DNA of 64,000 bases from the NCBI RefSeq assembly GCF_004366735.1, contig NZ_SOQX01000003.1, forward strand, positions 62,001 to 126,000. Direction: 5' to 3'. Under the pieces are notes generated by a model. The model saw only the letters and a program-made list of their open reading frames with translations, made no database searches and was not told the DNA's origin. Source of the DNA: Thiohalophilus thiocyanatoxydans. GTDB taxonomy: Bacteria; Pseudomonadota; Gammaproteobacteria; UBA6429; Thiohalophilaceae. Made by a program: the position numbers and the translations under genes. This document shows positions 1 through 64,000 of this stretch, piece after piece (position 1 is the stretch's first letter; every line of letters starts with the position of its first letter).

Positions 1-2
1 TC

Positions 3-179
3 AGTGACCGCCGCCAGGGTTTATGGGTCTATTACCGGCTGCACGCGGCACTGCCCGACTGGGCACAACAGGTGCTGGCAATGACCGCCGAGGGGGTAGC
101 GGGCGAGTCGCCCTATGCCGATGACCGCGCGGCCCTGGTCGCCATGCCCAACCGCCCGGAAGCCAGCTGCTGCGCCTGA
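3..179 (+). CDS. arsR: ArsR-family arsenic-responsive repressor, C-terminal end (partial)
   Basis: Only the last 58 residues lie in the window; the gene begins upstream. The visible part has the ArsR/SmtB wing strand (RRQGLWVYYRLH) followed by a C-terminal helix (LPDWAQQVLAM). The protein ends in EASCCA, a vicinal cysteine pair. In the Acidithiobacillus-type ArsR, As(III) is bound by cysteines near the C-terminus, so this pair is a likely part of the inducer site. The gene sits just upstream of arsC and acr3 on the same strand and probably represses that operon. Family assignment is fairly secure from the wing motif plus context, although the DNA-recognition helix is outside the window. Confidence 0.75.
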   Translation, partial: SDRRQGLWVYYRLHAALPDWAQQVLAMTAEGVAGESPYADDRAALVAMPNRPEASCCA

Positions 180-244
180 AGGCGATCCACCAGTGAACCC
201 CACCCGGGCGCCCCGCGCATAAGACGATCCAAGAGGCCACCGAA

Positions 245-667
245 ATGAATCTACTGTTCCTCTGTACAGGCAATGCGTGCCGTTCACAGATGGCCGAGGG
301 CTGGGCGAAGCAGCTGGCCCCCGGCGACTGGCGGATCGAATCCGCCGGCATCGAGGCGCATGGCAAAAACCCGCGCGCCATCGCCGTGATGGCCGAGGCG
401 GGTGTGGATATCTCGCAACAGGAATCGACCCGGCTGACGCCCGAGATGCTGGAACGCGCCGATTACCTGGTGACTGTCTGCGGCCACGCCGACGAACAGT
501 GTCCGGCGCTGCCGGCCGGCACACGCAAGGCCCACTGGCCGCTGGCGGATCCGGCCCGGGCGAGCGGCAGCGAAGAGGCAGTAATGAATGTGTTTCGTGA
601 AACCCGCGAGACTATCCGGCATCAGGTCCACGATCTGGTGCAGCGACTCCAGGAGCAAAATCAATGA
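245..667 (+). CDS. arsC: Arsenate reductase, thioredoxin-coupled (low-molecular-weight phosphatase fold)
   Basis: A 140-residue cytoplasmic enzyme that reduces arsenate to arsenite for export. The P-loop is CTGNACRS, giving nucleophile C7 and R13 in a CX5R arrangement. Residues C79 and C86 (VTVCGHADEQCP) match the redox relay of the Staphylococcus pI258-type ArsC, which forms a disulfide resolved by thioredoxin. DPA at the C-terminal side matches the phosphatase general-acid loop. Length is normal for the family. It follows the arsR remnant by about 65 bp, and its stop codon overlaps the start of the next gene, so it is part of a four-gene arsenic operon. Confidence 0.93.
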   Translation: MNLLFLCTGNACRSQMAEGWAKQLAPGDWRIESAGIEAHGKNPRAIAVMAEAGVDISQQESTRLTPEMLERADYLVTVCGHADEQCPALPAGTRKAHWPLADPARASGSEEAVMNVFRETRETIRHQVHDLVQRLQEQNQ

Positions 668-1611
668 TAAAGACAGGACTGGCAATCGGACTCATGGTGA
701 TCAGCGCCCTGGCCTCGGCCATGAGTCTGACGCCGCAACAGGTGGACGAAGGCGTCTACGCCCTGATCGGTCCGACCACGGGGCGCACGCCGGAGAATCT
801 GGCGCTCAACGCCAACTTCGGTTTCATCGTCACCGGCGAGGGTGTGGCGGTGATCGACAGCGGGGCGTCCAACCGCGGCGCTAAAGTCATCGAAAAGGCG
901 GTGCGTTCGGTGACCGAAGAGCCGATCCGCTGGGTGATCAATACCGGTTCGCAGGATCATCGCTGGCTGGGTAACGGCTATTTTGCCGACCGCGGGGCGA
1001 CGATCATTGCCCTGCAACGCACGGTCGATACCCAGCGCAATCTCGCGGAACAGCATCAGGCGATGCTGGAGCGTGTTCTTGATAGCCCGATGGCCGATAC
1101 CCGGCCGGAATACGCGGCTGAACCGCTGACCGGTAACAGCGCCGAATTCGAGCTGGGCGGGACGGCCATTGAACTGCACTGGTTTGGCGATGCGCATTTT
1201 CCCGGTGATGTCACGGTCTGGTTGCCCGGGCAGCAGATCCTGTTCAGCGGGGATCTGATCTATGTCGATCGGATGCTGAGTATCCGCCCGGAAAGCCGGG
1301 TCGCCAGCTGGCATCAGGCCTTTAATACGGCAATGGCCAGGTTTGCGCCCAAAGCGATCGTGCCGGGACACGGCAATGTCTGTGATGTCGCCAGGGCGAA
1401 ACGCGATACCGGGGAGTATCTCGCCTGGCTGGTGGATAACATCCGGCCGGCAGCGGAGAACTGGGAAGGCCTCGACGCCACGCTGGCACAGTACGGTGAG
1501 GTGTCGCGCTGGCAGTATTTGAAAAACTACGATCAGTTACACCGCGGCAACGTACACCGCAGTTACGTCCAGTTTGAAAACAACCAGACCGGGGAACTGC
1601 CGGACCCATGA
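664..1611 (+). CDS. MBL-fold (metallo-beta-lactamase) protein of the ars operon, secreted, with altered zinc motif
   Basis: A 315-residue protein with an N-terminal signal peptide (about residues 1-19, ending ALASA). The metallo-beta-lactamase fold is indicated by IDSG, the strand-loop NTGSQDHRWLGN, GDAHFPGD, FSGDLIYVD and PGHGN. The usual zinc motif HxHxDH reads GSQDH here, so the first two histidines are replaced while D-H and the later His/Asp positions remain. It may therefore bind one metal ion or none. It starts inside the arsC stop (ATGATAA) after an AGGAG site and its stop overlaps the acr3 start, so it is co-transcribed with arsenic genes. Its substrate is unknown; a periplasmic role is inferred only from the signal peptide. 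Confidence 0.8.
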   Translation: MIKTGLAIGLMVISALASAMSLTPQQVDEGVYALIGPTTGRTPENLALNANFGFIVTGEGVAVIDSGASNRGAKVIEKAVRSVTEEPIRWVINTGSQDHRWLGNGYFADRGATIIALQRTVDTQRNLAEQHQAMLERVLDSPMADTRPEYAAEPLTGNSAEFELGGTAIELHWFGDAHFPGDVTVWLPGQQILFSGDLIYVDRMLSIRPESRVASWHQAFNTAMARFAPKAIVPGHGNVCDVARAKRDTGEYLAWLVDNIRPAAENWEGLDATLAQYGEVSRWQYLKNYDQLHRGNVHRSYVQFENNQTGELPDP

Positions 1612-2741
1612 GCGCACAGTGCGAAACCACCGCGAGAAAGTCCTCCGGTGCCGAAATGGGTTTTTTCGAACGCTATCTGACCGCCTGGGTCTTTTTGTGC
1701 ATTCTCGTCGGCATTGGTCTGGGGCACTTTTTTACCGGCACGTTTCAGGCTATCGGTGCGCTGGAGATCGCCCGGGTCAACCTGCCGGTGGCGGTGCTGG
1801 TGTGGCTGATGATCATTCCCATGTTGCTCAAGGTCGATCTGCGTGCGCTAAAGGGAGTGACACAACATTGGCGTGGCGTGGGGGTGACGCTGTTCGTCAA
1901 CTGGGCGGTTAAACCGTTTTCCATGGCGCTGCTGGCCTGGTTGTTCATCGGCGTACTATTCCGTGACTGGCTGCCGCCGGATCAGATCGACTCCTACATT
2001 GCCGGACTCATTATTCTGGCAGCGGCACCTTGCACTGCCATGGTGTTTATCTGGAGTCACCTCACGGAGGGTGAGCCCCATTTCACCTTGTCACAGGTGG
2101 CGCTGAACGATGTCATTATGATTTTTGCGTTTGCGCCAATCGTCGGTCTGTTGCTGGGCCTCTCCGCCATTACGGTGCCCTGGGAGACCTTGCTGCTGTC
2201 GGTGCTGGTTTATATCGTGGTGCCGCTGGTGATCGCCAATCTGTGGCGTCACTGGCTGCTTAATCATGAACACGGTTATCTGCGTCTGCAACGGGCACTC
2301 AAGTTGATGCATCCGGTGTCATTAATCGCGTTGCTGGTCACCCTGGTGCTGTTGTTCGGTTTTCAGGGCGAGCAGATTATCCGGCAACCGCTGATCATCG
2401 CGCTGCTGGCGGTGCCGATCCTGATCCAGGTGTTCTTTAATTCGGGACTTGCCTATCTGCTCAACCGGGCGGTGCGCTCGCCCCATTGTGTGGCCGGGCC
2501 CTCGGCGCTCATCGGCGCCAGTAACTTCTTTGAGCTGGCCGTGGCCACCGCCATTGCCCTGTTCGGCTTTCAGTCGGGTGCGGCGCTGGCCACCGTGGTG
2601 GGGGTGCTCATTGAAGTACCGGTCATGCTGATTGCCGTGGGCGTGGTCAATCGCAGCCGCCGCTGGTATGAAGCCCGTGACGGGGTGGTCGCGCACGACC
2701 AGTGCTGTCCGACGGTACCGAATACGCACTCAGGACTGTGA
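1608..2741 (+). CDS. acr3: Arsenite efflux permease, ACR3 family
   Basis: A 377-residue integral membrane protein with about ten hydrophobic segments that exports As(III) driven by the membrane potential. The family signature APCTAMVFIWSHL contains the conserved membrane cysteine required by ACR3 proteins, and the later segment IGASNFFELAVATAI is typical of the BASS/ACR3 fold. The start ATG overlaps the preceding stop (ATGA). The first 16 residues are polar and probably cytoplasmic. The C-terminal tail carries a DQCCP cysteine pair that is not part of the transport core and might bind arsenite; that is speculation. It completes the regulator-reductase-MBL-pump operon. Confidence 0.93.
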   Translation: MSAQCETTARKSSGAEMGFFERYLTAWVFLCILVGIGLGHFFTGTFQAIGALEIARVNLPVAVLVWLMIIPMLLKVDLRALKGVTQHWRGVGVTLFVNWAVKPFSMALLAWLFIGVLFRDWLPPDQIDSYIAGLIILAAAPCTAMVFIWSHLTEGEPHFTLSQVALNDVIMIFAFAPIVGLLLGLSAITVPWETLLLSVLVYIVVPLVIANLWRHWLLNHEHGYLRLQRALKLMHPVSLIALLVTLVLLFGFQGEQIIRQPLIIALLAVPILIQVFFNSGLAYLLNRAVRSPHCVAGPSALIGASNFFELAVATAIALFGFQSGAALATVVGVLIEVPVMLIAVGVVNRSRRWYEARDGVVAHDQCCPTVPNTHSGL

Positions 2742-2804
2742 ATTATCGGGTTGTGTTTTCCGGTGTCTGGCGCCGGTGCGCTGCGCCACGGGGGGTGATG
2801 GGGC

Positions 2805-2987
2805 TCAGTCGCCAAGCTGTGCACGTCGATAAGCCGACCGATCGTGGAGATACCCGGCTCCACAGGTTGCCCGGTCGGCGGCATCGACCCCGATCAGGGC
2901 CGGGTTCCCCGCCCCACCAGCATGGGCTTCGCTGTAGATTGCAGTCACCGAAAACAGAAGCGTGATGATCAAGACCAGTCGTCCCAT
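2805..2987 (-). CDS. Small secreted hypothetical protein
   Basis: A possible 60-residue protein on the strand opposite acr3. It has a convincing signal peptide (MGRLVLIITLLFSVTAIYSE, cleavage after AHA) and a glycine-rich mature part with a single cysteine (ATCGAG). The start is ATG at 2987; the upstream purine run AGATAGAG is only a weak ribosome-binding site. I recognise no family. Support is limited to the signal peptide and an open frame in otherwise empty sequence. Confidence 0.38.
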   Translation of the reverse strand: MGRLVLIITLLFSVTAIYSEAHAGGAGNPALIGVDAADRATCGAGYLHDRSAYRRAQLGD

Positions 2988-3183
2988 TTTCTCTATCTCA
3001 GGTTATGGTTATTAAGTCACCCTGTATAGCACGACTTTTCCTGCGGGTTAAGGGGAAACTGCGCGATTTGTGATGCGGCTGGCAAATTGGTGCGCTTCGG
3101 GGCGTCGTTTTGCGACTTATCCGCGACTATTGGCGCATAACCACTTTCAGGCAATATCGGATCAAAATAGAAGATTCTCTCGG

Positions 3184-3426
3184 TCAATCGATGCCGTTTT
3201 CGGGATCTTTCAGGCTGACCAGTCCCTTGATACGGGCGCGGGCGATGACATGCAGGACAATGGCGCAGCCGCCGAAAAAAATGACCGAGGCGATGAGCGA
3301 GGCCTGAATCGGGTCGCTGGTTTGAACGGGTTCGTACAGGACGGCGGCCACGAGGCAACCGACCGCGGCCAGATAGCTGGCGATGGCAAACAGCAAGGCG
3401 AATTTTTGACCAATATTTTGTTGCAT
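3184..3426 (-). CDS. Small two-helix membrane protein, hypothetical
   Basis: An 80-residue protein with two hydrophobic helices, about residues 9-29 (ALLFAIASYLAAVGCLVAAV) and 42-62 (ASLIASVIFFGGCAIVLHVI), then a basic cytoplasmic-type tail (ARARIKG) following the positive-inside pattern. It lies divergently upstream of argG. There is no clear ribosome-binding site before the ATG at 3426. The clean membrane topology makes a real inner-membrane protein likely; its role is not known to me. Confidence 0.55.
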   Translation of the reverse strand: MQQNIGQKFALLFAIASYLAAVGCLVAAVLYEPVQTSDPIQASLIASVIFFGGCAIVLHVIARARIKGLVSLKDPENGID

Positions 3427-3624
3427 GGGAAGCGGATCCGGTAAAGTTGTCGATGGCTGGACGATACTGCAGGTGATCGCTCCCCGGCCGATTGAGCCCG
3501 GCGCGCCCCGTTCAGACGGGCCGTACGGCGGACATTGCCCAATATAGCATGCGACAGGCCCGCCGCCCGGTTTTTCTGGCGCAAAAGAGGCCGTGATCAG
3601 CGCCGCGACCCGGCCACTTTCCGT

Positions 3625-3630
3625 TATAAT
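3625..3630 (+). promoter_or_regulatory. Probable -10 element upstream of argG
   Basis: A perfect TATAAT about 50 bp before the argG start codon, in an intergenic strip. No good -35 hexamer is visible 16-18 bp upstream, so this is a candidate only. Confidence 0.35.
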
Positions 3631-3680
3631 GCGCGGCGATTTTCACCGAATGTGGCGCATTTGCGACGGAGCCGATTTTC

Positions 3681-4895
<1,215 letters not shown>

Positions 4896-4917
4896 GGCTG
4901 CGGGTCCAGGCGAATCG

Positions 4918-4942
4918 CCTCCGGGCATCCTGTCCGGAGGCG
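4918..4942 (+). terminator. Hairpin after argG
   Basis: GCCTCCGG and CCGGAGGC form an 8-bp stem around a 9-nt loop, starting about 20 bp after the argG stop. There is no T-run, so it is either a weak terminator or an RNA 3'-end stabiliser. Confidence 0.4.
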
Positions 4943-5129
4943 TAAATCCTTATAAAATCAAAGTATTGGAATAATCTGGCTCACATCCCGTCTTATGAGT
5001 TGGAGTGCGGTGATGTGCCCGGATTGAGTAAAGTTCCGGCGTCGCAGGCCGACAAATGCTTGTAGCCGCGGAATCCGGGAGGATTTCTTCATCTAATGCC
5101 AGGGAACGGGAGCAGACAGATGTTTATTT

Positions 5130-7496
5130 ATGCCATTGGTCCCCGAGGCTCCGATTATCGATACCCTATCCCACGGCTGGAAAACCGCACTCGACTTTCT
5201 GGATGAGCCCATCTGTCTGCTGGATCTGGAGGATAGGGTGGTCCAGGCGAACAAAACCTTCTTCGCACGTCTGGGACATCGGCCTGACGAAGTCATTGGC
5301 AAGCCGATCAGCCTGTTCTTCCATCCGGAGGGCGAGGAAGTTCCCTGCCCGGTCTGTCGGGCGCGCTATGAGCGGCGCGATGCGGTCGTAACCCTGGAAG
5401 CGGATGATCCGCGCAACCATGCCGAACGTTCCATCCAGGTGCGTATCGGGGTGGTGCGCGATGCCGAAGGTAAGCCGACCGGCATTGTGCAGCATATTCA
5501 GGATCTGACCCTGATCCGCGAGGCGGAGAGTAAATATCTTGATACCCAGCGGCGTTTTCGCAACCTGTTCGAAGCCTCGCCGGATCCGCAAATCATCGTT
5601 AACAGCGAGGGCATCATCGAACAGGCCAATGCCCAGTGTTTCGGTGTGCTCGGCTACAAAAATACGGAGTTGATCGGCGAGTCAGTGGAGGTATTGTTGC
5701 CGGAGCAGCTTCGCCAGCGCCATGTGAACTTTCGTCAGATGTTCAACAGCGCACCGCGGGCCCGGCCCATGGGGCATAGTGAACTGAGTTGTCTGCGCAA
5801 GGACGGCCGTGTGATTCCCGTGGAAGTCAGCCTGACCCCGATCACCATCGAGCAGGCCGTCTCCGTGTGCGCCGTAATTCGTGACATCAGCGAGCACAAG
5901 GAAGCGGAGCGGGAATTACTGCGGCTGGCCAGTTTTCCCGAACTCAGCCCGATGCCGATTATCGAGATTACCCGGCAAGGCGAGATCACCTACACCAACC
6001 CGGCAGCAAAGGTTACTTTTGGCGAACTTGAAATGCAGGGGACCGCACATCCGGCACTGTCTGACTTGCAGGCCATGGTCGACAGGGTGGTAAACAGTGA
6101 TCGACCGGTGTTACGCAGTATCGAGGTGGACGGTATGGTCTATGAACAGCAGTTTTCCTACGTCAGGGAAAATGATGTTGTACAGATCTATTCCTGGGAT
6201 ATTACCGATATCCGGGATATGGCCGACGAGATGGAATATTTCGCGACTCATGACGGGTTGACCGGTCTGGTCAATCGCGGCGAATTTGATCGCAAAATCA
6301 ACCAGCTGCTCGAACAGAGTGTGCGCGAAAATCAGACGCACGGCTTGTGTTATATCGATCTTGATCAGTTCAAGATAGTGAACGACAAATGTGGTCACAG
6401 TGCCGGCGATGAACTCTTGCGCCAACTGGGCCGGTTGTTACAGGAAAAGATACGGGATACCGATACGCTGGCCCGCCTGGGCGGCGATGAATTCGGTTTA
6501 CTGTTGCCGGGCTGCGGGGTCGAGAAAGCCAGAGAGATCGCTGAAGCAGTTCGCAAAGTCATCGCCGAATACCGCTTTTCCTGGGAGAGTCACACCTTTA
6601 CTGTCGGCGCCAGTATCGGCCTGGTGCCGATTAATCGACACAGTGGCGGCGTCAAGGATGTTATGCAGGCTGCTGATACGGCCTGCTATGTTGCCAAGGA
6701 TACCGGACGGGATCGGGTTCATGTGTACCATCAGGATGACTATGAGCTGGACCGCCATATCAAGAATATCGAATGGGCGCATCGCCTGCAGCAGGCATTG
6801 AGTCAAGGTCGGTTTTGTCTGCGCAAACAACTGATACGACCGATCCGGGCGGGAAAGCGCGACCGCTACGAGCTGTTGGTCAGTATGAGAGGAGAAGACG
6901 GCAAGCTTTACGCCCCGGGCGCATTTATACCGGCTGCGGAACGTTTCAATCTTATAAAAAGCATTGATAAATGGGTCATCAACGAGGCATTCAGTCTGAT
7001 TCAGTCCGGTCATATCGACAGCAATGAGATATCGATCAACCTTTCCGGTGAGGCGCTGGGTGATACAGATATGGTTGCTTATGTGATCAACAAGCTGGAA
7101 GAATATCAAATTGATCCGAAGGGGCTGATTTTTGAAATCACTGAAACGGCAATGATCACTAATCTGGCCAATGCGCAGAAGTTTATGTCAATAATGACAG
7201 ATGTCGGTTGCCATTTTGCACTGGACGACTTCGGTAGTGGGGTAAGTTCGTTTGCCTATCTGCAGAATCTGCATGTAGATTATCTGAAAATCGACGGCAG
7301 CCTGGTGCGTAACAGCGTCACCAACAAGATCAACGAATCAATGGTCAAGGCGATTGTCGACATTGGCCATGCCATGGGGATCGCGACGGTGGCGGAGTTC
7401 GTGGAGGATGAAATGATCTATGAGAAAATGCTGGAGTTGGGTATTGATTATGTACAGGGATACCATATTGGTTATCCCGAGGTGGTTGAGAAGTAG
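5130..7496 (+). CDS. PAS-PAS-PAS-GGDEF-EAL cyclic-di-GMP signalling protein
   Basis: A 788-residue soluble protein with no signal peptide. PAS-like domains occupy roughly residues 19-125, 141-256 and 265-362, followed by a GGDEF domain (370-530) and an EAL domain (540-788). The diguanylate cyclase motif GGDEF (451-455) is intact, and an inhibitory-site RxxD (RDTD, 442-445) sits five residues before it. The EAL motif reads ELL (581-583), but the other catalytic positions are kept: INLS, EITE, ALDDFGSG, the lysine of YLKIDG and the E of VAE. It could therefore both make and degrade c-di-GMP. The first PAS holds a CPVC pair (C73, C76), a possible metal or redox site. The start ATG was chosen after a GGGAACGGGAG purine tract. 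Confidence 0.93.
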   Translation: MPLVPEAPIIDTLSHGWKTALDFLDEPICLLDLEDRVVQANKTFFARLGHRPDEVIGKPISLFFHPEGEEVPCPVCRARYERRDAVVTLEADDPRNHAERSIQVRIGVVRDAEGKPTGIVQHIQDLTLIREAESKYLDTQRRFRNLFEASPDPQIIVNSEGIIEQANAQCFGVLGYKNTELIGESVEVLLPEQLRQRHVNFRQMFNSAPRARPMGHSELSCLRKDGRVIPVEVSLTPITIEQAVSVCAVIRDISEHKEAERELLRLASFPELSPMPIIEITRQGEITYTNPAAKVTFGELEMQGTAHPALSDLQAMVDRVVNSDRPVLRSIEVDGMVYEQQFSYVRENDVVQIYSWDITDIRDMADEMEYFATHDGLTGLVNRGEFDRKINQLLEQSVRENQTHGLCYIDLDQFKIVNDKCGHSAGDELLRQLGRLLQEKIRDTDTLARLGGDEFGLLLPGCGVEKAREIAEAVRKVIAEYRFSWESHTFTVGASIGLVPINRHSGGVKDVMQAADTACYVAKDTGRDRVHVYHQDDYELDRHIKNIEWAHRLQQALSQGRFCLRKQLIRPIRAGKRDRYELLVSMRGEDGKLYAPGAFIPAAERFNLIKSIDKWVINEAFSLIQSGHIDSNEISINLSGEALGDTDMVAYVINKLEEYQIDPKGLIFEITETAMITNLANAQKFMSIMTDVGCHFALDDFGSGVSSFAYLQNLHVDYLKIDGSLVRNSVTNKINESMVKAIVDIGHAMGIATVAEFVEDEMIYEKMLELGIDYVQGYHIGYPEVVEK

Positions 7497-7518
7497 CTTC
7501 TGAGATTGTAAGTTGGCT

Positions 7519-8283
7519 CTATTGTTGTGCCAGAAGAATTTTCTCCACCCGCTTCAGCTCTTCCTCGGTGTTGACCCCGGGCCCGGGGACCTGCGCGGCC
7601 CTGACGACCTTGATCTTCCGGCCATGATACAACACCCGTAACTGCTCCAGTGACTCGATGCGCTCCAGGGCGCAACTGCCCCACTCGATATACTGTTTGA
7701 TGAAGCCTGCGCGATAGGCGTACAGACCAATATGCCGCTGGAAGTCACTGAAATCATCCAGCGTCGGTGCCGGTGACTGAAACGCTTCGCGATCCCAGGG
7801 GATCGGTGCCCGACTGAAATAGAGTGCGTTATCCTGGTGGTCGCACACCAGCTTGATTACATTCCAGTCAAACAGCTCTTCAACACTCTCGGCCGGTGTG
7901 CTGAGGGTGGCCATCTCCGCCTCGCTGTCCCGTGCCAGGGCATGGCCGACCTGGTTGAGACAGGCCCCCGGCATCAGCGGCTCATCGCCCTGCATGTTGA
8001 CGATGATCGTCCCGTCCGGGAGAGCAAATTTTTCGATCACTTCATGAACGCGTTCGGTACCGGAATTGTGCTGCTCCGAGGTCATACAACATTCCACCGC
8101 AAAGTCGGTGCATGCTTCCATGATGCGCGGATCATCGGTGGCGACAATGATGCGTTCGGCATCACTTTGCAGGGCGTTGTCGATGACATGGGCGATCATC
8201 GGTTTACCGGCGATCTCGCGCAGGGGTTTGCCCGGCAGGCGGCCGGAAGCGTAGCGGGCGGGTATGACAATATGAAAGCTCAT
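7519..8283 (-). CDS. kdsB: CMP-KDO synthetase (3-deoxy-manno-octulosonate cytidylyltransferase) family
   Basis: A 254-residue cytidylyltransferase that activates a 3-deoxy-ulosonic acid as its CMP sugar. Signatures are the N-terminal loop IPARYASGRLPGKPL, QGDEPLM (metal and nucleotide), FSRAPIPWDR, QRHIGLYAYR and PGVNTEEELKRVE. All fit KdsB and the length is normal. Its start overlaps the stop of the glycosyltransferase gene by 4 bp, making it the last gene of a tight five-gene operon. In that operon the expected KDO genes upstream are replaced by unusual relatives, so the natural substrate may be KDO or a KDO-like heptulosonate. Confidence 0.92.
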   Translation of the reverse strand: MSFHIVIPARYASGRLPGKPLREIAGKPMIAHVIDNALQSDAERIIVATDDPRIMEACTDFAVECCMTSEQHNSGTERVHEVIEKFALPDGTIIVNMQGDEPLMPGACLNQVGHALARDSEAEMATLSTPAESVEELFDWNVIKLVCDHQDNALYFSRAPIPWDREAFQSPAPTLDDFSDFQRHIGLYAYRAGFIKQYIEWGSCALERIESLEQLRVLYHGRKIKVVRAAQVPGPGVNTEEELKRVEKILLAQQ

Positions 8284-9389
8284 GCGTTGTGATCTTTATC
8301 TGAAACAGTGCTCTGGTGTGAATGAAGCAGGCGGTCCAGTGTCGATTCTACTTCTTCGACCGTGATTCGGTCCATGGTGCCGGGATCGCGCACCCGGATG
8401 CCCCAGGGTAATGCCGACACTGGTTTGTGGAATTTCTCCTGCACGGCGTCGGGATAGTGGTTGATGGTCCATTGCCGGCTCAAATAGGGGCCGGTCCGGT
8501 CGGGGTTGGCGCAGGCATACAGACCAATCACCGGGGTGTCGACAGTCGTGGCCAGGTGGGCCGGACCCGAATCGGGTGAAACGAGGACAACAGCCTTTTC
8601 CAGAATCGCCAGCAACTGTTTTAACGAGGTTTTGCCGATCAGGTTGGTGATATTGGCGTTGGGGGCCTTCTCTTCGATGGCCGAGGCCAGCTGCTGCTCG
8701 GTGGCACTGTTGCCGCCGGTGAGATAGACCCGCAAACCGTGTTCTGTCGCGGCATACTCGGCCAGTTGCGCATAGCCTGCAACATGCCAGTTGCGATAGG
8801 CGCTGCTGGCGCCGGGACTGATGACCAGATAGGGTCGTGCGGGATCGGCCAGCTGTTCGGCTGTTTGTCGATCCGCTGCCGGGATCGGGATATCCCAGCG
8901 CAGCAGCTTTTCCTCGATCCCCAGGGCCTGGCTGAAACCGAACAGCCCGTCCATGACATGCTGATGCGGTCTGGCCTCGATCCGGTGATTGGTAAAAAGC
9001 CATTGCAGATCCCGGGCCCGGGCGCGATCGAATCCCAGCCTGATCGGAGCGTTGACCAGGCGGCTCAACAGACTGGCACGCAGGGCAACCTGCATGTGCA
9101 GCAGCGCATCGAAGCGGCGGCCGTGAAGCTGGCGGTGCACATCGCGGTAGGCGGCGAAGCCGCGAGACTTGTCAAAAACGATAAATTCAATATCGGGGAT
9201 ACCCTGCAGCAGGGCGTATTCGGTCTTGCCGATGATCCAGGTCAGTCGGGTTTGCGGCCAGGCCTGCTGAAGGGTGCGCACCACCGGCAGGGTGTGGCAG
9301 ATATCGCCGATGGCGGAGAGGCGTAAAATACACAGACTGGCCGGAGGCGTGGTAAAGGGCAGGGACATACGGGTATTTTTATCGTTCAA
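8280..9389 (-). CDS. Glycosyltransferase family 9 (heptosyltransferase-like)
   Basis: A GT-B enzyme of about 365 residues resembling LPS core heptosyltransferases. The N-terminal motif LRLSAIGDICHTLPVVR and the C-terminal donor-site motif SPDSGPAHLATTVDTPVIGLY are hallmarks of GT9, and ISPGASSAYRNWHVAGY matches the central loop. Two starts are possible: TTG at 9389, overlapping the kdsC stop (TTGA), or ATG at 9368 (MSLPF). Neither has a clear ribosome-binding site. It lies between kdsC and kdsB, so it probably adds a sugar to lipid A or core in the same pathway. Donor and acceptor cannot be read from the sequence. Confidence 0.88.
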   Translation of the reverse strand: MNDKNTRMSLPFTTPPASLCILRLSAIGDICHTLPVVRTLQQAWPQTRLTWIIGKTEYALLQGIPDIEFIVFDKSRGFAAYRDVHRQLHGRRFDALLHMQVALRASLLSRLVNAPIRLGFDRARARDLQWLFTNHRIEARPHQHVMDGLFGFSQALGIEEKLLRWDIPIPAADRQTAEQLADPARPYLVISPGASSAYRNWHVAGYAQLAEYAATEHGLRVYLTGGNSATEQQLASAIEEKAPNANITNLIGKTSLKQLLAILEKAVVLVSPDSGPAHLATTVDTPVIGLYACANPDRTGPYLSRQWTINHYPDAVQEKFHKPVSALPWGIRVRDPGTMDRITVEEVESTLDRLLHSHQSTVSDKDHNA

Positions 9390-9880
9390 AAATGATAGCC
9401 CAGATGCTCGTCGATAAACTCACGAATACAACCGTAGCCACCGTTTTTCTCCAGTACGACATCGACAATCGGCTTTATCGAGCCGACGGCGTCGGCAGGA
9501 CAGGCGCTGAACCCCACCGCATGGATAATCTCGCGGTCGTTGATGTCATCGCCGATATAGGCAACCTGTTCGAGATCGATAGCCAGTTCCGCGCAGAATT
9601 GTTTGAGGATCGCCAGCTTCGGTTCGGTCCCGACATAGTATTTTTCAATGCCCAGCGTCTTGCAGCGCTCGGCGATCAGGGTGCTTTTAAAGCCGGAGCT
9701 CAATACTGCGACCTGAACGCCCTCGCGTTGCAGATGAATAATGCCGCGTCCGTCCTTGGTATCGAAGCGTTTGATCTCCTCGCCACTCTCGGTGTAATAC
9801 ATACCGCCGTCGGTCATCACCCCGTCGATATCCAGGGCCAGCAGCTTGATGTCCGAACGAATCGCCACAGATTCAGACAA
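9386..9880 (-). CDS. kdsC: KDO-8-phosphate phosphatase-like HAD enzyme
   Basis: A small HAD phosphatase of about 160 residues of the C0 (capless, tetrameric) KdsC type. Motif I is DIDGVMTDG, motif II VLSSG, with a lysine in GTEPKLAILK, and motif III/IV GDDIND; the C-terminal GGYGCIREFID segment is typical of KdsC. It dephosphorylates a 3-deoxy-ulosonic acid phosphate before CMP activation. The start is TTG at 9880 overlapping the end of the preceding gene, or GTG at 9868. It is not next to kdsD/lptC as in the canonical arrangement, but follows a DAHP-synthase-like gene. Confidence 0.9.
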   Translation of the reverse strand: MSESVAIRSDIKLLALDIDGVMTDGGMYYTESGEEIKRFDTKDGRGIIHLQREGVQVAVLSSGFKSTLIAERCKTLGIEKYYVGTEPKLAILKQFCAELAIDLEQVAYIGDDINDREIIHAVGFSACPADAVGSIKPIVDVVLEKNGGYGCIREFIDEHLGYHF

Positions 9881-10871
9881 TGTTGTAGCCGATAGCCTGG
9901 GCGATGGGCCGCAGGGTACCGATCAGTTCACGGAAGGCATCGTGATCCAGCTGTTGCGAGGCGTCGGACTTGGCCACGGAGGGATCGGGATGGACCTCGA
10001 TCAGCAGGCCGTCGACCCCCATGGCGGTGGCGGCCCGGGCCAGATCCGGCACGCCGTAGCGATAACCCATGGCGTGACTGGGATCGACGATGATCGGCAG
10101 GTTGGTGTACTCCTTCAGATAGGCGACACCGCACAGATCCAGGGTAAAGCGGGTCTTGGTCTCGAAGGTGCGGATACCGCGCTCGCACAGGATGACGTTG
10201 TCGTTGCCGGCGGAGAGTACGAACTCGGCCGCCTGGACAAACTCCTGCAGGGTGCTGCCGAAGCCGCGTTTGATCAGGATCGGTTTGTTGCTGCGGCCGC
10301 AGGTACGCAGGATCCCCTGGTCGTACATGGCCTTGGCGCCGATCTGCACAATGTCGGTGGTTTCGATCACTTCGTCCACATGGGTGGAGTCCCGCACCTC
10401 GGTAATGATGTTGAGGCCGTATTCGCTGCGCATCTTGTCCAGCAGCCGCAGCCCCTCGTCGCCCAGGCCCTGGAAACTGTAGGGCGAGGTGCGCGGCTTG
10501 TAACAGCCTGCGCGCAGGGTGGAGATGTCCAGTTCCTTCATCAGTCTGGCCGAGGCGGTGATCTGCTCTTCGGATTCCACCGAGCAGGGGCCGCCGATGA
10601 TCATGGTGTTGCGGGTGTTGCCGCCGATGCTGATGTTGCCGATGTCGATACGGCGTTTCTCCGGCAGGTAGTCGGCGCTGGACAGCTGCATGTCGTTGGG
10701 AAAGACGAAACTTTCCACCACCATGCTCTGGTATTGACCGGGCACTTCCTGCAGGGCCGAGGGAGTGACCATCACATGATAGTCCGGCTTTTTGATATGA
10801 AAGGCATCCAGCTCGCGGCTGATTTGTTCGAGCGTCTTCTGATCGGTGTCTTTGTCGAAATGGATTATCAT
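9873..10871 (-). CDS. DAHP synthase type I-beta-like 3-deoxy-ulosonate-phosphate synthase
   Basis: A 332-residue enzyme of the DAHP/KDO8P synthase superfamily, which condenses phosphoenolpyruvate with an aldose phosphate. It has GGPCSVES (metal ligand C96), KPRTSPYSFQG (residues 125-135), KRGFGST, CERGIRTFE, DPSHAMG (H266) and IEVHPDP (E291). KPRTSPYSFQG marks the DAHP synthase side of the family (erythrose-4-phosphate users) rather than KdsA. About 80 N-terminal residues resemble the ferredoxin-like regulatory domain of the Thermotoga enzyme. The start ATG overlaps the upstream stop (ATGA). It could be the shikimate DAHP synthase, but its operon partners are KDO-type genes, so a dedicated nucleotide-sugar role is possible. 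Confidence 0.85.
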   Translation of the reverse strand: MIIHFDKDTDQKTLEQISRELDAFHIKKPDYHVMVTPSALQEVPGQYQSMVVESFVFPNDMQLSSADYLPEKRRIDIGNISIGGNTRNTMIIGGPCSVESEEQITASARLMKELDISTLRAGCYKPRTSPYSFQGLGDEGLRLLDKMRSEYGLNIITEVRDSTHVDEVIETTDIVQIGAKAMYDQGILRTCGRSNKPILIKRGFGSTLQEFVQAAEFVLSAGNDNVILCERGIRTFETKTRFTLDLCGVAYLKEYTNLPIIVDPSHAMGYRYGVPDLARAATAMGVDGLLIEVHPDPSVAKSDASQQLDHDAFRELIGTLRPIAQAIGYNIV

Positions 10872-11875
10872 ACTTCACCTTTAACGAGATTCATGAAGGT
10901 GACCGAGCCGGTCACTTCATGCTTGTTGTTAACAACGGGTAAATAATTGACCGGGAACGTCTGTTCCTGAATATAGGCCAGCAGTTCCTGTACCGTGAAA
11001 TCCTCCCGGGCCATCGCCGGAGAAGGGTTGACCATGTCGGGGATTTCCAGTGCATTGAGATTGTCGATGTGTTTGAGCAGCCCCTTGCGGACATCGGCGT
11101 TGGTGATCATGCCGAGCAATACGCCGTTCTCGTCGACCAGCAGGGTGAACCCCAGCTTGTTGTCTTCGATGGACTGCAGGATGTTGCGGACACTGAGTTC
11201 GTGCGGTTTCAGTAACGGGGTCTCGTCCAGCTGGCGCATGAAATCGCCGACCAGGTAATGCGAGCCGATGTCATGGGTTTTCAGGTTGAGCATGGCCGCG
11301 CCGATGGAATCGCTGTTCATCAGATAGGAGCCGGACACCGCGGCATAGACTCCCATGTTACGCAGGATAAAGGAGACCTCGTGATTCACTCCACCGTCGA
11401 CGTGAATGCGGGTGCGCGGGTATTTCTGGCGGAACTGGCGAATCTTGCGAAAGTTGTGCTTGTCGAAGGTGCCGCCGCTCTGTCCCGGGGTGGTGGCCAT
11501 GATCAGCACGAAGTCGAGTTGTTCGGCATAGGGCGCGAACACGTCGATATCGGTATTCGAGCTGATGGCCAGACCGGTGCGGGCATGAATCGAGCCGGGA
11601 ATCGCCAGGGCTTCCTGCAACGGCTCATACTGGAAACAGACCGCATCCACCTCGTGCGCGGCGATCAGATCGTAATACCTGTCCGGTGTCGGGGTGATGA
11701 TGTGCAAATCGATCGGGGTGCTGCTGAGCTGGCGGATCTGCGCGATATCATCGAATACTGCAGGGTCATCATTGCAGTCGATATGAAAAAAATCCGTGCC
11801 GTGCGCATCCAGCTCGGCGACGATGTCCTTCAGTGCCTTGTGCTTGTTGGAATAAATCGAGGCGGAAATTTTCAT
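10868..11875 (-). CDS. Ribulose-phosphate 3-epimerase-like domain fused to a CBS pair
   Basis: A 335-residue two-domain protein. Residues 1 to about 215 resemble a ribulose-5-phosphate 3-epimerase TIM barrel: SASIYS at the start, metal ligands at H31 and D33 (FHIDC), H58 (DLHII) and D160 (HVDGG), and MATTPGQSGG as phosphate loop. Residues about 222-335 form a CBS pair (GFTLLVDENGVLLGMITNADVRKG; TFPVNYLPVVNN) very like the one on the C-terminus of KdsD, the arabinose-5-phosphate isomerase. KdsD normally has a SIS domain in front; here an epimerase-like barrel takes that place. First gene of the five-gene operon. The reaction is unproven; sugar-phosphate epimerisation is inferred from the ligands. 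Confidence 0.8.
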   Translation of the reverse strand: MKISASIYSNKHKALKDIVAELDAHGTDFFHIDCNDDPAVFDDIAQIRQLSSTPIDLHIITPTPDRYYDLIAAHEVDAVCFQYEPLQEALAIPGSIHARTGLAISSNTDIDVFAPYAEQLDFVLIMATTPGQSGGTFDKHNFRKIRQFRQKYPRTRIHVDGGVNHEVSFILRNMGVYAAVSGSYLMNSDSIGAAMLNLKTHDIGSHYLVGDFMRQLDETPLLKPHELSVRNILQSIEDNKLGFTLLVDENGVLLGMITNADVRKGLLKHIDNLNALEIPDMVNPSPAMAREDFTVQELLAYIQEQTFPVNYLPVVNNKHEVTGSVTFMNLVKGEV

Positions 11876-12193
11876 GTTAAATGTCGTTCAGCTGTCAGCA
11901 GGGCTGGCATGTGAGTGAAGCGGTATCCGGATTGGGTTTGGCCGGTCCCGGTATCCCTGAGTGTCTCCGGGCTGGCCCGCAGCGGTGCCGGTGCAGTGTA
12001 ATACAACAGGCCTGCACAGGTACAGCACAGGGGCTTTCCCGGACGGTTATGGCGGAAAATTATATCACCATTATCAGCATGTTAGCGCGGGAAAAGTGTG
12101 ATTCAACGCGCGTCACACGGGCGCAAAAAGAAAAGCCGGCCCAAACAACGACCGGCAAACAGACCACAGGAGGAGATCTGGAAAGGGGGCCGA
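11876..12193. other. Intergenic region upstream of the KDO-like operon
   Basis: 318 bp without a gene. It holds the probable bufC terminator (12126-12156) and, presumably, the promoter of the epimerase-CBS operon, which I could not pinpoint. No RNA gene is evident. Confidence 0.5.
12126..12156 (-). terminator. Rho-independent terminator after bufC
   Basis: Read on the minus strand: GCCGG, a 12-nt loop, CCGGC, then TTTTCTTTTT, about 40 bp after the bufC stop. A short stem, but the T-run is good. Confidence 0.5.
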
Positions 12194-12997
12194 CTAGATC
12201 GACACGCGGGTGTTGATTGGTCGGGTACCCGGTATGACACCGCGCCGCTGCAAATCGTTCAGAATTTGTTGACCGCCTTCGATGACCATGTCGGGATCGG
12301 GGTGGTTCAGCTCCCCGGCAATCTGGCGCAGCAGCGCCTCGCCGCTTTGCCCGTTGTCCTCCTCGATCAGGGCCAGCAGACGGGTGGTGACCGGGTTCAG
12401 TTCCATGAAGGTAATCTCGTCCCGGTCGTCCCGGTAAACCAGCAGACAGGTGGGTTGCTCGCCCGGCTGCCCGGGCTGGAATCCGGGGCCAATCCGGTGA
12501 ACCGGATAATGGTAGCTGAGCGGCCAGGCCAGCGGCGAAAGCACCGGTTGGGCCGCCAGCAGATCGCCCTGCGGGTCGATCCGGCTCCAGTCCGGTTCCT
12601 GGTCGGCGAGGCTCAGTGCCAGTTCGACCCATTCATAATGGGCCAGCTCGAATAAAAACGGCGGGTCATCCGCGGCCGGTTCGTGTTCCTGTTCGAGGTA
12701 TTTGAGGAATTCGCGCGGCATTTCGGGAAACAGCGGGGTTTTTGCCCGGTGCCGGGCGAAATAGTGGCGAATCAGCCGGTGCCACTGTTCATCGTTCAGA
12801 ATCCGGCGCAATACGGGGAAACTGTCAGCCATGAAACTCTGGACATTGTTATAAAACAGCTCCCGGTAGATGGCCATGCGCCGATCCTCGATGCCCTCCG
12901 GTGACGGATGGGTCTGCGGATCGCGCAGATGGGCCGCAAACCGGTACTGCTGCTGGCGGAAATCGGGCTTGTCAGACTGATTCGGCATGGTAGTCAT
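12194..12997 (-). CDS. bufC: BufC/HvfC-type DUF2063 partner protein of a MNIO enzyme
   Basis: A 267-residue protein of the DUF2063 family. The N-terminal helical domain (about residues 13-105) shows the family pattern [24 protein letters not shown] and [23 protein letters not shown]; the rest is a mixed winged-helix-like region. In HvfABC and bufferin systems this partner binds the precursor leader and assists the MNIO oxidase (established for related systems). It overlaps bufB by 26 bp, indicating translational coupling. A terminator follows. Confidence 0.85.
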
Positions 12998-13829
12998 GCG
13001 CTTGTTCCTGGCGTTGCTGGAGCGTATGAATCATGTCCACTTCGGCCAGTAGTTCATTGACCGGCGGCAGGTTGAAGTCTCGCTCCAGCAGGGTGGGGAG
13101 CACACCGAAATGCCGGTAAGTCTGATCGAGCAGCTCCCAGACCGGATCGATCACCGGGGCGCCGTGGGTGTCGATGATCAGATCCTCGGCTTCGTTGTAA
13201 TGGCCGGCGACATGGATATAACTGATGCGTTCGCCCGGCAGGGCGTGCAGAAACTCCACGGGATCGTAGCGATGATTGACGCTGTTGACATAAATATTGT
13301 TCACATCCAGCAACAGCCTGCAGTCAGCCTCCTCGAGTACGGCATTGATGAACTCGATCTCGTCCATCTGTTTGCCCGGCGCGGCGTAATAGGAGACATT
13401 TTCCACGGCAATGGGCTGTTCCAGTATATCCTGGACACGACGAATGCGTTCGGCCACGTAATGGACCGCCTCTTCGGTGAACGGTATGGGCATCAAATCG
13501 TACAGGTGCCCGTCGTCACTGCAGTAACTCAGGTGTTCGCTGTAGATTCGGATATTGTGTTGGTTGAGAAATCGCTTGAGACGCTGTAAAAATGCCTCGT
13601 CCAGCGGTGCGGGACTGCCTAGCGATAATGACAGGCCGTGGGTGACAAAGGGATAGCGCTCGGTAAATTCGCGCAACTTGCGGCCATAGCGGCCCCCGAC
13701 GCCAATCCAGTTCTCCGGCGCCACCTCCATGAATTGCACCTGAGAAGGGAACGGGTCTGCAAGCGGCTCCATGATGGAGCGCCGCAGACCCAGTCCGGCG
13801 CCATGAACAGGATAGTCTGTCGTGTTCAT
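12972..13829 (-). CDS. bufB: BufB/HvfB-type MNIO (DUF692) peptide-modifying iron oxidase
   Basis: A 285-residue TIM-barrel enzyme of the multinuclear non-heme iron oxidative family. Metal-site motifs in order: [56 protein letters not shown] and IDTHG. Family members oxidise cysteines of a precursor peptide (thiooxazole in bufferins, oxazolone/thioamide in the Haemophilus EGKCG system). It lies 18 bp after the precursor gene and overlaps bufC, so the three form an operon. Length and motifs are complete, so the enzyme should be active. Confidence 0.93.
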
Positions 13830-13847
13830 GTCAGTTCCTCTGGCAGC

Positions 13848-14204
13848 TTATTTGTTACTGCCGCATTTACCTTCACCACACTTGCCTTCCTGTTTGGCCT
13901 TGTCGCCGCCACATTTACCTTCCATGTTCTTTTTCATTTCTTTATCGCCACCGCATTTACCTTCACCACACTTGCCTTCCTGGCTCTGTTTCTCGTCACC
14001 GCGGCCTTCGCCACAACGACCTTCGCGGCCCTTGTCACCCATGTGGTTGTCGGCCAGTTGCATGTATCCGCTGGACAGCTCGCTCATGGCGAAGGGATTA
14101 TTGCCGGCTTCGGCGGCAGTGGCGACGTTGCTGGCGGCCATGCCGGCGGCAAAGGCGGTGCCCAGCGCGAGTGTCAGGGTTCTGGATGATTTTTTAGTGG
14201 ACAT
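13848..14204 (-). CDS. bufA: BufA/HvfA-type RiPP precursor with EGKCG repeats
   Basis: An 118-residue precursor. It has an N-terminal Sec-type signal region (MSTKKSSRTLTLALGTAFAA to about ATAA), a spacer with NPFAMSELSSGYMQLADNHMGDKG, then a cysteine-rich core. The core holds one EGRCG and five EGKCG motifs, six cysteines in all, separated by Lys/Glu-rich linkers. In related systems the MNIO enzyme modifies these cysteines to bind copper. The start is ATG at 14204, supported by GGAG 9 nt upstream; the open frame continues 87 bp further upstream but without a ribosome-binding site. Product likely exported to the periplasm. Confidence 0.9.
   Translation of the reverse strand: MSTKKSSRTLTLALGTAFAAGMAASNVATAAEAGNNPFAMSELSSGYMQLADNHMGDKGREGRCGEGRGDEKQSQEGKCGEGKCGGDKEMKKNMEGKCGGDKAKQEGKCGEGKCGSNK
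13861..13982. repeat. 32-bp direct repeat inside the bufA core
   Basis: The same 32 bp occur at 13861-13892 and 13951-13982, exactly 90 bp (30 codons) apart. They encode the paired EGKCGEGKCG blocks, so the core probably grew by in-frame duplication. Confidence 0.85.
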
Positions 14205-14362
14205 AATCTGTATTCTCCATGTGTTATTTGTTTGGTTATTAGTCGTGGAATCGGGGTCAACCTTACAACAGAAATGATATAAAAAAACCACGCGATTCCT
14301 GAAATGTGACCCTGGCCGGGCGTAATGGTTCCTGCCCGGGTCCGGCGCGAGGAGGCGGTTAA

Positions 14363-14378
14363 ATTAGTAGTTACTAAT
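14363..14378. promoter_or_regulatory. Dyad ATTAGTA-GT-TACTAAT upstream of bufA
   Basis: A perfect 7-bp inverted repeat with a 2-bp spacer, about 160 bp upstream of bufA in an otherwise GC-rich strip between nth and bufA. It could be an operator for a dimeric regulator; the protein is unknown. Confidence 0.33.
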
Positions 14379-14431
14379 ACTGCAGTGAGTTACCCGGGGG
14401 GCACTCACTCGCCGGATAGCAGGCAAGAGGA

Positions 14432-15067
14432 TTAGTCGGAAGTCTTGTCTTTATACTCGCAGAGATCCTCGATGACACAGGCCCCGCAGCGCGGCTTGCG
14501 CGCCACGCAGGTATAGCGACCCAGCAGTATCAGCCAGTGGTGGGCGTCCTTTTTGTACTCCCCGGGCACCACCTTGAGCAGTTTCTTCTCCACCTCCACC
14601 ACGGTCTTGCCCGGCGCCAGACCGGTGCGGTTCGATACCCGGAAAATATGGGTATCGACGGCGATAGTGGGGTGGCCGAAGGCGGTATTGAGGATGACAT
14701 TGGCGGTCTTGCGCCCCACGCCGGGCAGCGCCTCCAGCGCCTCACGATCTTCGGGCACCTTGCCGCCGTGCTGTTCGACCAGAATCTGGCAGGTCTTGAT
14801 GATGTTTTTGGCCTTGCTGTTGAACAGGCCGATGGTCTTGATGTATTCCTTCAGGCCGGATTCCCCGAGCGCCAGAATCTTCTTCGGGCTTCGGGCGACC
14901 TTGAACAATTCCCGGGTGGCCTTGTTGACCCCCTTGTCCGTGGCCTGCGCCGAGAGAATCACCGCCACCAGCAACTCAAACGGGCTGCGGTAGTTCAGTT
15001 CGGTGGTGGGGTGCGGATTTTCTTTCTTAAGCCGCTTGAAAATCTCACGTCGCTTTTGGGGGTTCAT
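14432..15067 (-). CDS. nth: Endonuclease III (DNA glycosylase/AP lyase)
   Basis: A 211-residue base-excision repair enzyme removing oxidised pyrimidines. The helix-hairpin-helix LPGVGRKTANVIL carries the catalytic lysine and VDTHIFRV the catalytic aspartate. The C-terminal iron-sulfur motif is C-X6-C-X2-C-X5-C (CVARKPRCGACVIEDLC). Length matches E. coli Nth. It follows the rnf genes on the same strand, as in many gammaproteobacteria, though a 212-bp repeat-bearing gap separates it from rnfE. Confidence 0.96.
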   Translation of the reverse strand: MNPQKRREIFKRLKKENPHPTTELNYRSPFELLVAVILSAQATDKGVNKATRELFKVARSPKKILALGESGLKEYIKTIGLFNSKAKNIIKTCQILVEQHGGKVPEDREALEALPGVGRKTANVILNTAFGHPTIAVDTHIFRVSNRTGLAPGKTVVEVEKKLLKVVPGEYKKDAHHWLILLGRYTCVARKPRCGACVIEDLCEYKDKTSD

Positions 15068-15099
15068 TGTTGTTCTTCTTGATTTAGATAAAAGATCTT

Positions 15100-15267
15100 A
15101 ACGCAGAGGCGCAGAGATTTAAAAATTTTTGGATAGTCGATCGCTTCGGGTAGGGAAGCATAATCCGGGTGAATATGCATGCCTATTGCTGGGTATATGA
15201 AGCATATGCGACAGCAACCATAAATGATTTTCCTCTGCGTAACTCTGCGCCTTTGCGCCTCTGCGTT
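15100..15267. repeat. Palindromic intergenic repeat, ACGCAGAGG type (copy A)
   Basis: The left arm AACGCAGAGGCGCAGAG (15100-15116) is complementary to the right arm at 15232-15267, which contains GCGCCTCTGCGTT. A degenerate centre of about 115 bp lies between. It fills the gap between rnfE and nth. Confidence 0.75.
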
Positions 15268-15279
15268 GGGGTTTTTATC

Positions 15280-15972
15280 TCAGGTAGCCGCACCGACGGG
15301 TTGTTCGGTGCCGATGGGAGCCTTGCTGTGTTCGGCGCGGCGCTTGTCGATCAGGTTTTTGACGGCAATGAGTAATCCAAGCCCGATGAAGGCGCCGGGG
15401 GGCAGGATGGCCAGCAGGTAGCCGCGGTAGTCTTCGAACAGGACCAGGGTCATCCAGTCGGCGCCCTGGCCGAACATCAGTTCGGCCTGGCGCAGCAGGG
15501 TGCCGAAGCCGAGTATTTCACGCATGGCGCCGAGGACCACCAGCACGGCGGTAAAGCCGAGGCCCATGAACAGTCCATCGGCGAAGGCCTGCGGCACCGG
15601 GTTTTTGGAGGCGAAGCTTTCGGCGCGGGCCAGAATGGAACAGTTGGTGACGATCAGCGGAATGAAGATCCCCAGGATCTTGTACAGCTCATGAAACCAG
15701 GCATTCATGCTCAGCTCGATCATGGTCACTACCGAGGCGATGATCAGCACGAACACCGGCACCCGGATCTCCGGGCGCACCCAGCGGCGAATCAGGGATA
15801 CCGTGGTATTGGAAGCGACCAGGGTGAGAATGGTCGCCAGGCCGAGACCCAGTCCGTTGATGGTGGTGTTGGTGACCGCCAGCAAGGGGCACAGGCCCAG
15901 CAACTGGACAAAGGCCACATTGTTGGTCCAGAGGCCGTCGCGGATCAGGGTGCCGTAAGGGTTGTTTGTCAT
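15280..15972 (-). CDS. rnfE: Rnf/Rsx electron transport complex subunit E
   Basis: A 230-residue membrane subunit with about six hydrophobic segments, paired with RnfA in the ion-conducting core. Motifs include [22 protein letters not shown] near the N-terminus and a cysteine in [13 protein letters not shown]; RnfA carries the matching LGLCPF and TTNCAVLG. The start overlaps the rnfG stop (ATGA). Last gene of rnfABCDGE. The C-terminal tail is short and polar. Confidence 0.95.
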
Positions 15973-16613
15973 GCGGATTCGTCGCCTGTGTTGTCGGTTG
16001 GGCGAAACAGTTGCTCGCGATGTTCCGCGTAATATTTAAGCGCGTTACGCACCGCTTTGACAACCGCGCGGGGCGTCACGGTCGCGCCGGTAAACTGATC
16101 GAATTCCCCGCCGTCTTTTTTGACCCGCCAGCCGTCCGGCTCGGGGTTATCGAGCGATTTACCGGCAAAGCTGTGGATCCAGTCGGAACGCTCGGCGTCG
16201 ATGGCATCCCCCAGTCCCGGGGTCTCGCTGTGCTTGATCACGCGCACGCCGGCCAGTTCGCCGTCGTACCGAATGGCCACCAGCAGGTTGATGCGACCGC
16301 TGTAGCCATCCGGGGCGATGACATTGAGAATGGCGGTAACCGGCTCGCCGTCCTGGCGGGCCCGGTAGACCGTGACCGGCTCGGGAGTGCCCAGCAGCGT
16401 CTCGTCGCGCACCTGGATGGTGTCCTCGGTTATATCATTGTCATGCGTGCCTGGCGGTATCAGGCTGTGCAGATTGCTGAGCAAGGCGGCCTGTTCATTG
16501 GCTTCGATGGTGGGCGCGGTCTGTTGATGGATCCAGGCCACCAGACCACTGCCGATAATGGCAAAGCCGCCCAGTAATACGGCGCTGATTGACATGTGTT
16601 TGAGCAGTTGCAT
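15969..16613 (-). CDS. rnfG: Rnf/Rsx electron transport complex subunit G
   Basis: A 214-residue FMN-bearing periplasmic subunit anchored by one N-terminal helix ([20 protein letters not shown]). The covalent flavin site is [12 protein letters not shown], where FMN is linked to the threonine. The start ATG at 16613 lies just after the rnfD stop; an upstream in-frame start at 16664 would overlap rnfD by about 47 bp and add an atypical basic leader. Sits in the order D-G-E. Confidence 0.94.
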
Positions 16614-16617
16614 GGAT

Positions 16618-17649
16618 TCAGTCCCGACTCTCACCAAACACGCGCGGCCTGGTGTAATAATCAATGGTGGGGACCGCCATGTTCATCAGTAGCACGGCAA
16701 AGGCGACGGCATCGGGATAGCCGCCCCAGGTGCGGATGATATACAGCAGCAGGCCGATGCCGATGCCGAAAATAATTCGTCCCCGGTTGGTTGCCGCGGC
16801 GGTGACCGGATCGGTGGCGATAAAGAACGCGCCGAGCATGGTGGCGCCACTGAACAGGTGAAACAGGGGCGAGGTGAAAGTGTCCGGATCGTTCAGATGA
16901 AACAGCCCCGAGACCAGAAACAGGGTCGCCAGCATGGCCAGGGGGATATGCCAGCTGATCACGCGCAGATAGATCAGTATCAGCCCGCCGAGCATGAACA
17001 ACAGATTGATCCATTCCCAGCCGTGCGCTGATATCGCACCAAACAGTTCCGTGCTGCCCTGGTGAATTTCGGTCAAGGTCAGGTTCTGCGCCAGCTGGGT
17101 TTTCACCGCATCCAGGGGCGTGGCGGCCGTCAGGCCGTCCAGTGTCCAGTTGGGGGGCAGTTGTTCCAGAAAGGTGTAACGCAGATTATCCACAAAGGTC
17201 AGATCGTGTACCGCGGGCGTCAACCACAGGGTCATCTCGCGCGGGAAGGCGATCAGTAACATGGCATAGCCGACCATGGCCGGGTTGAAGGGGTTGTAAC
17301 CCAGTCCGCCGTACAGATGCTTGGCCATAATCAGCGCAAAAGCGGCGCCCAGAACCGGGATCCACCAGGGTGCGAGGGAGGGGATGGCCACCCCGAGCAG
17401 AATGCCTGTGACCACCGCGCTGCCGTCGAGCAGAAACGGGGTGATCGGCCGCTTGCGCAGGCGCAACATCAGTGCCTCGGTTGCCACGGCGGTGAAGACC
17501 GCCAGGGTGATGTTGATCAGCACGCCCCAGCCGAAGAAATGAATGGCGGCCAGTATCCCGGGGATCAGGGCGCCGATGACCAGCAGCATGATCCGGTTAA
17601 CCCGGTTACTGGTCCGCATATGCGGTGAACTGTGTAACGACAGGTTCAT
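16618..17649 (-). CDS. rnfD: Rnf/Rsx electron transport complex subunit D
   Basis: A 343-residue polytopic subunit with around nine membrane helices. The covalent FMN site is FSGATMLGAFFIATDP, the Ser-Gly-Ala-Thr motif shared with RnfG and NqrB. Further family motifs are GGLGYNPFNPAMVGYA and TNRGRIIFG. The start overlaps the rnfC stop. Together with RnfG it relays electrons across the membrane. Confidence 0.95.
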   Translation of the reverse strand: MNLSLHSSPHMRTSNRVNRIMLLVIGALIPGILAAIHFFGWGVLINITLAVFTAVATEALMLRLRKRPITPFLLDGSAVVTGILLGVAIPSLAPWWIPVLGAAFALIMAKHLYGGLGYNPFNPAMVGYAMLLIAFPREMTLWLTPAVHDLTFVDNLRYTFLEQLPPNWTLDGLTAATPLDAVKTQLAQNLTLTEIHQGSTELFGAISAHGWEWINLLFMLGGLILIYLRVISWHIPLAMLATLFLVSGLFHLNDPDTFTSPLFHLFSGATMLGAFFIATDPVTAAATNRGRIIFGIGIGLLLYIIRTWGGYPDAVAFAVLLMNMAVPTIDYYTRPRVFGESRD

Positions 17650-19211
17650 GTCTCTTTCTTGCCCCCGGATTGTGGCGTCTTTTCCCCGCGACGCGCCCTG
17701 GCGCGGGCCATGGCGGCATCAATGGCGGCTTTTTTACTCTCCTCACCGTCCGTTTCATCGCCCTGGCTCTTTTTCAGCATCTCTTTCTTGCGCCGCTTGC
17801 GTTCTTCGTCTTCCTGTTTTTTACGTTCGATACGTTGCTGGCGGAATTCATGCCGCTCGCGGGCCTGGTCGGCTTTTTTCTTGTCCCGCTCCTGGGCCCA
17901 GATTTCGGTCTTGGCGAAACGGTAATACTGCACCAGCGGGATATGGCTGGGGCAGACATAGGCGCAACAGCCGCATTCGATGCAGTCGAACAGATTAAAA
18001 TCCTGAACCCGATCAAAGTTTTTCGCCCGGGCATACCAGTAAAGCTGCTGGGGCAACAGTTGCGCCGGACAGACCCGCGCGCATTCACCGCAGCGAATAC
18101 AGGGCATCGGCGTCTGCTGCTCGCTTGTCGTCGGCCAGGAGAGAATGCAGTTGGTGGTCTTGATCACCGGCACGGCGGGGTTATCCACGGTAAAGCCCAT
18201 CAGCGGTCCGCCCATGAGTATCTCGTCGTTCCGATCATCACGCCAGCCGCACTGTTCCAGGACTGCCTCGAAGGGGGTGCCGATCCGTACCTCCAGGTTA
18301 CAGGGCTGGCCGACGGTATCCCCGGTGACGGTGACGTAGCGGGAGATCAGCGGTTTGCCTTCATGAATCGTATCGGCAATGGCGGCGGCGGTGCCGACAT
18401 TGTGACAGACCATCTGGATGTCCAGCGGCAGGCCGTGACTGGGCACTTCCTTGCCGGTGAGCACCTTGATCAGCTGTTTCTCGCCACCGGTGGGATAGAT
18501 CGTCGGCACCTTCACCAGTTCGATAAAGGTTTTTTCGTCGTCTTCCAGCGCATTGTTCAGGCTTTGCCAGGCGTCGGGCTGGTTGTTTTCCAGCGCGATG
18601 ATACAGTGTCGCGCCTGCAGGGCATGTCGCATGATCAACAGCCCCTCGATGATCCGGCGCGGTTGCGTTTGCATCAGCATGGCATCGCAGGTGATATAGG
18701 GTTCGCATTCGGCGCCGTTGAGGATCAGGGTATCAACGGCATTGCCGGGCCCGGGATTGAGTTTGATAAAGGCCGGGAAGCCGGCGCCACCCAGACCGAC
18801 GATGCCGGCTTCGCGGATCACATTGCGCAGGGCGCTGGGCTCCAGTTCGGTATAGTTGTTGACCGGAGTATGCTCGATCTCTTCGTCCCGGCCGTCGCTG
18901 TCGATAACGACACAGGGTGCCTGCAGACCCGACGGATGGGGAATGGGGCGATCCTCGATCGCGACCACGGTGCCGGAGGTGGAGGCGTGCACCGGCACGC
19001 TGATGTATTCACTGGCGCGAGCCAGCAACTGACCCTTCAACACCCGTTGCCCGATCTCCACGACCGGCTCGGCGGGCTCGCCGATATGCTGTTGCAGGGG
19101 AATAGTCAGGCGCCTGGGCAGGTTCGCCGCCTGGATCGGCTCCTGCATCGATTCGGTCTTGTGACCGGGCAGGCGCAAGCCGCCGTGAAAATGCCACAGC
19201 CGACGCTTCAC
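17646..19211 (-). CDS. rnfC: Rnf/Rsx electron transport complex subunit C
   Basis: A 521-residue cytoplasmic-face subunit. It has the N-terminal RnfC barrel domain, a flavin/NADH-binding region related to complex I NuoF ([43 protein letters not shown]), then two [4Fe-4S] clusters ([12 protein letters not shown] and [12 protein letters not shown]). A long charged coiled-coil tail of about 85 residues ([20 protein letters not shown] onward) follows, as in other gammaproteobacterial RnfC. The start is GTG at 19211 overlapping the rnfB stop (GTGA). Confidence 0.96.
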
Positions 19212-19780
19212 GTTGAGCCCCCGGCTTCACGGGGCGGCTTTTCCAGCGGCTGGGGCGGCGCGGGCCACTTCCAGGTCTGCGGCGTCTCCGGGACGGGGAC
19301 AATATGAATGCAGTCCACCGGGCAGGGCTCGATGCACAGGTCACAGCCGGTGCATTCGGATTCGATCACGGTATGCATCTGTTTGGGCGCCCCGAGGATG
19401 GCGTCCACCGGGCAGGCCTGGATGCAGAGCGTGCAGCCGATGCATTCGTTTTCGTCGATCACCACCACGGTCTTCTCGCCGTGTTCACCGTGTTCCTCGT
19501 TCAGCGGTTTGGGATCGACGCCCAGCAGATCGGCCAGTTGTTGAATCACCACTTCGCCACCGGGCGGGCATTGATTGATATCGGCTTCCCCTTTGGCGAT
19601 CGCTTCGGCATACGGTCGACAACCGGGATAGGTACACTGGCCGCACTGGGTTTGCGGCAGGATATTGTCGATCTGATCCACCACCGGATCGCCCTCGACC
19701 TTCAAACGCACCGCGGCAAAGCCCAGTAACAGACCGAAGACTACAGCAAGGATGGCGAGGACGATGATGGCTTCCAGCAT
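19208..19780 (-). CDS. rnfB: Rnf/Rsx electron transport complex subunit B
   Basis: A 190-residue ferredoxin-like subunit with one N-terminal membrane helix. The four-cysteine module [16 protein letters not shown]...CPPGG binds a [4Fe-4S] cluster, and two classical ferredoxin motifs follow ([12 protein letters not shown] and [12 protein letters not shown]). It accepts electrons from reduced ferredoxin or passes them to it. Overlaps rnfC and is 9 bp after rnfA. Confidence 0.96.
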
Positions 19781-19789
19781 GATGGTCGC

Positions 19790-20371
19790 TCAGCCTCTGA
19801 CCAGTCCGGCAAAGCCCATGAAGGCCATCGACATCAGTCCCGCGGTGATCAGCGCAATGGAGGGGCCGCGGAAGATCTCGGGCACATCGGCCACGGCCAG
19901 ACGTTCGCGCATGGCGGCAAACAGGATCAACACCAGCGAAAAGCCCAGTGCCGCGCCGAAGCCGTACAGGGCCGATTCGATAAAGCCGTGTTCGGTTTGC
20001 ACATTGAGCAGCGCCACGCCCAGCACGGCACAGTTGGTAGTGATCAGCGGCAAGAAGATCCCCAGTACCTGATAGAGCAGCGGACTGGTCTTGTGCACCA
20101 GCATCTCGGTGAACTGCACCACCACCGCGATGACCAGAATAAAGGAAATCGTTCTCAGATACTCCAGCCCGAAAGGCGTCAGCAGATACTCGTTGACCAG
20201 ATAACTGGAGATGGAGGAGAGCGTCAGCACAAAGGTGGTGGCCAGCGCCATGCCGGTCGCCGTCTCCAGCTTGCGCGAGACCCCCATGAACGGACACAGC
20301 CCCAGAAACTTCACCAGAACGAAGTTGTTCACCAGGACCGTGCTGACAAGTATGAGGGCGTATTCCATCAT
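19790..20371 (-). CDS. rnfA: Rnf/Rsx electron transport complex subunit A
   Basis: A 193-residue membrane subunit with six helices, homologous to Rnf[20 protein letters not shown] near the N-terminus and [15 protein letters not shown] in the middle hold the conserved cysteines now thought to bind an iron-sulfur cluster in the membrane. First gene of the operon; two adjacent ATGs (20371 and 20368) could start it. Confidence 0.96.
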
Positions 20372-20380
20372 TACATCACA

Positions 20381-20556
20381 GTGACGAGGGCCGAGGGACG
20401 AGTGACGAGGTAATTAGCGTACTCCATCAGGATGATAAATTTAAGCATAGCGTGCTTCCACCCGGTTTGAGGTCGATCAAAGTCCCTGCAGGTTATGTGC
20501 GTGCCTTGATGAGAAACAGAGGTTTTCCTCGTCCCTCGTAACTCGTCCCTCGGCCC
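20381..20556. repeat. Inverted GACGAGG-type repeat (copy B)
   Basis: The left arm at 20381-20410 is of the form GACGAGGGCCGAGGGACGAG; the complementary right arm CCTCGTCCCTCGTAACTCGTCCCTCGGCCC lies at 20527-20556. The 116 bp between lack the usual inner hairpin. It lies between rnfA and metG, in the region expected to hold the rnf promoter. Confidence 0.75.
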
Positions 20557-20562
20557 TGTTAT

Positions 20563-22593
20563 TTATTTTACTCGCATTCCCGGCTGCGCCCCCGCGTGCG
20601 GCTCGAGGATCCAGAGATCCTGGCCGCCGGGCCCGGCGGCCAGCACCATGCCTTCGGAGACGCCGAAGCGCATTTTGCGCGGTTTGAGGTTGGCGACCAT
20701 CACGGTCAGCTTGCCCTCGAGATCCTCCGGTTGATAGGCGGACTTGATACCGGCGAAGACGTTGCGGGTGCCGTCGCCGATATCCAGGGTCAGTTGCAGC
20801 AGCTTGTCGGCGCCTTCCACGGGTTCGGCTTTGAGGATGCGGGCGATGCGCAGATCGATTTTGGCAAAGTCGTCGAATTCAATCTGCCCGGCGATCGGCT
20901 CGATATCGGCGGCCGGTTGGGGTGTGGCGGGCGCGGTTTGCTGCAGATCCTGTTTCGATTCGTCGATCATGGCGTCGATGTGGGCCTTTTCGATGCGGGT
21001 CATCAGTGGTTTGAACTTGTTGATCCCGTGGCCGATCAGCGGTTCGCGCACGTCGTCCCACTGCAGGGCGTCGATGTTAAGGAACGTTTCGGCGCCGGCG
21101 GCCAGTTTGGGCAATACCGGTTTTAAATAAGTGACCAGCACCCGAAACAGATTGATCCCGACGCTGCAGATGGCCTGCAGGGCCTGATCGCTGCCTTCCT
21201 GTTTGGCGATGACCCACGGTTTTTCCATATCGATGTACTGGTTGGCCTGATCGGCCAGGGCCATGATCTCACGCATGGCCTGCGCGAATTCACGGTTTTC
21301 ATACAACGCCGCGATCGATTCACGCGCCTCGACAAACTGCTGATACAGTTCGGGCTCGCTGCAGCTGTCGGCGAGCCGGCCTTCGAAGCGCTTGTGAATG
21401 AAGCCGGCGCAACGGCTGGCGATATTGACCACCTTGCCAACCAGATCCGAGTTCACCCGCTGCTGGAAATCTTCCAGGCTGAGATCGATGTCCTCGATGC
21501 CGCTGCCCAGCTTGGCGGCGAAGTAATAGCGCAGGTATTCGGGATTGAGGTGTTTTAAATAGGTTCGCGCCTGGATAAAGGTGCCGCGCGACTTGGACAT
21601 CTTCTGGCCGTTGACGGTCAAAAAGCCGTGGCAGTACACCGCGCTGGGGGTGCGAAAGCCGGCGCCGTGCAACATGGCCGGCCAGAACAGGGTATGGAAA
21701 TAGGCGATATCCTTGCCGATGAAGTGATACACCTCGTAGTCACTGTCCTTGTCCCAGTAGCTGTCAAAATCCAGATCGGCGCGCCGATCACAGAGTTGCC
21801 TGAAACTGGCCATATACCCGATCGGGGCGTCCAGCCAGACATAGAAGTATTTGCCGGGGGCATCGGGGATCTCGAAGCCGAAGTAGGGTTCATCGCGGGA
21901 GATGTCCCACTCCCTCAGCCCGGCGTCGAACCATTCGTGCAGCTTGTTGGCGATCACCGGCTGGACGTGGTCGCCCCGGGTCCAGTCGCGCAACATCGCC
22001 TCGAACTCACCCAGCGCGAAAAAGTAATGTTCCGATTCCTTTTCTATGGGCGTGGCGCCGGAGAGGGCGGAAACCGGGTTTTTCAGCTCGGTTGGCGTGT
22101 AGGTGGCCCCGCACGCCTCGCAGCTGTCGCCGTACTGGTCCGCGGCGCCGCAGCGGGGACATTCGCCCTTGATGAAGCGGTCCGGCAGGAACATCTGCTT
22201 TTCGGGATCGAAGGCCTGCTTGATGATCCGGGTGTGAATATGACCGGCCTCGCGCAGGCGCGTGTAGATCCGCGTGGCCAGCTCGCGGTTCTCGTCCGAA
22301 TGGGTGGTGTGGTAGTTGTCGAAACCGATGCCGAAGGCGGCAAAATCGGCGGTGTGCTCCTCGTGGGTCCGGGCGATCAGCGTTTCAGGCTCGATGCCCT
22401 CGCTCTGGGCGCGCAGCATGATCGGCGTACCGTGGGCATCGTCGGCGCAGACATAGGTGCACTGGTGACCTTGCATTTTCTGAAAGCGAACCCAGATATC
22501 GGTCTGGATATACTCCACCAGATGACCAAGGTGTATCGAGCCGTTGGCGTACGGCAGGGCGCTGGTGACGAGGATATGACGCGGTGTGGACAT
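20563..22593 (-). CDS. metG: Methionyl-tRNA synthetase
   Basis: A 676-residue class I synthetase. The HIGH-type motif is in [12 protein letters not shown] and KMSKS is in [12 protein letters not shown] zinc knuckle ([17 protein letters not shown]) indicates the two-knuckle E. coli-type enzyme. The C-terminal region from about residue 570 is an EMAP/Trbp111-like tRNA-binding domain ([20 protein letters not shown]), which promotes dimerisation. Divergent from apbC. Confidence 0.97.
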
Positions 22594-22806
22594 GGTTTCA
22601 AAGCACCGAAATCGTGAGGCTCAAAAGCCGCATACCCTAGCAGGAATGGGCGTTTGCGGCCAGTTGCAAATTATTTCCGTTGTTTTCCAGCGGGTTTTGC
22701 GGTGAAATTCGCACTCGTCGAGGAATTTGTGTAACATACGCGACCCCGGGATTAGTTGTCTATTTTACTCGGTTATTTAGCCACATAAACTATCAGGAGA
22801 TACGAG

Positions 22807-23898
22807 ATGGCAGACGTCTCCCAGACACAGATTGAAGAAGCGCTGAAACAGATCACCGATCCGAATATGGAAAAGGATCTGGTCAGTGCCAAAGCGGTCA
22901 AGGACATCCGGATTGACGGCGACAAGGTGAGCGTCGACATCGAGCTCGGTTATCCGGCTGCCGGTTACAAGGACAAGCTGGCCGCCCAGCTCAAGGAAAA
23001 GGTCGAAGCGGTTGACGGCGTCGGCAGCGCCGAATTCAACATCAGCTGGAAGATCGTCTCCCACAGCGTGCAAAAAGGCGTCGAACCCATCAAGGGCGTC
23101 AAGAACATCATCGCCGTGGCCTCCGGCAAGGGCGGCGTGGGCAAATCCACCACGGCGGTCAACCTGGCCCTGGCCCTGTCGGCCGAAGGCGCCACTGTCG
23201 GTATTCTGGACGCGGACATTTACGGTCCCAGCATGCCGCGCATGCTGGGTGTCACCGGCCAGCCCGAGTCCAGCGACGGCAAGACCATGCAGCCGATGAA
23301 AAGCCATAATGTCCAGTCCATGTCCATCGGTTATCTGATCGACGAAGAGACCCCGATGATCTGGCGTGGCCCGATGGTTACCCAGGCACTGGAACAGTTG
23401 CTCAACGACACCCAGTGGAACGAGGTCGATTATCTGATCATCGACCTGCCGCCGGGCACCGGCGACACCCAGCTGACCCTGGCGCAGAAGGTGCCGGTCA
23501 CCGGCGCGCTTATCGTCACCACCCCGCAGGACATCGCGCTGCTCGACGCCCGCAAGGGGCTGAAAATGTTCGAGAAGGTCGAAGTCCCGGTACTGGGGAT
23601 CATCGAGAACATGAGCATTCACATCTGCTCCAACTGCGGTCACGAAGAGCATGTCTTCGGTGAAGGCGGCGGTCAGCGCATAGCCGATGAGAACAAGGTC
23701 GACCTGCTGGGCTCCCTGCCGCTGGATATGTCCATCCGCAGCTCCACCGACGCCGGCAAGCCGTCCGTGGTGGCCGATCCGGACAGCCGCATCACTGAAA
23801 TCTATCGCGACATCGCCCGTCACGTGGCAGCCAAGCTGGCCCTCAAGGCCAAGGATCACAGCGCGAGCTTCCCGAAGATCGTGATTCAAAACAACTGA
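22807..23898 (+). CDS. apbC: Iron-sulfur cluster carrier ATPase, Mrp/ApbC
   Basis: A 363-residue P-loop ATPase that transfers [4Fe-4S] clusters to apoproteins. An N-terminal MIP18/DUF59 domain (about residues 6-80) is followed by the deviant Walker A ASGKGGVGKST, Walker B-region DADIYGPS and IIDLPPGTGD, and the cluster-binding CxxC in ICSNCGHEE. The start ATG has AGGAG at a good distance. It may supply clusters to MetG-adjacent and Rnf proteins, although that is only inferred from the number of Fe-S proteins nearby. Two hairpin terminators follow. Confidence 0.95.
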   Translation: MADVSQTQIEEALKQITDPNMEKDLVSAKAVKDIRIDGDKVSVDIELGYPAAGYKDKLAAQLKEKVEAVDGVGSAEFNISWKIVSHSVQKGVEPIKGVKNIIAVASGKGGVGKSTTAVNLALALSAEGATVGILDADIYGPSMPRMLGVTGQPESSDGKTMQPMKSHNVQSMSIGYLIDEETPMIWRGPMVTQALEQLLNDTQWNEVDYLIIDLPPGTGDTQLTLAQKVPVTGALIVTTPQDIALLDARKGLKMFEKVEVPVLGIIENMSIHICSNCGHEEHVFGEGGGQRIADENKVDLLGSLPLDMSIRSSTDAGKPSVVADPDSRITEIYRDIARHVAAKLALKAKDHSASFPKIVIQNN

Positions 23899-23937
23899 AT
23901 CACCATCCAGGGCCGAGGGACGAGTTACGAGGGACGA

Positions 23938-23960
23938 GGCAAAGCCAACCCGGCTTTGCC
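23938..23960 (+). terminator. Terminator 1 after apbC
   Basis: GGCAAAGCC and GGCTTTGCC pair across a 5-nt loop and are followed by TTTCT, 40 bp after the apbC stop. Confidence 0.6.
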
Positions 23961-23976
23961 TTTCTCGTCAGTTCCT

Positions 23977-24004
23977 GAAACGGGGCACTTCGGTGCCCCG
24001 TTTC
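23977..24004 (+). terminator. Terminator 2 after apbC
   Basis: A 12-bp stem (GAAACGGGGCAC with a TTCG tetraloop) lies 17 bp after the first hairpin. It has only a short T-rich tail. Confidence 0.55.
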
Positions 24005-24259
24005 ATTTCCGGTGGTCCTATTTTTCAGATGTTCTGGAAAAAAACGCGGGGGCGCGGAGTCGCAGAGCAAGACTGTCTGAGGCTTCACAAATAATTTTCT
24101 CCGCGCCTCTGCACCCAAACAACGGGCATAAACGTCTCCGCGTCCTCCGCGTTATAAGTGCAGCGCGCCCGAAAAAGGCTCCGTCCCGGTTCACTCGTCC
24201 CTCGTGACGCGTCCCTTTTTGGATTAGAATAGCCCCTCGTTTTTGAGGAGTGGGGCAGT

Positions 24260-24826
24260 ATGAGCATCAAGGCGGACAAGTGGATCCGGCGCATGGCCGA
24301 GCAGGAAGGGATGATCGAGCCGTTCGAGCCGGGGCAGGTGCGGGAGGTCGATGGCCGGAAGATCGTCTCCTACGGGACCTCCAGTTACGGCTATGACGTG
24401 CGCTGTTCTGACGAGTTCAAGATTTTCACCAATATCAATTCCGCCATTGTCGATCCCAAGGATTTCGACCATCAGAGCTTTGTCGATTTCAAGGGCGATG
24501 TCTGCATCATCCCCCCCAACTCCTTCGCGCTGGCGCGCACGGTGGAATTTTTTCGCATCCCGCGCAGCGTGCTGACTATCTGCCTGGGCAAGTCGACCTA
24601 TGCCCGCTGCGGGATCATCGTCAATGTCACCCCGCTGGAGCCGGACTGGGAAGGGCATGTCACCCTGGAGTTTTCCAATACCACCCCGCTGCCGGCGAAG
24701 ATCTATGCCAATGAAGGTGTGGCGCAAATGCTGTTCCTGGAATCCGATGAGGTCTGCGAAACCTCCTACAAGGATCGCGGCGGCAAATACCAGGGCCAGC
24801 AGGGCGTGACCCTGCCGCGGGCCTGA
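24260..24826 (+). CDS. dcd: dCTP deaminase
   Basis: A 188-residue trimeric enzyme converting dCTP to dUTP, the main source of dUMP for thymidylate synthesis in proteobacteria. Motifs: [31 protein letters not shown] with the substrate-contacting Ser-Arg region, and [24 protein letters not shown] with the catalytic glutamate. Length equals the E. coli enzyme. GAGGAG precedes the ATG. A stem-loop (24859-24877) lies just downstream. Confidence 0.96.
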
Positions 24827-24858
24827 TTCCGCCTGTCACTTGACCCTGCCGGGAGCAA

Positions 24859-24877
24859 CCCGCATCGCTGATGCGGG
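24859..24877 (+). terminator. Hairpin after dcd
   Basis: CCCGCATC and GATGCGGG pair across a 3-nt loop, 32 bp after the stop. No T-run; probable 3'-end hairpin. Confidence 0.4.
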
Positions 24878-24899
24878 TGGTGCGGGACGGTTTCCTAAA

Positions 24900-24963
24900 T
24901 GAGAATGATTCCTGTTGCAATACCAGGCTGTTCTGGTAGTATTGCGAATGAGAATTATTATCA
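24900..24963 (+). promoter_or_regulatory. Fur-box region with promoter-like hexamers
   Basis: TGAGAATTATTATCA at 24949-24963 matches the 7-1-7 Fur consensus TGATAATnATTATCA at all but one position. A weaker half-match (TGAGAATGATT) starts at 24900. Between them TTGCAA (24915-24920) and TAGTAT (24937-24942), 16 bp apart, could be -35 and -10. Iron-loaded Fur would cover both sides of this promoter. Confidence 0.65.
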
Positions 24964-24977
24964 TTTTTGGAGGTCCC

Positions 24978-25232
24978 ATGCATCTGCAACTGGAATCCCG
25001 GCTCGGGGATGTGACCCCGAGCCTGCAAGTTCGCGCCGTCGCCAGCGGCCAGGTTCTGGTCGAGCTGGAGCCCCGTCGACTACGGGCCCTGCTGGACCGC
25101 GGCGACGTCTCGCCGACGGTCGTCGAGTCACACAGCGTCTCCGATCACCGGATCATGGCACTGGTGGATCGGCTCGGTTGCTGGCGTGAGTTCGTGCGCG
25201 GGTGTCTAAACGATCCGGCCGCGGTTAGTTGA
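24978..25232 (+). CDS. Small Fur-box-controlled hypothetical protein
   Basis: An 84-residue soluble protein starting at ATG 24978 with a perfect GGAGG 4 nt upstream. The sequence has alternating strand and helix character (HLQLESRLGD, VLVELEPRRLRALLDRGD) and no membrane segment or cofactor motif; one cysteine occurs in RLGCWRE and another in RGCLND. I do not recognise a family. The Fur box ends 15 nt before the start codon, so expression is probably induced by iron starvation. A small iron-homeostasis or heme-related factor is one guess, without direct support. Confidence 0.65.
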   Translation: MHLQLESRLGDVTPSLQVRAVASGQVLVELEPRRLRALLDRGDVSPTVVESHSVSDHRIMALVDRLGCWREFVRGCLNDPAAVS

Positions 25233-25286
25233 GAACGTCGGCGCCCTCTCGTCATTGCAGGTAACCGGTGACATTTACCAACATTC

Positions 25287-25412
25287 CATTATTCATATTC
25301 ACTGGGAAGTAACGCAGAGGACGCAGAGTCGCGGAGCCGCAGAGAAAGATAATTTTTCTATCATAACTCTGAAACTCCGCGCCTTTGCGTTGTAACGGTC
25401 TGGTATAAAGAG
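25287..25412. repeat. ACGC-type repeat (copy D)
   Basis: The left part TATTCATATTCACTGGGAAG is followed by TAACGCAGAGGACGCAGAG; the right part CTCCGCGCCTTTGCGTT is followed by AACGGTCTGGTA. It shares both edges with copy E immediately downstream. No gene is visible in 25233-25668. Confidence 0.75.
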
Positions 25413-25461
25413 GTCTGCCCGCAAAGTCACGCAAGCTGTTGCCAGCGTGACCTGCCAGACT

Positions 25462-25656
25462 ACTATTATTCAAACTCGCCGGGAAATAACGCGGAGGGTG
25501 CGGAGACGTTTATACCCATTGTTTGGGTGCAAAGGCGCAGAGAAAAATAATTTACATCTTCCTCTGCGTCTCCGCGCCTCTGCGAACTCCGCGTTGAATC
25601 GCAACGGTCTGGTAAAAGAGGCTACTCGTTCCTCGTCACTCGTACCTCGTCCCTGC
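25462..25656. repeat. ACGC-type repeat with outer GACGAGG arm (copy E)
   Basis: The left edge ATTCAAACTCGCCGGGAAAT leads into AACGCGGAGG; the right side ends in CTCCGCGTT and AACGGTCTGGTA (25603-25614). A single outer arm (CTCGTCACTCGTACCTCG region, 25625-25654) is attached. Part of it (25485-25542) is an inverted near-copy of 24106-24152 in copy C. Confidence 0.7.
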
Positions 25657-25668
25657 CCGTAAGGGGGG

Positions 25669-26376
25669 CTAGAGGGATTTGCCGTTGTAACGGCTCAGCT
25701 TTAACGTGATCGTATCGCCGTCGTCATCGATCCGGCGGGACTGATAGGGCAGGTAATCCAGTTCTTTGGCGCACCAGAAGGTGTAGGTGCGGTTTCGCTT
25801 CTGGTCGTAATACTCCATGACCACCGTGTGCAGTTTGCCCATCTCGGTGTCGAAAACCTTTTCGCCTCGCGGGATCAGGCTGTAGTTCTCAATCCGTTTT
25901 TTATCGGCAATCCGGTATTCCAGTTTGCGGACGCTTTGCTGCAGATCACGCATCATGGCGAGCTGAAACGTGATCAGATCCTGATCATTTTCCTGTAACG
26001 GCGGCGTTTCATCGAGCCGGCTGTGGCGCAGCAACTGTGCCTCGCGATCATAGTCGACTTCAAAAGTTTCCGGATCTTTACCATCTTTGTGGTAGCGATA
26101 GTGCAACGGCTGGATTCGGCCTTCGATAAGTTGAAAACGACTGGTCTCGCGCACGGTATCGGAGACAAACAGGGCGGCAACGCCTTCCGCTTTGGTCAGC
26201 GCCTGCACGGTATAGTCATTATCCCCGGTCTGCTTTAACTGACGCTGGGTACTGCCCAGACGGAAATCATTCTTGCTGACACTGTATTCAAAATCCAGCG
26301 CCGGCAGTTCCGCATTTGCCGTCAGGGGCAAACTGACCAGCAGGCTGATGAGCAGGGCGCGAAGTATGGAGTTCAA
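25669..26376 (-). CDS. DUF3108 periplasmic protein
   Basis: A 235-residue protein with a signal peptide (MNSILRALLISLLVSLPLTA, cleavage near ANA). The rest is beta-rich and matches the DUF3108 pattern: LDFEYSVSKNDFRLGSTQRQ, FQLIEGRIQPLHYRYH, FDTEMGKLHTVVMEY and TFWCAKELDYLPYQ. The family is often found next to purN/purM in gammaproteobacteria; no biochemical role is established. Same strand as purN, separated by 186 bp. Confidence 0.82.
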   Translation of the reverse strand: MNSILRALLISLLVSLPLTANAELPALDFEYSVSKNDFRLGSTQRQLKQTGDNDYTVQALTKAEGVAALFVSDTVRETSRFQLIEGRIQPLHYRYHKDGKDPETFEVDYDREAQLLRHSRLDETPPLQENDQDLITFQLAMMRDLQQSVRKLEYRIADKKRIENYSLIPRGEKVFDTEMGKLHTVVMEYYDQKRNRTYTFWCAKELDYLPYQSRRIDDDGDTITLKLSRYNGKSL

Positions 26377-26562
26377 AGGTTCACCACTAAAGAAGGTTGG
26401 TTTTTAATCTCTCACCCGGACGCAAAGACATGAAGAGAAAATGATTCTTCGGCAAGCCCGGCGGTTTTGCGAGAGCATCGTTAAATTTAGACAGCGCTGT
26501 TGCAACAGGTTCATTTTATCTTCTCCAGGGGCCGGGGAGGTAGAAGCTGTTCTTTACGAGCG

Positions 26563-27234
26563 TTAATTTTGCGCTCGATACCGGCGCTGCTGTTCGGTAA
26601 GGGGCTGGTTGTCGAACAGGACGGTATCGTCTTCGAGGCGTACGCGGCCACGGGCGATCCAGTCGATCACCCGGGGATAGATACGGTGTTCCTGCTCATG
26701 GACTTTTTGCGCCAGACTTTCGGGGGTGTCACTGGCTTCCACCGGGACGCTGGCCTGTAAAATGACCGGGCCGCCATCGAGTTCCGCGGTGACATAGTGC
26801 ACGCTGCAGCCGTGTTCGGGATCGCCGGCCTCCAGGACGCGCTGGTGGGTATTCAATCCCTTGTGACGGGGCAGCAGGGAGGGGTGAATATTGATCATCC
26901 GGCCCTGATAATGGCGCGTGAAAGCGTCGGTCAGAATTCGCATAAACCCGGCCAGTACCAGCAGATCCGGTTGATAGCCGTCGATCAGCTGTTGCAGCGC
27001 CCGGTCGTAATCCTCGCGTGAGGCGTACCCGCGGTGGCTGAGCACCTCGGCGGGGATCCCGGCCTGCTCGGCCCGTTTGAGACCGTAGGCTTCGGCCTTG
27101 TTGCTGATCACCGCGACGATCCGGGCCGGGGTGTCTCCCCGGTGAATCTGATCGATCATCGCCTGCAGGTTGGTACCGCTGCCGGAAATCAACACCACGA
27201 TGCGCAGTGGACCCTGTGTCGTCACGTTGCGCAC
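26563..27234 (-). CDS. purN: Phosphoribosylglycinamide formyltransferase
   Basis: A 223-residue cytoplasmic enzyme adding the first formyl group in purine synthesis, using 10-formyl-tetrahydrofolate. Motifs: ISGSGTNLQAMID (phosphate loop), LAGFMRIL, INIHPSLLPRHKGLNTH with the catalytic Asn-His pair, and the aspartate in TAELDGGPVI. The start is GTG at 27234, five bp after the purM stop. The C-terminal tail (about 12 residues) is slightly longer than in E. coli. Confidence 0.95.
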   Translation of the reverse strand: MRNVTTQGPLRIVVLISGSGTNLQAMIDQIHRGDTPARIVAVISNKAEAYGLKRAEQAGIPAEVLSHRGYASREDYDRALQQLIDGYQPDLLVLAGFMRILTDAFTRHYQGRMINIHPSLLPRHKGLNTHQRVLEAGDPEHGCSVHYVTAELDGGPVILQASVPVEASDTPESLAQKVHEQEHRIYPRVIDWIARGRVRLEDDTVLFDNQPLTEQQRRYRAQN

Positions 27235-27239
27235 GAGAC

Positions 27240-28295
27240 TCAGCGAATCAGGACATGCGGATCGCCATCCGCACGCTCGATCCGGCCGATGATCAGCGGG
27301 GCTTCACCCTGTTCCTGCAATACGTTCAGGCAGGCGTCAGCGTCGTCGGCATCGACCATCAGTACCATCCCCAGCCCGTTGTTGAAGGTGCGGAACATCT
27401 CCTCGTCAGCGATGTTGCCCTGTTCCTGCAGCCAGTCGAACACGGGCGGGCGTTGCCAGCTTTGCCGATCGATGACGGCGGCGGTGTTGTCGGGCATGAC
27501 CCGCGGCAGATTTTCACTCAGTCCGCCCCCGGTGATATGCGCCAGGGCGTGGACGTTGACCTGTTCGAACAGGGCCAGCAGCGGTTTGACGTAGATCCGG
27601 GTCGGCGCCAGCAGCGCCTCGCCCAGGGTGGTGTCGCCGAGCGGCATGTCCAGCGCGGCATCACTGACTTCCAGAATCTTGCGGATCAATGAATAGCCGT
27701 TGGAGTGGGGGCCGCTGGCGGGCAGGCCGATCAGCACATCGCCGGCCTGAACCTGGCTGCCGTCGATGATGCGGCTTTTTTCCACCACCCCGACGCAGAA
27801 GCCGGCCAGATCATAGTCCCCGCCCTGATACATGCCGGGCATTTCGGCGGTCTCGCCGCCGCTCAGGGAGGCGCCTGCCTGACGACAACCTTCGGCAATG
27901 CCCTTGATGACATCGCTGGCGGTCTCGATATCCAGCTGGCCGGTGGCGTAATAATCGAGAAAAAACAGCGGTTCGGCGCCCTGGACGATCAGATCGTTGA
28001 CGCACATGGCGACCAGATCGATACCAATGGTATCGTGGCGCTGCATCTGCATGGCCAGCCTGAGCTTGGTACCCACGCCGTCGGTCCCCGCGACCAGTAC
28101 CGGCTCGCGATAGCGTCCCGGCGGCAGCTCGAACAGGGCGCCGAAGCCCCCCAGCCCCCCCATCGCTTCCGGGCGCCGGGTACTGGCGGCGTAGGGCTTG
28201 ATGCGATCGATCAAGCGGTTGCCGGCATCGATATCGACGCCGGCGTCACGGTAACTCAGGCCACCCGCTGCCGGTGGGGCGGTATCATTGGACAC
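27240..28295 (-). CDS. purM: Phosphoribosylformylglycinamidine cyclo-ligase (AIR synthetase)
   Basis: About 351 residues. It closes the imidazole ring of AIR with ATP. Motifs: [83 protein letters not shown] and [13 protein letters not shown]. The start is GTG at 28295 because AGGAG lies 5 nt upstream and the N-terminus aligns with the family; an upstream ATG at 28328 has no such site. Divergent from the DUF2066 gene, operonic with purN. Confidence 0.95.
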
Positions 28296-28518
28296 AAGAG
28301 ACTCCTGAAAATAGAGAATGGGGCGCACCTTTTTCGGGTCGCATCAAGGCATAATACGCCAATTGTCGATTAATGGCTGTTCTGGCCACGCGATCGGGCA
28401 GTTATCCGATCGTCTTTCGGAACGCCGCGTAGTTTAGCAACTCGGCCACTGGCTTGGAATCCGTTGCCGCCGGGCCGGTACAATGGGGTCGCGCTTAACG
28501 CAGAAGGATGTGAATCGA

Positions 28519-29652
28519 ATGACGTATTACAAACAGCTGGGGATAATGGTTGCGGGATTACTGTGGCTGGTGGTGATGCCGCTGCAGGCCGAGCAAGTAC
28601 AGGGCCTGTACGAAGCCGAGGTCCCGGTCGAATCCCAGAGCCGGAAGGTGCGCGATGTGGCGCTGCGCGTGGCGCTGCAACAGGTGCTGGTGCGAGTGAC
28701 CGGCCGGCGCCGGGTACTGACGGTAACCGATATCGAGCCGTTGCTGGAGCAGGCGCCGCGCCACGTGCAGCAGTTCCGTTACCAGAGCCGGGAAGTGGAA
28801 GGCGAGGATGAGCCGACCGATGTCTTGTGGGTGCGTTTTGACAAGCAGGCGATCGATCGCCTGTTACACGAGAACCGCCTGCCGGTGTGGGGACGTACCC
28901 GTCCGGCGACCCTGATCTGGCTGGTTGTGGATGATCGCGGGGATCGCGAAATACTGAGTAATGATATGAACAACCGGGTCCGGCGTGCCCTGGAACAACA
29001 GGCGCGGCTGCGCGGGGTTCCCCTGCATCTGCCGTTGATGGATCTGACCGATCGCAAGGCGATCAGCGTCAGTGATGTCTGGGGCAATTTTGAGGAGAAC
29101 CTGCTGCAGGCCTCCGAGCGTTATGACGCCGAGGCGGTGCTGGCCGGGCGGGTCGCCAGGACGGCCTCGGGCGACTGGCGCGGTCGCTGGACCCTGTACC
29201 AGGATGGACGCCGGCAGACGTGGAACGCCTCGGGCCAGGCCGCGGAGGAGGTGACCACCCCCGCCATCGATCAGCTGGCCGATCTGCTGGCCGAACAGTA
29301 TGCCCGGGTCGGGCAGCGTGATCAGAGCGAAGCGCTGCGGGTGCGGATCACCGGGGTCAGGGATCTGGGCGGGTTCAGTCGGGTGATGGACTATCTGAGC
29401 GATCTGGCGCTGGTGGAAGATGTGCGCATCGATCAGATTGAAGCGGACAGTGTGAGCCTGATCCTGACCAGCCGGCATGGCCGGATGGCGATCAACCAGG
29501 CTGTTTCGCTGGGGCGCATGCTCGAGGCCGAAACGGTCCCGATGACCCCCTCCAACCTTGAAAACCCGCTGGCTGAACCGGTGAAGGGAGAAGACAGCGG
29601 CATGCCGGTGTCAACGCGCCGGGTCGATCTCCAGTATCGTCTGTTGCCGTGA
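28519..29652 (+). CDS. DUF2066 periplasmic protein
   Basis: A 377-residue protein with a signal peptide (YKQLGIMVAGLLWLVVMPLQA). Family features: LYEAEVPVESQSRKVRDVALRVALQQVLVRVTG at the mature N-terminus and LIWLVVDDRG plus FEENLLQASERYDAEAVLAGRV in the middle. The start is ATG at 28519, preceded by AGAAGGA. DUF2066 is regularly encoded between purM and the CDP-alcohol transferase/perM/hda genes in gammaproteobacteria; its function is unknown to me. The stop overlaps the next start. Confidence 0.85.
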   Translation: MTYYKQLGIMVAGLLWLVVMPLQAEQVQGLYEAEVPVESQSRKVRDVALRVALQQVLVRVTGRRRVLTVTDIEPLLEQAPRHVQQFRYQSREVEGEDEPTDVLWVRFDKQAIDRLLHENRLPVWGRTRPATLIWLVVDDRGDREILSNDMNNRVRRALEQQARLRGVPLHLPLMDLTDRKAISVSDVWGNFEENLLQASERYDAEAVLAGRVARTASGDWRGRWTLYQDGRRQTWNASGQAAEEVTTPAIDQLADLLAEQYARVGQRDQSEALRVRITGVRDLGGFSRVMDYLSDLALVEDVRIDQIEADSVSLILTSRHGRMAINQAVSLGRMLEAETVPMTPSNLENPLAEPVKGEDSGMPVSTRRVDLQYRLLP

Positions 29653-30212
29653 GCCTGCGCCAGCTCCCCAACCTGATCAGTCTTCTGCGTATCCTGCTGG
29701 TGGCGCCGGTGGTCTGGAGCCTGTTGCAGGGCGCCTATACCACCGCCCTGATCCTGTTTCTGATCGCCGGGTTGTCGGACGGGCTGGACGGGTATCTGGC
29801 CCGGCGTTATCAGTGGATTACCCGCCTGGGCGGGTTTCTCGATCCGCTGGGCGACAAGTTGCTGGTGGTCTGCGGTTATCTGACCCTGGGCTGGATCGGC
29901 GCTTTGCCGTCCTGGCTGGTGGGGACGGTGATCGCCCGGGATGGGATTATCGTGCTCGGGACGCTGGTCTACCGCTGGCTGATTGCCAGTGTGACCGCGC
30001 AGCCGCTGTTAATCAGCAAGCTCAATACCGGCTTGCAGATCGGGCTGGTGTTGCTGGTGATCCTCTCACTGATCGGTTGGCTTGATCAGCCCATGCTGGT
30101 TAACGGGCTCATGTACGGGGTCTTTGTTACCACGGTCATGAGCGGGGTCAGTTATGTGGCATTGTGGGGCTACCGGGCCTGGCAGCAGTGGCCGACAAGG
30201 AGACAAACATGA
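29649..30212 (+). CDS. CDP-alcohol phosphatidyltransferase family protein
   Basis: A 187-residue membrane enzyme with about five helices. The family motif D-G-x2-A-R-x8-G-x3-D-x3-D is complete in LSDGLDGYLARRYQWITRLGGFLDPLGDK. It most resembles phosphatidylglycerophosphate synthase (PgsA), transferring a phosphatidyl group from CDP-diacylglycerol to an alcohol, but the acceptor cannot be read off. The start is GTG at 29649, inside the preceding gene end. Translationally coupled to perM. Confidence 0.85.
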   Translation: MSLRQLPNLISLLRILLVAPVVWSLLQGAYTTALILFLIAGLSDGLDGYLARRYQWITRLGGFLDPLGDKLLVVCGYLTLGWIGALPSWLVGTVIARDGIIVLGTLVYRWLIASVTAQPLLISKLNTGLQIGLVLLVILSLIGWLDQPMLVNGLMYGVFVTTVMSGVSYVALWGYRAWQQWPTRRQT

Positions 30213-31285
30213 GCGTGCAACAACGATGGTGGTTACTGGCCGCGATTGCCCTGACCGGGGCGGTACTCTATCTGCTCGGGCCGGTGCTGGTGCCGTTTAT
30301 CGGCGCCGCGATCCTCGCCTATGTGGCCGACCCGCTGGTGGATCGGCTGCAGGATTGGAAACTGCCGCGCACCCTGGCGGTTGTCCTGGTGTTTGTGGTG
30401 CTCACGATTGTGGCGCTGTTGCTGCTGCTGGTGCTGATTCCGCTCATCGAGGAGCAGATCCGGGTGCTGGTGCAAAAACTCCCCCGTTATATCGACTGGC
30501 TGCAGGCCGAGGGGTTGCCCTGGCTGACTGCCCGGCTGGGGCTGGCCGAGACCACCCTGGAACTGGATACGCTCAAAACCGCCATTCAGAAAAACTGGCA
30601 ACAGGCCGGCGGCATTGCCCGCGAGACGCTGGGTTCGATCTCCCGCTCGGGGCTGGCGCTGGTCGGCTGGATTGCCAATCTGCTGATCATGGTGGTGGTC
30701 ACCTTCTATCTGCTGCGCGACTGGGAGCAAGTCCTGGAACGGCTGCGGGCCCTGCTGCCGCGGCGCAGCGAGCAGACCGTGGTGCGCCTGGCACGGCAGT
30801 CCGATGAAGTGCTCGGCGCCTTCCTGCGCGGCCAGTTGCTGGTGATGCTGGCGCTGGGCCTGATCTATTCGGTCGGGCTGTCGATCATCGGGCTCGACTT
30901 TGCCCTGTTGATCGGCGCGATCGCCGGGCTGATCAGCTTTGTGCCCTACCTGGGGACCATCGTCGGGATTCTGCTGGCCCTGATCGCGGCACTGGTCCAG
31001 TTCCAGAATCCGATGTACCTGGTGTATGTCGGCATTGTCTTCGGCATCGGCCAGGTACTGGAGGGAACCGTGCTGACGCCGCTGCTGGTGGGGGATCGCA
31101 TCGGCATGCACCCGGTGGCGGTGATCTTCGCGGTCCTGGCCGGGGGGCAGTTGTTCGGCTTTATCGGCGTCCTGCTGGCGTTGCCGCTGGCGGCGGTGGC
31201 AATGGTGCTGCTGCGCTATGCCCACGAACGCTACCGGCAAAGTGAGCTGTATGCTGAAACAACGGGGTCTGCGGGAGAGTCATGA
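30209..31285 (+). CDS. perM: PerM/AI-2E transporter family permease
   Basis: A 358-residue inner-membrane protein with about seven to eight helices. The N-terminal pair (LLAAIALTGAVLYLLGPVLVPF) is followed by the family signature ADPLVDRL, a soluble stretch of about 90 residues, and the C-terminal IGAIAGLISFVPYLGTIVGI and LTPLLVGDRIGMHPVAVIFAVLAGG. The start is ATG at 30209 with AAGGAG, overlapping the preceding stop. Substrate is unknown; the AI-2 exporter is only one family member. Confidence 0.92.
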   Translation: MSVQQRWWLLAAIALTGAVLYLLGPVLVPFIGAAILAYVADPLVDRLQDWKLPRTLAVVLVFVVLTIVALLLLLVLIPLIEEQIRVLVQKLPRYIDWLQAEGLPWLTARLGLAETTLELDTLKTAIQKNWQQAGGIARETLGSISRSGLALVGWIANLLIMVVVTFYLLRDWEQVLERLRALLPRRSEQTVVRLARQSDEVLGAFLRGQLLVMLALGLIYSVGLSIIGLDFALLIGAIAGLISFVPYLGTIVGILLALIAALVQFQNPMYLVYVGIVFGIGQVLEGTVLTPLLVGDRIGMHPVAVIFAVLAGGQLFGFIGVLLALPLAAVAMVLLRYAHERYRQSELYAETTGSAGES

Positions 31286-31971
31286 GTCGGCAATTACCGC
31301 TGGGGATCCGGCTGCGGGATGCGGCGACCTTCGAAAATTTTCTGGCCGCGGGGAACGAACCGGTCCTGGCGGCATTACAGCATTCTAGCGAGGTGTCCCT
31401 CTATTTGTGGGGCGCGGCCGGGACCGGTAAAACTCACCTGCTGCAAGCGGTCTGTCACCAGGCGACGGCGCAGGGGCGCCGCGCCGCCTATTTGCCCCTG
31501 GCCGAACCCGGCCTGCACCCGGCCATGCTCGAGGGCATGGAGCAATTTGACTTGTTGTGCCTGGACGATGTCGATGCGGTCGTCGGCGATCCCGACTGGG
31601 AGGCGGCGTTGTTCCACGCCTATAACCGCCTCACCGCGGCCGGTCATCAACTGCGGCTGACCGCCTCGGTGTCACCCGCCGCCCTGGCCGTGGAGTTGCC
31701 CGATTTGCACTCGCGGCTGGGGTGGGGGCCGGTTTTCCAGCTGCAATCGCTCAACGATACCGCCAAGCGCCAGGCTCTGCAGCAACGCGCCGGCGCGCGC
31801 GGCGTGACGCTCGACGATGAGGTGGCGGAGTACCTGATGAAGCGCTGCCCGCGGGATATGGTCTCCCTGTTCCAGCTGCTCGAGGCGCTGGATGAGGCGT
31901 CGCTGGCGGCCCAGCGGCGGCTTACGATTCCCTTTGTTCGTGAGTATCTGGGGCGGCAGCCCGGGCCCTGA
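31282..31971 (+). CDS. hda: DnaA-related regulator of replication, Hda
   Basis: A 229-residue AAA+ protein that, with the DNA clamp, stimulates ATP hydrolysis by DnaA to prevent re-initiation. Walker A is LWGAAGTGKTHLLQAV, Walker B is LLCLDDVDAV, followed by sensor I (LTASVSP) and an arginine-finger region (LHSRLGWGPVFQL). There is no DnaA-type DNA-binding domain, as expected. The N-terminus QLPLGIRLRD contains the clamp-binding QLPL. Overlaps the PerM stop (ATGA) and, at its 3' end, the convergent DUF2069 gene by 50 bp. Confidence 0.94.
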   Translation: MSRQLPLGIRLRDAATFENFLAAGNEPVLAALQHSSEVSLYLWGAAGTGKTHLLQAVCHQATAQGRRAAYLPLAEPGLHPAMLEGMEQFDLLCLDDVDAVVGDPDWEAALFHAYNRLTAAGHQLRLTASVSPAALAVELPDLHSRLGWGPVFQLQSLNDTAKRQALQQRAGARGVTLDDEVAEYLMKRCPRDMVSLFQLLEALDEASLAAQRRLTIPFVREYLGRQPGP

Positions 31972-32317
31972 GCTGGCGGCTCCGGCTGCGCGCGTAGAGC
32001 AGGCAGCCGGTGTAGAGCAAGACACTGAACAGCACCTCCAGGCCGGCGTAGAGCCGCTCATCGGGGTTACTGTAGGCTTCCACCACCCCGTGAATAAAAT
32101 AGATCAGCACCAGAAAACTGGTCCAGGCATGGGTATAGGGGCGGCCGTCCAGCAGCCCCCGTAACGGGAACAACAGGGGGCCGACCAGCAGGAGCAGGGC
32201 GATAGAGACCGGCACCCGCTGCGGTGGCGCCAGCACGGTCAGCCACAGCATCAGCAGGATCAGCAGGGCGAAATAGGACAGGAGCGTCAGCCAGCGGGAA
32301 AAAGTAATAATATTCAA
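31922..32317 (-). CDS. DUF2069 membrane protein
   Basis: A 131-residue protein with four hydrophobic segments. Motifs FPLRGLLDGRPYTHAWTSFLVLIYFIHG and VVEAYSNPDERLYAGLEV are typical of DUF2069. It is the last gene of a minus-strand set with wrbA and a glutaredoxin-type arsC, an arrangement common in gammaproteobacteria. Function unknown. Its 3' end overlaps that of hda. Confidence 0.88.
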   Translation of the reverse strand: MNIITFSRWLTLLSYFALLILLMLWLTVLAPPQRVPVSIALLLLVGPLLFPLRGLLDGRPYTHAWTSFLVLIYFIHGVVEAYSNPDERLYAGLEVLFSVLLYTGCLLYARSRSRQLRARAAAPDTHEQRES

Positions 32318-32321
32318 TCGA

Positions 32322-33277
<956 letters not shown>

Positions 33278-33391
33278 GCGTCCCTGACCTTGTATAAAAA
33301 TGTTTGCTGGCTATTCTACCGGCTGTTGTCTTGACAGCCTATAGGGGCGGGGATACATTCGATAGACTTTATGTTTACCCGACCCCGTTAA

Positions 33392-33706
33392 ATGCGTATA
33401 ACCTCTTTGTCCCTGTTTCTCGGCTGGTACGTTGTCCTGCTCCTTGCTGGCTGTGCCGTCTCCGCGCCTGTTCAGGAAATGAGCAACGCCCGTCAGACCA
33501 TCCAGGCGGCCAAGGAGGTCGGCGCCGGGGAACATGCGCCTGAACTGTTGTCGATTGCGGAAAAATTACTGGACCGGGCCGCACGTAAACTGGAGCAGGG
33601 CGATTACCCGGTGGCCCGGGATTTTGCACTCGAGGCACAGGAGCAGGCAATGCTGGCCCGGCAAACCGCGCTGGACAAAAGCGGAAACAGGCCTCAAAAC
33701 GACTGA
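33392..33706 (+). CDS. DUF4398 lipoprotein
   Basis: A 104-residue outer-membrane-type lipoprotein. The lipobox is LLAGC with the lipidated cysteine at residue 21. The mature part matches DUF4398: PVQEMSNARQTIQAAKEVGA, then two helices with LLDRAARKLEQGDYPVARDFALEAQEQA, a TPR-like pair. No clear ribosome-binding site. Often found near LysM or OmpA-type envelope proteins, as here. Confidence 0.78.
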   Translation: MRITSLSLFLGWYVVLLLAGCAVSAPVQEMSNARQTIQAAKEVGAGEHAPELLSIAEKLLDRAARKLEQGDYPVARDFALEAQEQAMLARQTALDKSGNRPQND

Positions 33707-33816
33707 TCTTTGCTTGCTATATGGGGTCAGATCACTAAACTTGGAGGTAGTGAAGCACCTTGTCACGAGCTTTAAAAGTTGCTGCCTTGACAGTCATTTA
33801 CAGCGAATGCTAGGTT

Positions 33817-33837
33817 GCAATATACTGGATATATTGC
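33817..33837. promoter_or_regulatory. Palindrome GCAATATA-N5-TATATTGC
   Basis: 8-bp arms with a 5-bp centre, about 40 bp before the LysM lipoprotein start, in an AT-rich stretch unlike its neighbours. It could be an operator or overlap the promoter. No terminator-like tail. Confidence 0.35.
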
Positions 33838-33878
33838 CCTTATTTAATATGAATTCAAATCAAATGGAGTCCATAACA

Positions 33879-34340
33879 ATGAAAATAGTCAACTCGCTGA
33901 AAATCGCAGGACTGCTGATCACTGCGGTCAGTTTTTCTGTCGGTTGCGCGGGCACTACCGAGGAAGAAGCGCAGGAACCGGCTCCCACTGAAACTGCCTA
34001 TGAGCCGGAAGAAACCACTTCTGGGGATACCTCTGGTACGCTCGGTCCGGATGTTAATGGTTCCGACATGTCAGACTATACGGTGGTCCGTGGCGACAAC
34101 CTGTGGGATATTTCCGGCAAGTCGGAAATCTATGGCAATCCTTACCAGTGGCCGCTGATCTACAAACAGAACAGTGATCAGATCGACGATGCGGATCTGA
34201 TTCACCCCGGTCAGGTACTGGAAATCGACAATGACCCGTCCAGCTCGGATGTGGATGCCGCCGTGCGGCATGCCAAGACCCGCGGTGAATGGTCGCTGGG
34301 TGAAGTCGAGGATTCCGACAGTGATTACCTGGCACGCTAA
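33879..34340 (+). CDS. LysM-domain lipoprotein
   Basis: A 153-residue envelope protein. The signal peptide ends at SVGC, giving a lipidated cysteine at residue 23. An acidic, Thr/Pro/Glu-rich linker (about residues 26-65) is followed by one LysM domain, YTVVRGDNLWDISGKSEIYG to LIHPGQVLEI, which should bind peptidoglycan. The start ATG at 33879 has GGAG at proper spacing. The tail DVDAAVRHAKTRGEWSL is not recognised. Followed by a strong terminator. Confidence 0.88.
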   Translation: MKIVNSLKIAGLLITAVSFSVGCAGTTEEEAQEPAPTETAYEPEETTSGDTSGTLGPDVNGSDMSDYTVVRGDNLWDISGKSEIYGNPYQWPLIYKQNSDQIDDADLIHPGQVLEIDNDPSSSDVDAAVRHAKTRGEWSLGEVEDSDSDYLAR

Positions 34341-34370
34341 GCCAGATTCCGGATCCATTTCCGTAACTGC

Positions 34371-34395
34371 AAAAGGGCCCTTCGGGGCCCTTTTT
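34371..34395 (+). terminator. Rho-independent terminator after the LysM gene
   Basis: AAAAGGGCCC, loop TTCG, GGGCCC then TTTTT. A strong stem and T-run 30 bp after the stop. Confidence 0.9.
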
Positions 34396-34678
34396 GTTTG
34401 TTCGGCCTTCCTTAAGTTCACTCTGTTTCGTCCCCCTTTGCCCTTTCCCTTGCCCCGAAGCCGTTATCCGTCCGCGTCCGCAGTCCCGGCCGTTTTGGTA
34501 TACGAATATTAAAGCTCGTGTGGGAGAGACGACTATCCGCTTTACGAAACCCGGGAACGGGTTTAAAACCCCGGGAAACGCGATAGAATAGCCGGCGGAT
34601 TGTCCTGCCGGGCGCAAAGGGAATTTTTGTGCCTGTCGCGGGTCATAAGTTGTGGAATTTCAGAGAAGTGGTGTAATC

Positions 34679-35209
34679 ATGCGTAAACTGATGGGTTATT
34701 TTTCCGTTTTATTACTCTTGCTGACCTCCGTGACGCTTTCGGCGGACACCCGGGATCCCTACGAGCATTTCTTCAACGAAACCTGGGGAGATTTCCAGCA
34801 AGAGCTGAACAATGCCCGGGAGCAGGGTAAGAAAGGCATTCTGATATTCTTCGAGATGGATGAATGCCCCTTCTGTCATTACATGAAGGAAAATGTCCTT
34901 AACCGCCCAGAGGTCCAGGAATATTATCGTAAGCACTTTCTGAACTTCCCGGTTGATATCGAAGGGGATGTCGAAATCACCAATATGCAGGGCGAACAGA
35001 AAAAACAGAAGGATTTCGCCTTCCGCGAGCATCGGGTACGGGCGACTCCGGTTTTCGCCTTCTTTAACCTGGAGGGGGAACGGGTTCACCGGCATACCGG
35101 CAAAACCTCGGGTATCGAGGAGTTTATGTGGATGGGGGAATACGTCGCCGAGGGGATCTACAAGGACACGTCCTTCACCCGCTACAAACGTGACAAACGC
35201 AAAGAATAA
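34679..35209 (+). CDS. Periplasmic thioredoxin-fold protein (SoxW-like)
   Basis: A 176-residue protein with a signal peptide (MRKLMGYFSVLLLLLTSVTL, cleavage near SA). The redox motif is CPFC (C63, C66) in FFEMDECPFCHYMKENV, with a cis-proline in RATPVFAFF. Proteins of this type act as periplasmic thiol reductants, for example SoxW in sulfur oxidisers. The start is ATG at 34679; the frame stays open 27 bp further but only the later start gives a proper signal peptide. Ten bp upstream of the TolC gene, so probably in one operon. Confidence 0.85.
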   Translation: MRKLMGYFSVLLLLLTSVTLSADTRDPYEHFFNETWGDFQQELNNAREQGKKGILIFFEMDECPFCHYMKENVLNRPEVQEYYRKHFLNFPVDIEGDVEITNMQGEQKKQKDFAFREHRVRATPVFAFFNLEGERVHRHTGKTSGIEEFMWMGEYVAEGIYKDTSFTRYKRDKRKE

Positions 35210-35218
35210 TCGCACGAC

Positions 35219-36589
35219 ATGCTATCAAATACCGTTTTTCGCCAGATCGGCTGGCTGGCCCTGCTGTTGTTTTGCGGGCTGACGGTTGGTTATGCCCAGG
35301 AGCAGGCCGATGAAAAACCGGCAGCGCTGCCCGAACCCCTGACGCTGGAAAAGGCGCTGGAGCTGGCGGATGAACCTCATCCCGAGCTGCAAATTGCCGA
35401 AGCACGAATCAGCGCGGCGGAAGCGGAGCTGCAAGGGGCGCGGGCCGGCGATGATACGGCGATCTATGTGGATGGGGCGCTGGCCTATGTGGAGCCCCCT
35501 GATTATGCCCTGAATCAGGATCATGATGATCATCGCCTGACCCTGAACCTCGACAAGACGCTGTACGATTTCGGCCGCACCCGTTCGGCCAGTGAAGCGG
35601 CGGCCCGACAACTGGACAGCAGTAAATTATTGCGCATCAACACCCGCCAGCAACGGCGGCTGGAAATCATGCAACGGTTTTTCGACGTGGTACTCGCCGA
35701 CCTGCAGTACTATCGTTACAACGAAGAAATGGCCGTGGAGTTCGTGGAGCTGGATAAAATGCGCGATCGTTACGAGCTTAAACAGATTTCTGATCTGGCG
35801 CTGCTTGAGCAGGAAGCTGTTTACCAGCGTGCCCGGCATCGGCGTTCGCAAAGCCAGAACCGTCAGCGCGAAACCCGCGCCCGGCTGGCACAGGCCCTCA
35901 ACCGCCCCGGCCAACTGCCCCGTAATGTCGTGCCGCCCGACTTGCCAGCTATCGAGCAGGAGTTGCCGGAGGTGGAATCACTGCAGACGCTGGCTTTGAA
36001 AGAAAATCCGGTGGTCCAGTCTTTGCGCGAGCGTGTAGAGGCCGACCGTGCGCGGGTGGCCGAAGCCCGGGCCGGTGATAACCCGAGCGTCCAGGGCACG
36101 TTGCAGGCAGGGGCCTATTCCCGTGAGCGCAACAGCTACGACGATTTTCGTGCTGAATTGCAATTGACGGTCCCCCTGTATGACGGTAGCCGGACCGATG
36201 CCGGCGTGGCCCGGGAAAAGGCCCGGTTGTTCGAGACCCAATCACGCCTGAGCCTTGCCGAGCGCGATGTACGCCAGCAGGTGCTGGAATTGTGGTTGCA
36301 ACTGGATTCGCTCAAAGCCAAGCGGGAACAACGAGAAACCGAAAAACGCTATCGTGAACTCTATCTGGATCGCAGCCGGGCACTCTATGAACTCGAGGTC
36401 GAAGCCGATCTGGGTGATTCCATGGTGCTTTACACCGAAGCGGAGCGAAATGCCGCGGAAACCGATTACGAAACAGCGCTGGCCTGGGCGCGTCTGAATG
36501 CCTTGCTCGGCCGGCTGGATCTGGATGAAGCCTTTGTTCCGCCGAAGAATTTATTGCAGAAGGACGAAACGGATGCACAATCAGAGTAA
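35219..36589 (+). CDS. TolC-family outer membrane efflux protein
   Basis: A 456-residue protein with a signal peptide (about residues 1-26, ending GYAQ). It shows the duplicated TolC pattern: LTLEKALELADEPHPELQIAEAR near the start and long coiled-coil helices with LTLNLDKTLYDFGRT and, in the second half, LQLTVPLYDGSRTDAG, the two beta-strand regions. It forms the trimeric outer-membrane channel of an efflux or secretion system. Stop overlaps the adaptor gene. Confidence 0.92.
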   Translation: MLSNTVFRQIGWLALLLFCGLTVGYAQEQADEKPAALPEPLTLEKALELADEPHPELQIAEARISAAEAELQGARAGDDTAIYVDGALAYVEPPDYALNQDHDDHRLTLNLDKTLYDFGRTRSASEAAARQLDSSKLLRINTRQQRRLEIMQRFFDVVLADLQYYRYNEEMAVEFVELDKMRDRYELKQISDLALLEQEAVYQRARHRRSQSQNRQRETRARLAQALNRPGQLPRNVVPPDLPAIEQELPEVESLQTLALKENPVVQSLRERVEADRARVAEARAGDNPSVQGTLQAGAYSRERNSYDDFRAELQLTVPLYDGSRTDAGVAREKARLFETQSRLSLAERDVRQQVLELWLQLDSLKAKREQRETEKRYRELYLDRSRALYELEVEADLGDSMVLYTEAERNAAETDYETALAWARLNALLGRLDLDEAFVPPKNLLQKDETDAQSE

Positions 36590-37346
36590 TTCAATCGCGG
36601 CGCCCGGCTGGGCGGTGTTGCTGTTGTTGATCAGTGGTCAACTGATGGCGGCCGATTACGAGGCGCAACTTGAATGGGAGCGGCGTGTTGAACTGGGCAC
36701 GCCGGTACAGGGCGTGATCACCGAGGTCAGGGCGCAGACCGGCCAGCGGGTCGGGGCCGGAGATATTCTGGTGCAACTGGATGAGCGCGGCTTCAAAGCG
36801 GACGTTGGCAAGGCGCACACGCGATTACAGAGCCTGGAAGCGGTGCGCGAGGAAGCCCGGCGCGAGCGGGATCGGGCCGAGGAGTTGTATGATCGCACGG
36901 TACTGTCGGACCATGAACTGCAGATTGCGTCAAACGAAGCCAAACAGGCGGAAGCCGACTATGCCGCGGCGCGTGCCGCGCTGGTTCATGCCCGTTTGAA
37001 CCTTGAGTACAGCGCGGTGCGCGCGCCGTTCGATGCGCTGGTTATCGATGTCCCGGCTGCACAGGGACAGACCGTGATCAATGATTTGCAGCCGGTCACC
37101 CTGGTTACCGTGGCCGATGCCAACTCCATGGTTGCCCGTGCCGAGTTGACCGAGGAACAGATCGATCCCCTCGAGGTGGGCCAGACGGTAACAGTGAAGG
37201 TGAATGACAAGCGCCACGAGGGCAAACTCAAGAGCATCGGCCTGGAACCGGCTAAAGGCAGTGATCGCTATACTGTCGCTGTCAGCTTTGCGATGGAGGG
37301 AGAGCGTTACCGGGTCGGACAAACCGCCACCATCGAATTGCCATGA
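36573..37346 (+). CDS. Periplasmic adaptor (HlyD/MFP) subunit
   Basis: A 257-residue membrane-fusion protein with a signal peptide (about residues 9-25, ending LMA). The split lipoyl domain is seen in [30 protein letters not shown] and [23 protein letters not shown], separated by a helical hairpin (residues about 70-135). A short beta-barrel follows. It should bridge the TolC partner to an inner-membrane pump, but none is encoded next to it. The start overlaps the TolC stop; its own stop overlaps acyP. Confidence 0.9.
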
Positions 37347-37612
37347 ATCTGTGCCGCCAATGTCGGGTCCGGGGCCGGGTGCAGGGTGTCTTCTTTCGTG
37401 ACAGCACCCGCCACGAAGCACAACGCCTGGGCCTGACCGGTTACGCCCGCAACCTCTCCGACGGCTCGGTCGAAGTCCTCGCCTGCGGCTCCGACGCCAG
37501 GGTCCGCCAGCTCTGCGACTGGCTCCGGGAAGGCCCGCCCATGGCCGAGGTTGAACAGGTCGACTGCCAGACCGCCGACACCCCGCCGCCTTCGCACTTC
37601 ACTACCGAATAA
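37343..37612 (+). CDS. acyP: Acylphosphatase
   Basis: An 89-residue enzyme hydrolysing acyl phosphates. Both signatures are complete: [18 protein letters not shown] with the catalytic arginine and [17 protein letters not shown] with the catalytic asparagine. Extra cysteines near the N-terminus (NLCRQCRV) are unusual for the family. The start overlaps the adaptor stop (ATGA), so it is co-translated with an efflux adaptor. Confidence 0.94.
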
Positions 37613-37646
37613 TAAAATACCGTAAACAAATCTCTTTTCTGGCGCT

Positions 37647-37912
37647 CTGGGAAGTAACGCAGAGGACGCAAAGGCGCGGAGAACGCAAAGAAAGAATATT
37701 TCTTTAGATTGTTTACATTGATGAAATGCGGGGGATTCTTCGAGGCGGCCTGGATTTTTCCCTGATTAAACAACACAAACAACGCAGTCCTGGATATATA
37801 CCCTCTACCCCAATAATAATTTTTCCTCTGCGATCTTTGCGCCTTTGCGTCCTCCGCGTTTCTTCCACTGGATGCAAAAAGTGGCAAAGATTTTGCTCTG
37901 CCACACGGTCTA
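37647..37912. repeat. ACGC-type repeat (copy F)
   Basis: The left edge CTGGGAAGTAACGCAGAGG is the same as in copy D; the right arm GCGCCTTTGCGTCCTCCGCGTT (37840-37861) is complementary to it. A degenerate ACGGTCTAATA end lies near 37905. It fills the gap between acyP and the lytic transglycosylase gene. Confidence 0.75.
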
Positions 37913-38509
37913 ATACCGCCGCCAACGGTTGTCGAGGGCGGTGTAGATCTTGGTGGTGTAGCGGTGGCTGCCGTAGCTGCCGTTGTAGCGGGCCAGGGCG
38001 GGGGTGAGGTTGCCGTTTTCCTTGTCCAGGTAGTACTTGAGGATGGTGCAGCCCATGCGCAGGTTGGTCTGGATGTCGAACAGGTTGTCGCCGGGCTGGC
38101 CGATTTCGTCGAGCCAGAAGGGCATGACCTGCATCAGACCCATGGCACCGGCGCTGGAGATGGCAAAGCGATCGAAGTTGCTTTCCACCTCGATGACCGC
38201 CAGCACCAGTTCGGGCCAGAGATCGGCCCGCCTGGCCTCGAAATGGATCTGCCTGAGCAGGTTGAGACGCTTGCGGGTATCGGGCATGCGTGACTTGAGG
38301 CGTTGAGACATGTCGACCAGCCAGACTTCCGCGTCGAACCGATCCTCGAAACTGTCGTTATCGTTGATGGCCTGCTGTAGCAACTGGCGCAGTTCAGGAT
38401 CGGCATGGCCGCTGTCCGCTGCCAGCGACGGGCCGGCAAGCAGAGTGGCAACCAGCAACAGGGCGCTCGTCCGGGTAATCGACACAGCACGTAGCATCCA
38501 CGACCTCAT
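37910..38509 (-). CDS. Lytic transglycosylase (SLT domain)
   Basis: A 199-residue periplasmic murein hydrolase with a signal peptide (about residues 10-30, SALLLVATLLAGPSLAA). The catalytic glutamate is in LVLAVIEVESNFDRFAISSAGAMGLMQVMPFW, followed by NLFDIQTNLRMGCTILKYYL and ALARYNGSYG, typical of the Slt/MltE fold. There is no substrate-binding extension. Located beside proS, a common arrangement in gammaproteobacteria. Confidence 0.92.
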   Translation of the reverse strand: MRSWMLRAVSITRTSALLLVATLLAGPSLAADSGHADPELRQLLQQAINDNDSFEDRFDAEVWLVDMSQRLKSRMPDTRKRLNLLRQIHFEARRADLWPELVLAVIEVESNFDRFAISSAGAMGLMQVMPFWLDEIGQPGDNLFDIQTNLRMGCTILKYYLDKENGNLTPALARYNGSYGSHRYTTKIYTALDNRWRRY

Positions 38510-38540
38510 ATTGAACCTTGTATGGGATCGTTATAGCACA

Positions 38541-40253
38541 TTAGTTATTTGTTTGAAGTTGCTGTTCAAGCTGGTCGACGATCTGATCGACGGGAATTTC
38601 CCGCGCTTCGGTTTCCCGGCGGCCCTTGTACTCCACCACGCCCTTGTCGAGGCTCTTTTCGCCGATCACGATACGATGCGGAATCCCGATCAGTTCCATG
38701 TCGGCGAACATCACGCCGGGGCGCTCCTTGCGATCATCCACCAGCACATCGATACCGGCTTGCTGTAACTCGCGGTAAAGCTGATCCACCGTGTCGCGCA
38801 AGCGCTGTGACTTGTGCATGTTCATCGGCAGGATGACCACCTGCCACGGTGCGATGGCGTCGGGCCAGATGATGCCGCGCTCATCGTGATTCTGTTCGAT
38901 GGCCGCGGCGACCACGCGGGAGACGCCGATGCCGTAGCAGCCCATGGTCATCACCACCGACTGGCCGTTTTCATCCAGCACGGTCGCTTTCATGGCCTCG
39001 CTGTATTTGGTCCCCAGCTGGAAGATGTGTCCGACCTCGATACCGCGCTTGATGGAGAGGGTGCCTTTGCCGTCGGGCGCGGGATCGCCCTCCACGACGT
39101 TACGGATGTCGACCGTCTGCGGCTGCGGCAGATCACGGCCCCAGTTGACCCCGGTCAGGTGTTTGCCGGGAAGGTTGGCGCCGCAGACAAAATCGGCGAT
39201 CAGGGCGCTGTGATCCACATGCAGCGGCACATTCAGACCCACCGGACCGATAGAGCCGACCTCGCAATTGCAGGCCTGCTTCACTTCCGCGTCGCTGGCG
39301 AAACGCAGCGGCGGGGCTATGGTGTCGAGCTTCTCGACCTTGAGCAGGTTCAGCTCATGATCGCCGCGTAGCACCAGCGCGTGGGTCTGCTCTTCGGCAT
39401 CGACCACCAGCAGGGTCTTCAGACACTGGGTGGCGGGAACCTTGAGAAACGCCGCCAGCTGTTCGATGGTGTGCTGGTCGGGCGTATCCACGGTCTGCAT
39501 TGCCGCGCCGGCGGGGGGCAGGCTGTCACTGCCCGGCAGCGCAGGCGCCAGCTCCACGTTGGCGGCGTAGTCGCTGTCGCTGCTGAAGGCGATGGCATCC
39601 TCGCCCGAGTCGGCCAGCACATGGAATTCGTGCGACAGTTTGCCGCCGATGGAACCGGTGTCGGCCTGGACCGGGCGGTAGTCGAGTCCCAGCCGCGAAA
39701 AGATGCGGCAATAGGTCTCGTGCATCCGGTGATAGGTTTCATCCAGCGAGGCGTCGTCCAGATGGAAGGAGTAGGCATCTTTCATCAGAAACTCGCGGGC
39801 CCGCATCACCCCGAAACGGGGGCGGATCTCGTCGCGAAACTTGGTCTGGATCTGGTAGAGGTTGGTGGGCAGCTGTTTGTAGCTGCGGATCTCACGGCGG
39901 ATCAGATCGGTGATCACCTCTTCATGGGTGGGACCAAAACAGAATTCCCGGCTGTGGCGATCGGTCAGGCGCAGCAGCTCTGGCCCGTACTGCTCCCAGC
40001 GCCCCGACTCCTGCCACAGCTCGGCCGGTTGCACGGCCGGCATCAGCACTTCCTGGGCGTCGGCGCGATCCATCTCCTCGCGAATGATCTGCTCCACCTT
40101 GCGCAACACCCGCAGCCCCATCGGCAGCCAGGTATACAGCCCGGCGGCGAGCTTGCGAATCATCCCGGCGCGCAGCATCAGCTGATGGCTGAGCACTTCG
40201 GCGTCAGCCGGGGTTTCCTTGAGGGTGGAGAGCAACAACTGGGAGGTTCTCAT
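38541..40253 (-). CDS. proS: Prolyl-tRNA synthetase (bacterial type with editing insert)
   Basis: A 570-residue class II synthetase. Motif 1 lies in [23 protein letters not shown], motif 2 in [27 protein letters not shown], and motif 3 in [14 protein letters not shown]. Between motifs 2 and 3 lies the INS editing domain (about residues 225-400) that removes Ala-tRNA(Pro). The C-terminal anticodon-binding domain begins near VVILPMN. Full family length. Confidence 0.97.
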
Positions 40254-40313
40254 AGATTTTCGCTTTGTTATGTCATTGAGTTAAGTGGCCATTTTATCCC
40301 AAATTTTCTGACA

Positions 40314-40522
40314 GGGACGAGGGCCGAGGGACGAGTTACGAGGGAAAACAGCACAAAATCTCACCACCAAGACACAAAGACACCAAGAATACGTTGTTTA
40401 TTGGTTTTGCGAGCCCTGGCTGGAACCATGCCAAGCCGTAGCCAGGCTTCTATTCTTCCAAGGTAGAGAGACCTGAGTTTGCATCTCCCCATTCACTTGG
40501 TGCCTTCGTGTCTTGGTGGTTA
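40314..40522. repeat. Composite repeat with CCACCAAGACACCAAGA-type inner hairpin (copy G)
   Basis: An outer left arm (40314-40344) of GACGAGG type is followed by CACCACCAAGACACAAAGAC (40362 on), complementary to CCTTCGTGTCTTGGTGG at 40503-40519. Between them an inner stem around AGCCCTGGCT and AGCCAGGCT. No outer right arm. It lies between the proS start and the tautomerase gene end. Confidence 0.75.
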
Positions 40523-40539
40523 AGATTTTTTTTGGAAGT

Positions 40540-40884
40540 CTAGAATGTAGAGTTGTTCCAGCCCCACATGGCGCGCGGCGCGTCGGCGAATTCGATGTAA
40601 ACCCGCTCGGGATCGATCCCCAGTTGTTCCTGGACCAGATCGCAAAGGGCCGTTGAGAGGGCGGGGGTTTTGTCCTGCGGCAGGCCGATGCTCTTGAGCT
40701 CCAGGTAGGCCAGCGGATCGGTGCTGCCGGCGAAGGACATGGGTATCGGGGGTTCCAGCGCCACCATCACATAGCGCTCGGGTTTGCCCAGCTGGTCGGC
40801 CACCAGTTTTGAGGCCGCGCTGATCAACTGTTCGGCGGCGGCTGGTTCGACGGATTGATTACTCTGTATTTTGAGCAGGGGCAT
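40540..40884 (-). CDS. MIF/tautomerase superfamily protein
   Basis: A 114-residue protein of the macrophage migration inhibitory factor fold. Pro-2 (MPLLKIQSN), the presumed catalytic base after removal of Met-1, is present. Family motifs: KPERYVMVALE, SFAGSTDPLAYLELKSIG and ERVYIEFADAPRAMWGWNNSTF. Related proteins have phenylpyruvate tautomerase activity; the physiological role in bacteria is unclear. Confidence 0.9.
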   Translation of the reverse strand: MPLLKIQSNQSVEPAAAEQLISAASKLVADQLGKPERYVMVALEPPIPMSFAGSTDPLAYLELKSIGLPQDKTPALSTALCDLVQEQLGIDPERVYIEFADAPRAMWGWNNSTF

Positions 40885-40910
40885 ACTGAAACTCCGTGAT
40901 GCGGTGCGGG

Positions 40911-41375
40911 TCAGTCGCAGAAATCCTGAATAGCCTGTTTGGCTTCCTCGATCTTCTGCTGGCGTTCGTTTTCGTCAACCCGTTCGACCACGCCCTCGTC
41001 GTTGCGCACCCGACGGTAGACGGTGTATATCTCGAGGTTTTTCTTGGCCGCCTCGCAGTTTTTCTCGCGGATTTTTTCGGCCTGTTGCTCCTCCTGGGCG
41101 GCAATGTCATTCTGCTCTTCGTCCTGTTGCGGGTCCGGCGTCGGTGGTGCCGAAGCGCCGTTACTGCTGGACGGCGAGCTGCTGCCGGCTTTGGCGCCGG
41201 AGGTGATACCCTCAAGAATCTCGTAGGGGGTATCGGGGTTTTCGGGCGGTTTCTGGGAGTAGACCGTGTTGCCCGACTCATCCTGGTACTTGTAGGTCGC
41301 GGCCAGGGCAAATGGGCTCGCTAACGCGAGGATCAGGAACAGGCCGAGTATCTGGCTGACTATTTTCATGGCCAT
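40911..41375 (-). CDS. DUF4124 periplasmic protein
   Basis: A 154-residue protein with a signal peptide (QILGLFLILALASPFALA). The DUF4124 domain begins right after cleavage: TYKYQDESGNTVYSQKPP. A Ser/Pro-rich linker and a Glu/Gln-rich coiled coil (EEQQAEKIREKNCEAAKKNL) follow, with two cysteines that might pair. Start at ATG 41375 or 41369; neither has a convincing ribosome-binding site. Function unknown. Confidence 0.8.
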   Translation of the reverse strand: MAMKIVSQILGLFLILALASPFALAATYKYQDESGNTVYSQKPPENPDTPYEILEGITSGAKAGSSSPSSSNGASAPPTPDPQQDEEQNDIAAQEEQQAEKIREKNCEAAKKNLEIYTVYRRVRNDEGVVERVDENERQQKIEEAKQAIQDFCD

Positions 41376-41630
41376 ATTGTGCACCGCTTGCGATTGCGTT
41401 GTTGTTAAGCCTATCACAGGAGTGGTTTTCCAACCTAGCGGCCCCGGGGGCGCGCCTTTGGCCGGTAACCACCGCCGGGGACGGGGAAATTGCCGGCATC
41501 GGGCAGGTTTCTGCCGCAACTCCGTGTATTTATACTGATTTACTGATTATAATGGGCGTTTCTGCCCGCTGCGACGGGTATTTTTTCGTGCTGACGCCAA
41601 ATTGCTGGAAAGTACCGGGGAGTATATAAC

Positions 41631-43349
41631 GTGAAACTCAGTGGAGCCGAAATCGTAGTCCAGTTCCTGAAGGACGAGGGCGTTGAATACGTCTTCGGCT
41701 ATCCGGGTGGTGCGGTTCTGCATATCTATGACGCCCTGTTCAATCAGGATAAGGTCAAACATATTCTGGTGCGCCACGAGCAGGGCGCGACCCATGCCGC
41801 CGACGGTTATGCCCGCGCTACCGGCAAACCGGGCGTGGTGCTGGTGACTTCCGGGCCGGGGGCCACCAACGCGGTGACCGGGATCGCGACCGCCTACATG
41901 GACTCCATTCCGATGGTGATCATCACCGGCCAGGTGGCCACCCAGTTCATCGGCAGCGACGCCTTTCAGGAAGTGGATGCGGTCGGGATTACCCGTCCCT
42001 GCGTGAAACATAATTTCCTGGTGAAACATGCCGAGGACCTGGGCGACACCCTGCGCAAGGCCTTTCATGTGGCGACCACCGGGCGCCCGGGACCGGTGGT
42101 GGTGGATATTCCCAAGGATACGACCGATCCGAATATCAAGATCGACTACGCCTATCCCGGTGAAATCGAGATGCGCTCCTATCAACCGGTGGTCAAGGCG
42201 CACCCCGGCGAGATCAGTCGCGCGATGGAGCTGATCCTGTCAGCCCGGCGACCGATGATTTACACCGGCGGCGGGGTGGTACTGAGCAACGCCGATGCCG
42301 AGCTGATCGAGTTTACCCGCAAGCTGGGTTACCCCATCACCCAGACCCTGATGGGCCTGGGCGCCTATCCGGCCAGCGATAAACAGCATCTGGGCATGCT
42401 GGGTATGCACGGCACCTACGAGGCCAACATGGCCATGCACGAATGTGACGTGCTGATCGCCATCGGTGCCCGTTTTGATGACCGGGTCACCGGTGACGTC
42501 AAACAGTTCTGCCCGGATGCCAGGATCATTCACATCGATATCGATCCCTCGTCCATCTCCAAGAACGTGCGGGTGGACGTGCCCATCGTCGGCGATATCA
42601 AACATGTGCTGACGGATATGAACAAGGCGATCAAGGCATCGAAGAAAAAACCGGATGCCAAATTGCTGGATCAGTGGTGGCAGCAGATCGATGCCTGGCG
42701 GAGCAAAAACTGCCTGCGTTACGATCGCAACAGCGCACTGATTAAGCCGCAGTTCGTAATCGAAAAGCTGCACGAGGTGACCGGGGGTGACGCCTATGTC
42801 ACTTCCGATGTGGGCCAGCACCAGATGTTCGCCGCGCAGTTCTATCCGTTTGACAAACCACGGCGCTGGATCAACTCCGGCGGTCTGGGCACCATGGGCT
42901 TCGGCCTGCCGGCGGCACTGGGTGTGCAGCTGGCCTATCCCGATTCGCAGGTAGCCTGCGTCACCGGTGAAGCCAGTATCCAGATGTGTATGCAGGAGCT
43001 GTCCACGGCGCTGCAATACATGCTGCCGGTCAAGGTCGTGAATCTGAACAACCGTTACATGGGCATGGTGCGCCAGTGGCAGGAGTTCTTCTATGACAGC
43101 CGTTATTCGCACTCCTACCTGGATGCGCTGCCCGATTTCGTCAAACTGGCGGAAAGCTACGGCCATGTGGGCATGCGCATCGAGCAGCCGGGCGACGTGG
43201 AAGGCGCGCTCAAGGAAGCCTTTGCCATGAAGGACCGGCTGGTGTTCATGGATTTCATCACCGATCAGACCGAAAACGTCTATCCGATGATTGCCGCCGG
43301 CAAGGGACATCACGAGATGCACCTGTCACCGGAAAGAGAGCTGGCCTGA
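41631..43349 (+). CDS. ilvI: Acetolactate synthase large subunit
   Basis: A 572-residue ThDP/FAD enzyme for the first common step of valine, leucine and isoleucine synthesis. [15 protein letters not shown], the catalytic glutamate in [37 protein letters not shown] and [12 protein letters not shown] with the metal-binding loop GEASIQM are all visible. The loop has Glu where many enzymes have Asp. The start is GTG at 41631 after GGGGAG. Stop overlaps ilvH (TGATG), matching a catalytic/regulatory subunit pair. Confidence 0.96.
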
Positions 43350-43843
43350 TGCGACACATTATCTCACTGCTGATGGAAAACGAAGCCGGGGCCCTGTCCC
43401 GGGTGGCGGGGCTGTTCTCGGCACGCGGTTACAACATCGAATCACTGACCGTGGCGCCGACCGAGGATGCTTCCCTGTCGCGTATGACCATCGTCACCAG
43501 CGGCTCGGACGAGATCATCGAGCAGATCTTCAAACAGCTCAACAAGCTGGTCGACGTGGTCACCCTGGCGGATATCTCAGAGGGTAACCATATCGAACGG
43601 GAGCTGATGATGGTCAAGGTCTCGACGCCTTCCGACAAGGAACGCGCCGAGCTCAAACGCATGACCGACATTTTTCGGGGCCGGATTCTGGATGTGACCG
43701 ATGAAACCTACATCATCGAGCTGACCGGTAACGGCTCCAAACTGGACGCTTTTCTCGGCGCCATCGACGCACAGCTGATTATCGAAACGGTTCGTTCCGG
43801 TGCCACGGGTGTCGCACGCGGCAACCGGGCGCTACGTATTTAA
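43349..43843 (+). CDS. ilvH: Acetolactate synthase small (regulatory) subunit
   Basis: A 164-residue regulatory subunit that activates IlvI and confers valine feedback inhibition. The N-terminal ACT domain (ISLLMENEAGALSRVAGLFSARGYNIESL) carries the valine-site glycine and asparagine; the C-terminal ALS_ss_C domain covers residues about 80-160. Length equals E. coli IlvH. Start overlaps the ilvI stop. Confidence 0.96.
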   Translation: MRHIISLLMENEAGALSRVAGLFSARGYNIESLTVAPTEDASLSRMTIVTSGSDEIIEQIFKQLNKLVDVVTLADISEGNHIERELMMVKVSTPSDKERAELKRMTDIFRGRILDVTDETYIIELTGNGSKLDAFLGAIDAQLIIETVRSGATGVARGNRALRI

Positions 43844-43853
43844 TTTTCAATAA

Positions 43854-44897
<1,044 letters not shown>

Positions 44898-44915
44898 GGC
44901 TGTCACGCCACGCTA

Positions 44916-44943
44916 CCCGGACATTCAATATTGAATGTCCGGG
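44916..44943. repeat. Perfect 28-bp palindrome after ilvC
   Basis: CCCGGACATTCAAT is followed directly by its reverse complement with no spacer. It sits 19 bp after the ilvC stop, upstream of the terminator; it could be a cruciform-prone operator or an RNA hairpin. Confidence 0.85.
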
Positions 44944-44950
44944 CGATTCA

Positions 44951-44979
44951 GCAAGGCCGGTTCGCGTAACCGGCCTTGC
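44951..44979 (+). terminator. Terminator after ilvC
   Basis: GCAAGGCCGGTT and AACCGGCCTTGC form a 12-bp stem with a 5-nt loop, followed by TATTTT. Confidence 0.75.
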
Positions 44980-45087
44980 TATTTTGGCCTGCGCAAAACG
45001 CGACAGTGAATCCGGGCAAAGCCCGCTTCACAGCATCGCGAATTACGTTATGATGGCAATCTCACTTTTAGCTGTGTACACGCGAGC

Positions 45088-45882
45088 ATGACCCGAAAAA
45101 ACACCCCGGACTCACATCGGCGCGGTATCTACCTGCTGCCCAATCTGTTTACCACGGCGGCGCTGTTCTCCGGGTTTTACGCGATCGTGGCCGCCATGCA
45201 CGGCCGCTTCGAGCCGGCGGCGATTGCCATTTTCGTGGCCATGTTGCTGGATGGTGTCGACGGCCGGGTGGCGCGCATGACCAACACCCAGAGCGACTTC
45301 GGCGCCGAGTATGACAGCCTGTCTGACCTGGTCTCCTTCGGTCTGGCCCCGGCGCTGGTGATCTATGAATGGGCCCTGTCGGATCTGGGCAAGCTGGGCT
45401 GGCTGGCCGCTTTCATCTATACGGCCACCGCCGCGCTGCGCCTGGCCCGTTTCAACACCCAGGTGGAACATGCCGACAAGCGTTACTTTCAGGGGCTGGC
45501 CAGTCCCTCCGCGGCGGCGATTATCGCCGGCGGGGTGTGGGTGGGGGAGAGCTATAACGTCTTTCCTGGGCGGTTCGATTACCTGGTCTGGGCGCTGACG
45601 GTGCTGGTCGGGCTGTTAATGGTCAGTAATGTGCGTTATTACAGTTTCAAGACCTTCAACCTGCGCAACCGGGTTCCGTTTGTGGCCATTCTGGTGATTG
45701 TCCTGATCCTGGTGCTGGTTTCAGCCAATCCGCCGGTGGTGCTGTTCACGGTCTTCTGCGGTTATGCCCTCTCCGGGCCGGTACTGACCCTGGTGCAACT
45801 GCGCCGGCGGCGGGCCGAACGGGATCAGGCCCATCGGCACGCTCACGGCGAAGAGGATGAACAGGACTTGGAAAATCCCTGA
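45088..45882 (+). CDS. pssA: CDP-diacylglycerol-serine O-phosphatidyltransferase
   Basis: A 264-residue membrane enzyme, first committed step to phosphatidylethanolamine. The CDP-alcohol motif D-G-x2-A-R-x8-G-x3-D-x3-D is complete in LDGVDGRVARMTNTQSDFGAEYDSLSD. N-terminal GIYLLPNLFTTAALFSGFYAI and LRLARFNTQ match the type II (Bacillus-like) PssA. About seven helices and a His/Glu-rich polar tail. The ilv-pssA-leuA order is common in proteobacteria. Confidence 0.92.
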   Translation: MTRKNTPDSHRRGIYLLPNLFTTAALFSGFYAIVAAMHGRFEPAAIAIFVAMLLDGVDGRVARMTNTQSDFGAEYDSLSDLVSFGLAPALVIYEWALSDLGKLGWLAAFIYTATAALRLARFNTQVEHADKRYFQGLASPSAAAIIAGGVWVGESYNVFPGRFDYLVWALTVLVGLLMVSNVRYYSFKTFNLRNRVPFVAILVIVLILVLVSANPPVVLFTVFCGYALSGPVLTLVQLRRRRAERDQAHRHAHGEEDEQDLENP

Positions 45883-45904
45883 TCAGGCGTTATAGTTATT
45901 TGTA

Positions 45905-46045
45905 ATGACTGAGCGAAATACCATGACATTGACGGAACCGACTTCCCGCGACATCGCTGTCACTGCCCCGGCGGTGCAGGGGCTGCCCCTGTTCGCCCGG
46001 TTTACCTCCCTCGATTCTCTCCTGAATCTACGACTGCTGCCCTGA
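45905..46045 (+). CDS. Possible Leu-rich leader peptide upstream of leuA
   Basis: A 46-codon frame starting at ATG 45905 (or 45923) and ending 124 bp before leuA. Nine codons are leucine, six of them in the last eleven residues (SLDSLLNLRLLP, stop). Two overlapping GC-rich complementarities follow (for example GGGCTG at about 46073 with CAGCCC near 46096), but I see no T-run terminator. Leucine-rich leaders control leuA by attenuation in other gammaproteobacteria, which makes this plausible but unproven. Confidence 0.45.
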   Translation: MTERNTMTLTEPTSRDIAVTAPAVQGLPLFARFTSLDSLLNLRLLP

Positions 46046-46169
46046 GGGGCAAATAACAGCAGACGACGCGCCGGGCTGGGCGCCAGCATCCTAACAGCCC
46101 AACAAGCAATGCAGAGATTTTCAGGTTTACGGCCAGGCCGTGCCATAATGGGTTAGCAGGAGAGAGACC

Positions 46170-47720
46170 ATGAATGACGACAGATTAATCATATTCGACA
46201 CCACCTTGCGCGACGGCGAGCAGAGTCCGGGCGCCTCCATGACCAAGGAGGAGAAGATCCGTATCGCCCGCGCGCTGGAACGCATGCACGTGGATGTGAT
46301 CGAGGCCGGTTTTCCCGTTGCCAGTACCGGCGACTTTGATGCGGTACGGGCGGTGGCCCGCAGCATCAAGGACAGCACCGTCTGCGGTCTGTCCCGCGCG
46401 CTGGAGAAGGATATCGATCGTGCCGGCGAGGCATTAAAAGAGGCGAACAGCGCGCGTATCCACACCTTCATCGCCACCTCGCCCATTCACATGAAGATGA
46501 AACTGCGCATGGAGCCGGACCAGGTGGTCGAACAGGCGGTACGTGCGGTCAAACGGGCGCGCCAGTATACCGATAATATCGAATTCTCTGCCGAGGACGC
46601 GGGGCGGTCCGAGCTGGACTTTTTGTGCCGCATTGTCGAGCAGGTGATCGACGCCGGCGCCACCACCATCAATATTCCCGATACCGTCGGCTATAACGTG
46701 CCGCAGCAGTTCGGCGAGACGATTCGCAACCTGATCGAACGGGTGCCCAACTCGGACAAGGCCGTGTTCTCCGTGCACTGTCATAACGATCTGGGCCTGG
46801 CCGTGGCCAACTCTCTCTCCGCGGTGTTGAACGGCGCCCGCCAGGTCGAATGCACCATCAATGGTCTGGGCGAGCGGGCCGGTAACGCCTCGCTGGAAGA
46901 GGTCGTGATGACGGTCAAGACCCGCAAGGATATCTTCAGCTGTAATGTCGATCATCTGGATACCCGCGAGATCGTGCCGACCTCGAAACTGGTCGCCGGT
47001 ATCACGGGCTTTGCGGTGCAGCCCAACAAGGCGATCGTCGGCGCCAACGCCTTTGCCCATGAATCGGGCATCCATCAGGATGGCGTGCTCAAAAGTCGCG
47101 AGACCTACGAGATCATGAGCGCCGAGGATGTCGGCTGGTCGGCCAACCGCATGGTGCTGGGCAAGCACTCCGGACGTAACGCGTTTCGCTCGCGGCTCAA
47201 GGAGCTGGGCGTGGAATTTGCCTCGGAAGACGAAGTGAACGACGCCTTCGCCCGCTTCAAGGATCTGGCCGACAAAAAGCACGAGATCTTCGACGAGGAT
47301 CTGCAGGCACTGGTGACCGAAACCGGCATCTCCGCCGAGAACGAACATATCGACCTGGTCGCCATGCGGGTCTGCTCCGAAACCGGCGAGACCCCGCATG
47401 CCGACGTGACTCTCAATGTGGACGGTCACGAACAGCAGGCCGAAGCCGACGGCGGCGGGCCGGTGGACGCGGCCTTTCGGGCGATTGAGAAGGTCATCAA
47501 CAGCGGCGCCGAGCTGCTGCTCTACTCGGTAAACAACATCACCAGCGGCACCGACGCCCAGGGTGAGGTCACCGTGCGCATGGAAAAAGACGGACGGATC
47601 GTCAACGGCCAGGGGGCCGATACCGACATCGTCATCGCCTCGGCCAAGGCTTACATCAACGCCCTGAACAAGATCGTCTCGCCGGTGGAGCGGGAACACC
47701 CGCAGGCCGCCGACGTTTAG
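46170..47720 (+). CDS. leuA: 2-Isopropylmalate synthase
   Basis: A 516-residue enzyme of leucine synthesis. The DRE-TIM motif [18 protein letters not shown] and the metal-binding [13 protein letters not shown] are intact; [17 protein letters not shown] and [19 protein letters not shown] match LeuA type 1. The C-terminal third (from about residue 390) is the LeuA dimer/allosteric domain for leucine feedback. AGGAG precedes the ATG. The stop lies within a hairpin at 47706-47728. Confidence 0.97.
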
Positions 47721-47728
47721 TCGGCGGC
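47706..47728 (+). terminator. Hairpin overlapping the leuA stop codon
   Basis: GCCGCCGAC and GTCGGCGGC pair across a 5-nt loop that contains most of the stop codon. No T-run; directly abuts repeat copy H. Confidence 0.55.
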
Positions 47729-47730
47729 CA

Positions 47731-47892
47731 GGGACGAGTGACGAGGGACGAGGGACGAGGAAAGGCGTTAACCACCAAGACGCCAAGACACCAAGAATGC
47801 ACAATTATTTTCTTCGTACCTTGGTCTCTTGGTGCCTTGGTGGTGATTTTTTGTGCGCTTTGCCTCGTTACTCGTCCCTCGTACCTCGTCCC
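47731..47892. repeat. Complete nested palindromic repeat (copy H)
   Basis: The outer left arm (47731-47760, three GACGAG-type units) pairs with the outer right arm CTCGTTACTCGTCCCTCG region (47863-47892). Inside, AACCACCAAGACGCCAAG (47770 on) pairs with CTTGGTGCCTTGGTGG near 47828-47843. The best-preserved member of the family; fills the leuA-glycosylase gap. Confidence 0.85.
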
Positions 47893-47921
47893 TTTTCTTT
47901 CGGAAGTGGTAAACTCTGACC

Positions 47922-48638
47922 ATGTCTCCGGTTTCTGAACAACAACGCCGTTATCTGGATGCGATGGGCATCGATGTCTGGGTGCGGCGGGATCAGGCGC
48001 TGCCGGCCGAGGTGGCGCCGTTGCCCGAGTCGGCCCCGGAACCGGCGTCGGCGGAGGGGCGGCCCGATGTCAGTGAGCTGGACTGGTCCGCGCTGCGCCA
48101 GCAGGTGGCGGGCTGTCAGTTGTGCGAGTTGCACACGAGCCGGACCCGGACGGTGTTCGGGGTGGGCGACGAGCAGGCCCGCTGGCTGATCATCGGCGAG
48201 GCGCCCGGGGTCGATGAGGATCGCCAGGGCGAGCCCTTCGTCGGCCGGGCCGGCATGCTGCTTAACGCCATGCTGCAGGCGGTCGGTCTCGCCCGCGAGC
48301 AGGTCTATATCGCTAACATTCTCAAATGCCGTCCGCCCAACAACCGGGATCCCCGCCCGGAAGAGGCGGCGGCCTGTTTTCCCTATCTGCGCCGCCAGAT
48401 TGAGCTGATCCAGCCCGATCTCATTATCGCCCTGGGCCGGGTCGCCGCCCAGCGACTGCTGGATTGCACCACCAGTCTGGCCCGGCTGCGCGGCACGGTA
48501 CACCGCCTCGAAGCCACCGGCACCCCGGTGGTGGTGACTTATCATCCCGCCTATCTGTTGCGTACCCCGGCGGACAAACGCAAGGCATGGGAGGATCTGT
48601 TGTTTGCCCAGTCACTGACCCGCGACGACCAGGCGTAA
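47922..48638 (+). CDS. Uracil-DNA glycosylase, family 4-like (Fe-S)
   Basis: A 238-residue DNA repair enzyme. The family 4/5 fold is shown by IIGEAPGVDEDRQGEPFVGRAG (catalytic loop) and VVVTYHPAYLLR. Four cysteines for a [4Fe-4S] cluster lie in GCQLCELH, ILKCRPP and AACFPYL. The N-terminal 60 residues form a variable Pro/Glu-rich linker after MGIDVWVRR, a start typical of proteobacterial members. Immediately upstream of rimI. Confidence 0.92.
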   Translation: MSPVSEQQRRYLDAMGIDVWVRRDQALPAEVAPLPESAPEPASAEGRPDVSELDWSALRQQVAGCQLCELHTSRTRTVFGVGDEQARWLIIGEAPGVDEDRQGEPFVGRAGMLLNAMLQAVGLAREQVYIANILKCRPPNNRDPRPEEAAACFPYLRRQIELIQPDLIIALGRVAAQRLLDCTTSLARLRGTVHRLEATGTPVVVTYHPAYLLRTPADKRKAWEDLLFAQSLTRDDQA

Positions 48639-48650
48639 GCGGAGACGAGC

Positions 48651-49121
48651 ATGAGCGCGGTATTCAAACAGGCTGATGACGGAATACGCCCCATGGGGAT
48701 CGCCGATCTGGATGCGATTATGGCGATCGAAAAGTCGATCTATGACTTTCCCTGGACCCGCGGGATCTTCCGCGATTGCCTGAACGTGGGCTACAGCTGT
48801 CGGGTGTTGCAAGTCGAAGGGGAGGTCCAGGCCTATGCCATTCTCTCGGTGGCTGCCGGCGAGGCGCATATCCTGACTCTCTGCGTCAATCCGGATGCGC
48901 ACCGCTGCGGTTACGGTCAGCTGATGCTTGCTGATCTGCTGCAACTGGCCCGTGAGCGGCACGCCGGCTCTGTCTATCTTGAAGTCCGCCCTTCCAACCA
49001 GGCGGCTATTCGGCTGTATGAGAAAACCGGGTTTCAGGAGATCGGCATCCGACCCGATTACTATCCCGCTGCGTTCGGCCGCGAGGATGCGATGGTGATG
49101 GCGTTGACCTTCGACCACTGA
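48651..49121 (+). CDS. rimI: Ribosomal-protein-S18-alanine N-acetyltransferase
   Basis: A 156-residue GNAT acetyltransferase. Motif A (LCVNPDAHRCGYGQLMLADLL) binds acetyl-CoA, and the family pattern VYLEVRPSNQAAIRLYEKTGF and the terminal PDYYPAAFGREDAMVM mark RimI. It is 12 bp after the glycosylase stop with GGAGA upstream, so the two are probably one operon. Confidence 0.93.
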   Translation: MSAVFKQADDGIRPMGIADLDAIMAIEKSIYDFPWTRGIFRDCLNVGYSCRVLQVEGEVQAYAILSVAAGEAHILTLCVNPDAHRCGYGQLMLADLLQLARERHAGSVYLEVRPSNQAAIRLYEKTGFQEIGIRPDYYPAAFGREDAMVMALTFDH

Positions 49122-49152
49122 ACACTTTCCTATTAACAATCCGGTTACGCTT

Positions 49153-49941
49153 ATGAATCTCGGTACGCTGACATCGCTTGTTCGCACCGCCGCGCGGGAG
49201 GAATTACTGCCGCGTTTTACCAACGTCAAGTGTGGTATCAAGGCCGACGGCAGTTTTCTGACCGAGGCGGATCTGGCGGTGCAAAACCGCATCGCGGAAG
49301 AACTGAAAAACCATTGCCCGGAGACATTGTTTCTTGGCGAGGAGATGGCCGCGGAAGAACAGCAGGCCCTGCTGCAAAGCGGCAAGCCGATCTGGATTCT
49401 GGATCCGCTGGATGGCACCAGCAACTACGCCTCGGGTATTCCTGTTTATTCCGTATCGCTGGCGTTGATCGAGCAGGGCGAACTCAAAATGGGGATAGTC
49501 TACGATCCGGAACGTGATGAATGCTTCAGTGCGGTAAAGGGGGAGGGCGCCTGGCTCAACGATGAACGACTCGGTCCCATCGATACAGGCCTGACATTGA
49601 AACAGTGTACCGGCCTTGTCGACTTCAAACGCCTGGCACCGGCGCTGGCCACCCGGCTGGCGACCGAGATTCCCTACTCCTCGCAGCGCAGCTTCGGCTC
49701 GGTGGCGCTGGACTGGTGCTGGATCGCCATCGGACGCAGCCATGTCTATTTACACGGTAAGCAGAACCTGTGGGACTATGCGGCGGGCCACCTGATCCTG
49801 GCCGAGGCGGGTGGCTGGTCCTGCACCCTGGACGGCGACGACGTATTCAACAACAGTTTGACGCCACGCTCCGCCGTCGCGGCGCTGGATAGAAGATTGT
49901 TCAAAGCGTGGGTAGAGTGGCTGGGTATCGACAGAAAATAA
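49153..49941 (+). CDS. Inositol monophosphatase family protein
   Basis: A 262-residue Mg-dependent phosphatase of the SuhB/CysQ superfamily. Metal-binding motifs: FLGEEM, ILDPLDGTSNYASGIP and WDYAAGHLILAEAGG. N-terminal KADGSFLTEADLAVQ matches the family. Whether it acts on inositol phosphate, PAP or another substrate cannot be told from motifs alone. 31 bp after rimI. Confidence 0.9.
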   Translation: MNLGTLTSLVRTAAREELLPRFTNVKCGIKADGSFLTEADLAVQNRIAEELKNHCPETLFLGEEMAAEEQQALLQSGKPIWILDPLDGTSNYASGIPVYSVSLALIEQGELKMGIVYDPERDECFSAVKGEGAWLNDERLGPIDTGLTLKQCTGLVDFKRLAPALATRLATEIPYSSQRSFGSVALDWCWIAIGRSHVYLHGKQNLWDYAAGHLILAEAGGWSCTLDGDDVFNNSLTPRSAVAALDRRLFKAWVEWLGIDRK

Positions 49942-49987
49942 ACCGGTCCCCGTTTTCCCTCTTCCTTGATGAATATGGGGCTTGTTG

Positions 49988-50008
49988 GGTCTCAACCGTT
50001 CTGAGACC
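49988..50008. other. Short inverted repeat downstream of the IMPase gene
   Basis: GGTCTCA and TGAGACC pair across a 7-nt loop, within the 303-bp gap before the DUF502 gene. No T-run; otherwise I see nothing in 49942-50244 except a likely ribosome-binding site at its end. Confidence 0.3.
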
Positions 50009-50244
50009 TTCTCGCGGTTTGTGAGTGACGATTTCATTGGCGATTGTCGCCGAAGCCTCTTGTTTATCAAGTTGTACTACCTTCATATAGTCTGATTATA
50101 TGTGAGTCTATTTGATATTGCGGCTGGGTAGACGTCCTGAAGATGACGCTTCCCGACGCGCCGGGCCGAGGCTGCCCATGCGCCGGGCGGCTGCTATAGT
50201 GGCAGCTGGTTTATGTGGATTATCCGGGTTTGCGGGAGAGCACC

Positions 50245-50850
50245 ATGTCTTATCTATGGAAGAACGTTTTAAAAGGGCTGGCCACGGTATTGCCGGTCGC
50301 GCTAACCCTGTATCTGATTTACTGGTTGGGGCTGACTATCGAAAAAGGGCTGCATCCGGTGATCACCTCGGTTGTGCCGGAGGAGTATTATCTGCCCGGA
50401 ATGGGGCTGGTGGCCGGCGGGGTGGTGTTGTTTTTCCTGGGCCTAGCGGTCAATGCCTGGGTGATCCAGCGCCTGATCTGGCTGGTGGAGAAGTTGCTGG
50501 AGCGGATTCCGCTGGTCAAATCGATTTACGGTTCGCTACACGATTTCATGGACTATTTTGCCGCGGGCAAGAGCCGGGGCGGGCTCAAGCAGGTGGTGCT
50601 GGTGTCGATCGGCGAGGCGAAGCTGCTGGGTTTTTTGACCCGCGAGGGAATCGAGGATATCCCCGGTCTGAACGCCGAAGGCGATGACGATATTGTCGCC
50701 ATCTACCTGCCGCTCAGTTACCAGATTGGGGGGTATACCCTTTACCTGCCTCGTTCCAAAGTGGAGCCGGTCCCCTTGTCGATGGAAGATGCCATGCGCC
50801 GGGTGCTCACCGCCGAGTTGTCCAAGTCGGGCGCCTCGGCCAAACCGTGA
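50245..50850 (+). CDS. DUF502 membrane protein
   Basis: A 201-residue protein with two N-terminal transmembrane helices (LKGLATVLPVALTLYLIYWLGL and GMGLVAGGVVLFFLGLAVNAW) and a conserved cytosolic part: LLERIPLVKSIYGSLHDFMDYF and PLSMEDAMRRVLTAELS. These are DUF502 signatures. The start is ATG at 50245 after GGGAGAG; an earlier in-frame ATG at 50215 would add ten residues without a ribosome site. Function unknown. Confidence 0.9.
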   Translation: MSYLWKNVLKGLATVLPVALTLYLIYWLGLTIEKGLHPVITSVVPEEYYLPGMGLVAGGVVLFFLGLAVNAWVIQRLIWLVEKLLERIPLVKSIYGSLHDFMDYFAAGKSRGGLKQVVLVSIGEAKLLGFLTREGIEDIPGLNAEGDDDIVAIYLPLSYQIGGYTLYLPRSKVEPVPLSMEDAMRRVLTAELSKSGASAKP

Positions 50851-50980
50851 GCTGACAGACGTCTCGCAAGCGTGCCGTTTGTCGGCACGGCGTCGCTGTA
50901 ATGCCATTTCCAAGCGGCGATACTCTGCCCAATCCGGCCACTTTTTTGTACAATATCGGTCCTTTTGACCCTGGATAGTT

Positions 50981-52564
<1,584 letters not shown>

Positions 52565-52625
52565 CCCGGCCCGGGCGGGGTAAAAGCCCTTTACAAACCG
52601 GGCGGTGACCCGGTATCAATAGCGG

Positions 52626-54794
52626 ATGCGAACCTTACTCAAGATCGTTTTTCGCGCCCTGCTCAGGCTGTTGTATCGGGTTGAGGTGCAGGGACTGGAA
52701 AACCTGCAGCAGGCCGGTCCGCGCACCCTGCTGATCGCCAACCATACCTCCTTTCTCGACGGCCTGCTGTTGACGGTGTTCCTGCCGCGCGATTTCAGCT
52801 TCGCGATCCATACCCGCATCGTTAATCAATGGTTCATGCGCCCGTTTAAACCGCTGGTGACGCTGTTTGTGATGGACCCGACCAGGCCGTTCTCGCTCAA
52901 ATCGCTGATTCGCTATATGCAGGACAACAACAGCGTGGTGTTCTTTCCCGAAGGCCGGATCACGGTGACCGGGGCGTTGATGAAGATCTATCACGGCCCG
53001 GGGCTGGTGGCGGACAAGGTCGATGCCGATGTATTGCCGGTGCGCATCAACGGAGCCCAGTATTCGCCGTTCTCCCGCCTACGCAAACGGATCCGGGTGC
53101 GCTGGTTTCCGCGCATTACCCTGACCGTTCTGCCGCCGCGCAAGATCAAGGCGCCGGCCGAGGTGCGGGGTCGCGCGCGACGGATCTACGCCGGGGAGCA
53201 GCTGACCGACATCATGACCGAGATGATGTTCGCCACCAGCCATTACCGTTGCACGATTTTCGAAGCCTTGCTGGATGCGCAGCGGATTCACGGCGGCCGG
53301 CACAAGATTGCCGAGGACTTCGAGCGGATACCGATTAACTATCGCCAGCTGATCCGGCGCAGTTTTATTCTGGCCGATGCCCTTGCTGTCCAAACCCGGC
53401 GTACAGAGAACGTCGGCATTCTGCTGCCCAATACCACCGCGACGCTGATTACTTTGTTTGCATTGCAGATCTATCAGCGGGTGCCGGCATTGCTCAATTA
53501 TTCCGATGGCGTAGAAAATCTGCTCGAGGTCTGTCGCATCGGGCGCATCGACACGATCTACACCTCGCGCCGGTTTGCCGATTATGTCCGCCTGCATGAA
53601 TTGCTGAATGAACTGGGCCGGGAAGTGAGGGTGATTTACCTCGAAGAGGTGGTCAGTGGCCTTCGCTGGCGGCATAAACTGCGCGGCCTGTTCGCGGCCT
53701 GTTTTCCACGACTGGGGTATCGTGGTCGCGCCGGTGAGGCCGCGCCGGATGATCCCGCGGTGCTGCTGTTTACCCCAGGCTCCGAGGCGGCGCCCAAGGG
53801 CGTGGTCCTGTCGCACGCCAATCTGCTGGCCAACTGCTCGCAGCTGGTCAGCCGCACCGACTTCAGCTCGCGGGACGTGGTACTCAATACCATGCCCATG
53901 TTCCATGCTTTCGGCCTGACCTGCGGCACGATATTGCCGGTGATATCCGGGGTGCGGGTCTTTTTCTATCCCAACCCGCTGCACTATCGCATCGTTCCCG
54001 AGATCGCCTACGACATCAACGCCACCATATTATTTGGTACCGACACGTTTCTGGCCGGCTATGCCCGCTTCGCTCATCCGTATGATTTTTACAGCATTCG
54101 CTATGTGTTTGCCGGGGCGGAGAAACTGCAGGTGTCGACCCGCCGGATGTGGAGCGAGCGGTTCGGGGTGCGCATTTTCGAAGGTTACGGCACCACCGAG
54201 ACCGGCCCGGTGATCGCCACGAATACCGCGATGGAGAACCGTCCCGGCACGGTCGGCCGGCTGCTGCCGGGCATGGAGTACCGGCTGGTGGCTGAACCGG
54301 GCATGGAAAACGGCGAACGCCTGTGGGTGAAAGGGCCCAACGTGATGCTCGGCTATCTGCAGCCCGAACAGCCGGGCGAGATCGCGCCGCCGGCCACCCC
54401 GGCCGGGCCGGGGTGGTATGATACCGGCGATATTGTCCACATGGATGAGCGCGGCTTTTTGACCATCACTGGCCGGGCCCGGCGTTTTGCCCGGATCGAC
54501 GGCGAGATGGTATCGCTGGCGCAGATGGAGACATTTGTCAGCCGTGTCTGGCCACAGGCGACCCATGCGATCATCCGTGTAAGCGATGGTGGGAGCGGTG
54601 AACAGCTGGTGCTTATGACCACGCGGCCGAAACCGCAACGCCGTGAGCTTGTGGATGCCGCGCATGAGCTGGGTATCCCCGAAGTCGGTGTGCCGCACAA
54701 GCTGATCCACCTGCCGAAGCTGCCGCAACTGGGCAGCGGCAAGATCGATTATCGGCAATTGCAACAGCAATGCGGTCACGCGCCGGAAGAATGA
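52626..54794 (+). CDS. aas: Acyltransferase/acyl-ACP synthetase fusion (Aas-type)
   Basis: A 722-residue protein. Residues 1 to about 195 are a PlsC acyltransferase (NHTSFLD with catalytic His-Asp, FPEGRITVTG). The rest is an AMP-binding adenylation domain with LLFTPGSEAAPKGVVLSH, FEGYGTTETGPVIA, YDTGDIVHMDERGFLTITGRA and the terminal lysine motif GSGKIDYRQL. This architecture re-acylates lysophospholipids with ACP-bound fatty acid. The P-loop reads FTPGSEAAPKG where FTSGSEGxPKG is usual. A UMF1-type transporter gene lies directly downstream. Confidence 0.93.
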   Translation: MRTLLKIVFRALLRLLYRVEVQGLENLQQAGPRTLLIANHTSFLDGLLLTVFLPRDFSFAIHTRIVNQWFMRPFKPLVTLFVMDPTRPFSLKSLIRYMQDNNSVVFFPEGRITVTGALMKIYHGPGLVADKVDADVLPVRINGAQYSPFSRLRKRIRVRWFPRITLTVLPPRKIKAPAEVRGRARRIYAGEQLTDIMTEMMFATSHYRCTIFEALLDAQRIHGGRHKIAEDFERIPINYRQLIRRSFILADALAVQTRRTENVGILLPNTTATLITLFALQIYQRVPALLNYSDGVENLLEVCRIGRIDTIYTSRRFADYVRLHELLNELGREVRVIYLEEVVSGLRWRHKLRGLFAACFPRLGYRGRAGEAAPDDPAVLLFTPGSEAAPKGVVLSHANLLANCSQLVSRTDFSSRDVVLNTMPMFHAFGLTCGTILPVISGVRVFFYPNPLHYRIVPEIAYDINATILFGTDTFLAGYARFAHPYDFYSIRYVFAGAEKLQVSTRRMWSERFGVRIFEGYGTTETGPVIATNTAMENRPGTVGRLLPGMEYRLVAEPGMENGERLWVKGPNVMLGYLQPEQPGEIAPPATPAGPGWYDTGDIVHMDERGFLTITGRARRFARIDGEMVSLAQMETFVSRVWPQATHAIIRVSDGGSGEQLVLMTTRPKPQRRELVDAAHELGIPEVGVPHKLIHLPKLPQLGSGKIDYRQLQQQCGHAPEE

Positions 54795-54852
54795 CCGGGA
54801 CCGGCAGGGCAGGGGCTTGCAAGGATAACAACAAACGTAAAACGGAACCAGT

Positions 54853-56124
54853 ATGTGGAAACTGCTCACCGAAAAGAAAGTGCTTTCCTGGGCCCTGTAT
54901 GACTGGGCTAACTCCGCTTTTGCCACGGTCATGCTGGCGGGGTTGTTTCCGATCTTTTTCAAAGAGTACCTGAGCGCGGATCAGTCAGCCACCACCAGCA
55001 CCTTTCATCTGGGGGTTGCCAACTCCGCCGCCGGCATTGTCATCGTCCTGCTGGCGCCGATACTCGGCGCCATTGCCGATGCCGGCCAGGCCCGCAAGCG
55101 GCTGCTGCTTTCCTTTGCGTCCCTGGGCATGATCATGACCGTCAGCCTGTACGGGGTTGCCGAGGGCGCATGGTTGACCGCGGCTATCCTCTATGCCCTG
55201 GGCGTGATTGGCTTTATGGGCAGTCTGATCTTCTACGACGCGTTGATCGTCAAGGTCGCCCGGCCCGAACAGTATGATCTGGTTTCCGGTTATGGTTATT
55301 CCCTGGGCTATCTGGGTGGGGGATTGCTGTTTAGCCTGGATGTGCTGATGACGCTCTATCCCGCCTGGTTCGGTTTCGCCGATGCCGGCGAGGCGGTGCG
55401 TTTTTCCTTTATTACCGTGGCCATCTGGTGGGCGGTATTTACCCTGCCGCTGGTATTCAACGTGCCGGCGGACGAAGGGCTGCGTTTGCCGATGTTTAAG
55501 GCGGTACGCGGCGGTTTCCGCCAGTTACGCACTACCTTTCAGGAGATCCGCAAGTTACGGGTAGTCTCGCTGTTTCTGCTCGCCTACTGGCTCTATATCG
55601 ACGGTGTCGATACGGTGGTGCGCATGGCGGTGGATTACGGTATGTCGATCGGCTTTGACAGTAATGATCTGATCATTGCCCTGTTGATTACCCAGTTTGT
55701 CGGTTTTCCCGCTGCCCTGTTGTTCGGTATGCTGGGGCAGAAAATCGGGCCAAAAGCCGGTATATTGATCGCCCTGGGGGTCTATTTTTTCGTGACCACC
55801 TGGGCCTATTTTATGGAAGAGGTGTATGAGTTCTATATGCTGGCCGTGGTGATCGGCCTGGTGCAGGGAGGCGTACAGTCACTGAGCCGATCCCTGTACG
55901 CACGCATCATCCCGCCGGAGAAGTCCGGTGAGTTTTTCGGGTTTTACAACATGATGGGCAAGTTCGCCGCAGTGATCGGGCCGGTGATGATGGGTACGGT
56001 TGCCATGTTGACCGACAGCTCGCGGCTGGGGATCCTGTCGATTACGCTGCTTTTCGCACTCGGCGGCGGGTTGTTGCTGCTGGTCAATGTCAAGGAAGGC
56101 GAGCGCATCGCAGGACAGTTATGA
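54853..56124 (+). CDS. UMF1/Atg22-family MFS transporter
   Basis: A 423-residue major facilitator with twelve predicted helices. The family start VLSWALYDWANSAFATVMLAGLFPIFFKEYL is diagnostic of the UMF1 (Atg22-like) branch, with YDALIVKVARPEQYDLVSGYGYSLGYLGGGL and GGVQSLSRSLYARIIPPEKSGEFFGFYNM as further signatures. It lies 58 bp after aas, where E. coli has the lysophospholipid flippase LplT, also an MFS protein but of another branch. A lipid substrate is therefore an inference from position only. Confidence 0.9.
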   Translation: MWKLLTEKKVLSWALYDWANSAFATVMLAGLFPIFFKEYLSADQSATTSTFHLGVANSAAGIVIVLLAPILGAIADAGQARKRLLLSFASLGMIMTVSLYGVAEGAWLTAAILYALGVIGFMGSLIFYDALIVKVARPEQYDLVSGYGYSLGYLGGGLLFSLDVLMTLYPAWFGFADAGEAVRFSFITVAIWWAVFTLPLVFNVPADEGLRLPMFKAVRGGFRQLRTTFQEIRKLRVVSLFLLAYWLYIDGVDTVVRMAVDYGMSIGFDSNDLIIALLITQFVGFPAALLFGMLGQKIGPKAGILIALGVYFFVTTWAYFMEEVYEFYMLAVVIGLVQGGVQSLSRSLYARIIPPEKSGEFFGFYNMMGKFAAVIGPVMMGTVAMLTDSSRLGILSITLLFALGGGLLLLVNVKEGERIAGQL

Positions 56125-56166
56125 GACAGATGATAAATTTCAGAGTAAAACAAGGCAGGTGTTGCA

Positions 56167-56382
56167 GTGAATAAGGATAATAACCAGCCCCCGAGTCTAT
56201 GGGATGTCGCCAAGAGCGTCATGGCGGGGTTTCTCGGCGTACAGAAAAGCAGTCATTATGAGCGGGACTTTACCCACGGCAAACCCTGGCAATACATTAC
56301 TCTGGGAATTATCGGGGTAGTGATCTTTATTGCGGTGATCCTCGGCATTGTCAATCTGGTGCTGTCGCTGGCCGGAGTGTGA
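56167..56382 (+). CDS. DUF2970 small membrane protein
   Basis: A 71-residue protein. SLWDVAKSVMAGFLGVQKSSHYERDF is the DUF2970 signature, followed by one C-terminal helix (ITLGIIGVVIFIAVILGIVNLVL). The start is GTG at 56167. Function unknown. Its stop lies 2 bp before a heptamer repeat. Confidence 0.85.
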   Translation: MNKDNNQPPSLWDVAKSVMAGFLGVQKSSHYERDFTHGKPWQYITLGIIGVVIFIAVILGIVNLVLSLAGV

Positions 56383-56383
56383 A

Positions 56384-56432
56384 TCAGTACTTAGTACTTA
56401 GTACTCAGAACTCAGAACTCAGAACTCAGAAC
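56384..56432. repeat. Heptanucleotide tandem repeat, seven units
   Basis: TCAGTAC, TTAGTAC twice, then TCAGAAC four times, in perfect 7-bp register. It covers the last codons of the mobA-like gene (stop at 56419-56421) and the gap before DUF2970. Confidence 0.95.
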
Positions 56433-56997
56433 TCGACATATCTTCCGGGTAATCCACATCCCGCAATACACCGGGATCGTTGACGGAAACCAGTGTCAGA
56501 TGCTGCGGGTTGGCGTTCAGAATGGGGCGGGCGCCGTGATCGCCGTCCAGGGCCAACAGATCCCGGACATAAGCACTGCCGAACCCGACCGGGTGGCCGC
56601 GGCGGTCGCCATAAAGGGGCGCGATGATATCCCGGGGTAATTGCAGTGCCGTGGCGATCGCCCGGGTCGTTTGTTTGTCGATCCAGGGCATGTCGCCCAG
56701 GGTGATCAACCAGCCAGGTGCATCGTGGCTGGCGCGTACCGCGCAGGCGAGGCTGCAGCCCATACCGGTTTCGGGTTGGGGATTGATCACGACCTGCAGG
56801 CCTTCTGCTTCGAGCAGTTCCGCGGTGCGAGGATCATCGGGGCCGACCACGGCCACGCTTTCGGGTAACACGGCTTTCAGTTTGCGCGCCGCCTGCGCCA
56901 CCATCGGGACCTGATTCGAGAGGGGCTGGAGCAGTTTGTTGCGGCCAAAGCGCCGGCTTTGGCCTGCGGCCAGCAGGATCCCGGTGACGGGGCTCAT
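56419..56997 (-). CDS. MobA/MocA-type molybdenum cofactor nucleotidyltransferase
   Basis: A 192-residue protein of the GT-A nucleotidyltransferase fold. N-terminal LLAAGQSRRFGRNKLLQPL binds the nucleotide; LGDMPWID is the metal-binding Asp-containing motif; ETGMGCSLACAV and YGDRRGHPVGF fit the MocA (CTP:molybdopterin) branch used by xanthine-dehydrogenase-type enzymes. The start overlaps the XdhC-like stop (ATGA). The last codons run into the heptamer repeat. Confidence 0.87.
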   Translation of the reverse strand: MSPVTGILLAAGQSRRFGRNKLLQPLSNQVPMVAQAARKLKAVLPESVAVVGPDDPRTAELLEAEGLQVVINPQPETGMGCSLACAVRASHDAPGWLITLGDMPWIDKQTTRAIATALQLPRDIIAPLYGDRRGHPVGFGSAYVRDLLALDGDHGARPILNANPQHLTLVSVNDPGVLRDVDYPEDMSSSEF

Positions 56998-57977
56998 ACC
57001 ACATTGACCGCATCCGGGTTGCGCACGACCGCGGTGGCGGCATTACGCAATGCGGTGATCTCGGCGAGGATGGCCAGAGCAATCTCCGGCGGGGTATGGC
57101 TGCCGATGTCGAGTCCGACCGGGGCGTGCAGGCGCTGGATCTGTGCCCTGCTCAGCCCCAGTTCCCGCAGGCGCCGGCGGCGGGCGTCGCAGTTGCGTTG
57201 CGAGCCGATGGCACCGACATAGAACGCCTCCGAGCCGAGCGCCTCGAGCAGGGCCATATCATCCAGCTTGGGATCGTGGGTGAGGGCCAGTACGATACTG
57301 CGGGGGTGGCCGGTGTATTCGCCGACCGCCTCGTCCGGCATCATGCCGATCAGCCGGGCACCGGGTACCTGCCAGCCGGCGGCATACTCCTCGCGCGGAT
57401 CACAGACGATCACCCGGTAGTCGAGCATCAGCGCCAGCTGCGAGACATACTGGGACAAATGGCCGGCGCCGATCAGCAGCATCTGCCACTGCGGGCCAAA
57501 CACCTTGCTGATGGCCTCATCGGTGTAACTGAAGGCCTGATCGGCGCTGGCCGGGCCCAGGCTGACCGCGTCGCCGGTCAGATCCACCCGACGCGCCACC
57601 AGCTCGTCCTGTTCCATGGCACTCAGCAACGGTTGCAGTTGATCCGGATCGATTAACTGCTCCAGCAACAGCTCCAGCCGCCCGCCGCAGGGCAGGCCGA
57701 ATCGGGTCGCCTCTTGGCGATCGACCCCGTAATCGAGTCGAACAGGCAGATCGCTCAACTCATTCTGCCGATAGCGGGCCAGCAGATCCTCTTCCACGCA
57801 ACCGCCGGAGACCGAGCCGACATGCACGCCGTCCGGACGCATCACCAGCAGCGAGCCGGGCGGGCGGGGCGAGGAGCCCCAGGTTTTCAACACGGTGACC
57901 AGCACCAGCGCATGGCCCTCTTGCAGCCACTGGTGAGCAGTCTGGATTACGTCGCGGTCAGTGCCCCAATTCGCCAT
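56994..57977 (-). CDS. XdhC/CoxI-family molybdoenzyme maturation protein
   Basis: A 327-residue protein. The N-terminal XdhC_CoxI domain shows LKTWGSSPRPPGSLLVMRPDG and VGSVSGGCVEEDL; the C-terminal Rossmann domain shows LLIGAGHLSQYVSQLA and HDPKLDDMALLEAL with GAIGSQRN. It inserts sulfurated, cytidylated molybdenum cofactor into the large subunit of xanthine-dehydrogenase-type enzymes. The start is ATG at 57977; the frame is open 84 bp further upstream through remnant sequence. No target enzyme remains nearby. Confidence 0.9.
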   Translation of the reverse strand: MANWGTDRDVIQTAHQWLQEGHALVLVTVLKTWGSSPRPPGSLLVMRPDGVHVGSVSGGCVEEDLLARYRQNELSDLPVRLDYGVDRQEATRFGLPCGGRLELLLEQLIDPDQLQPLLSAMEQDELVARRVDLTGDAVSLGPASADQAFSYTDEAISKVFGPQWQMLLIGAGHLSQYVSQLALMLDYRVIVCDPREEYAAGWQVPGARLIGMMPDEAVGEYTGHPRSIVLALTHDPKLDDMALLEALGSEAFYVGAIGSQRNCDARRRRLRELGLSRAQIQRLHAPVGLDIGSHTPPEIALAILAEITALRNAATAVVRNPDAVNVV

Positions 57978-57988
57978 CGTGGTCACCG

Positions 57989-58120
57989 TCAGGCGAAGAG
58001 TTTCAGTGACAGACGCAGGGAGGGTTGACCGCTCAGGCCCGGTCCATCGTGTCGGGCCCACCGCAGGGGGGGATCGATATCAAGCGTGTAGGATTTACCG
58101 TTAACATTCAGTTGTGGCAT
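57989..58120 (-). pseudogene. Remnant of a [2Fe-2S] small subunit (CoxS/IorA-like) of a molybdoenzyme
   Basis: A 43-codon frame from ATG 58120 with a perfect GAGGAG ribosome site. It begins MPQLNVNGKSYTLDIDP, the start of the [2Fe-2S] subunit of xanthine-dehydrogenase-type enzymes, continues with a degraded PLRWARHDGPGLSG (normally PLLWxLRDxLGLxGT), then loses homology before the first cluster cysteines. The usual 150-residue protein and the large subunit are absent, and the XdhC-like gene starts 12 bp later. A deletion is the simplest explanation. Confidence 0.6.
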
Positions 58121-58540
58121 GCGTTGCTCCTCGCGCGGGTTCCTGCTTTTCAATCCTAGCATTTCCCGTTTGAATTTCACCTGGATAAGGAGGCCCCTGG
58201 GCTGTTGGTGAAAACCGTGCGTATGCCGGACGGAAACTGAATGGAACAATGGCCCGCCCGGGTATAACGGGAAACCGGGTGTTGTCATCGCTCTGAAGCC
58301 CGCCAGCCGGGATGATTTTCACTCGTTGGAGTCGGTTTCGACGCTTTTGATCTTGAATTATCGATTATTATTCCCAAATACTGTAAATGTGTGGTGTTTC
58401 TGGTTAAATTCCAGTATATAATGCGCATACGCTACATCTCTCTGGTTCTTGTCAGTATTTCTTTCCAAGATAATACCTGTTGAAACCTCGCAAGACATGT
58501 ATCGGACTTTTATTAATAACTTTTGAATAGGTAAATTATC
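58121..58540. other. AT-rich region and probable long 5' leader of the cold-shock gene
   Basis: No gene seen. A -10-like TATAAT lies at 58417-58422, about 120 bp before the start codon, which would give a leader of about 110 nt. Such long leaders are typical of cold-shock mRNAs. No matching -35 was found. Confidence 0.4.
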
Positions 58541-58741
58541 ATGGCAACAGGAACCGTTAAATGGTTTAACGAATCCAAGGGCTTCGGCTTTATCGCTCCT
58601 TCTGATGGAAGCAGTGACGTATTTGTTCACTTTTCGGCTATCACCGGATCAGGCTTCCGTACTCTGACTGAAGGTCAATCCGTGACTTTCAATGTCGAGA
58701 ACGGCCAGAAGGGCCCGCAGGCGACAGATGTCCAGGCCTAA
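58541..58741 (+). CDS. Cold-shock protein (CspA family)
   Basis: A 66-residue single-domain nucleic-acid-binding protein. RNP1 (KGFGFI) and RNP2 (VFVHF) are present within [20 protein letters not shown] and the C-terminal [19 protein letters not shown]. It melts RNA structure at low temperature. A canonical bidirectional terminator lies between it and valS. Confidence 0.96.
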
Positions 58742-58762
58742 GCCTTAAACATCTGCTGTCTC

Positions 58763-58797
58763 AAAAAAGCCCCGCGAGAAATCGCGGGGCTTTTTTT
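58763..58797. terminator. Bidirectional terminator between the cold-shock gene and valS
   Basis: AAAAAA, GCCCCGCGA, loop, TCGCGGGGC, TTTTTTT. A-run and T-run on both sides serve the two convergent genes. Confidence 0.9.
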
Positions 58798-58833
58798 ATG
58801 CGCGCAATCGGGTTGTAATTCCAGGGTTGTGAG

Positions 58834-61650
<2,817 letters not shown>

Positions 61651-62180
61651 GAAACGTCCGATTCGGTTGCTTGCGAATTGATGGTCGGAAAAACGGCATT
61701 ATACCGAATCCCGCCCGGCGGCCATATGCTGCGGTGGTCGAAAAGCCCAAAATTTCCGCTATTTGGTCCGGGCCATGCTGAACTTTGTCGTGATGAATGC
61801 GCCGGCTCCCAAATGACACTTCTGGCAGACGCGGCCGGGGTATAGCTGCTGCTCACCCTGCTGACGAAGCGGGTACGGACCCATTTCCTGCCAATGGCCG
61901 GGGAGGATATCTATTTATCGTCTGGGGCAATCATCCCGACGGCGAGCTTGACCCGCCGGCAGCGTGTCTTTGGCGGGCTGTTTCTGAACCCTGGCACACT
62001 GCTTTTCCTGCGCTCGTTCTGGAGGGGGATCGGCCTGCACTGGCTTCTGAGTTTCTATCCGTTCCTGTGCTTCGGGAAAAGTTGATCTTACTCCCGCGTG
62101 TACACTCTTGTGTGTTTTCAAAAAAGATTAGTAGTTTATTTTACAGATTTTTCTCGGTGGTTCTCTGCGGTTAATGCCTT
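61651..62180. other. 530-bp intergenic region between valS and the next gene
   Basis: Upstream of valS on the minus strand. I find no convincing gene, RNA or repeat of the palindromic family; short open frames here lack ribosome sites and recognisable content. The end near 62100-62165 is AT-rich with long T-runs, possibly promoter or terminator sequence. Confidence 0.5.
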
Positions 62181-62693
62181 TTATTTTTTGTTACGGACTT
62201 GCTCTCGAATGGTATCCAGCTGTTCGGCGATGGTTTTTTTGACTTCTTTTTCGATATTGACCACGGTGCGCATCAACGTGTTGCGGACCTCTTTTTCCAG
62301 GCTTGCCTGCAGATGGTCGAGAAACTCCAGCATGGTGTCGCTGTCGGTTTGTTTCGGATCGCTCATGGTAACCGGCTCTTCGCTGTCAGGTGAGGGAGTG
62401 GTGTTGTTTGTTGTTGTATCATCTTCGTCGGTTATTTCCGGGATCTCCATCTGCTCGATTGGTGCATCATAGGCGCCGGGTTCAATAATGTCCTCCAGTA
62501 CCGGCACCACCGGCTCGTTACCGGCTCCGCGGCGCGGTTTTTGCGGATTTGCGGGATCATTGGCACGGCTGATACTGTCACGCGCGGCGGTGAGCTTGGT
62601 CTCGCTCTGTTCGAGCAGACTCTTGATCGACTCCAGCGCATTGAGCAGGTTATCTTCCGTGGCCGGATCGCTTGGGTCGTTCTGTTTGCTCAT
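62181..62693 (-). CDS. Hypothetical acidic coiled-coil protein next to holC
   Basis: A 170-residue soluble protein. The N-terminal helix (LLNALESIKSLLEQSETKLTAAR) is followed by a low-complexity acidic, Thr/Pro-rich middle (residues about 75-115) and a C-terminal helix (LEFLDHLQASLEKEVRNTLM to TIAEQLDTIREQVRNKK). The start overlaps the holC stop (ATGA), indicating co-translation. Similar unnamed proteins accompany holC in some gammaproteobacteria, as I recall; no function is known to me. Confidence 0.75.
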   Translation of the reverse strand: MSKQNDPSDPATEDNLLNALESIKSLLEQSETKLTAARDSISRANDPANPQKPRRGAGNEPVVPVLEDIIEPGAYDAPIEQMEIPEITDEDDTTTNNTTPSPDSEEPVTMSDPKQTDSDTMLEFLDHLQASLEKEVRNTLMRTVVNIEKEVKKTIAEQLDTIREQVRNKK

Positions 62694-63129
62694 GATGCCT
62701 TGTCGTCAAGGTTATGGGTGTTAAGTTCATAACCGCGGTCACGATAAAACCGAAAACGCTCCCGCCCCGCCTGTCGTGCCTGTTCATCCCCGGTGATGAG
62801 TTCGGCCACCCGCTCGAAGCGGCTGAAAAAGGGCGGGACCGTTTCGCCCAGATTGATCAATACCTGATTGTGCTCTTTCGGTTCATCATCACAGCCGATT
62901 ACGATAGCGGCTTGTGAGGCCACTTTATCATCCTGCAGGCTGTGCGGGATGAAACTGCCGTCACGAAACGTCCACAGAAGTTGATCGAGCTGTTCGGCCT
63001 GCTGCCGGTCGTCGGCATGTATATATACAGTATGGTTCAGTGTGTAGGCTTTTTCAGCCAGGCGACAGGCCAGGCGCTGGCGGGCCTGGGCGCGATTATC
63101 CTCGACGATGTAGAAGTCGACCCGGGTCA

Positions 63130-63130
<1 letters not shown>
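62690..63130 (-). CDS. holC: DNA polymerase III chi subunit
   Basis: A 146-residue clamp-loader accessory protein that binds SSB. Family features: RVDFYIVEDNRAQARQRLACRLAEKAY, VYIHADDRQQAEQLDQLLWTFRDGSFIPHSL and VLINLGETVPPFFSRFERV. The start is ATG at 63130 overlapping the pepA stop (TGATG); the open frame extends 24 bp into pepA. pepA-holC-valS is a widespread gammaproteobacterial order, here interrupted by the hypothetical gene and a gap. Confidence 0.93.
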
Positions 63131-63999
<869 letters not shown>

Positions 64000-64000
64000 T

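Follow-up and report, generated by a model that had tools for sequence, protein, structure and literature searches.

KDO is the sugar through which lipid A is attached to the remainder of the lipopolysaccharide (LPS), and it is regarded as near-universal and essential in Gram-negative bacteria; to our knowledge, KdsA and KdsD are considered the sole entry enzymes of its biosynthesis, and they are also drug targets. The DNA analysed here (the window, 64,000 nucleotides from Thiohalophilus thiocyanatoxydans) contains an operon in which a KdsC-type phosphatase and KdsB are accompanied by two enzymes that are unrelated, or only distantly related, to KdsD and KdsA, posing the question of which sugar is formed and by which reactions. 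The most likely answer is an undescribed alternative route into KDO, a variant of the known pathway that has been spread horizontally.

Operon Organization

The operon comprises five genes, all open and overlapping or nearly so, located on the minus strand at positions 7519-11875. The first codes for a RPE-type TIM barrel joined to a KdsD-like CBS pair (RPE-CBS, 10868..11875), as indicated by PF00834, PF00571 and the folds of the AlphaFold model; the second for a DAHP-synthase Ibeta-like condensing enzyme, with an N-terminal FL-type domain followed by the barrel (9873..10871; TIGR01361/PRK08673 and fold); and the third for a KdsC-like C0-type HAD phosphatase (9386..9880; TIGR01670), whose start is either TTG at 9880 or GTG at 9868. 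They are followed by a GT9 glycosyltransferase, heptosyltransferase I-like (8280..9389; PF01075), likely starting at ATG 9368, and by KdsB, the CMP-KDO synthetase (7519..8283; TIGR00466), the sole kdsB of the genome. Coordinates and domain calls thus bear out the five overlapping minus-strand genes, and their identities, that an earlier note had read from the letters of the window.

A literature search in open-licence papers did not find any published description of this gene set, in agreement with the earlier note, which knew of no described system containing it; however, the set is not peculiar to this genome, since the first three genes, hereafter the cassette, occur across Bacteroidota, in about 70 loci. 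KdnA and KdnB, which belong to the Shewanella Kdo8N pathway, were found neither in the operon nor in its immediate neighbours.

KdsA and KdsD in Thiohalophilus and Its Relatives

The genome containing the window (2.9 Mb, listed as 100% complete) was analysed by family and profile searches, which gave no KdsA: PF00793, covering both KdsA and DAHP synthases, matches only the operon synthase and one other gene, an AroF/G/H-type (AroG-type) Ialpha DAHP synthase, while TIGR01362, specific for KdsA, identifies genome-wide the operon synthase only, with a score below the cut-off. KdsD is also missing, as TIGR00393 gives only matches to CBS domains, with at most 34.5 bits vs a cut-off of 203.7. Of the searches proposed in the earlier note, those for canonical kdsD and kdsA were thus negative, while those for a lptC-linked kdsC and for another aroF/G/H were positive. 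The separate AroG-type gene makes aromatic synthesis independent of the operon, contrary to the possibility, raised by the same note, that the operon enzyme is the only DAHP synthase and serves shikimate alone.

Among 76 relatives, the RPE-CBS fusion is present in 10 genomes from two genera (one copy is cut by a contig end), and neither kdsA nor kdsD is present in any of these 10 fusion-positive, Chromatiales-like relatives; the rest of the family carries both, except for a few incomplete genomes. The analysis was extended by scanning a public genome collection with an alignment of RPE-CBS, from which the best 80 loci were taken; these derive mostly from Bacteroidota MAGs and genomes, together with nine gammaproteobacterial MAGs, mainly of the Chromatiales type. 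A cassette-type synthase lies downstream of RPE-CBS in 78 of the 80 loci, and in 70 the KdsC-like phosphatase is present as well, with the three genes adjacent and in the same order as in the operon, so that the arrangement is far from chance.

kdsD was found in none of 40 cassette genomes from these best 80 loci, and kdsA in none of 41, compared with 30 of 39 cassette-free Bacteroidota, the absence calls resting in part on MAGs. Fisher tests, which ignore shared ancestry and are descriptive, gave p values of 2.9e-6 for kdsA and 2.3e-5 for kdsD in the family, and of 2.4e-14 for kdsA in Bacteroidota. The cassette and kdsA/kdsD are therefore mutually exclusive in about 50 genomes; this exclusion, together with the absence of kdsA and kdsD from the genome of the window, strongly supports the proposal that the KdsD and KdsA steps were replaced while the phosphatase and activation steps were kept. 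In Bacteroidota overall the cassette is rare, being found in two of 198 sampled genomes, one of which was the chosen centre. The remaining nine cassette-free Bacteroidota (G118, G123, G128, G133, G137, G141, G145, G149 and G153) also lack kdsA, indicating that its loss has additional causes; these organisms either have no KDO or use yet another route.

Genomic Context and Origin of the Cassette

In sister genomes kdsD is located directly before kdsC, and the ancestral site reads yrbG-kdsD-kdsC-lptC. The corresponding region in the genome of the window contains yrbG, a small ORF, kdsC, lptC, lptA, lptB and rpoN; kdsD is gone, and no remnant of it is detectable in the gap between yrbG and kdsC. 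Judged by eye, the small ORF in this gap resembles a heavy-metal-associated domain; the frame that was tested has no Pfam match. In a sister genus (g13) the cassette is divergently oriented beside kdsB-kdsC-lptC-lptA-lptB-rpoN, and one locus of the collection (L088) is colinear, with the order RPE-CBS-synthase-KdsC'-KdsB-KdsC-lptCAB; these layouts indicate that in some lineages the cassette sits in the ancestral kdsD slot.

In the tree of the synthases, all 19 entries from Gammaproteobacteria fall into a single clade (support 0.98), which lies within Bacteroidota sequences (0.97 with four Bacteroidota MAG sequences); the gammaproteobacterial entries are also a clade in the RPE-CBS tree (0.82). 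The simplest reading of these phylogenies would be a transfer from Bacteroidota to Gammaproteobacteria, whatever the number of transfers.

The RPE-CBS Protein

RPE-CBS consists of a barrel (amino acids 1-200; Ribul_P_3_epim PF00834, 3e-27) and of a CBS pair (amino acids ~207-335; PF00571, 7.7e-10). The CBS pair has its best sequence match in that of KdsD/KpsF, and the AlphaFold model of the protein (pLDDT 91) finds as best PDB folds RPE for the barrel and the CBS pair of the KdsD/KpsF arabinose-5-phosphate isomerase 4o9k, a structure with CMP-KDO; the SIS domain of KdsD/KpsF is instead absent. The barrel shares with RPE the His/Asp metal centre, and the metal and acid-base residues S6, H31, D33, H58 and D160 are invariant in 35 aligned members, which suggests that RPE-CBS can move a proton adjacent to a carbonyl, in the manner of RPE. 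However, besides carrying the additional CBS pair, RPE-CBS lacks the loop that follows HxD in RPE (NHYVPNLTIGP) and does not reach the RPE equivalog TIGR01163 (88.5 vs a cut-off of 212.6 bits); its phosphosugar substrate probably differs from that of RPE. We know of no RPE-barrel enzyme that produces arabinose-5-phosphate (A5P).

The Condensing Enzyme

The synthase (DAHP_synth_1) scores above the cut-off of the DAHP synthase model TIGR01361 (321.5 vs 267.75 bits) and far below that of the KdsA model TIGR01362 (about 124-125 vs 314 bits); similarity to the NeuB family is also detectable in the domain search. Its AlphaFold model (pLDDT 92.5) is closest to the solved type Ibeta DAHP synthases of T. 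maritima (1rzm, the top match), P. furiosus (1zco) and A. pernix (1vs1), with which it shares the fold, the FL-type domain, the catalytic Cys/His/Glu/Asp, the PEP residues and the KPRTS motif. Unlike these enzymes, it accompanies kdsB and kdsC, and not aro genes, and it differs at positions R180, N181, Q183, N184 and N242.

The cassette synthases form one clade of 87 members, in all or nearly all of which R180K, N181A/S, Q183Y, N184D, N242F, H257N and other changes are fixed, whereas in 27 ordinary Ibeta enzymes R180, N181, N184 and N242 are invariant and Q183 is almost so. The sugar-pocket motifs are modified accordingly: where ordinary enzymes have the GARN.QN loop and RNTLD, all or nearly all members carry RFTLD and a GAKAMYDQ-type loop. 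Fixed changes at pocket positions that are otherwise invariant, or almost so, thus mark the cassette clade as a distinct enzyme type, with a rebuilt sugar-phosphate end of the pocket.

Position 183 aligns with an arginine of KdsA that is presumably R106 of the Aquifex enzyme, the residue mutated in 1t8x; R106 contacts the phosphate of A5P. In the alignment comparison the cassette synthase had gained none of the KdsA-specific replacement residues, so that a convergence on KdsA is not proposed. The motif is the KPRTS of DAHP synthases and not the KANRSS-like one of KdsA; together with the missing KdsA-specific residues, this makes a four-carbon substrate possible.

Phosphatases, Glycosyltransferase, KdsB and WaaA

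The operon phosphatase matches the KdsC-phosphatas model TIGR01670 with 156 bits (cut-off 107) and the KDN-9-P phosphatase model NF058599 with 157 bits, under its cut-off of 180; the closest solved structures are 3e81, which is a BT1677-type enzyme, and 4hgr. It is KdsC-like, as already noticed, but it is not the only KdsC of the cell: a second, ordinary one, linked to lptC, is located on another contig. In many Bacteroidota cassettes (e.g., L107:12003-12686) the phosphatase bears an additional N-terminal HTH-like domain of ~60-70 amino acids, with a marginal HTH_3 match (22.9 vs 23 bits).

The GT9 product matches Glyco_transf_9 (PF01075, 6e-53) and, under the cut-off, TIGR02193 (127 bits); its gene is part of the operon in no lineage other than that of the window's genus. 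KdsB is the single match to TIGR00466 in the genome (304 bits vs a cut-off of 155) and can be aligned with solved KdsB over its full length. In KdsB of the window's genus and of L088, Asn replaces Asp at the Mg-A ligand motif near the C-terminus (GVNT), at a position where the Asp has been described as strictly conserved (PMC3149649); one KdsA-bearing genome has GVAT at this motif. WaaA is encoded by a single gene and is fused to a LpxL-type acyltransferase, with a total length of 763 amino acids (L007, G000:C7:33253-36768); WaaA frames of comparable length are found in many sister genomes, while the genus g13 has a separate WaaA.

Positions that are otherwise conserved are altered in the cassette genomes in 1 of 81 cases for KdsB, 1 of 79 for the lptC-linked KdsC and 1 of 80 for WaaA; at conserved positions, a specificity shift of these three enzymes is thus essentially absent.

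Proposed Route and Alternative Explanations

Taken together, we consider it fairly probable that in the operon non-orthologous enzymes stand in for KdsD and KdsA at the start of KDO biosynthesis, with KDO formed from A5P. Gene content, exclusivity, the synteny scar, phylogeny and residue changes are computed results, while for substrates, products and feedback we infer the following scheme. RPE-CBS would supply D-arabinose-5-phosphate from the pentose-phosphate pool, either by epimerising ribose-5-phosphate at C2 or by isomerising ribulose-5-phosphate, with the RPE-type metal centre and two aspartates shifting the proton next to the carbonyl; its KdsD-like CBS pair would probably act as a sensor of CMP-KDO, the end product, a role also proposed for KdsD. 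The DAHP-synthase-like enzyme would then condense A5P with PEP to KDO-8-phosphate, which the operon phosphatase and/or the lptC-linked KdsC would convert to KDO; finally, KdsB would produce CMP-KDO and WaaA would transfer KDO to lipid A. In evolutionary terms, the cassette would have come into these Gammaproteobacteria from Bacteroidota, with kdsD and kdsA lost afterwards. Compared with the canonical KdsD-KdsA-KdsC-KdsB-WaaA pathway of E. coli, a KdsC-type phosphatase, KdsB, WaaA and a KdsD-type CBS pair are retained, and the intermediates are proposed to be identical; however, the SIS-fold KdsD is replaced by a RPE barrel, KdsA by a synthase derived from DAHP synthase Ibeta, and the genes are in a separate operon.

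The earlier note had offered two readings, an alternative KDO route and a CMP-activated heptulosonate made from erythrose-4-phosphate, and the former is the better fit. In the latter, as developed here, no KDO would be formed, and the cassette would produce a CMP-activated C7 3-deoxy-heptulosonate (e.g., D-lyxo, i.e., KDO without C8) that connects lipid A with the core: the RPE-type barrel would epimerise erythrose-4-phosphate, or generate another aldose phosphate, the synthase would add PEP, and KdsB and WaaA would handle the product like KDO. The KPRTS motif typical of erythrose-4-phosphate users, the grouping of the synthase with DAHP synthases Ibeta and not with KdsA, the distinct type of the operon phosphatase, which matches KDN-9-P phosphatase no less than KdsC, and the unusual GVNT motif in KdsB of this lineage are what keeps such a C7 analogue in consideration, although we judge it rather unlikely. 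Several residues that are invariant in the pocket of ordinary Ibeta enzymes have changed, and a route based on erythrose-4-phosphate would not need a first enzyme of the pentose-phosphate type. Moreover, KdsB, KdsC and WaaA display almost no matching shift, which makes KDO itself the likeliest product; both the conservation of the lptC-linked KdsC after the loss of kdsD and kdsA, and a CBS pair closest to that of KdsD, also favour KDO.

The same lack of a shift in KdsB and WaaA argues against the takeover of the lipid A linkage by a different C8/C9 ulosonic acid, such as a KDO stereoisomer or a KDN-like sugar; this is suggested by the operon phosphatase, which scores equally as KDN-9-P phosphatase and KdsC and has 3e81 as its closest solved relative, and by the similarity of the synthase to the NeuB family, but NeuA/NeuB-type partner genes are absent from the operon, and we consider this explanation improbable. 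Finally, an ordinary DAHP synthase and an ordinary epimerase brought together by accident, with KDO imported or made through undetected KdsA and KdsD, would agree with the TIGR01361 equivalog cut-off being passed, but is very improbable in view of the separate AroG-type enzyme, the recurrent three-gene order, the complete mutual exclusion with kdsA/kdsD and the ease with which the family models find these genes in sister genomes.

If the KDO route is true, it would explain genomes that seem KDO-deficient and yet keep kdsB and waaA, and it would predict that the RPE fold harbours a further, new activity. How the DAHP synthase and KDO8P synthase families diverged has long been debated, and the cassette would provide a natural example, bearing on this divergence, of a DAHP synthase that became a KDO8P-type synthase; furthermore, the first half of an essential pathway would move between phyla as a three-gene cassette.

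Other Gene Clusters in the Window

Two further clusters were observed in the window. At 12194-14291, genes for DUF2063 and MNIO (MbnB/TglH/ChrH) proteins, identified by Pfam, lie beside a small Cys-rich protein with EGKCGEGKCGG repeats, in what is presumably a bufferin-type copper-binding RiPP cluster. The region 245-2741, read by eye, contains an arsenic-resistance cluster, with an ArsC-like phosphatase, a MBL-fold hydrolase and an ACR3-like transporter.

Follow-up and report, generated by a model that had tools for sequence, protein, structure and literature searches.

The closest described enzymes are two-subunit molybdenum hydroxylases of the xanthine oxidase family, of the IorA/IorB type. 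In the IorA/CoxS small subunit, eight cysteines bind two [2Fe-2S] clusters. Helper systems in which XdhC occurs with MocA, namely R. capsulatus XdhC, B. subtilis PucA/PucB and E. coli YqeB, are treated in PMC2997495, where it was also already proposed that an XdhC homologue encoded away from any enzyme operon may have more than one partner. An xdhC gene adjoining a mocA homologue is common to these systems and to the 64,000-nucleotide stretch of Thiohalophilus thiocyanatoxydans DNA analysed here (the window). In contrast to the systems of that text, the window still displays the scar of an enzyme, so the stand-alone state arose by loss. Compared with intact IorA/IorB pairs, the scar begins and probably ends alike, but both genes are gone except for their outer ends, and no cluster ligands are left. 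The visible scar thus demonstrates how a stand-alone xdhC-mocA pair arises. A literature search with limited wording found no account of such scars in the portions of text that it reached.

We consider it highly probable that an ancestral iorA-iorB-xdhC-mocA operon lost its enzyme before the split from the sister species, and that the helper genes were kept for a type A IorA/IorB pair on another contig, C5. After the deletion of the enzyme genes, a single short open frame would have remained, made up of the beginning of iorA and probably also the final codons of iorB, and xdhC and mocA would have been retained for maturing the remaining molybdenum hydroxylase. In this maturation, MocA would attach CMP to the cofactor, and XdhC would sulfurate and insert it. 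The locus would mostly represent ordinary genome decay, with a hint that helpers can change enzyme partners.

Layout of the locus and state of the helper genes

The features of the locus are the following:
58127 to 58132, minus strand: Shine-Dalgarno sequence GAGGAG for the scar frame, whose ATG follows after 6 nt, read from the sequence
57989 to 58120, minus strand: open frame of 43 codons, read as an iorA'-'iorB deletion scar
58028 to 58120, minus strand: iorA-derived part of this frame (codons 1-31, corresponding to the beginning of the [2Fe-2S] subunit but lacking 2 codons), based on the type B IorA profile and the scar of the same-genus genome G001
57989 to 58018, minus strand: suggestive iorB-derived tail, LRLSLKLFA plus stop, based on a stop-anchored comparison
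56994 to 57977, minus strand: xdhC, intact, for an XdhC/CoxI-type maturation factor of 327 aa (PF13478, 5.6e-40; PF02625, 3.6e-19)
56419 to 56997, minus strand: mocA-like gene for a MobA-related nucleotidyltransferase of 192 aa (PF12804, 6.9e-39)

The mocA-like gene overlaps the end of xdhC by 4 nt, and both open frames are full-length. The xdhC product contains an N-terminal XdhC_CoxI domain (PF02625) and a C-terminal XdhC_C Rossmann domain (PF13478), both over cut-off, and the mocA-like product contains NTP_transf_3 (PF12804) over the Pfam cut-off. Since XdhC stayed below the NCBIfam equivalog cut-offs (TIGR02964, 89.4 of 161.6 bits; NF045664, 175 of 350), its profile scores place it as a member of the family and not as a named equivalog. 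The mocA-like protein scored 124 bits against TIGR03310 (MocA), which missed the cut-off of 186.45 yet was the best of the 17 families listed, and it reached at most 35.9 bits against MobA models. Compared with G001, the two genes had a dN of 0.06-0.08 and a dS of 0.26-0.41 (NG86), and the dN/dS of about 0.15-0.22 for xdhC and about 0.2 for mocA indicated purifying selection on both. In the preliminary description the maturation factors looked intact; the full-length frames, the Pfam domains over cut-off and the purifying selection bear this out. No minus-strand promoter was found in a scan of 57700-58560. The last codons of the mocA-like gene are supplied by 7-base tandem repeats at its 3' end (window 56384-56434, TCAGAAC unit, 7.3 copies), and G001 has a similar repeat array behind mocA. 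Tandem repeats of 7 bases also lie just upstream of the C5 iorA (L004 9252-9510, TGCTGAG unit, 37.4 copies).

Origin of the short open frame

The scar frame begins MPQLNVNGKSYTLDIDP, with its ATG at 58120 on the minus strand, and ends with a stop codon at 57989; its full 43-codon translation is MPQLNVNGKSYTLDIDPPLRWARHDGPGLSGQPSLRLSLKLFA. Between the stop codon and the xdhC ATG (57977) there are 11 bases and not the 12 bp of the preliminary description, whose well-formed ribosome site and [2Fe-2S] subunit start were correct in coordinates and content. That description had 17 residues followed by degraded sequence. The IorA-like start was confirmed, but the end at residue 17 was not, as the homology to IorA reaches about residue 31 with a 2-codon gap (PLRWARHDGPGLSG vs PLLWxLRDxxGLTG) and the frame stays open for 43 codons. 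Compared with an IorA/CoxS [2Fe-2S] small subunit, the N-terminal homology is present, but the cluster cysteines are absent (the frame has 0 cysteines), as is any family match (none in Pfam at E 1 or in NCBIfam at E 0.01).

Two types of pair were distinguished among relatives: type A pairs are about 72-80% identical to the C5 pair, and the IorB of type B pairs is about 40% identical to the C5 IorB. Residues 2-31 of the window scar scored 14.7 bits against the type B IorA profile and 11.6 against type A, a difference of 3 bits that makes the window scar weakly type B and, by itself, would not decide the type. Taken by itself, the match to IorA is also weak (14.7 bits, with an E of about 0.001 at Z=1000); it is, however, backed by the G001 copy, which scored 66.7 bits against the type B profile and 45.8 against type A, 21 bits apart. 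When the 43-residue frame was searched against 96 genomes, its own included, the best match outside its own genome was the G001 scar (E 3.2e-4 for one genome), and intact iorA frames were also matched at several type A or type B operon loci of relatives.

The other end of the frame was compared with IorB tails, anchored at the stop codon. Against type B tails, a fraction of 0.0031 of 1309 control ends (about 4) scored as high as the last nine residues of the window scar, and 0.0069 as high as the G001 tail, where the nine-residue length and the tail sets were chosen by eye after the likeness had been noticed and the 1309 controls include the tested ends. Against type A tails, both were unremarkable (0.2445 for the window and 0.25 for G001 of the same 1309). 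The type B set consisted of six tails plus those of L091 and L103, two further scar loci described below, with longer type B tails omitted; the type A set consisted of 14 tails. A profile search of the scars with IorB C-termini matched the L091 fusion and neither the window nor the G001 tail. Judged by these comparisons, the scar is best read as a deletion joining the start of a type B iorA to the end of iorB, and we infer its origin from a type B enzyme. The absence of the small and large subunits, as described earlier, stands as far as the loss of the enzyme is concerned, but a piece of the large subunit, the IorB C-terminus, probably survives in the tail.

Age of the loss

The gene order in G001 equals that of the window: valS, csp, scar, xdhC, mobA, DUF2970 and MFS. 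The G001 scar is a frame of 97 codons with two cysteines kept. Its matches to the type B IorA profile cover positions 3-50 (52.8 bits) and 65-103 (13.8 bits), separated by a gap, and are followed by a short tail and xdhC. Since the loss lies at the same place and the scar has decayed differently, the loss predates the species split. The preliminary suggestion that it may be recent does not hold, as it is common to a second species whose XdhC is 89% identical; the identity is 85% for MocA and 95% for ValS. The two scars share 44% of aligned amino acids and 63% of bases over the first 93 aligned, and their dN is about 0.58 (NG86). Compared with the dN of 0.06-0.08 in the helpers, this indicated that the scars decay freely and that the helpers are under purifying selection. 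G001 also keeps a C5-type pair, 88% (first protein) and about 93-94% (IorB) identical.

Intact operons in relatives

We examined 100 loci around XdhC relatives (L056-L155), which were reduced to 91 distinct loci by removing 1 without xdhC and 8 in which the same contig occurred twice. In 28 of the 91, iorB ended at most 200 bp before xdhC, and of these 25 had iorA before it and 21 had a mocA homologue behind, within the stretch covered; 80 of the XdhC loci were the best 80 of a longer list, and the counts are thus no census. The position of iorB directly before xdhC in these relatives indicated that the enzyme once stood here. The preliminary description had proposed looking for an intact pair in relatives and had named, as an opposing outcome, that the large subunit was never present; it is present in such operons.

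The types of these operons were surveyed in 39 same-genus and same-family genomes (G001-G039). A type A pair was found in the xdhC operon of G005, G013, G015, G019, G026, G034 and G032 (cut by a contig end in G032), and in G031 a type A pair lies about 600 bp before a cut xdhC. Type B operons occurred in G006 and G009, and a further divergent operon in G014. Among the fetched stretches, the window's neighbour genes around xdhC were found only in G001, aside from a csp-like match in G017 and weak matches in L070 and L157; most of these stretches extend only a few kb past the operon.

Other arrangements were also observed. In L161 (G009:C173, 98-3319), iorA-iorB is directly followed by a mobA/mocA homologue, with no xdhC match between them. 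In L074 (G027), a divergent iorA-iorB pair lies head to head with xdhC-mocA and does not form one operon with it. The contig of L087, which bears the title Halobacteria archaeon and has the gene group xdhC-mobA-iorA-iorB, is probably misbinned, as its XdhC is placed with those of gammaproteobacteria.

Repeated losses and a possible exchange of enzyme partners

At L091 (4660-5004), an in-frame fusion joins IorA (to about residue 80) to the end of IorB (AAPAVANALYAATGRRFHALPLRVTA, stop) and overlaps the xdhC start by 4 nt; this fusion by internal deletion is an independent enzyme loss. At L103 (1980-2954), all that is left of the enzyme is an IorB tail resembling type B; its open frame of 71 codons lies behind a presumably transposase-like gene and ends 12 nt before xdhC. 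This is another independent loss. In the XdhC tree, the partner of L091 was the intact type B operon L089 (100/99), and that of L103 was G084 (82/82); both lay apart from the window.

All four scar genomes, representing three events, have a type A enzyme elsewhere (75-100% identical to the C5 IorB) and a single XdhC found, at the scar. No xdhC was found in the stretch covered around their type A pairs, which in G096 is truncated at the end of a contig; this genome has an additional distant IorB-like gene. Among the eight genomes with an intact type B-clade pair before xdhC (G006, G009, G099-G103 and G109), one (G009) has a type A enzyme, and none was found in G107 and G108 (outside the type B clade) or in G110; this search omits loci L120, L130, L139 and L149, and the absence of type A is soft, as several type B genomes are incomplete metagenome assemblies. 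In the XdhC tree, which has a midpoint root only, type A operons lie among type B ones, with at least 2 changes on the starred branches. G017 has one xdhC and a type A pair apart from it, and no scar was seen by eye in the 700 bases upstream.

These results suggested that the enzyme partners of xdhC-mocA have been exchanged. Most simply, the two helper genes would have passed from type B to type A enzymes, in trans in this genus and in cis in relatives. A broader proposal, which we hold to be rather unlikely as a whole, is that xdhC-mocA is a portable module that repeatedly outlives its type B enzyme and is taken over by the non-orthologous type A enzyme, acting in trans or settling before xdhC, and that what is left of the old enzyme is retained, open and translated, as a leader securing xdhC translation.

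The remaining enzyme and its probable maturation in trans

The genome, estimated to be 100% complete, has one PF01799 and one PF20256/PF02738 (MoCoBD) enzyme, at C5. It is an intact type A iorA/iorB pair of 155 and 736 aa, with domains over cut-off (PF01799, Fer2_2, 96.6 bits; PF20256, 57.3 and 56; PF02738, 114.4). The solved structure nearest by sequence to its large subunit is 8gy3, an aldehyde dehydrogenase large subunit. Searches with PF20256, PF02738 or PF01799 gave no second enzyme of the xanthine oxidase family besides C5. The single XdhC match in the genome is the window xdhC, which lies on contig C3 and not on C5; moaA is present, and a second strong MobA-like match lies on C8.

With one other enzyme and only one XdhC found, XdhC and MocA most likely mature the C5 pair in trans. 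The preliminary description had considered that the helpers may serve another molybdoenzyme and had proposed a search for another enzyme of the xanthine dehydrogenase family; the one that was found, the intact pair on C5, supports this idea. In the XdhC tree, the window and G001 XdhCs formed a 12-row group (100/97) with ten others as their sister (99/97 for these ten rows), and nine of the ten adjoin type A pairs, indicating that this XdhC lineage does occur with type A enzymes. There was a small conflict, as the IorB tree grouped the C5 pair with L079 and L081 (SH-aLRT 89), but the XdhC tree put the window outside them. With a single XdhC and a single client, which apparently derive from different operons, the genome offers a clean natural test of whether XdhC chaperones are specific to one enzyme. 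The case also warns that the client of a maturation factor cannot in every instance be named from the genes next to it in the operon.

Alternative readings of the short frame

The short frame may be a kept translated leader for xdhC, not an enzyme subunit, whose termination near the xdhC start feeds ribosomes to xdhC by translational coupling. We regard this as possible, with suggestive sequence features, though on balance doubtful. All four scar genomes (three events) have an open frame ending at xdhC, with a 4-nt overlap in L091 and a gap in the others (window, 11 nt; L103, 12 nt; G001, 13 nt), and by eye a strong ribosome site was kept at the window scar with a poor one at the xdhC ATG. Both gaps of the scars relative to the IorA profile, of 6 nt and roughly 42-51 nt, keep the frame (about 1 in 9). 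The short stop-to-start gap is shared with the translationally coupled gene pairs of PMC10666635, but coupling in the window is hypothetical and, in contrast to those pairs, the upstream frame encodes no working enzyme subunit. Against a leader, the decay of the scar is no slower than that of the preceding spacer (63% vs 72% nucleotide identity), and the G001 xdhC has its own ribosome-site-like GGAAG. When substitutions alone were simulated at 0.2-0.4 changes per site, moreover, both frames stayed open in 10-23% of the runs; the present frames were the starting point and the distances were assumed, so that openness alone is no proof of selection.

We also considered whether the type A pair now at C5 once stood before xdhC and was copied or moved, the old copy decaying to the scar. 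The grouping of the window xdhC with xdhCs of which nine in ten adjoin type A pairs would, taken alone, fit this equally well, and those operon pairs share about 72-80% identity with the C5 pair. However, the G001 scar scored 21 bits better against type B IorA than against type A, both scar tails resemble the IorB ends of type B but not those of type A, and the losses at L091 and L103 are type B-like in genomes whose type A enzyme lies elsewhere. A relocation is therefore improbable, and the loss of a type B enzyme from this operon remains the preferred reading.

A conserved small protein with its own function, to which an open frame with a ribosome site in two species might point, is very improbable: the frame is not conserved in length (43 vs 97 codons), its amino acid identity is 44% against 85-95% for the other genes compared, its dN is about 0.58, and the window scar has no cysteine and no Pfam match, so that frame length and divergence rule out a conserved small gene. 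The preliminary description had named the same short frame in relatives, as a conserved small gene, among the outcomes that would refute it, but the G001 frame proved to be a scar that had decayed differently. Finally, the draft state of the genome (15 contigs) would allow for an assembly artefact or a recent deletion, but both are ruled out by G001, as in the assembly of another species the enzyme is missing from this same position and the scar differs.
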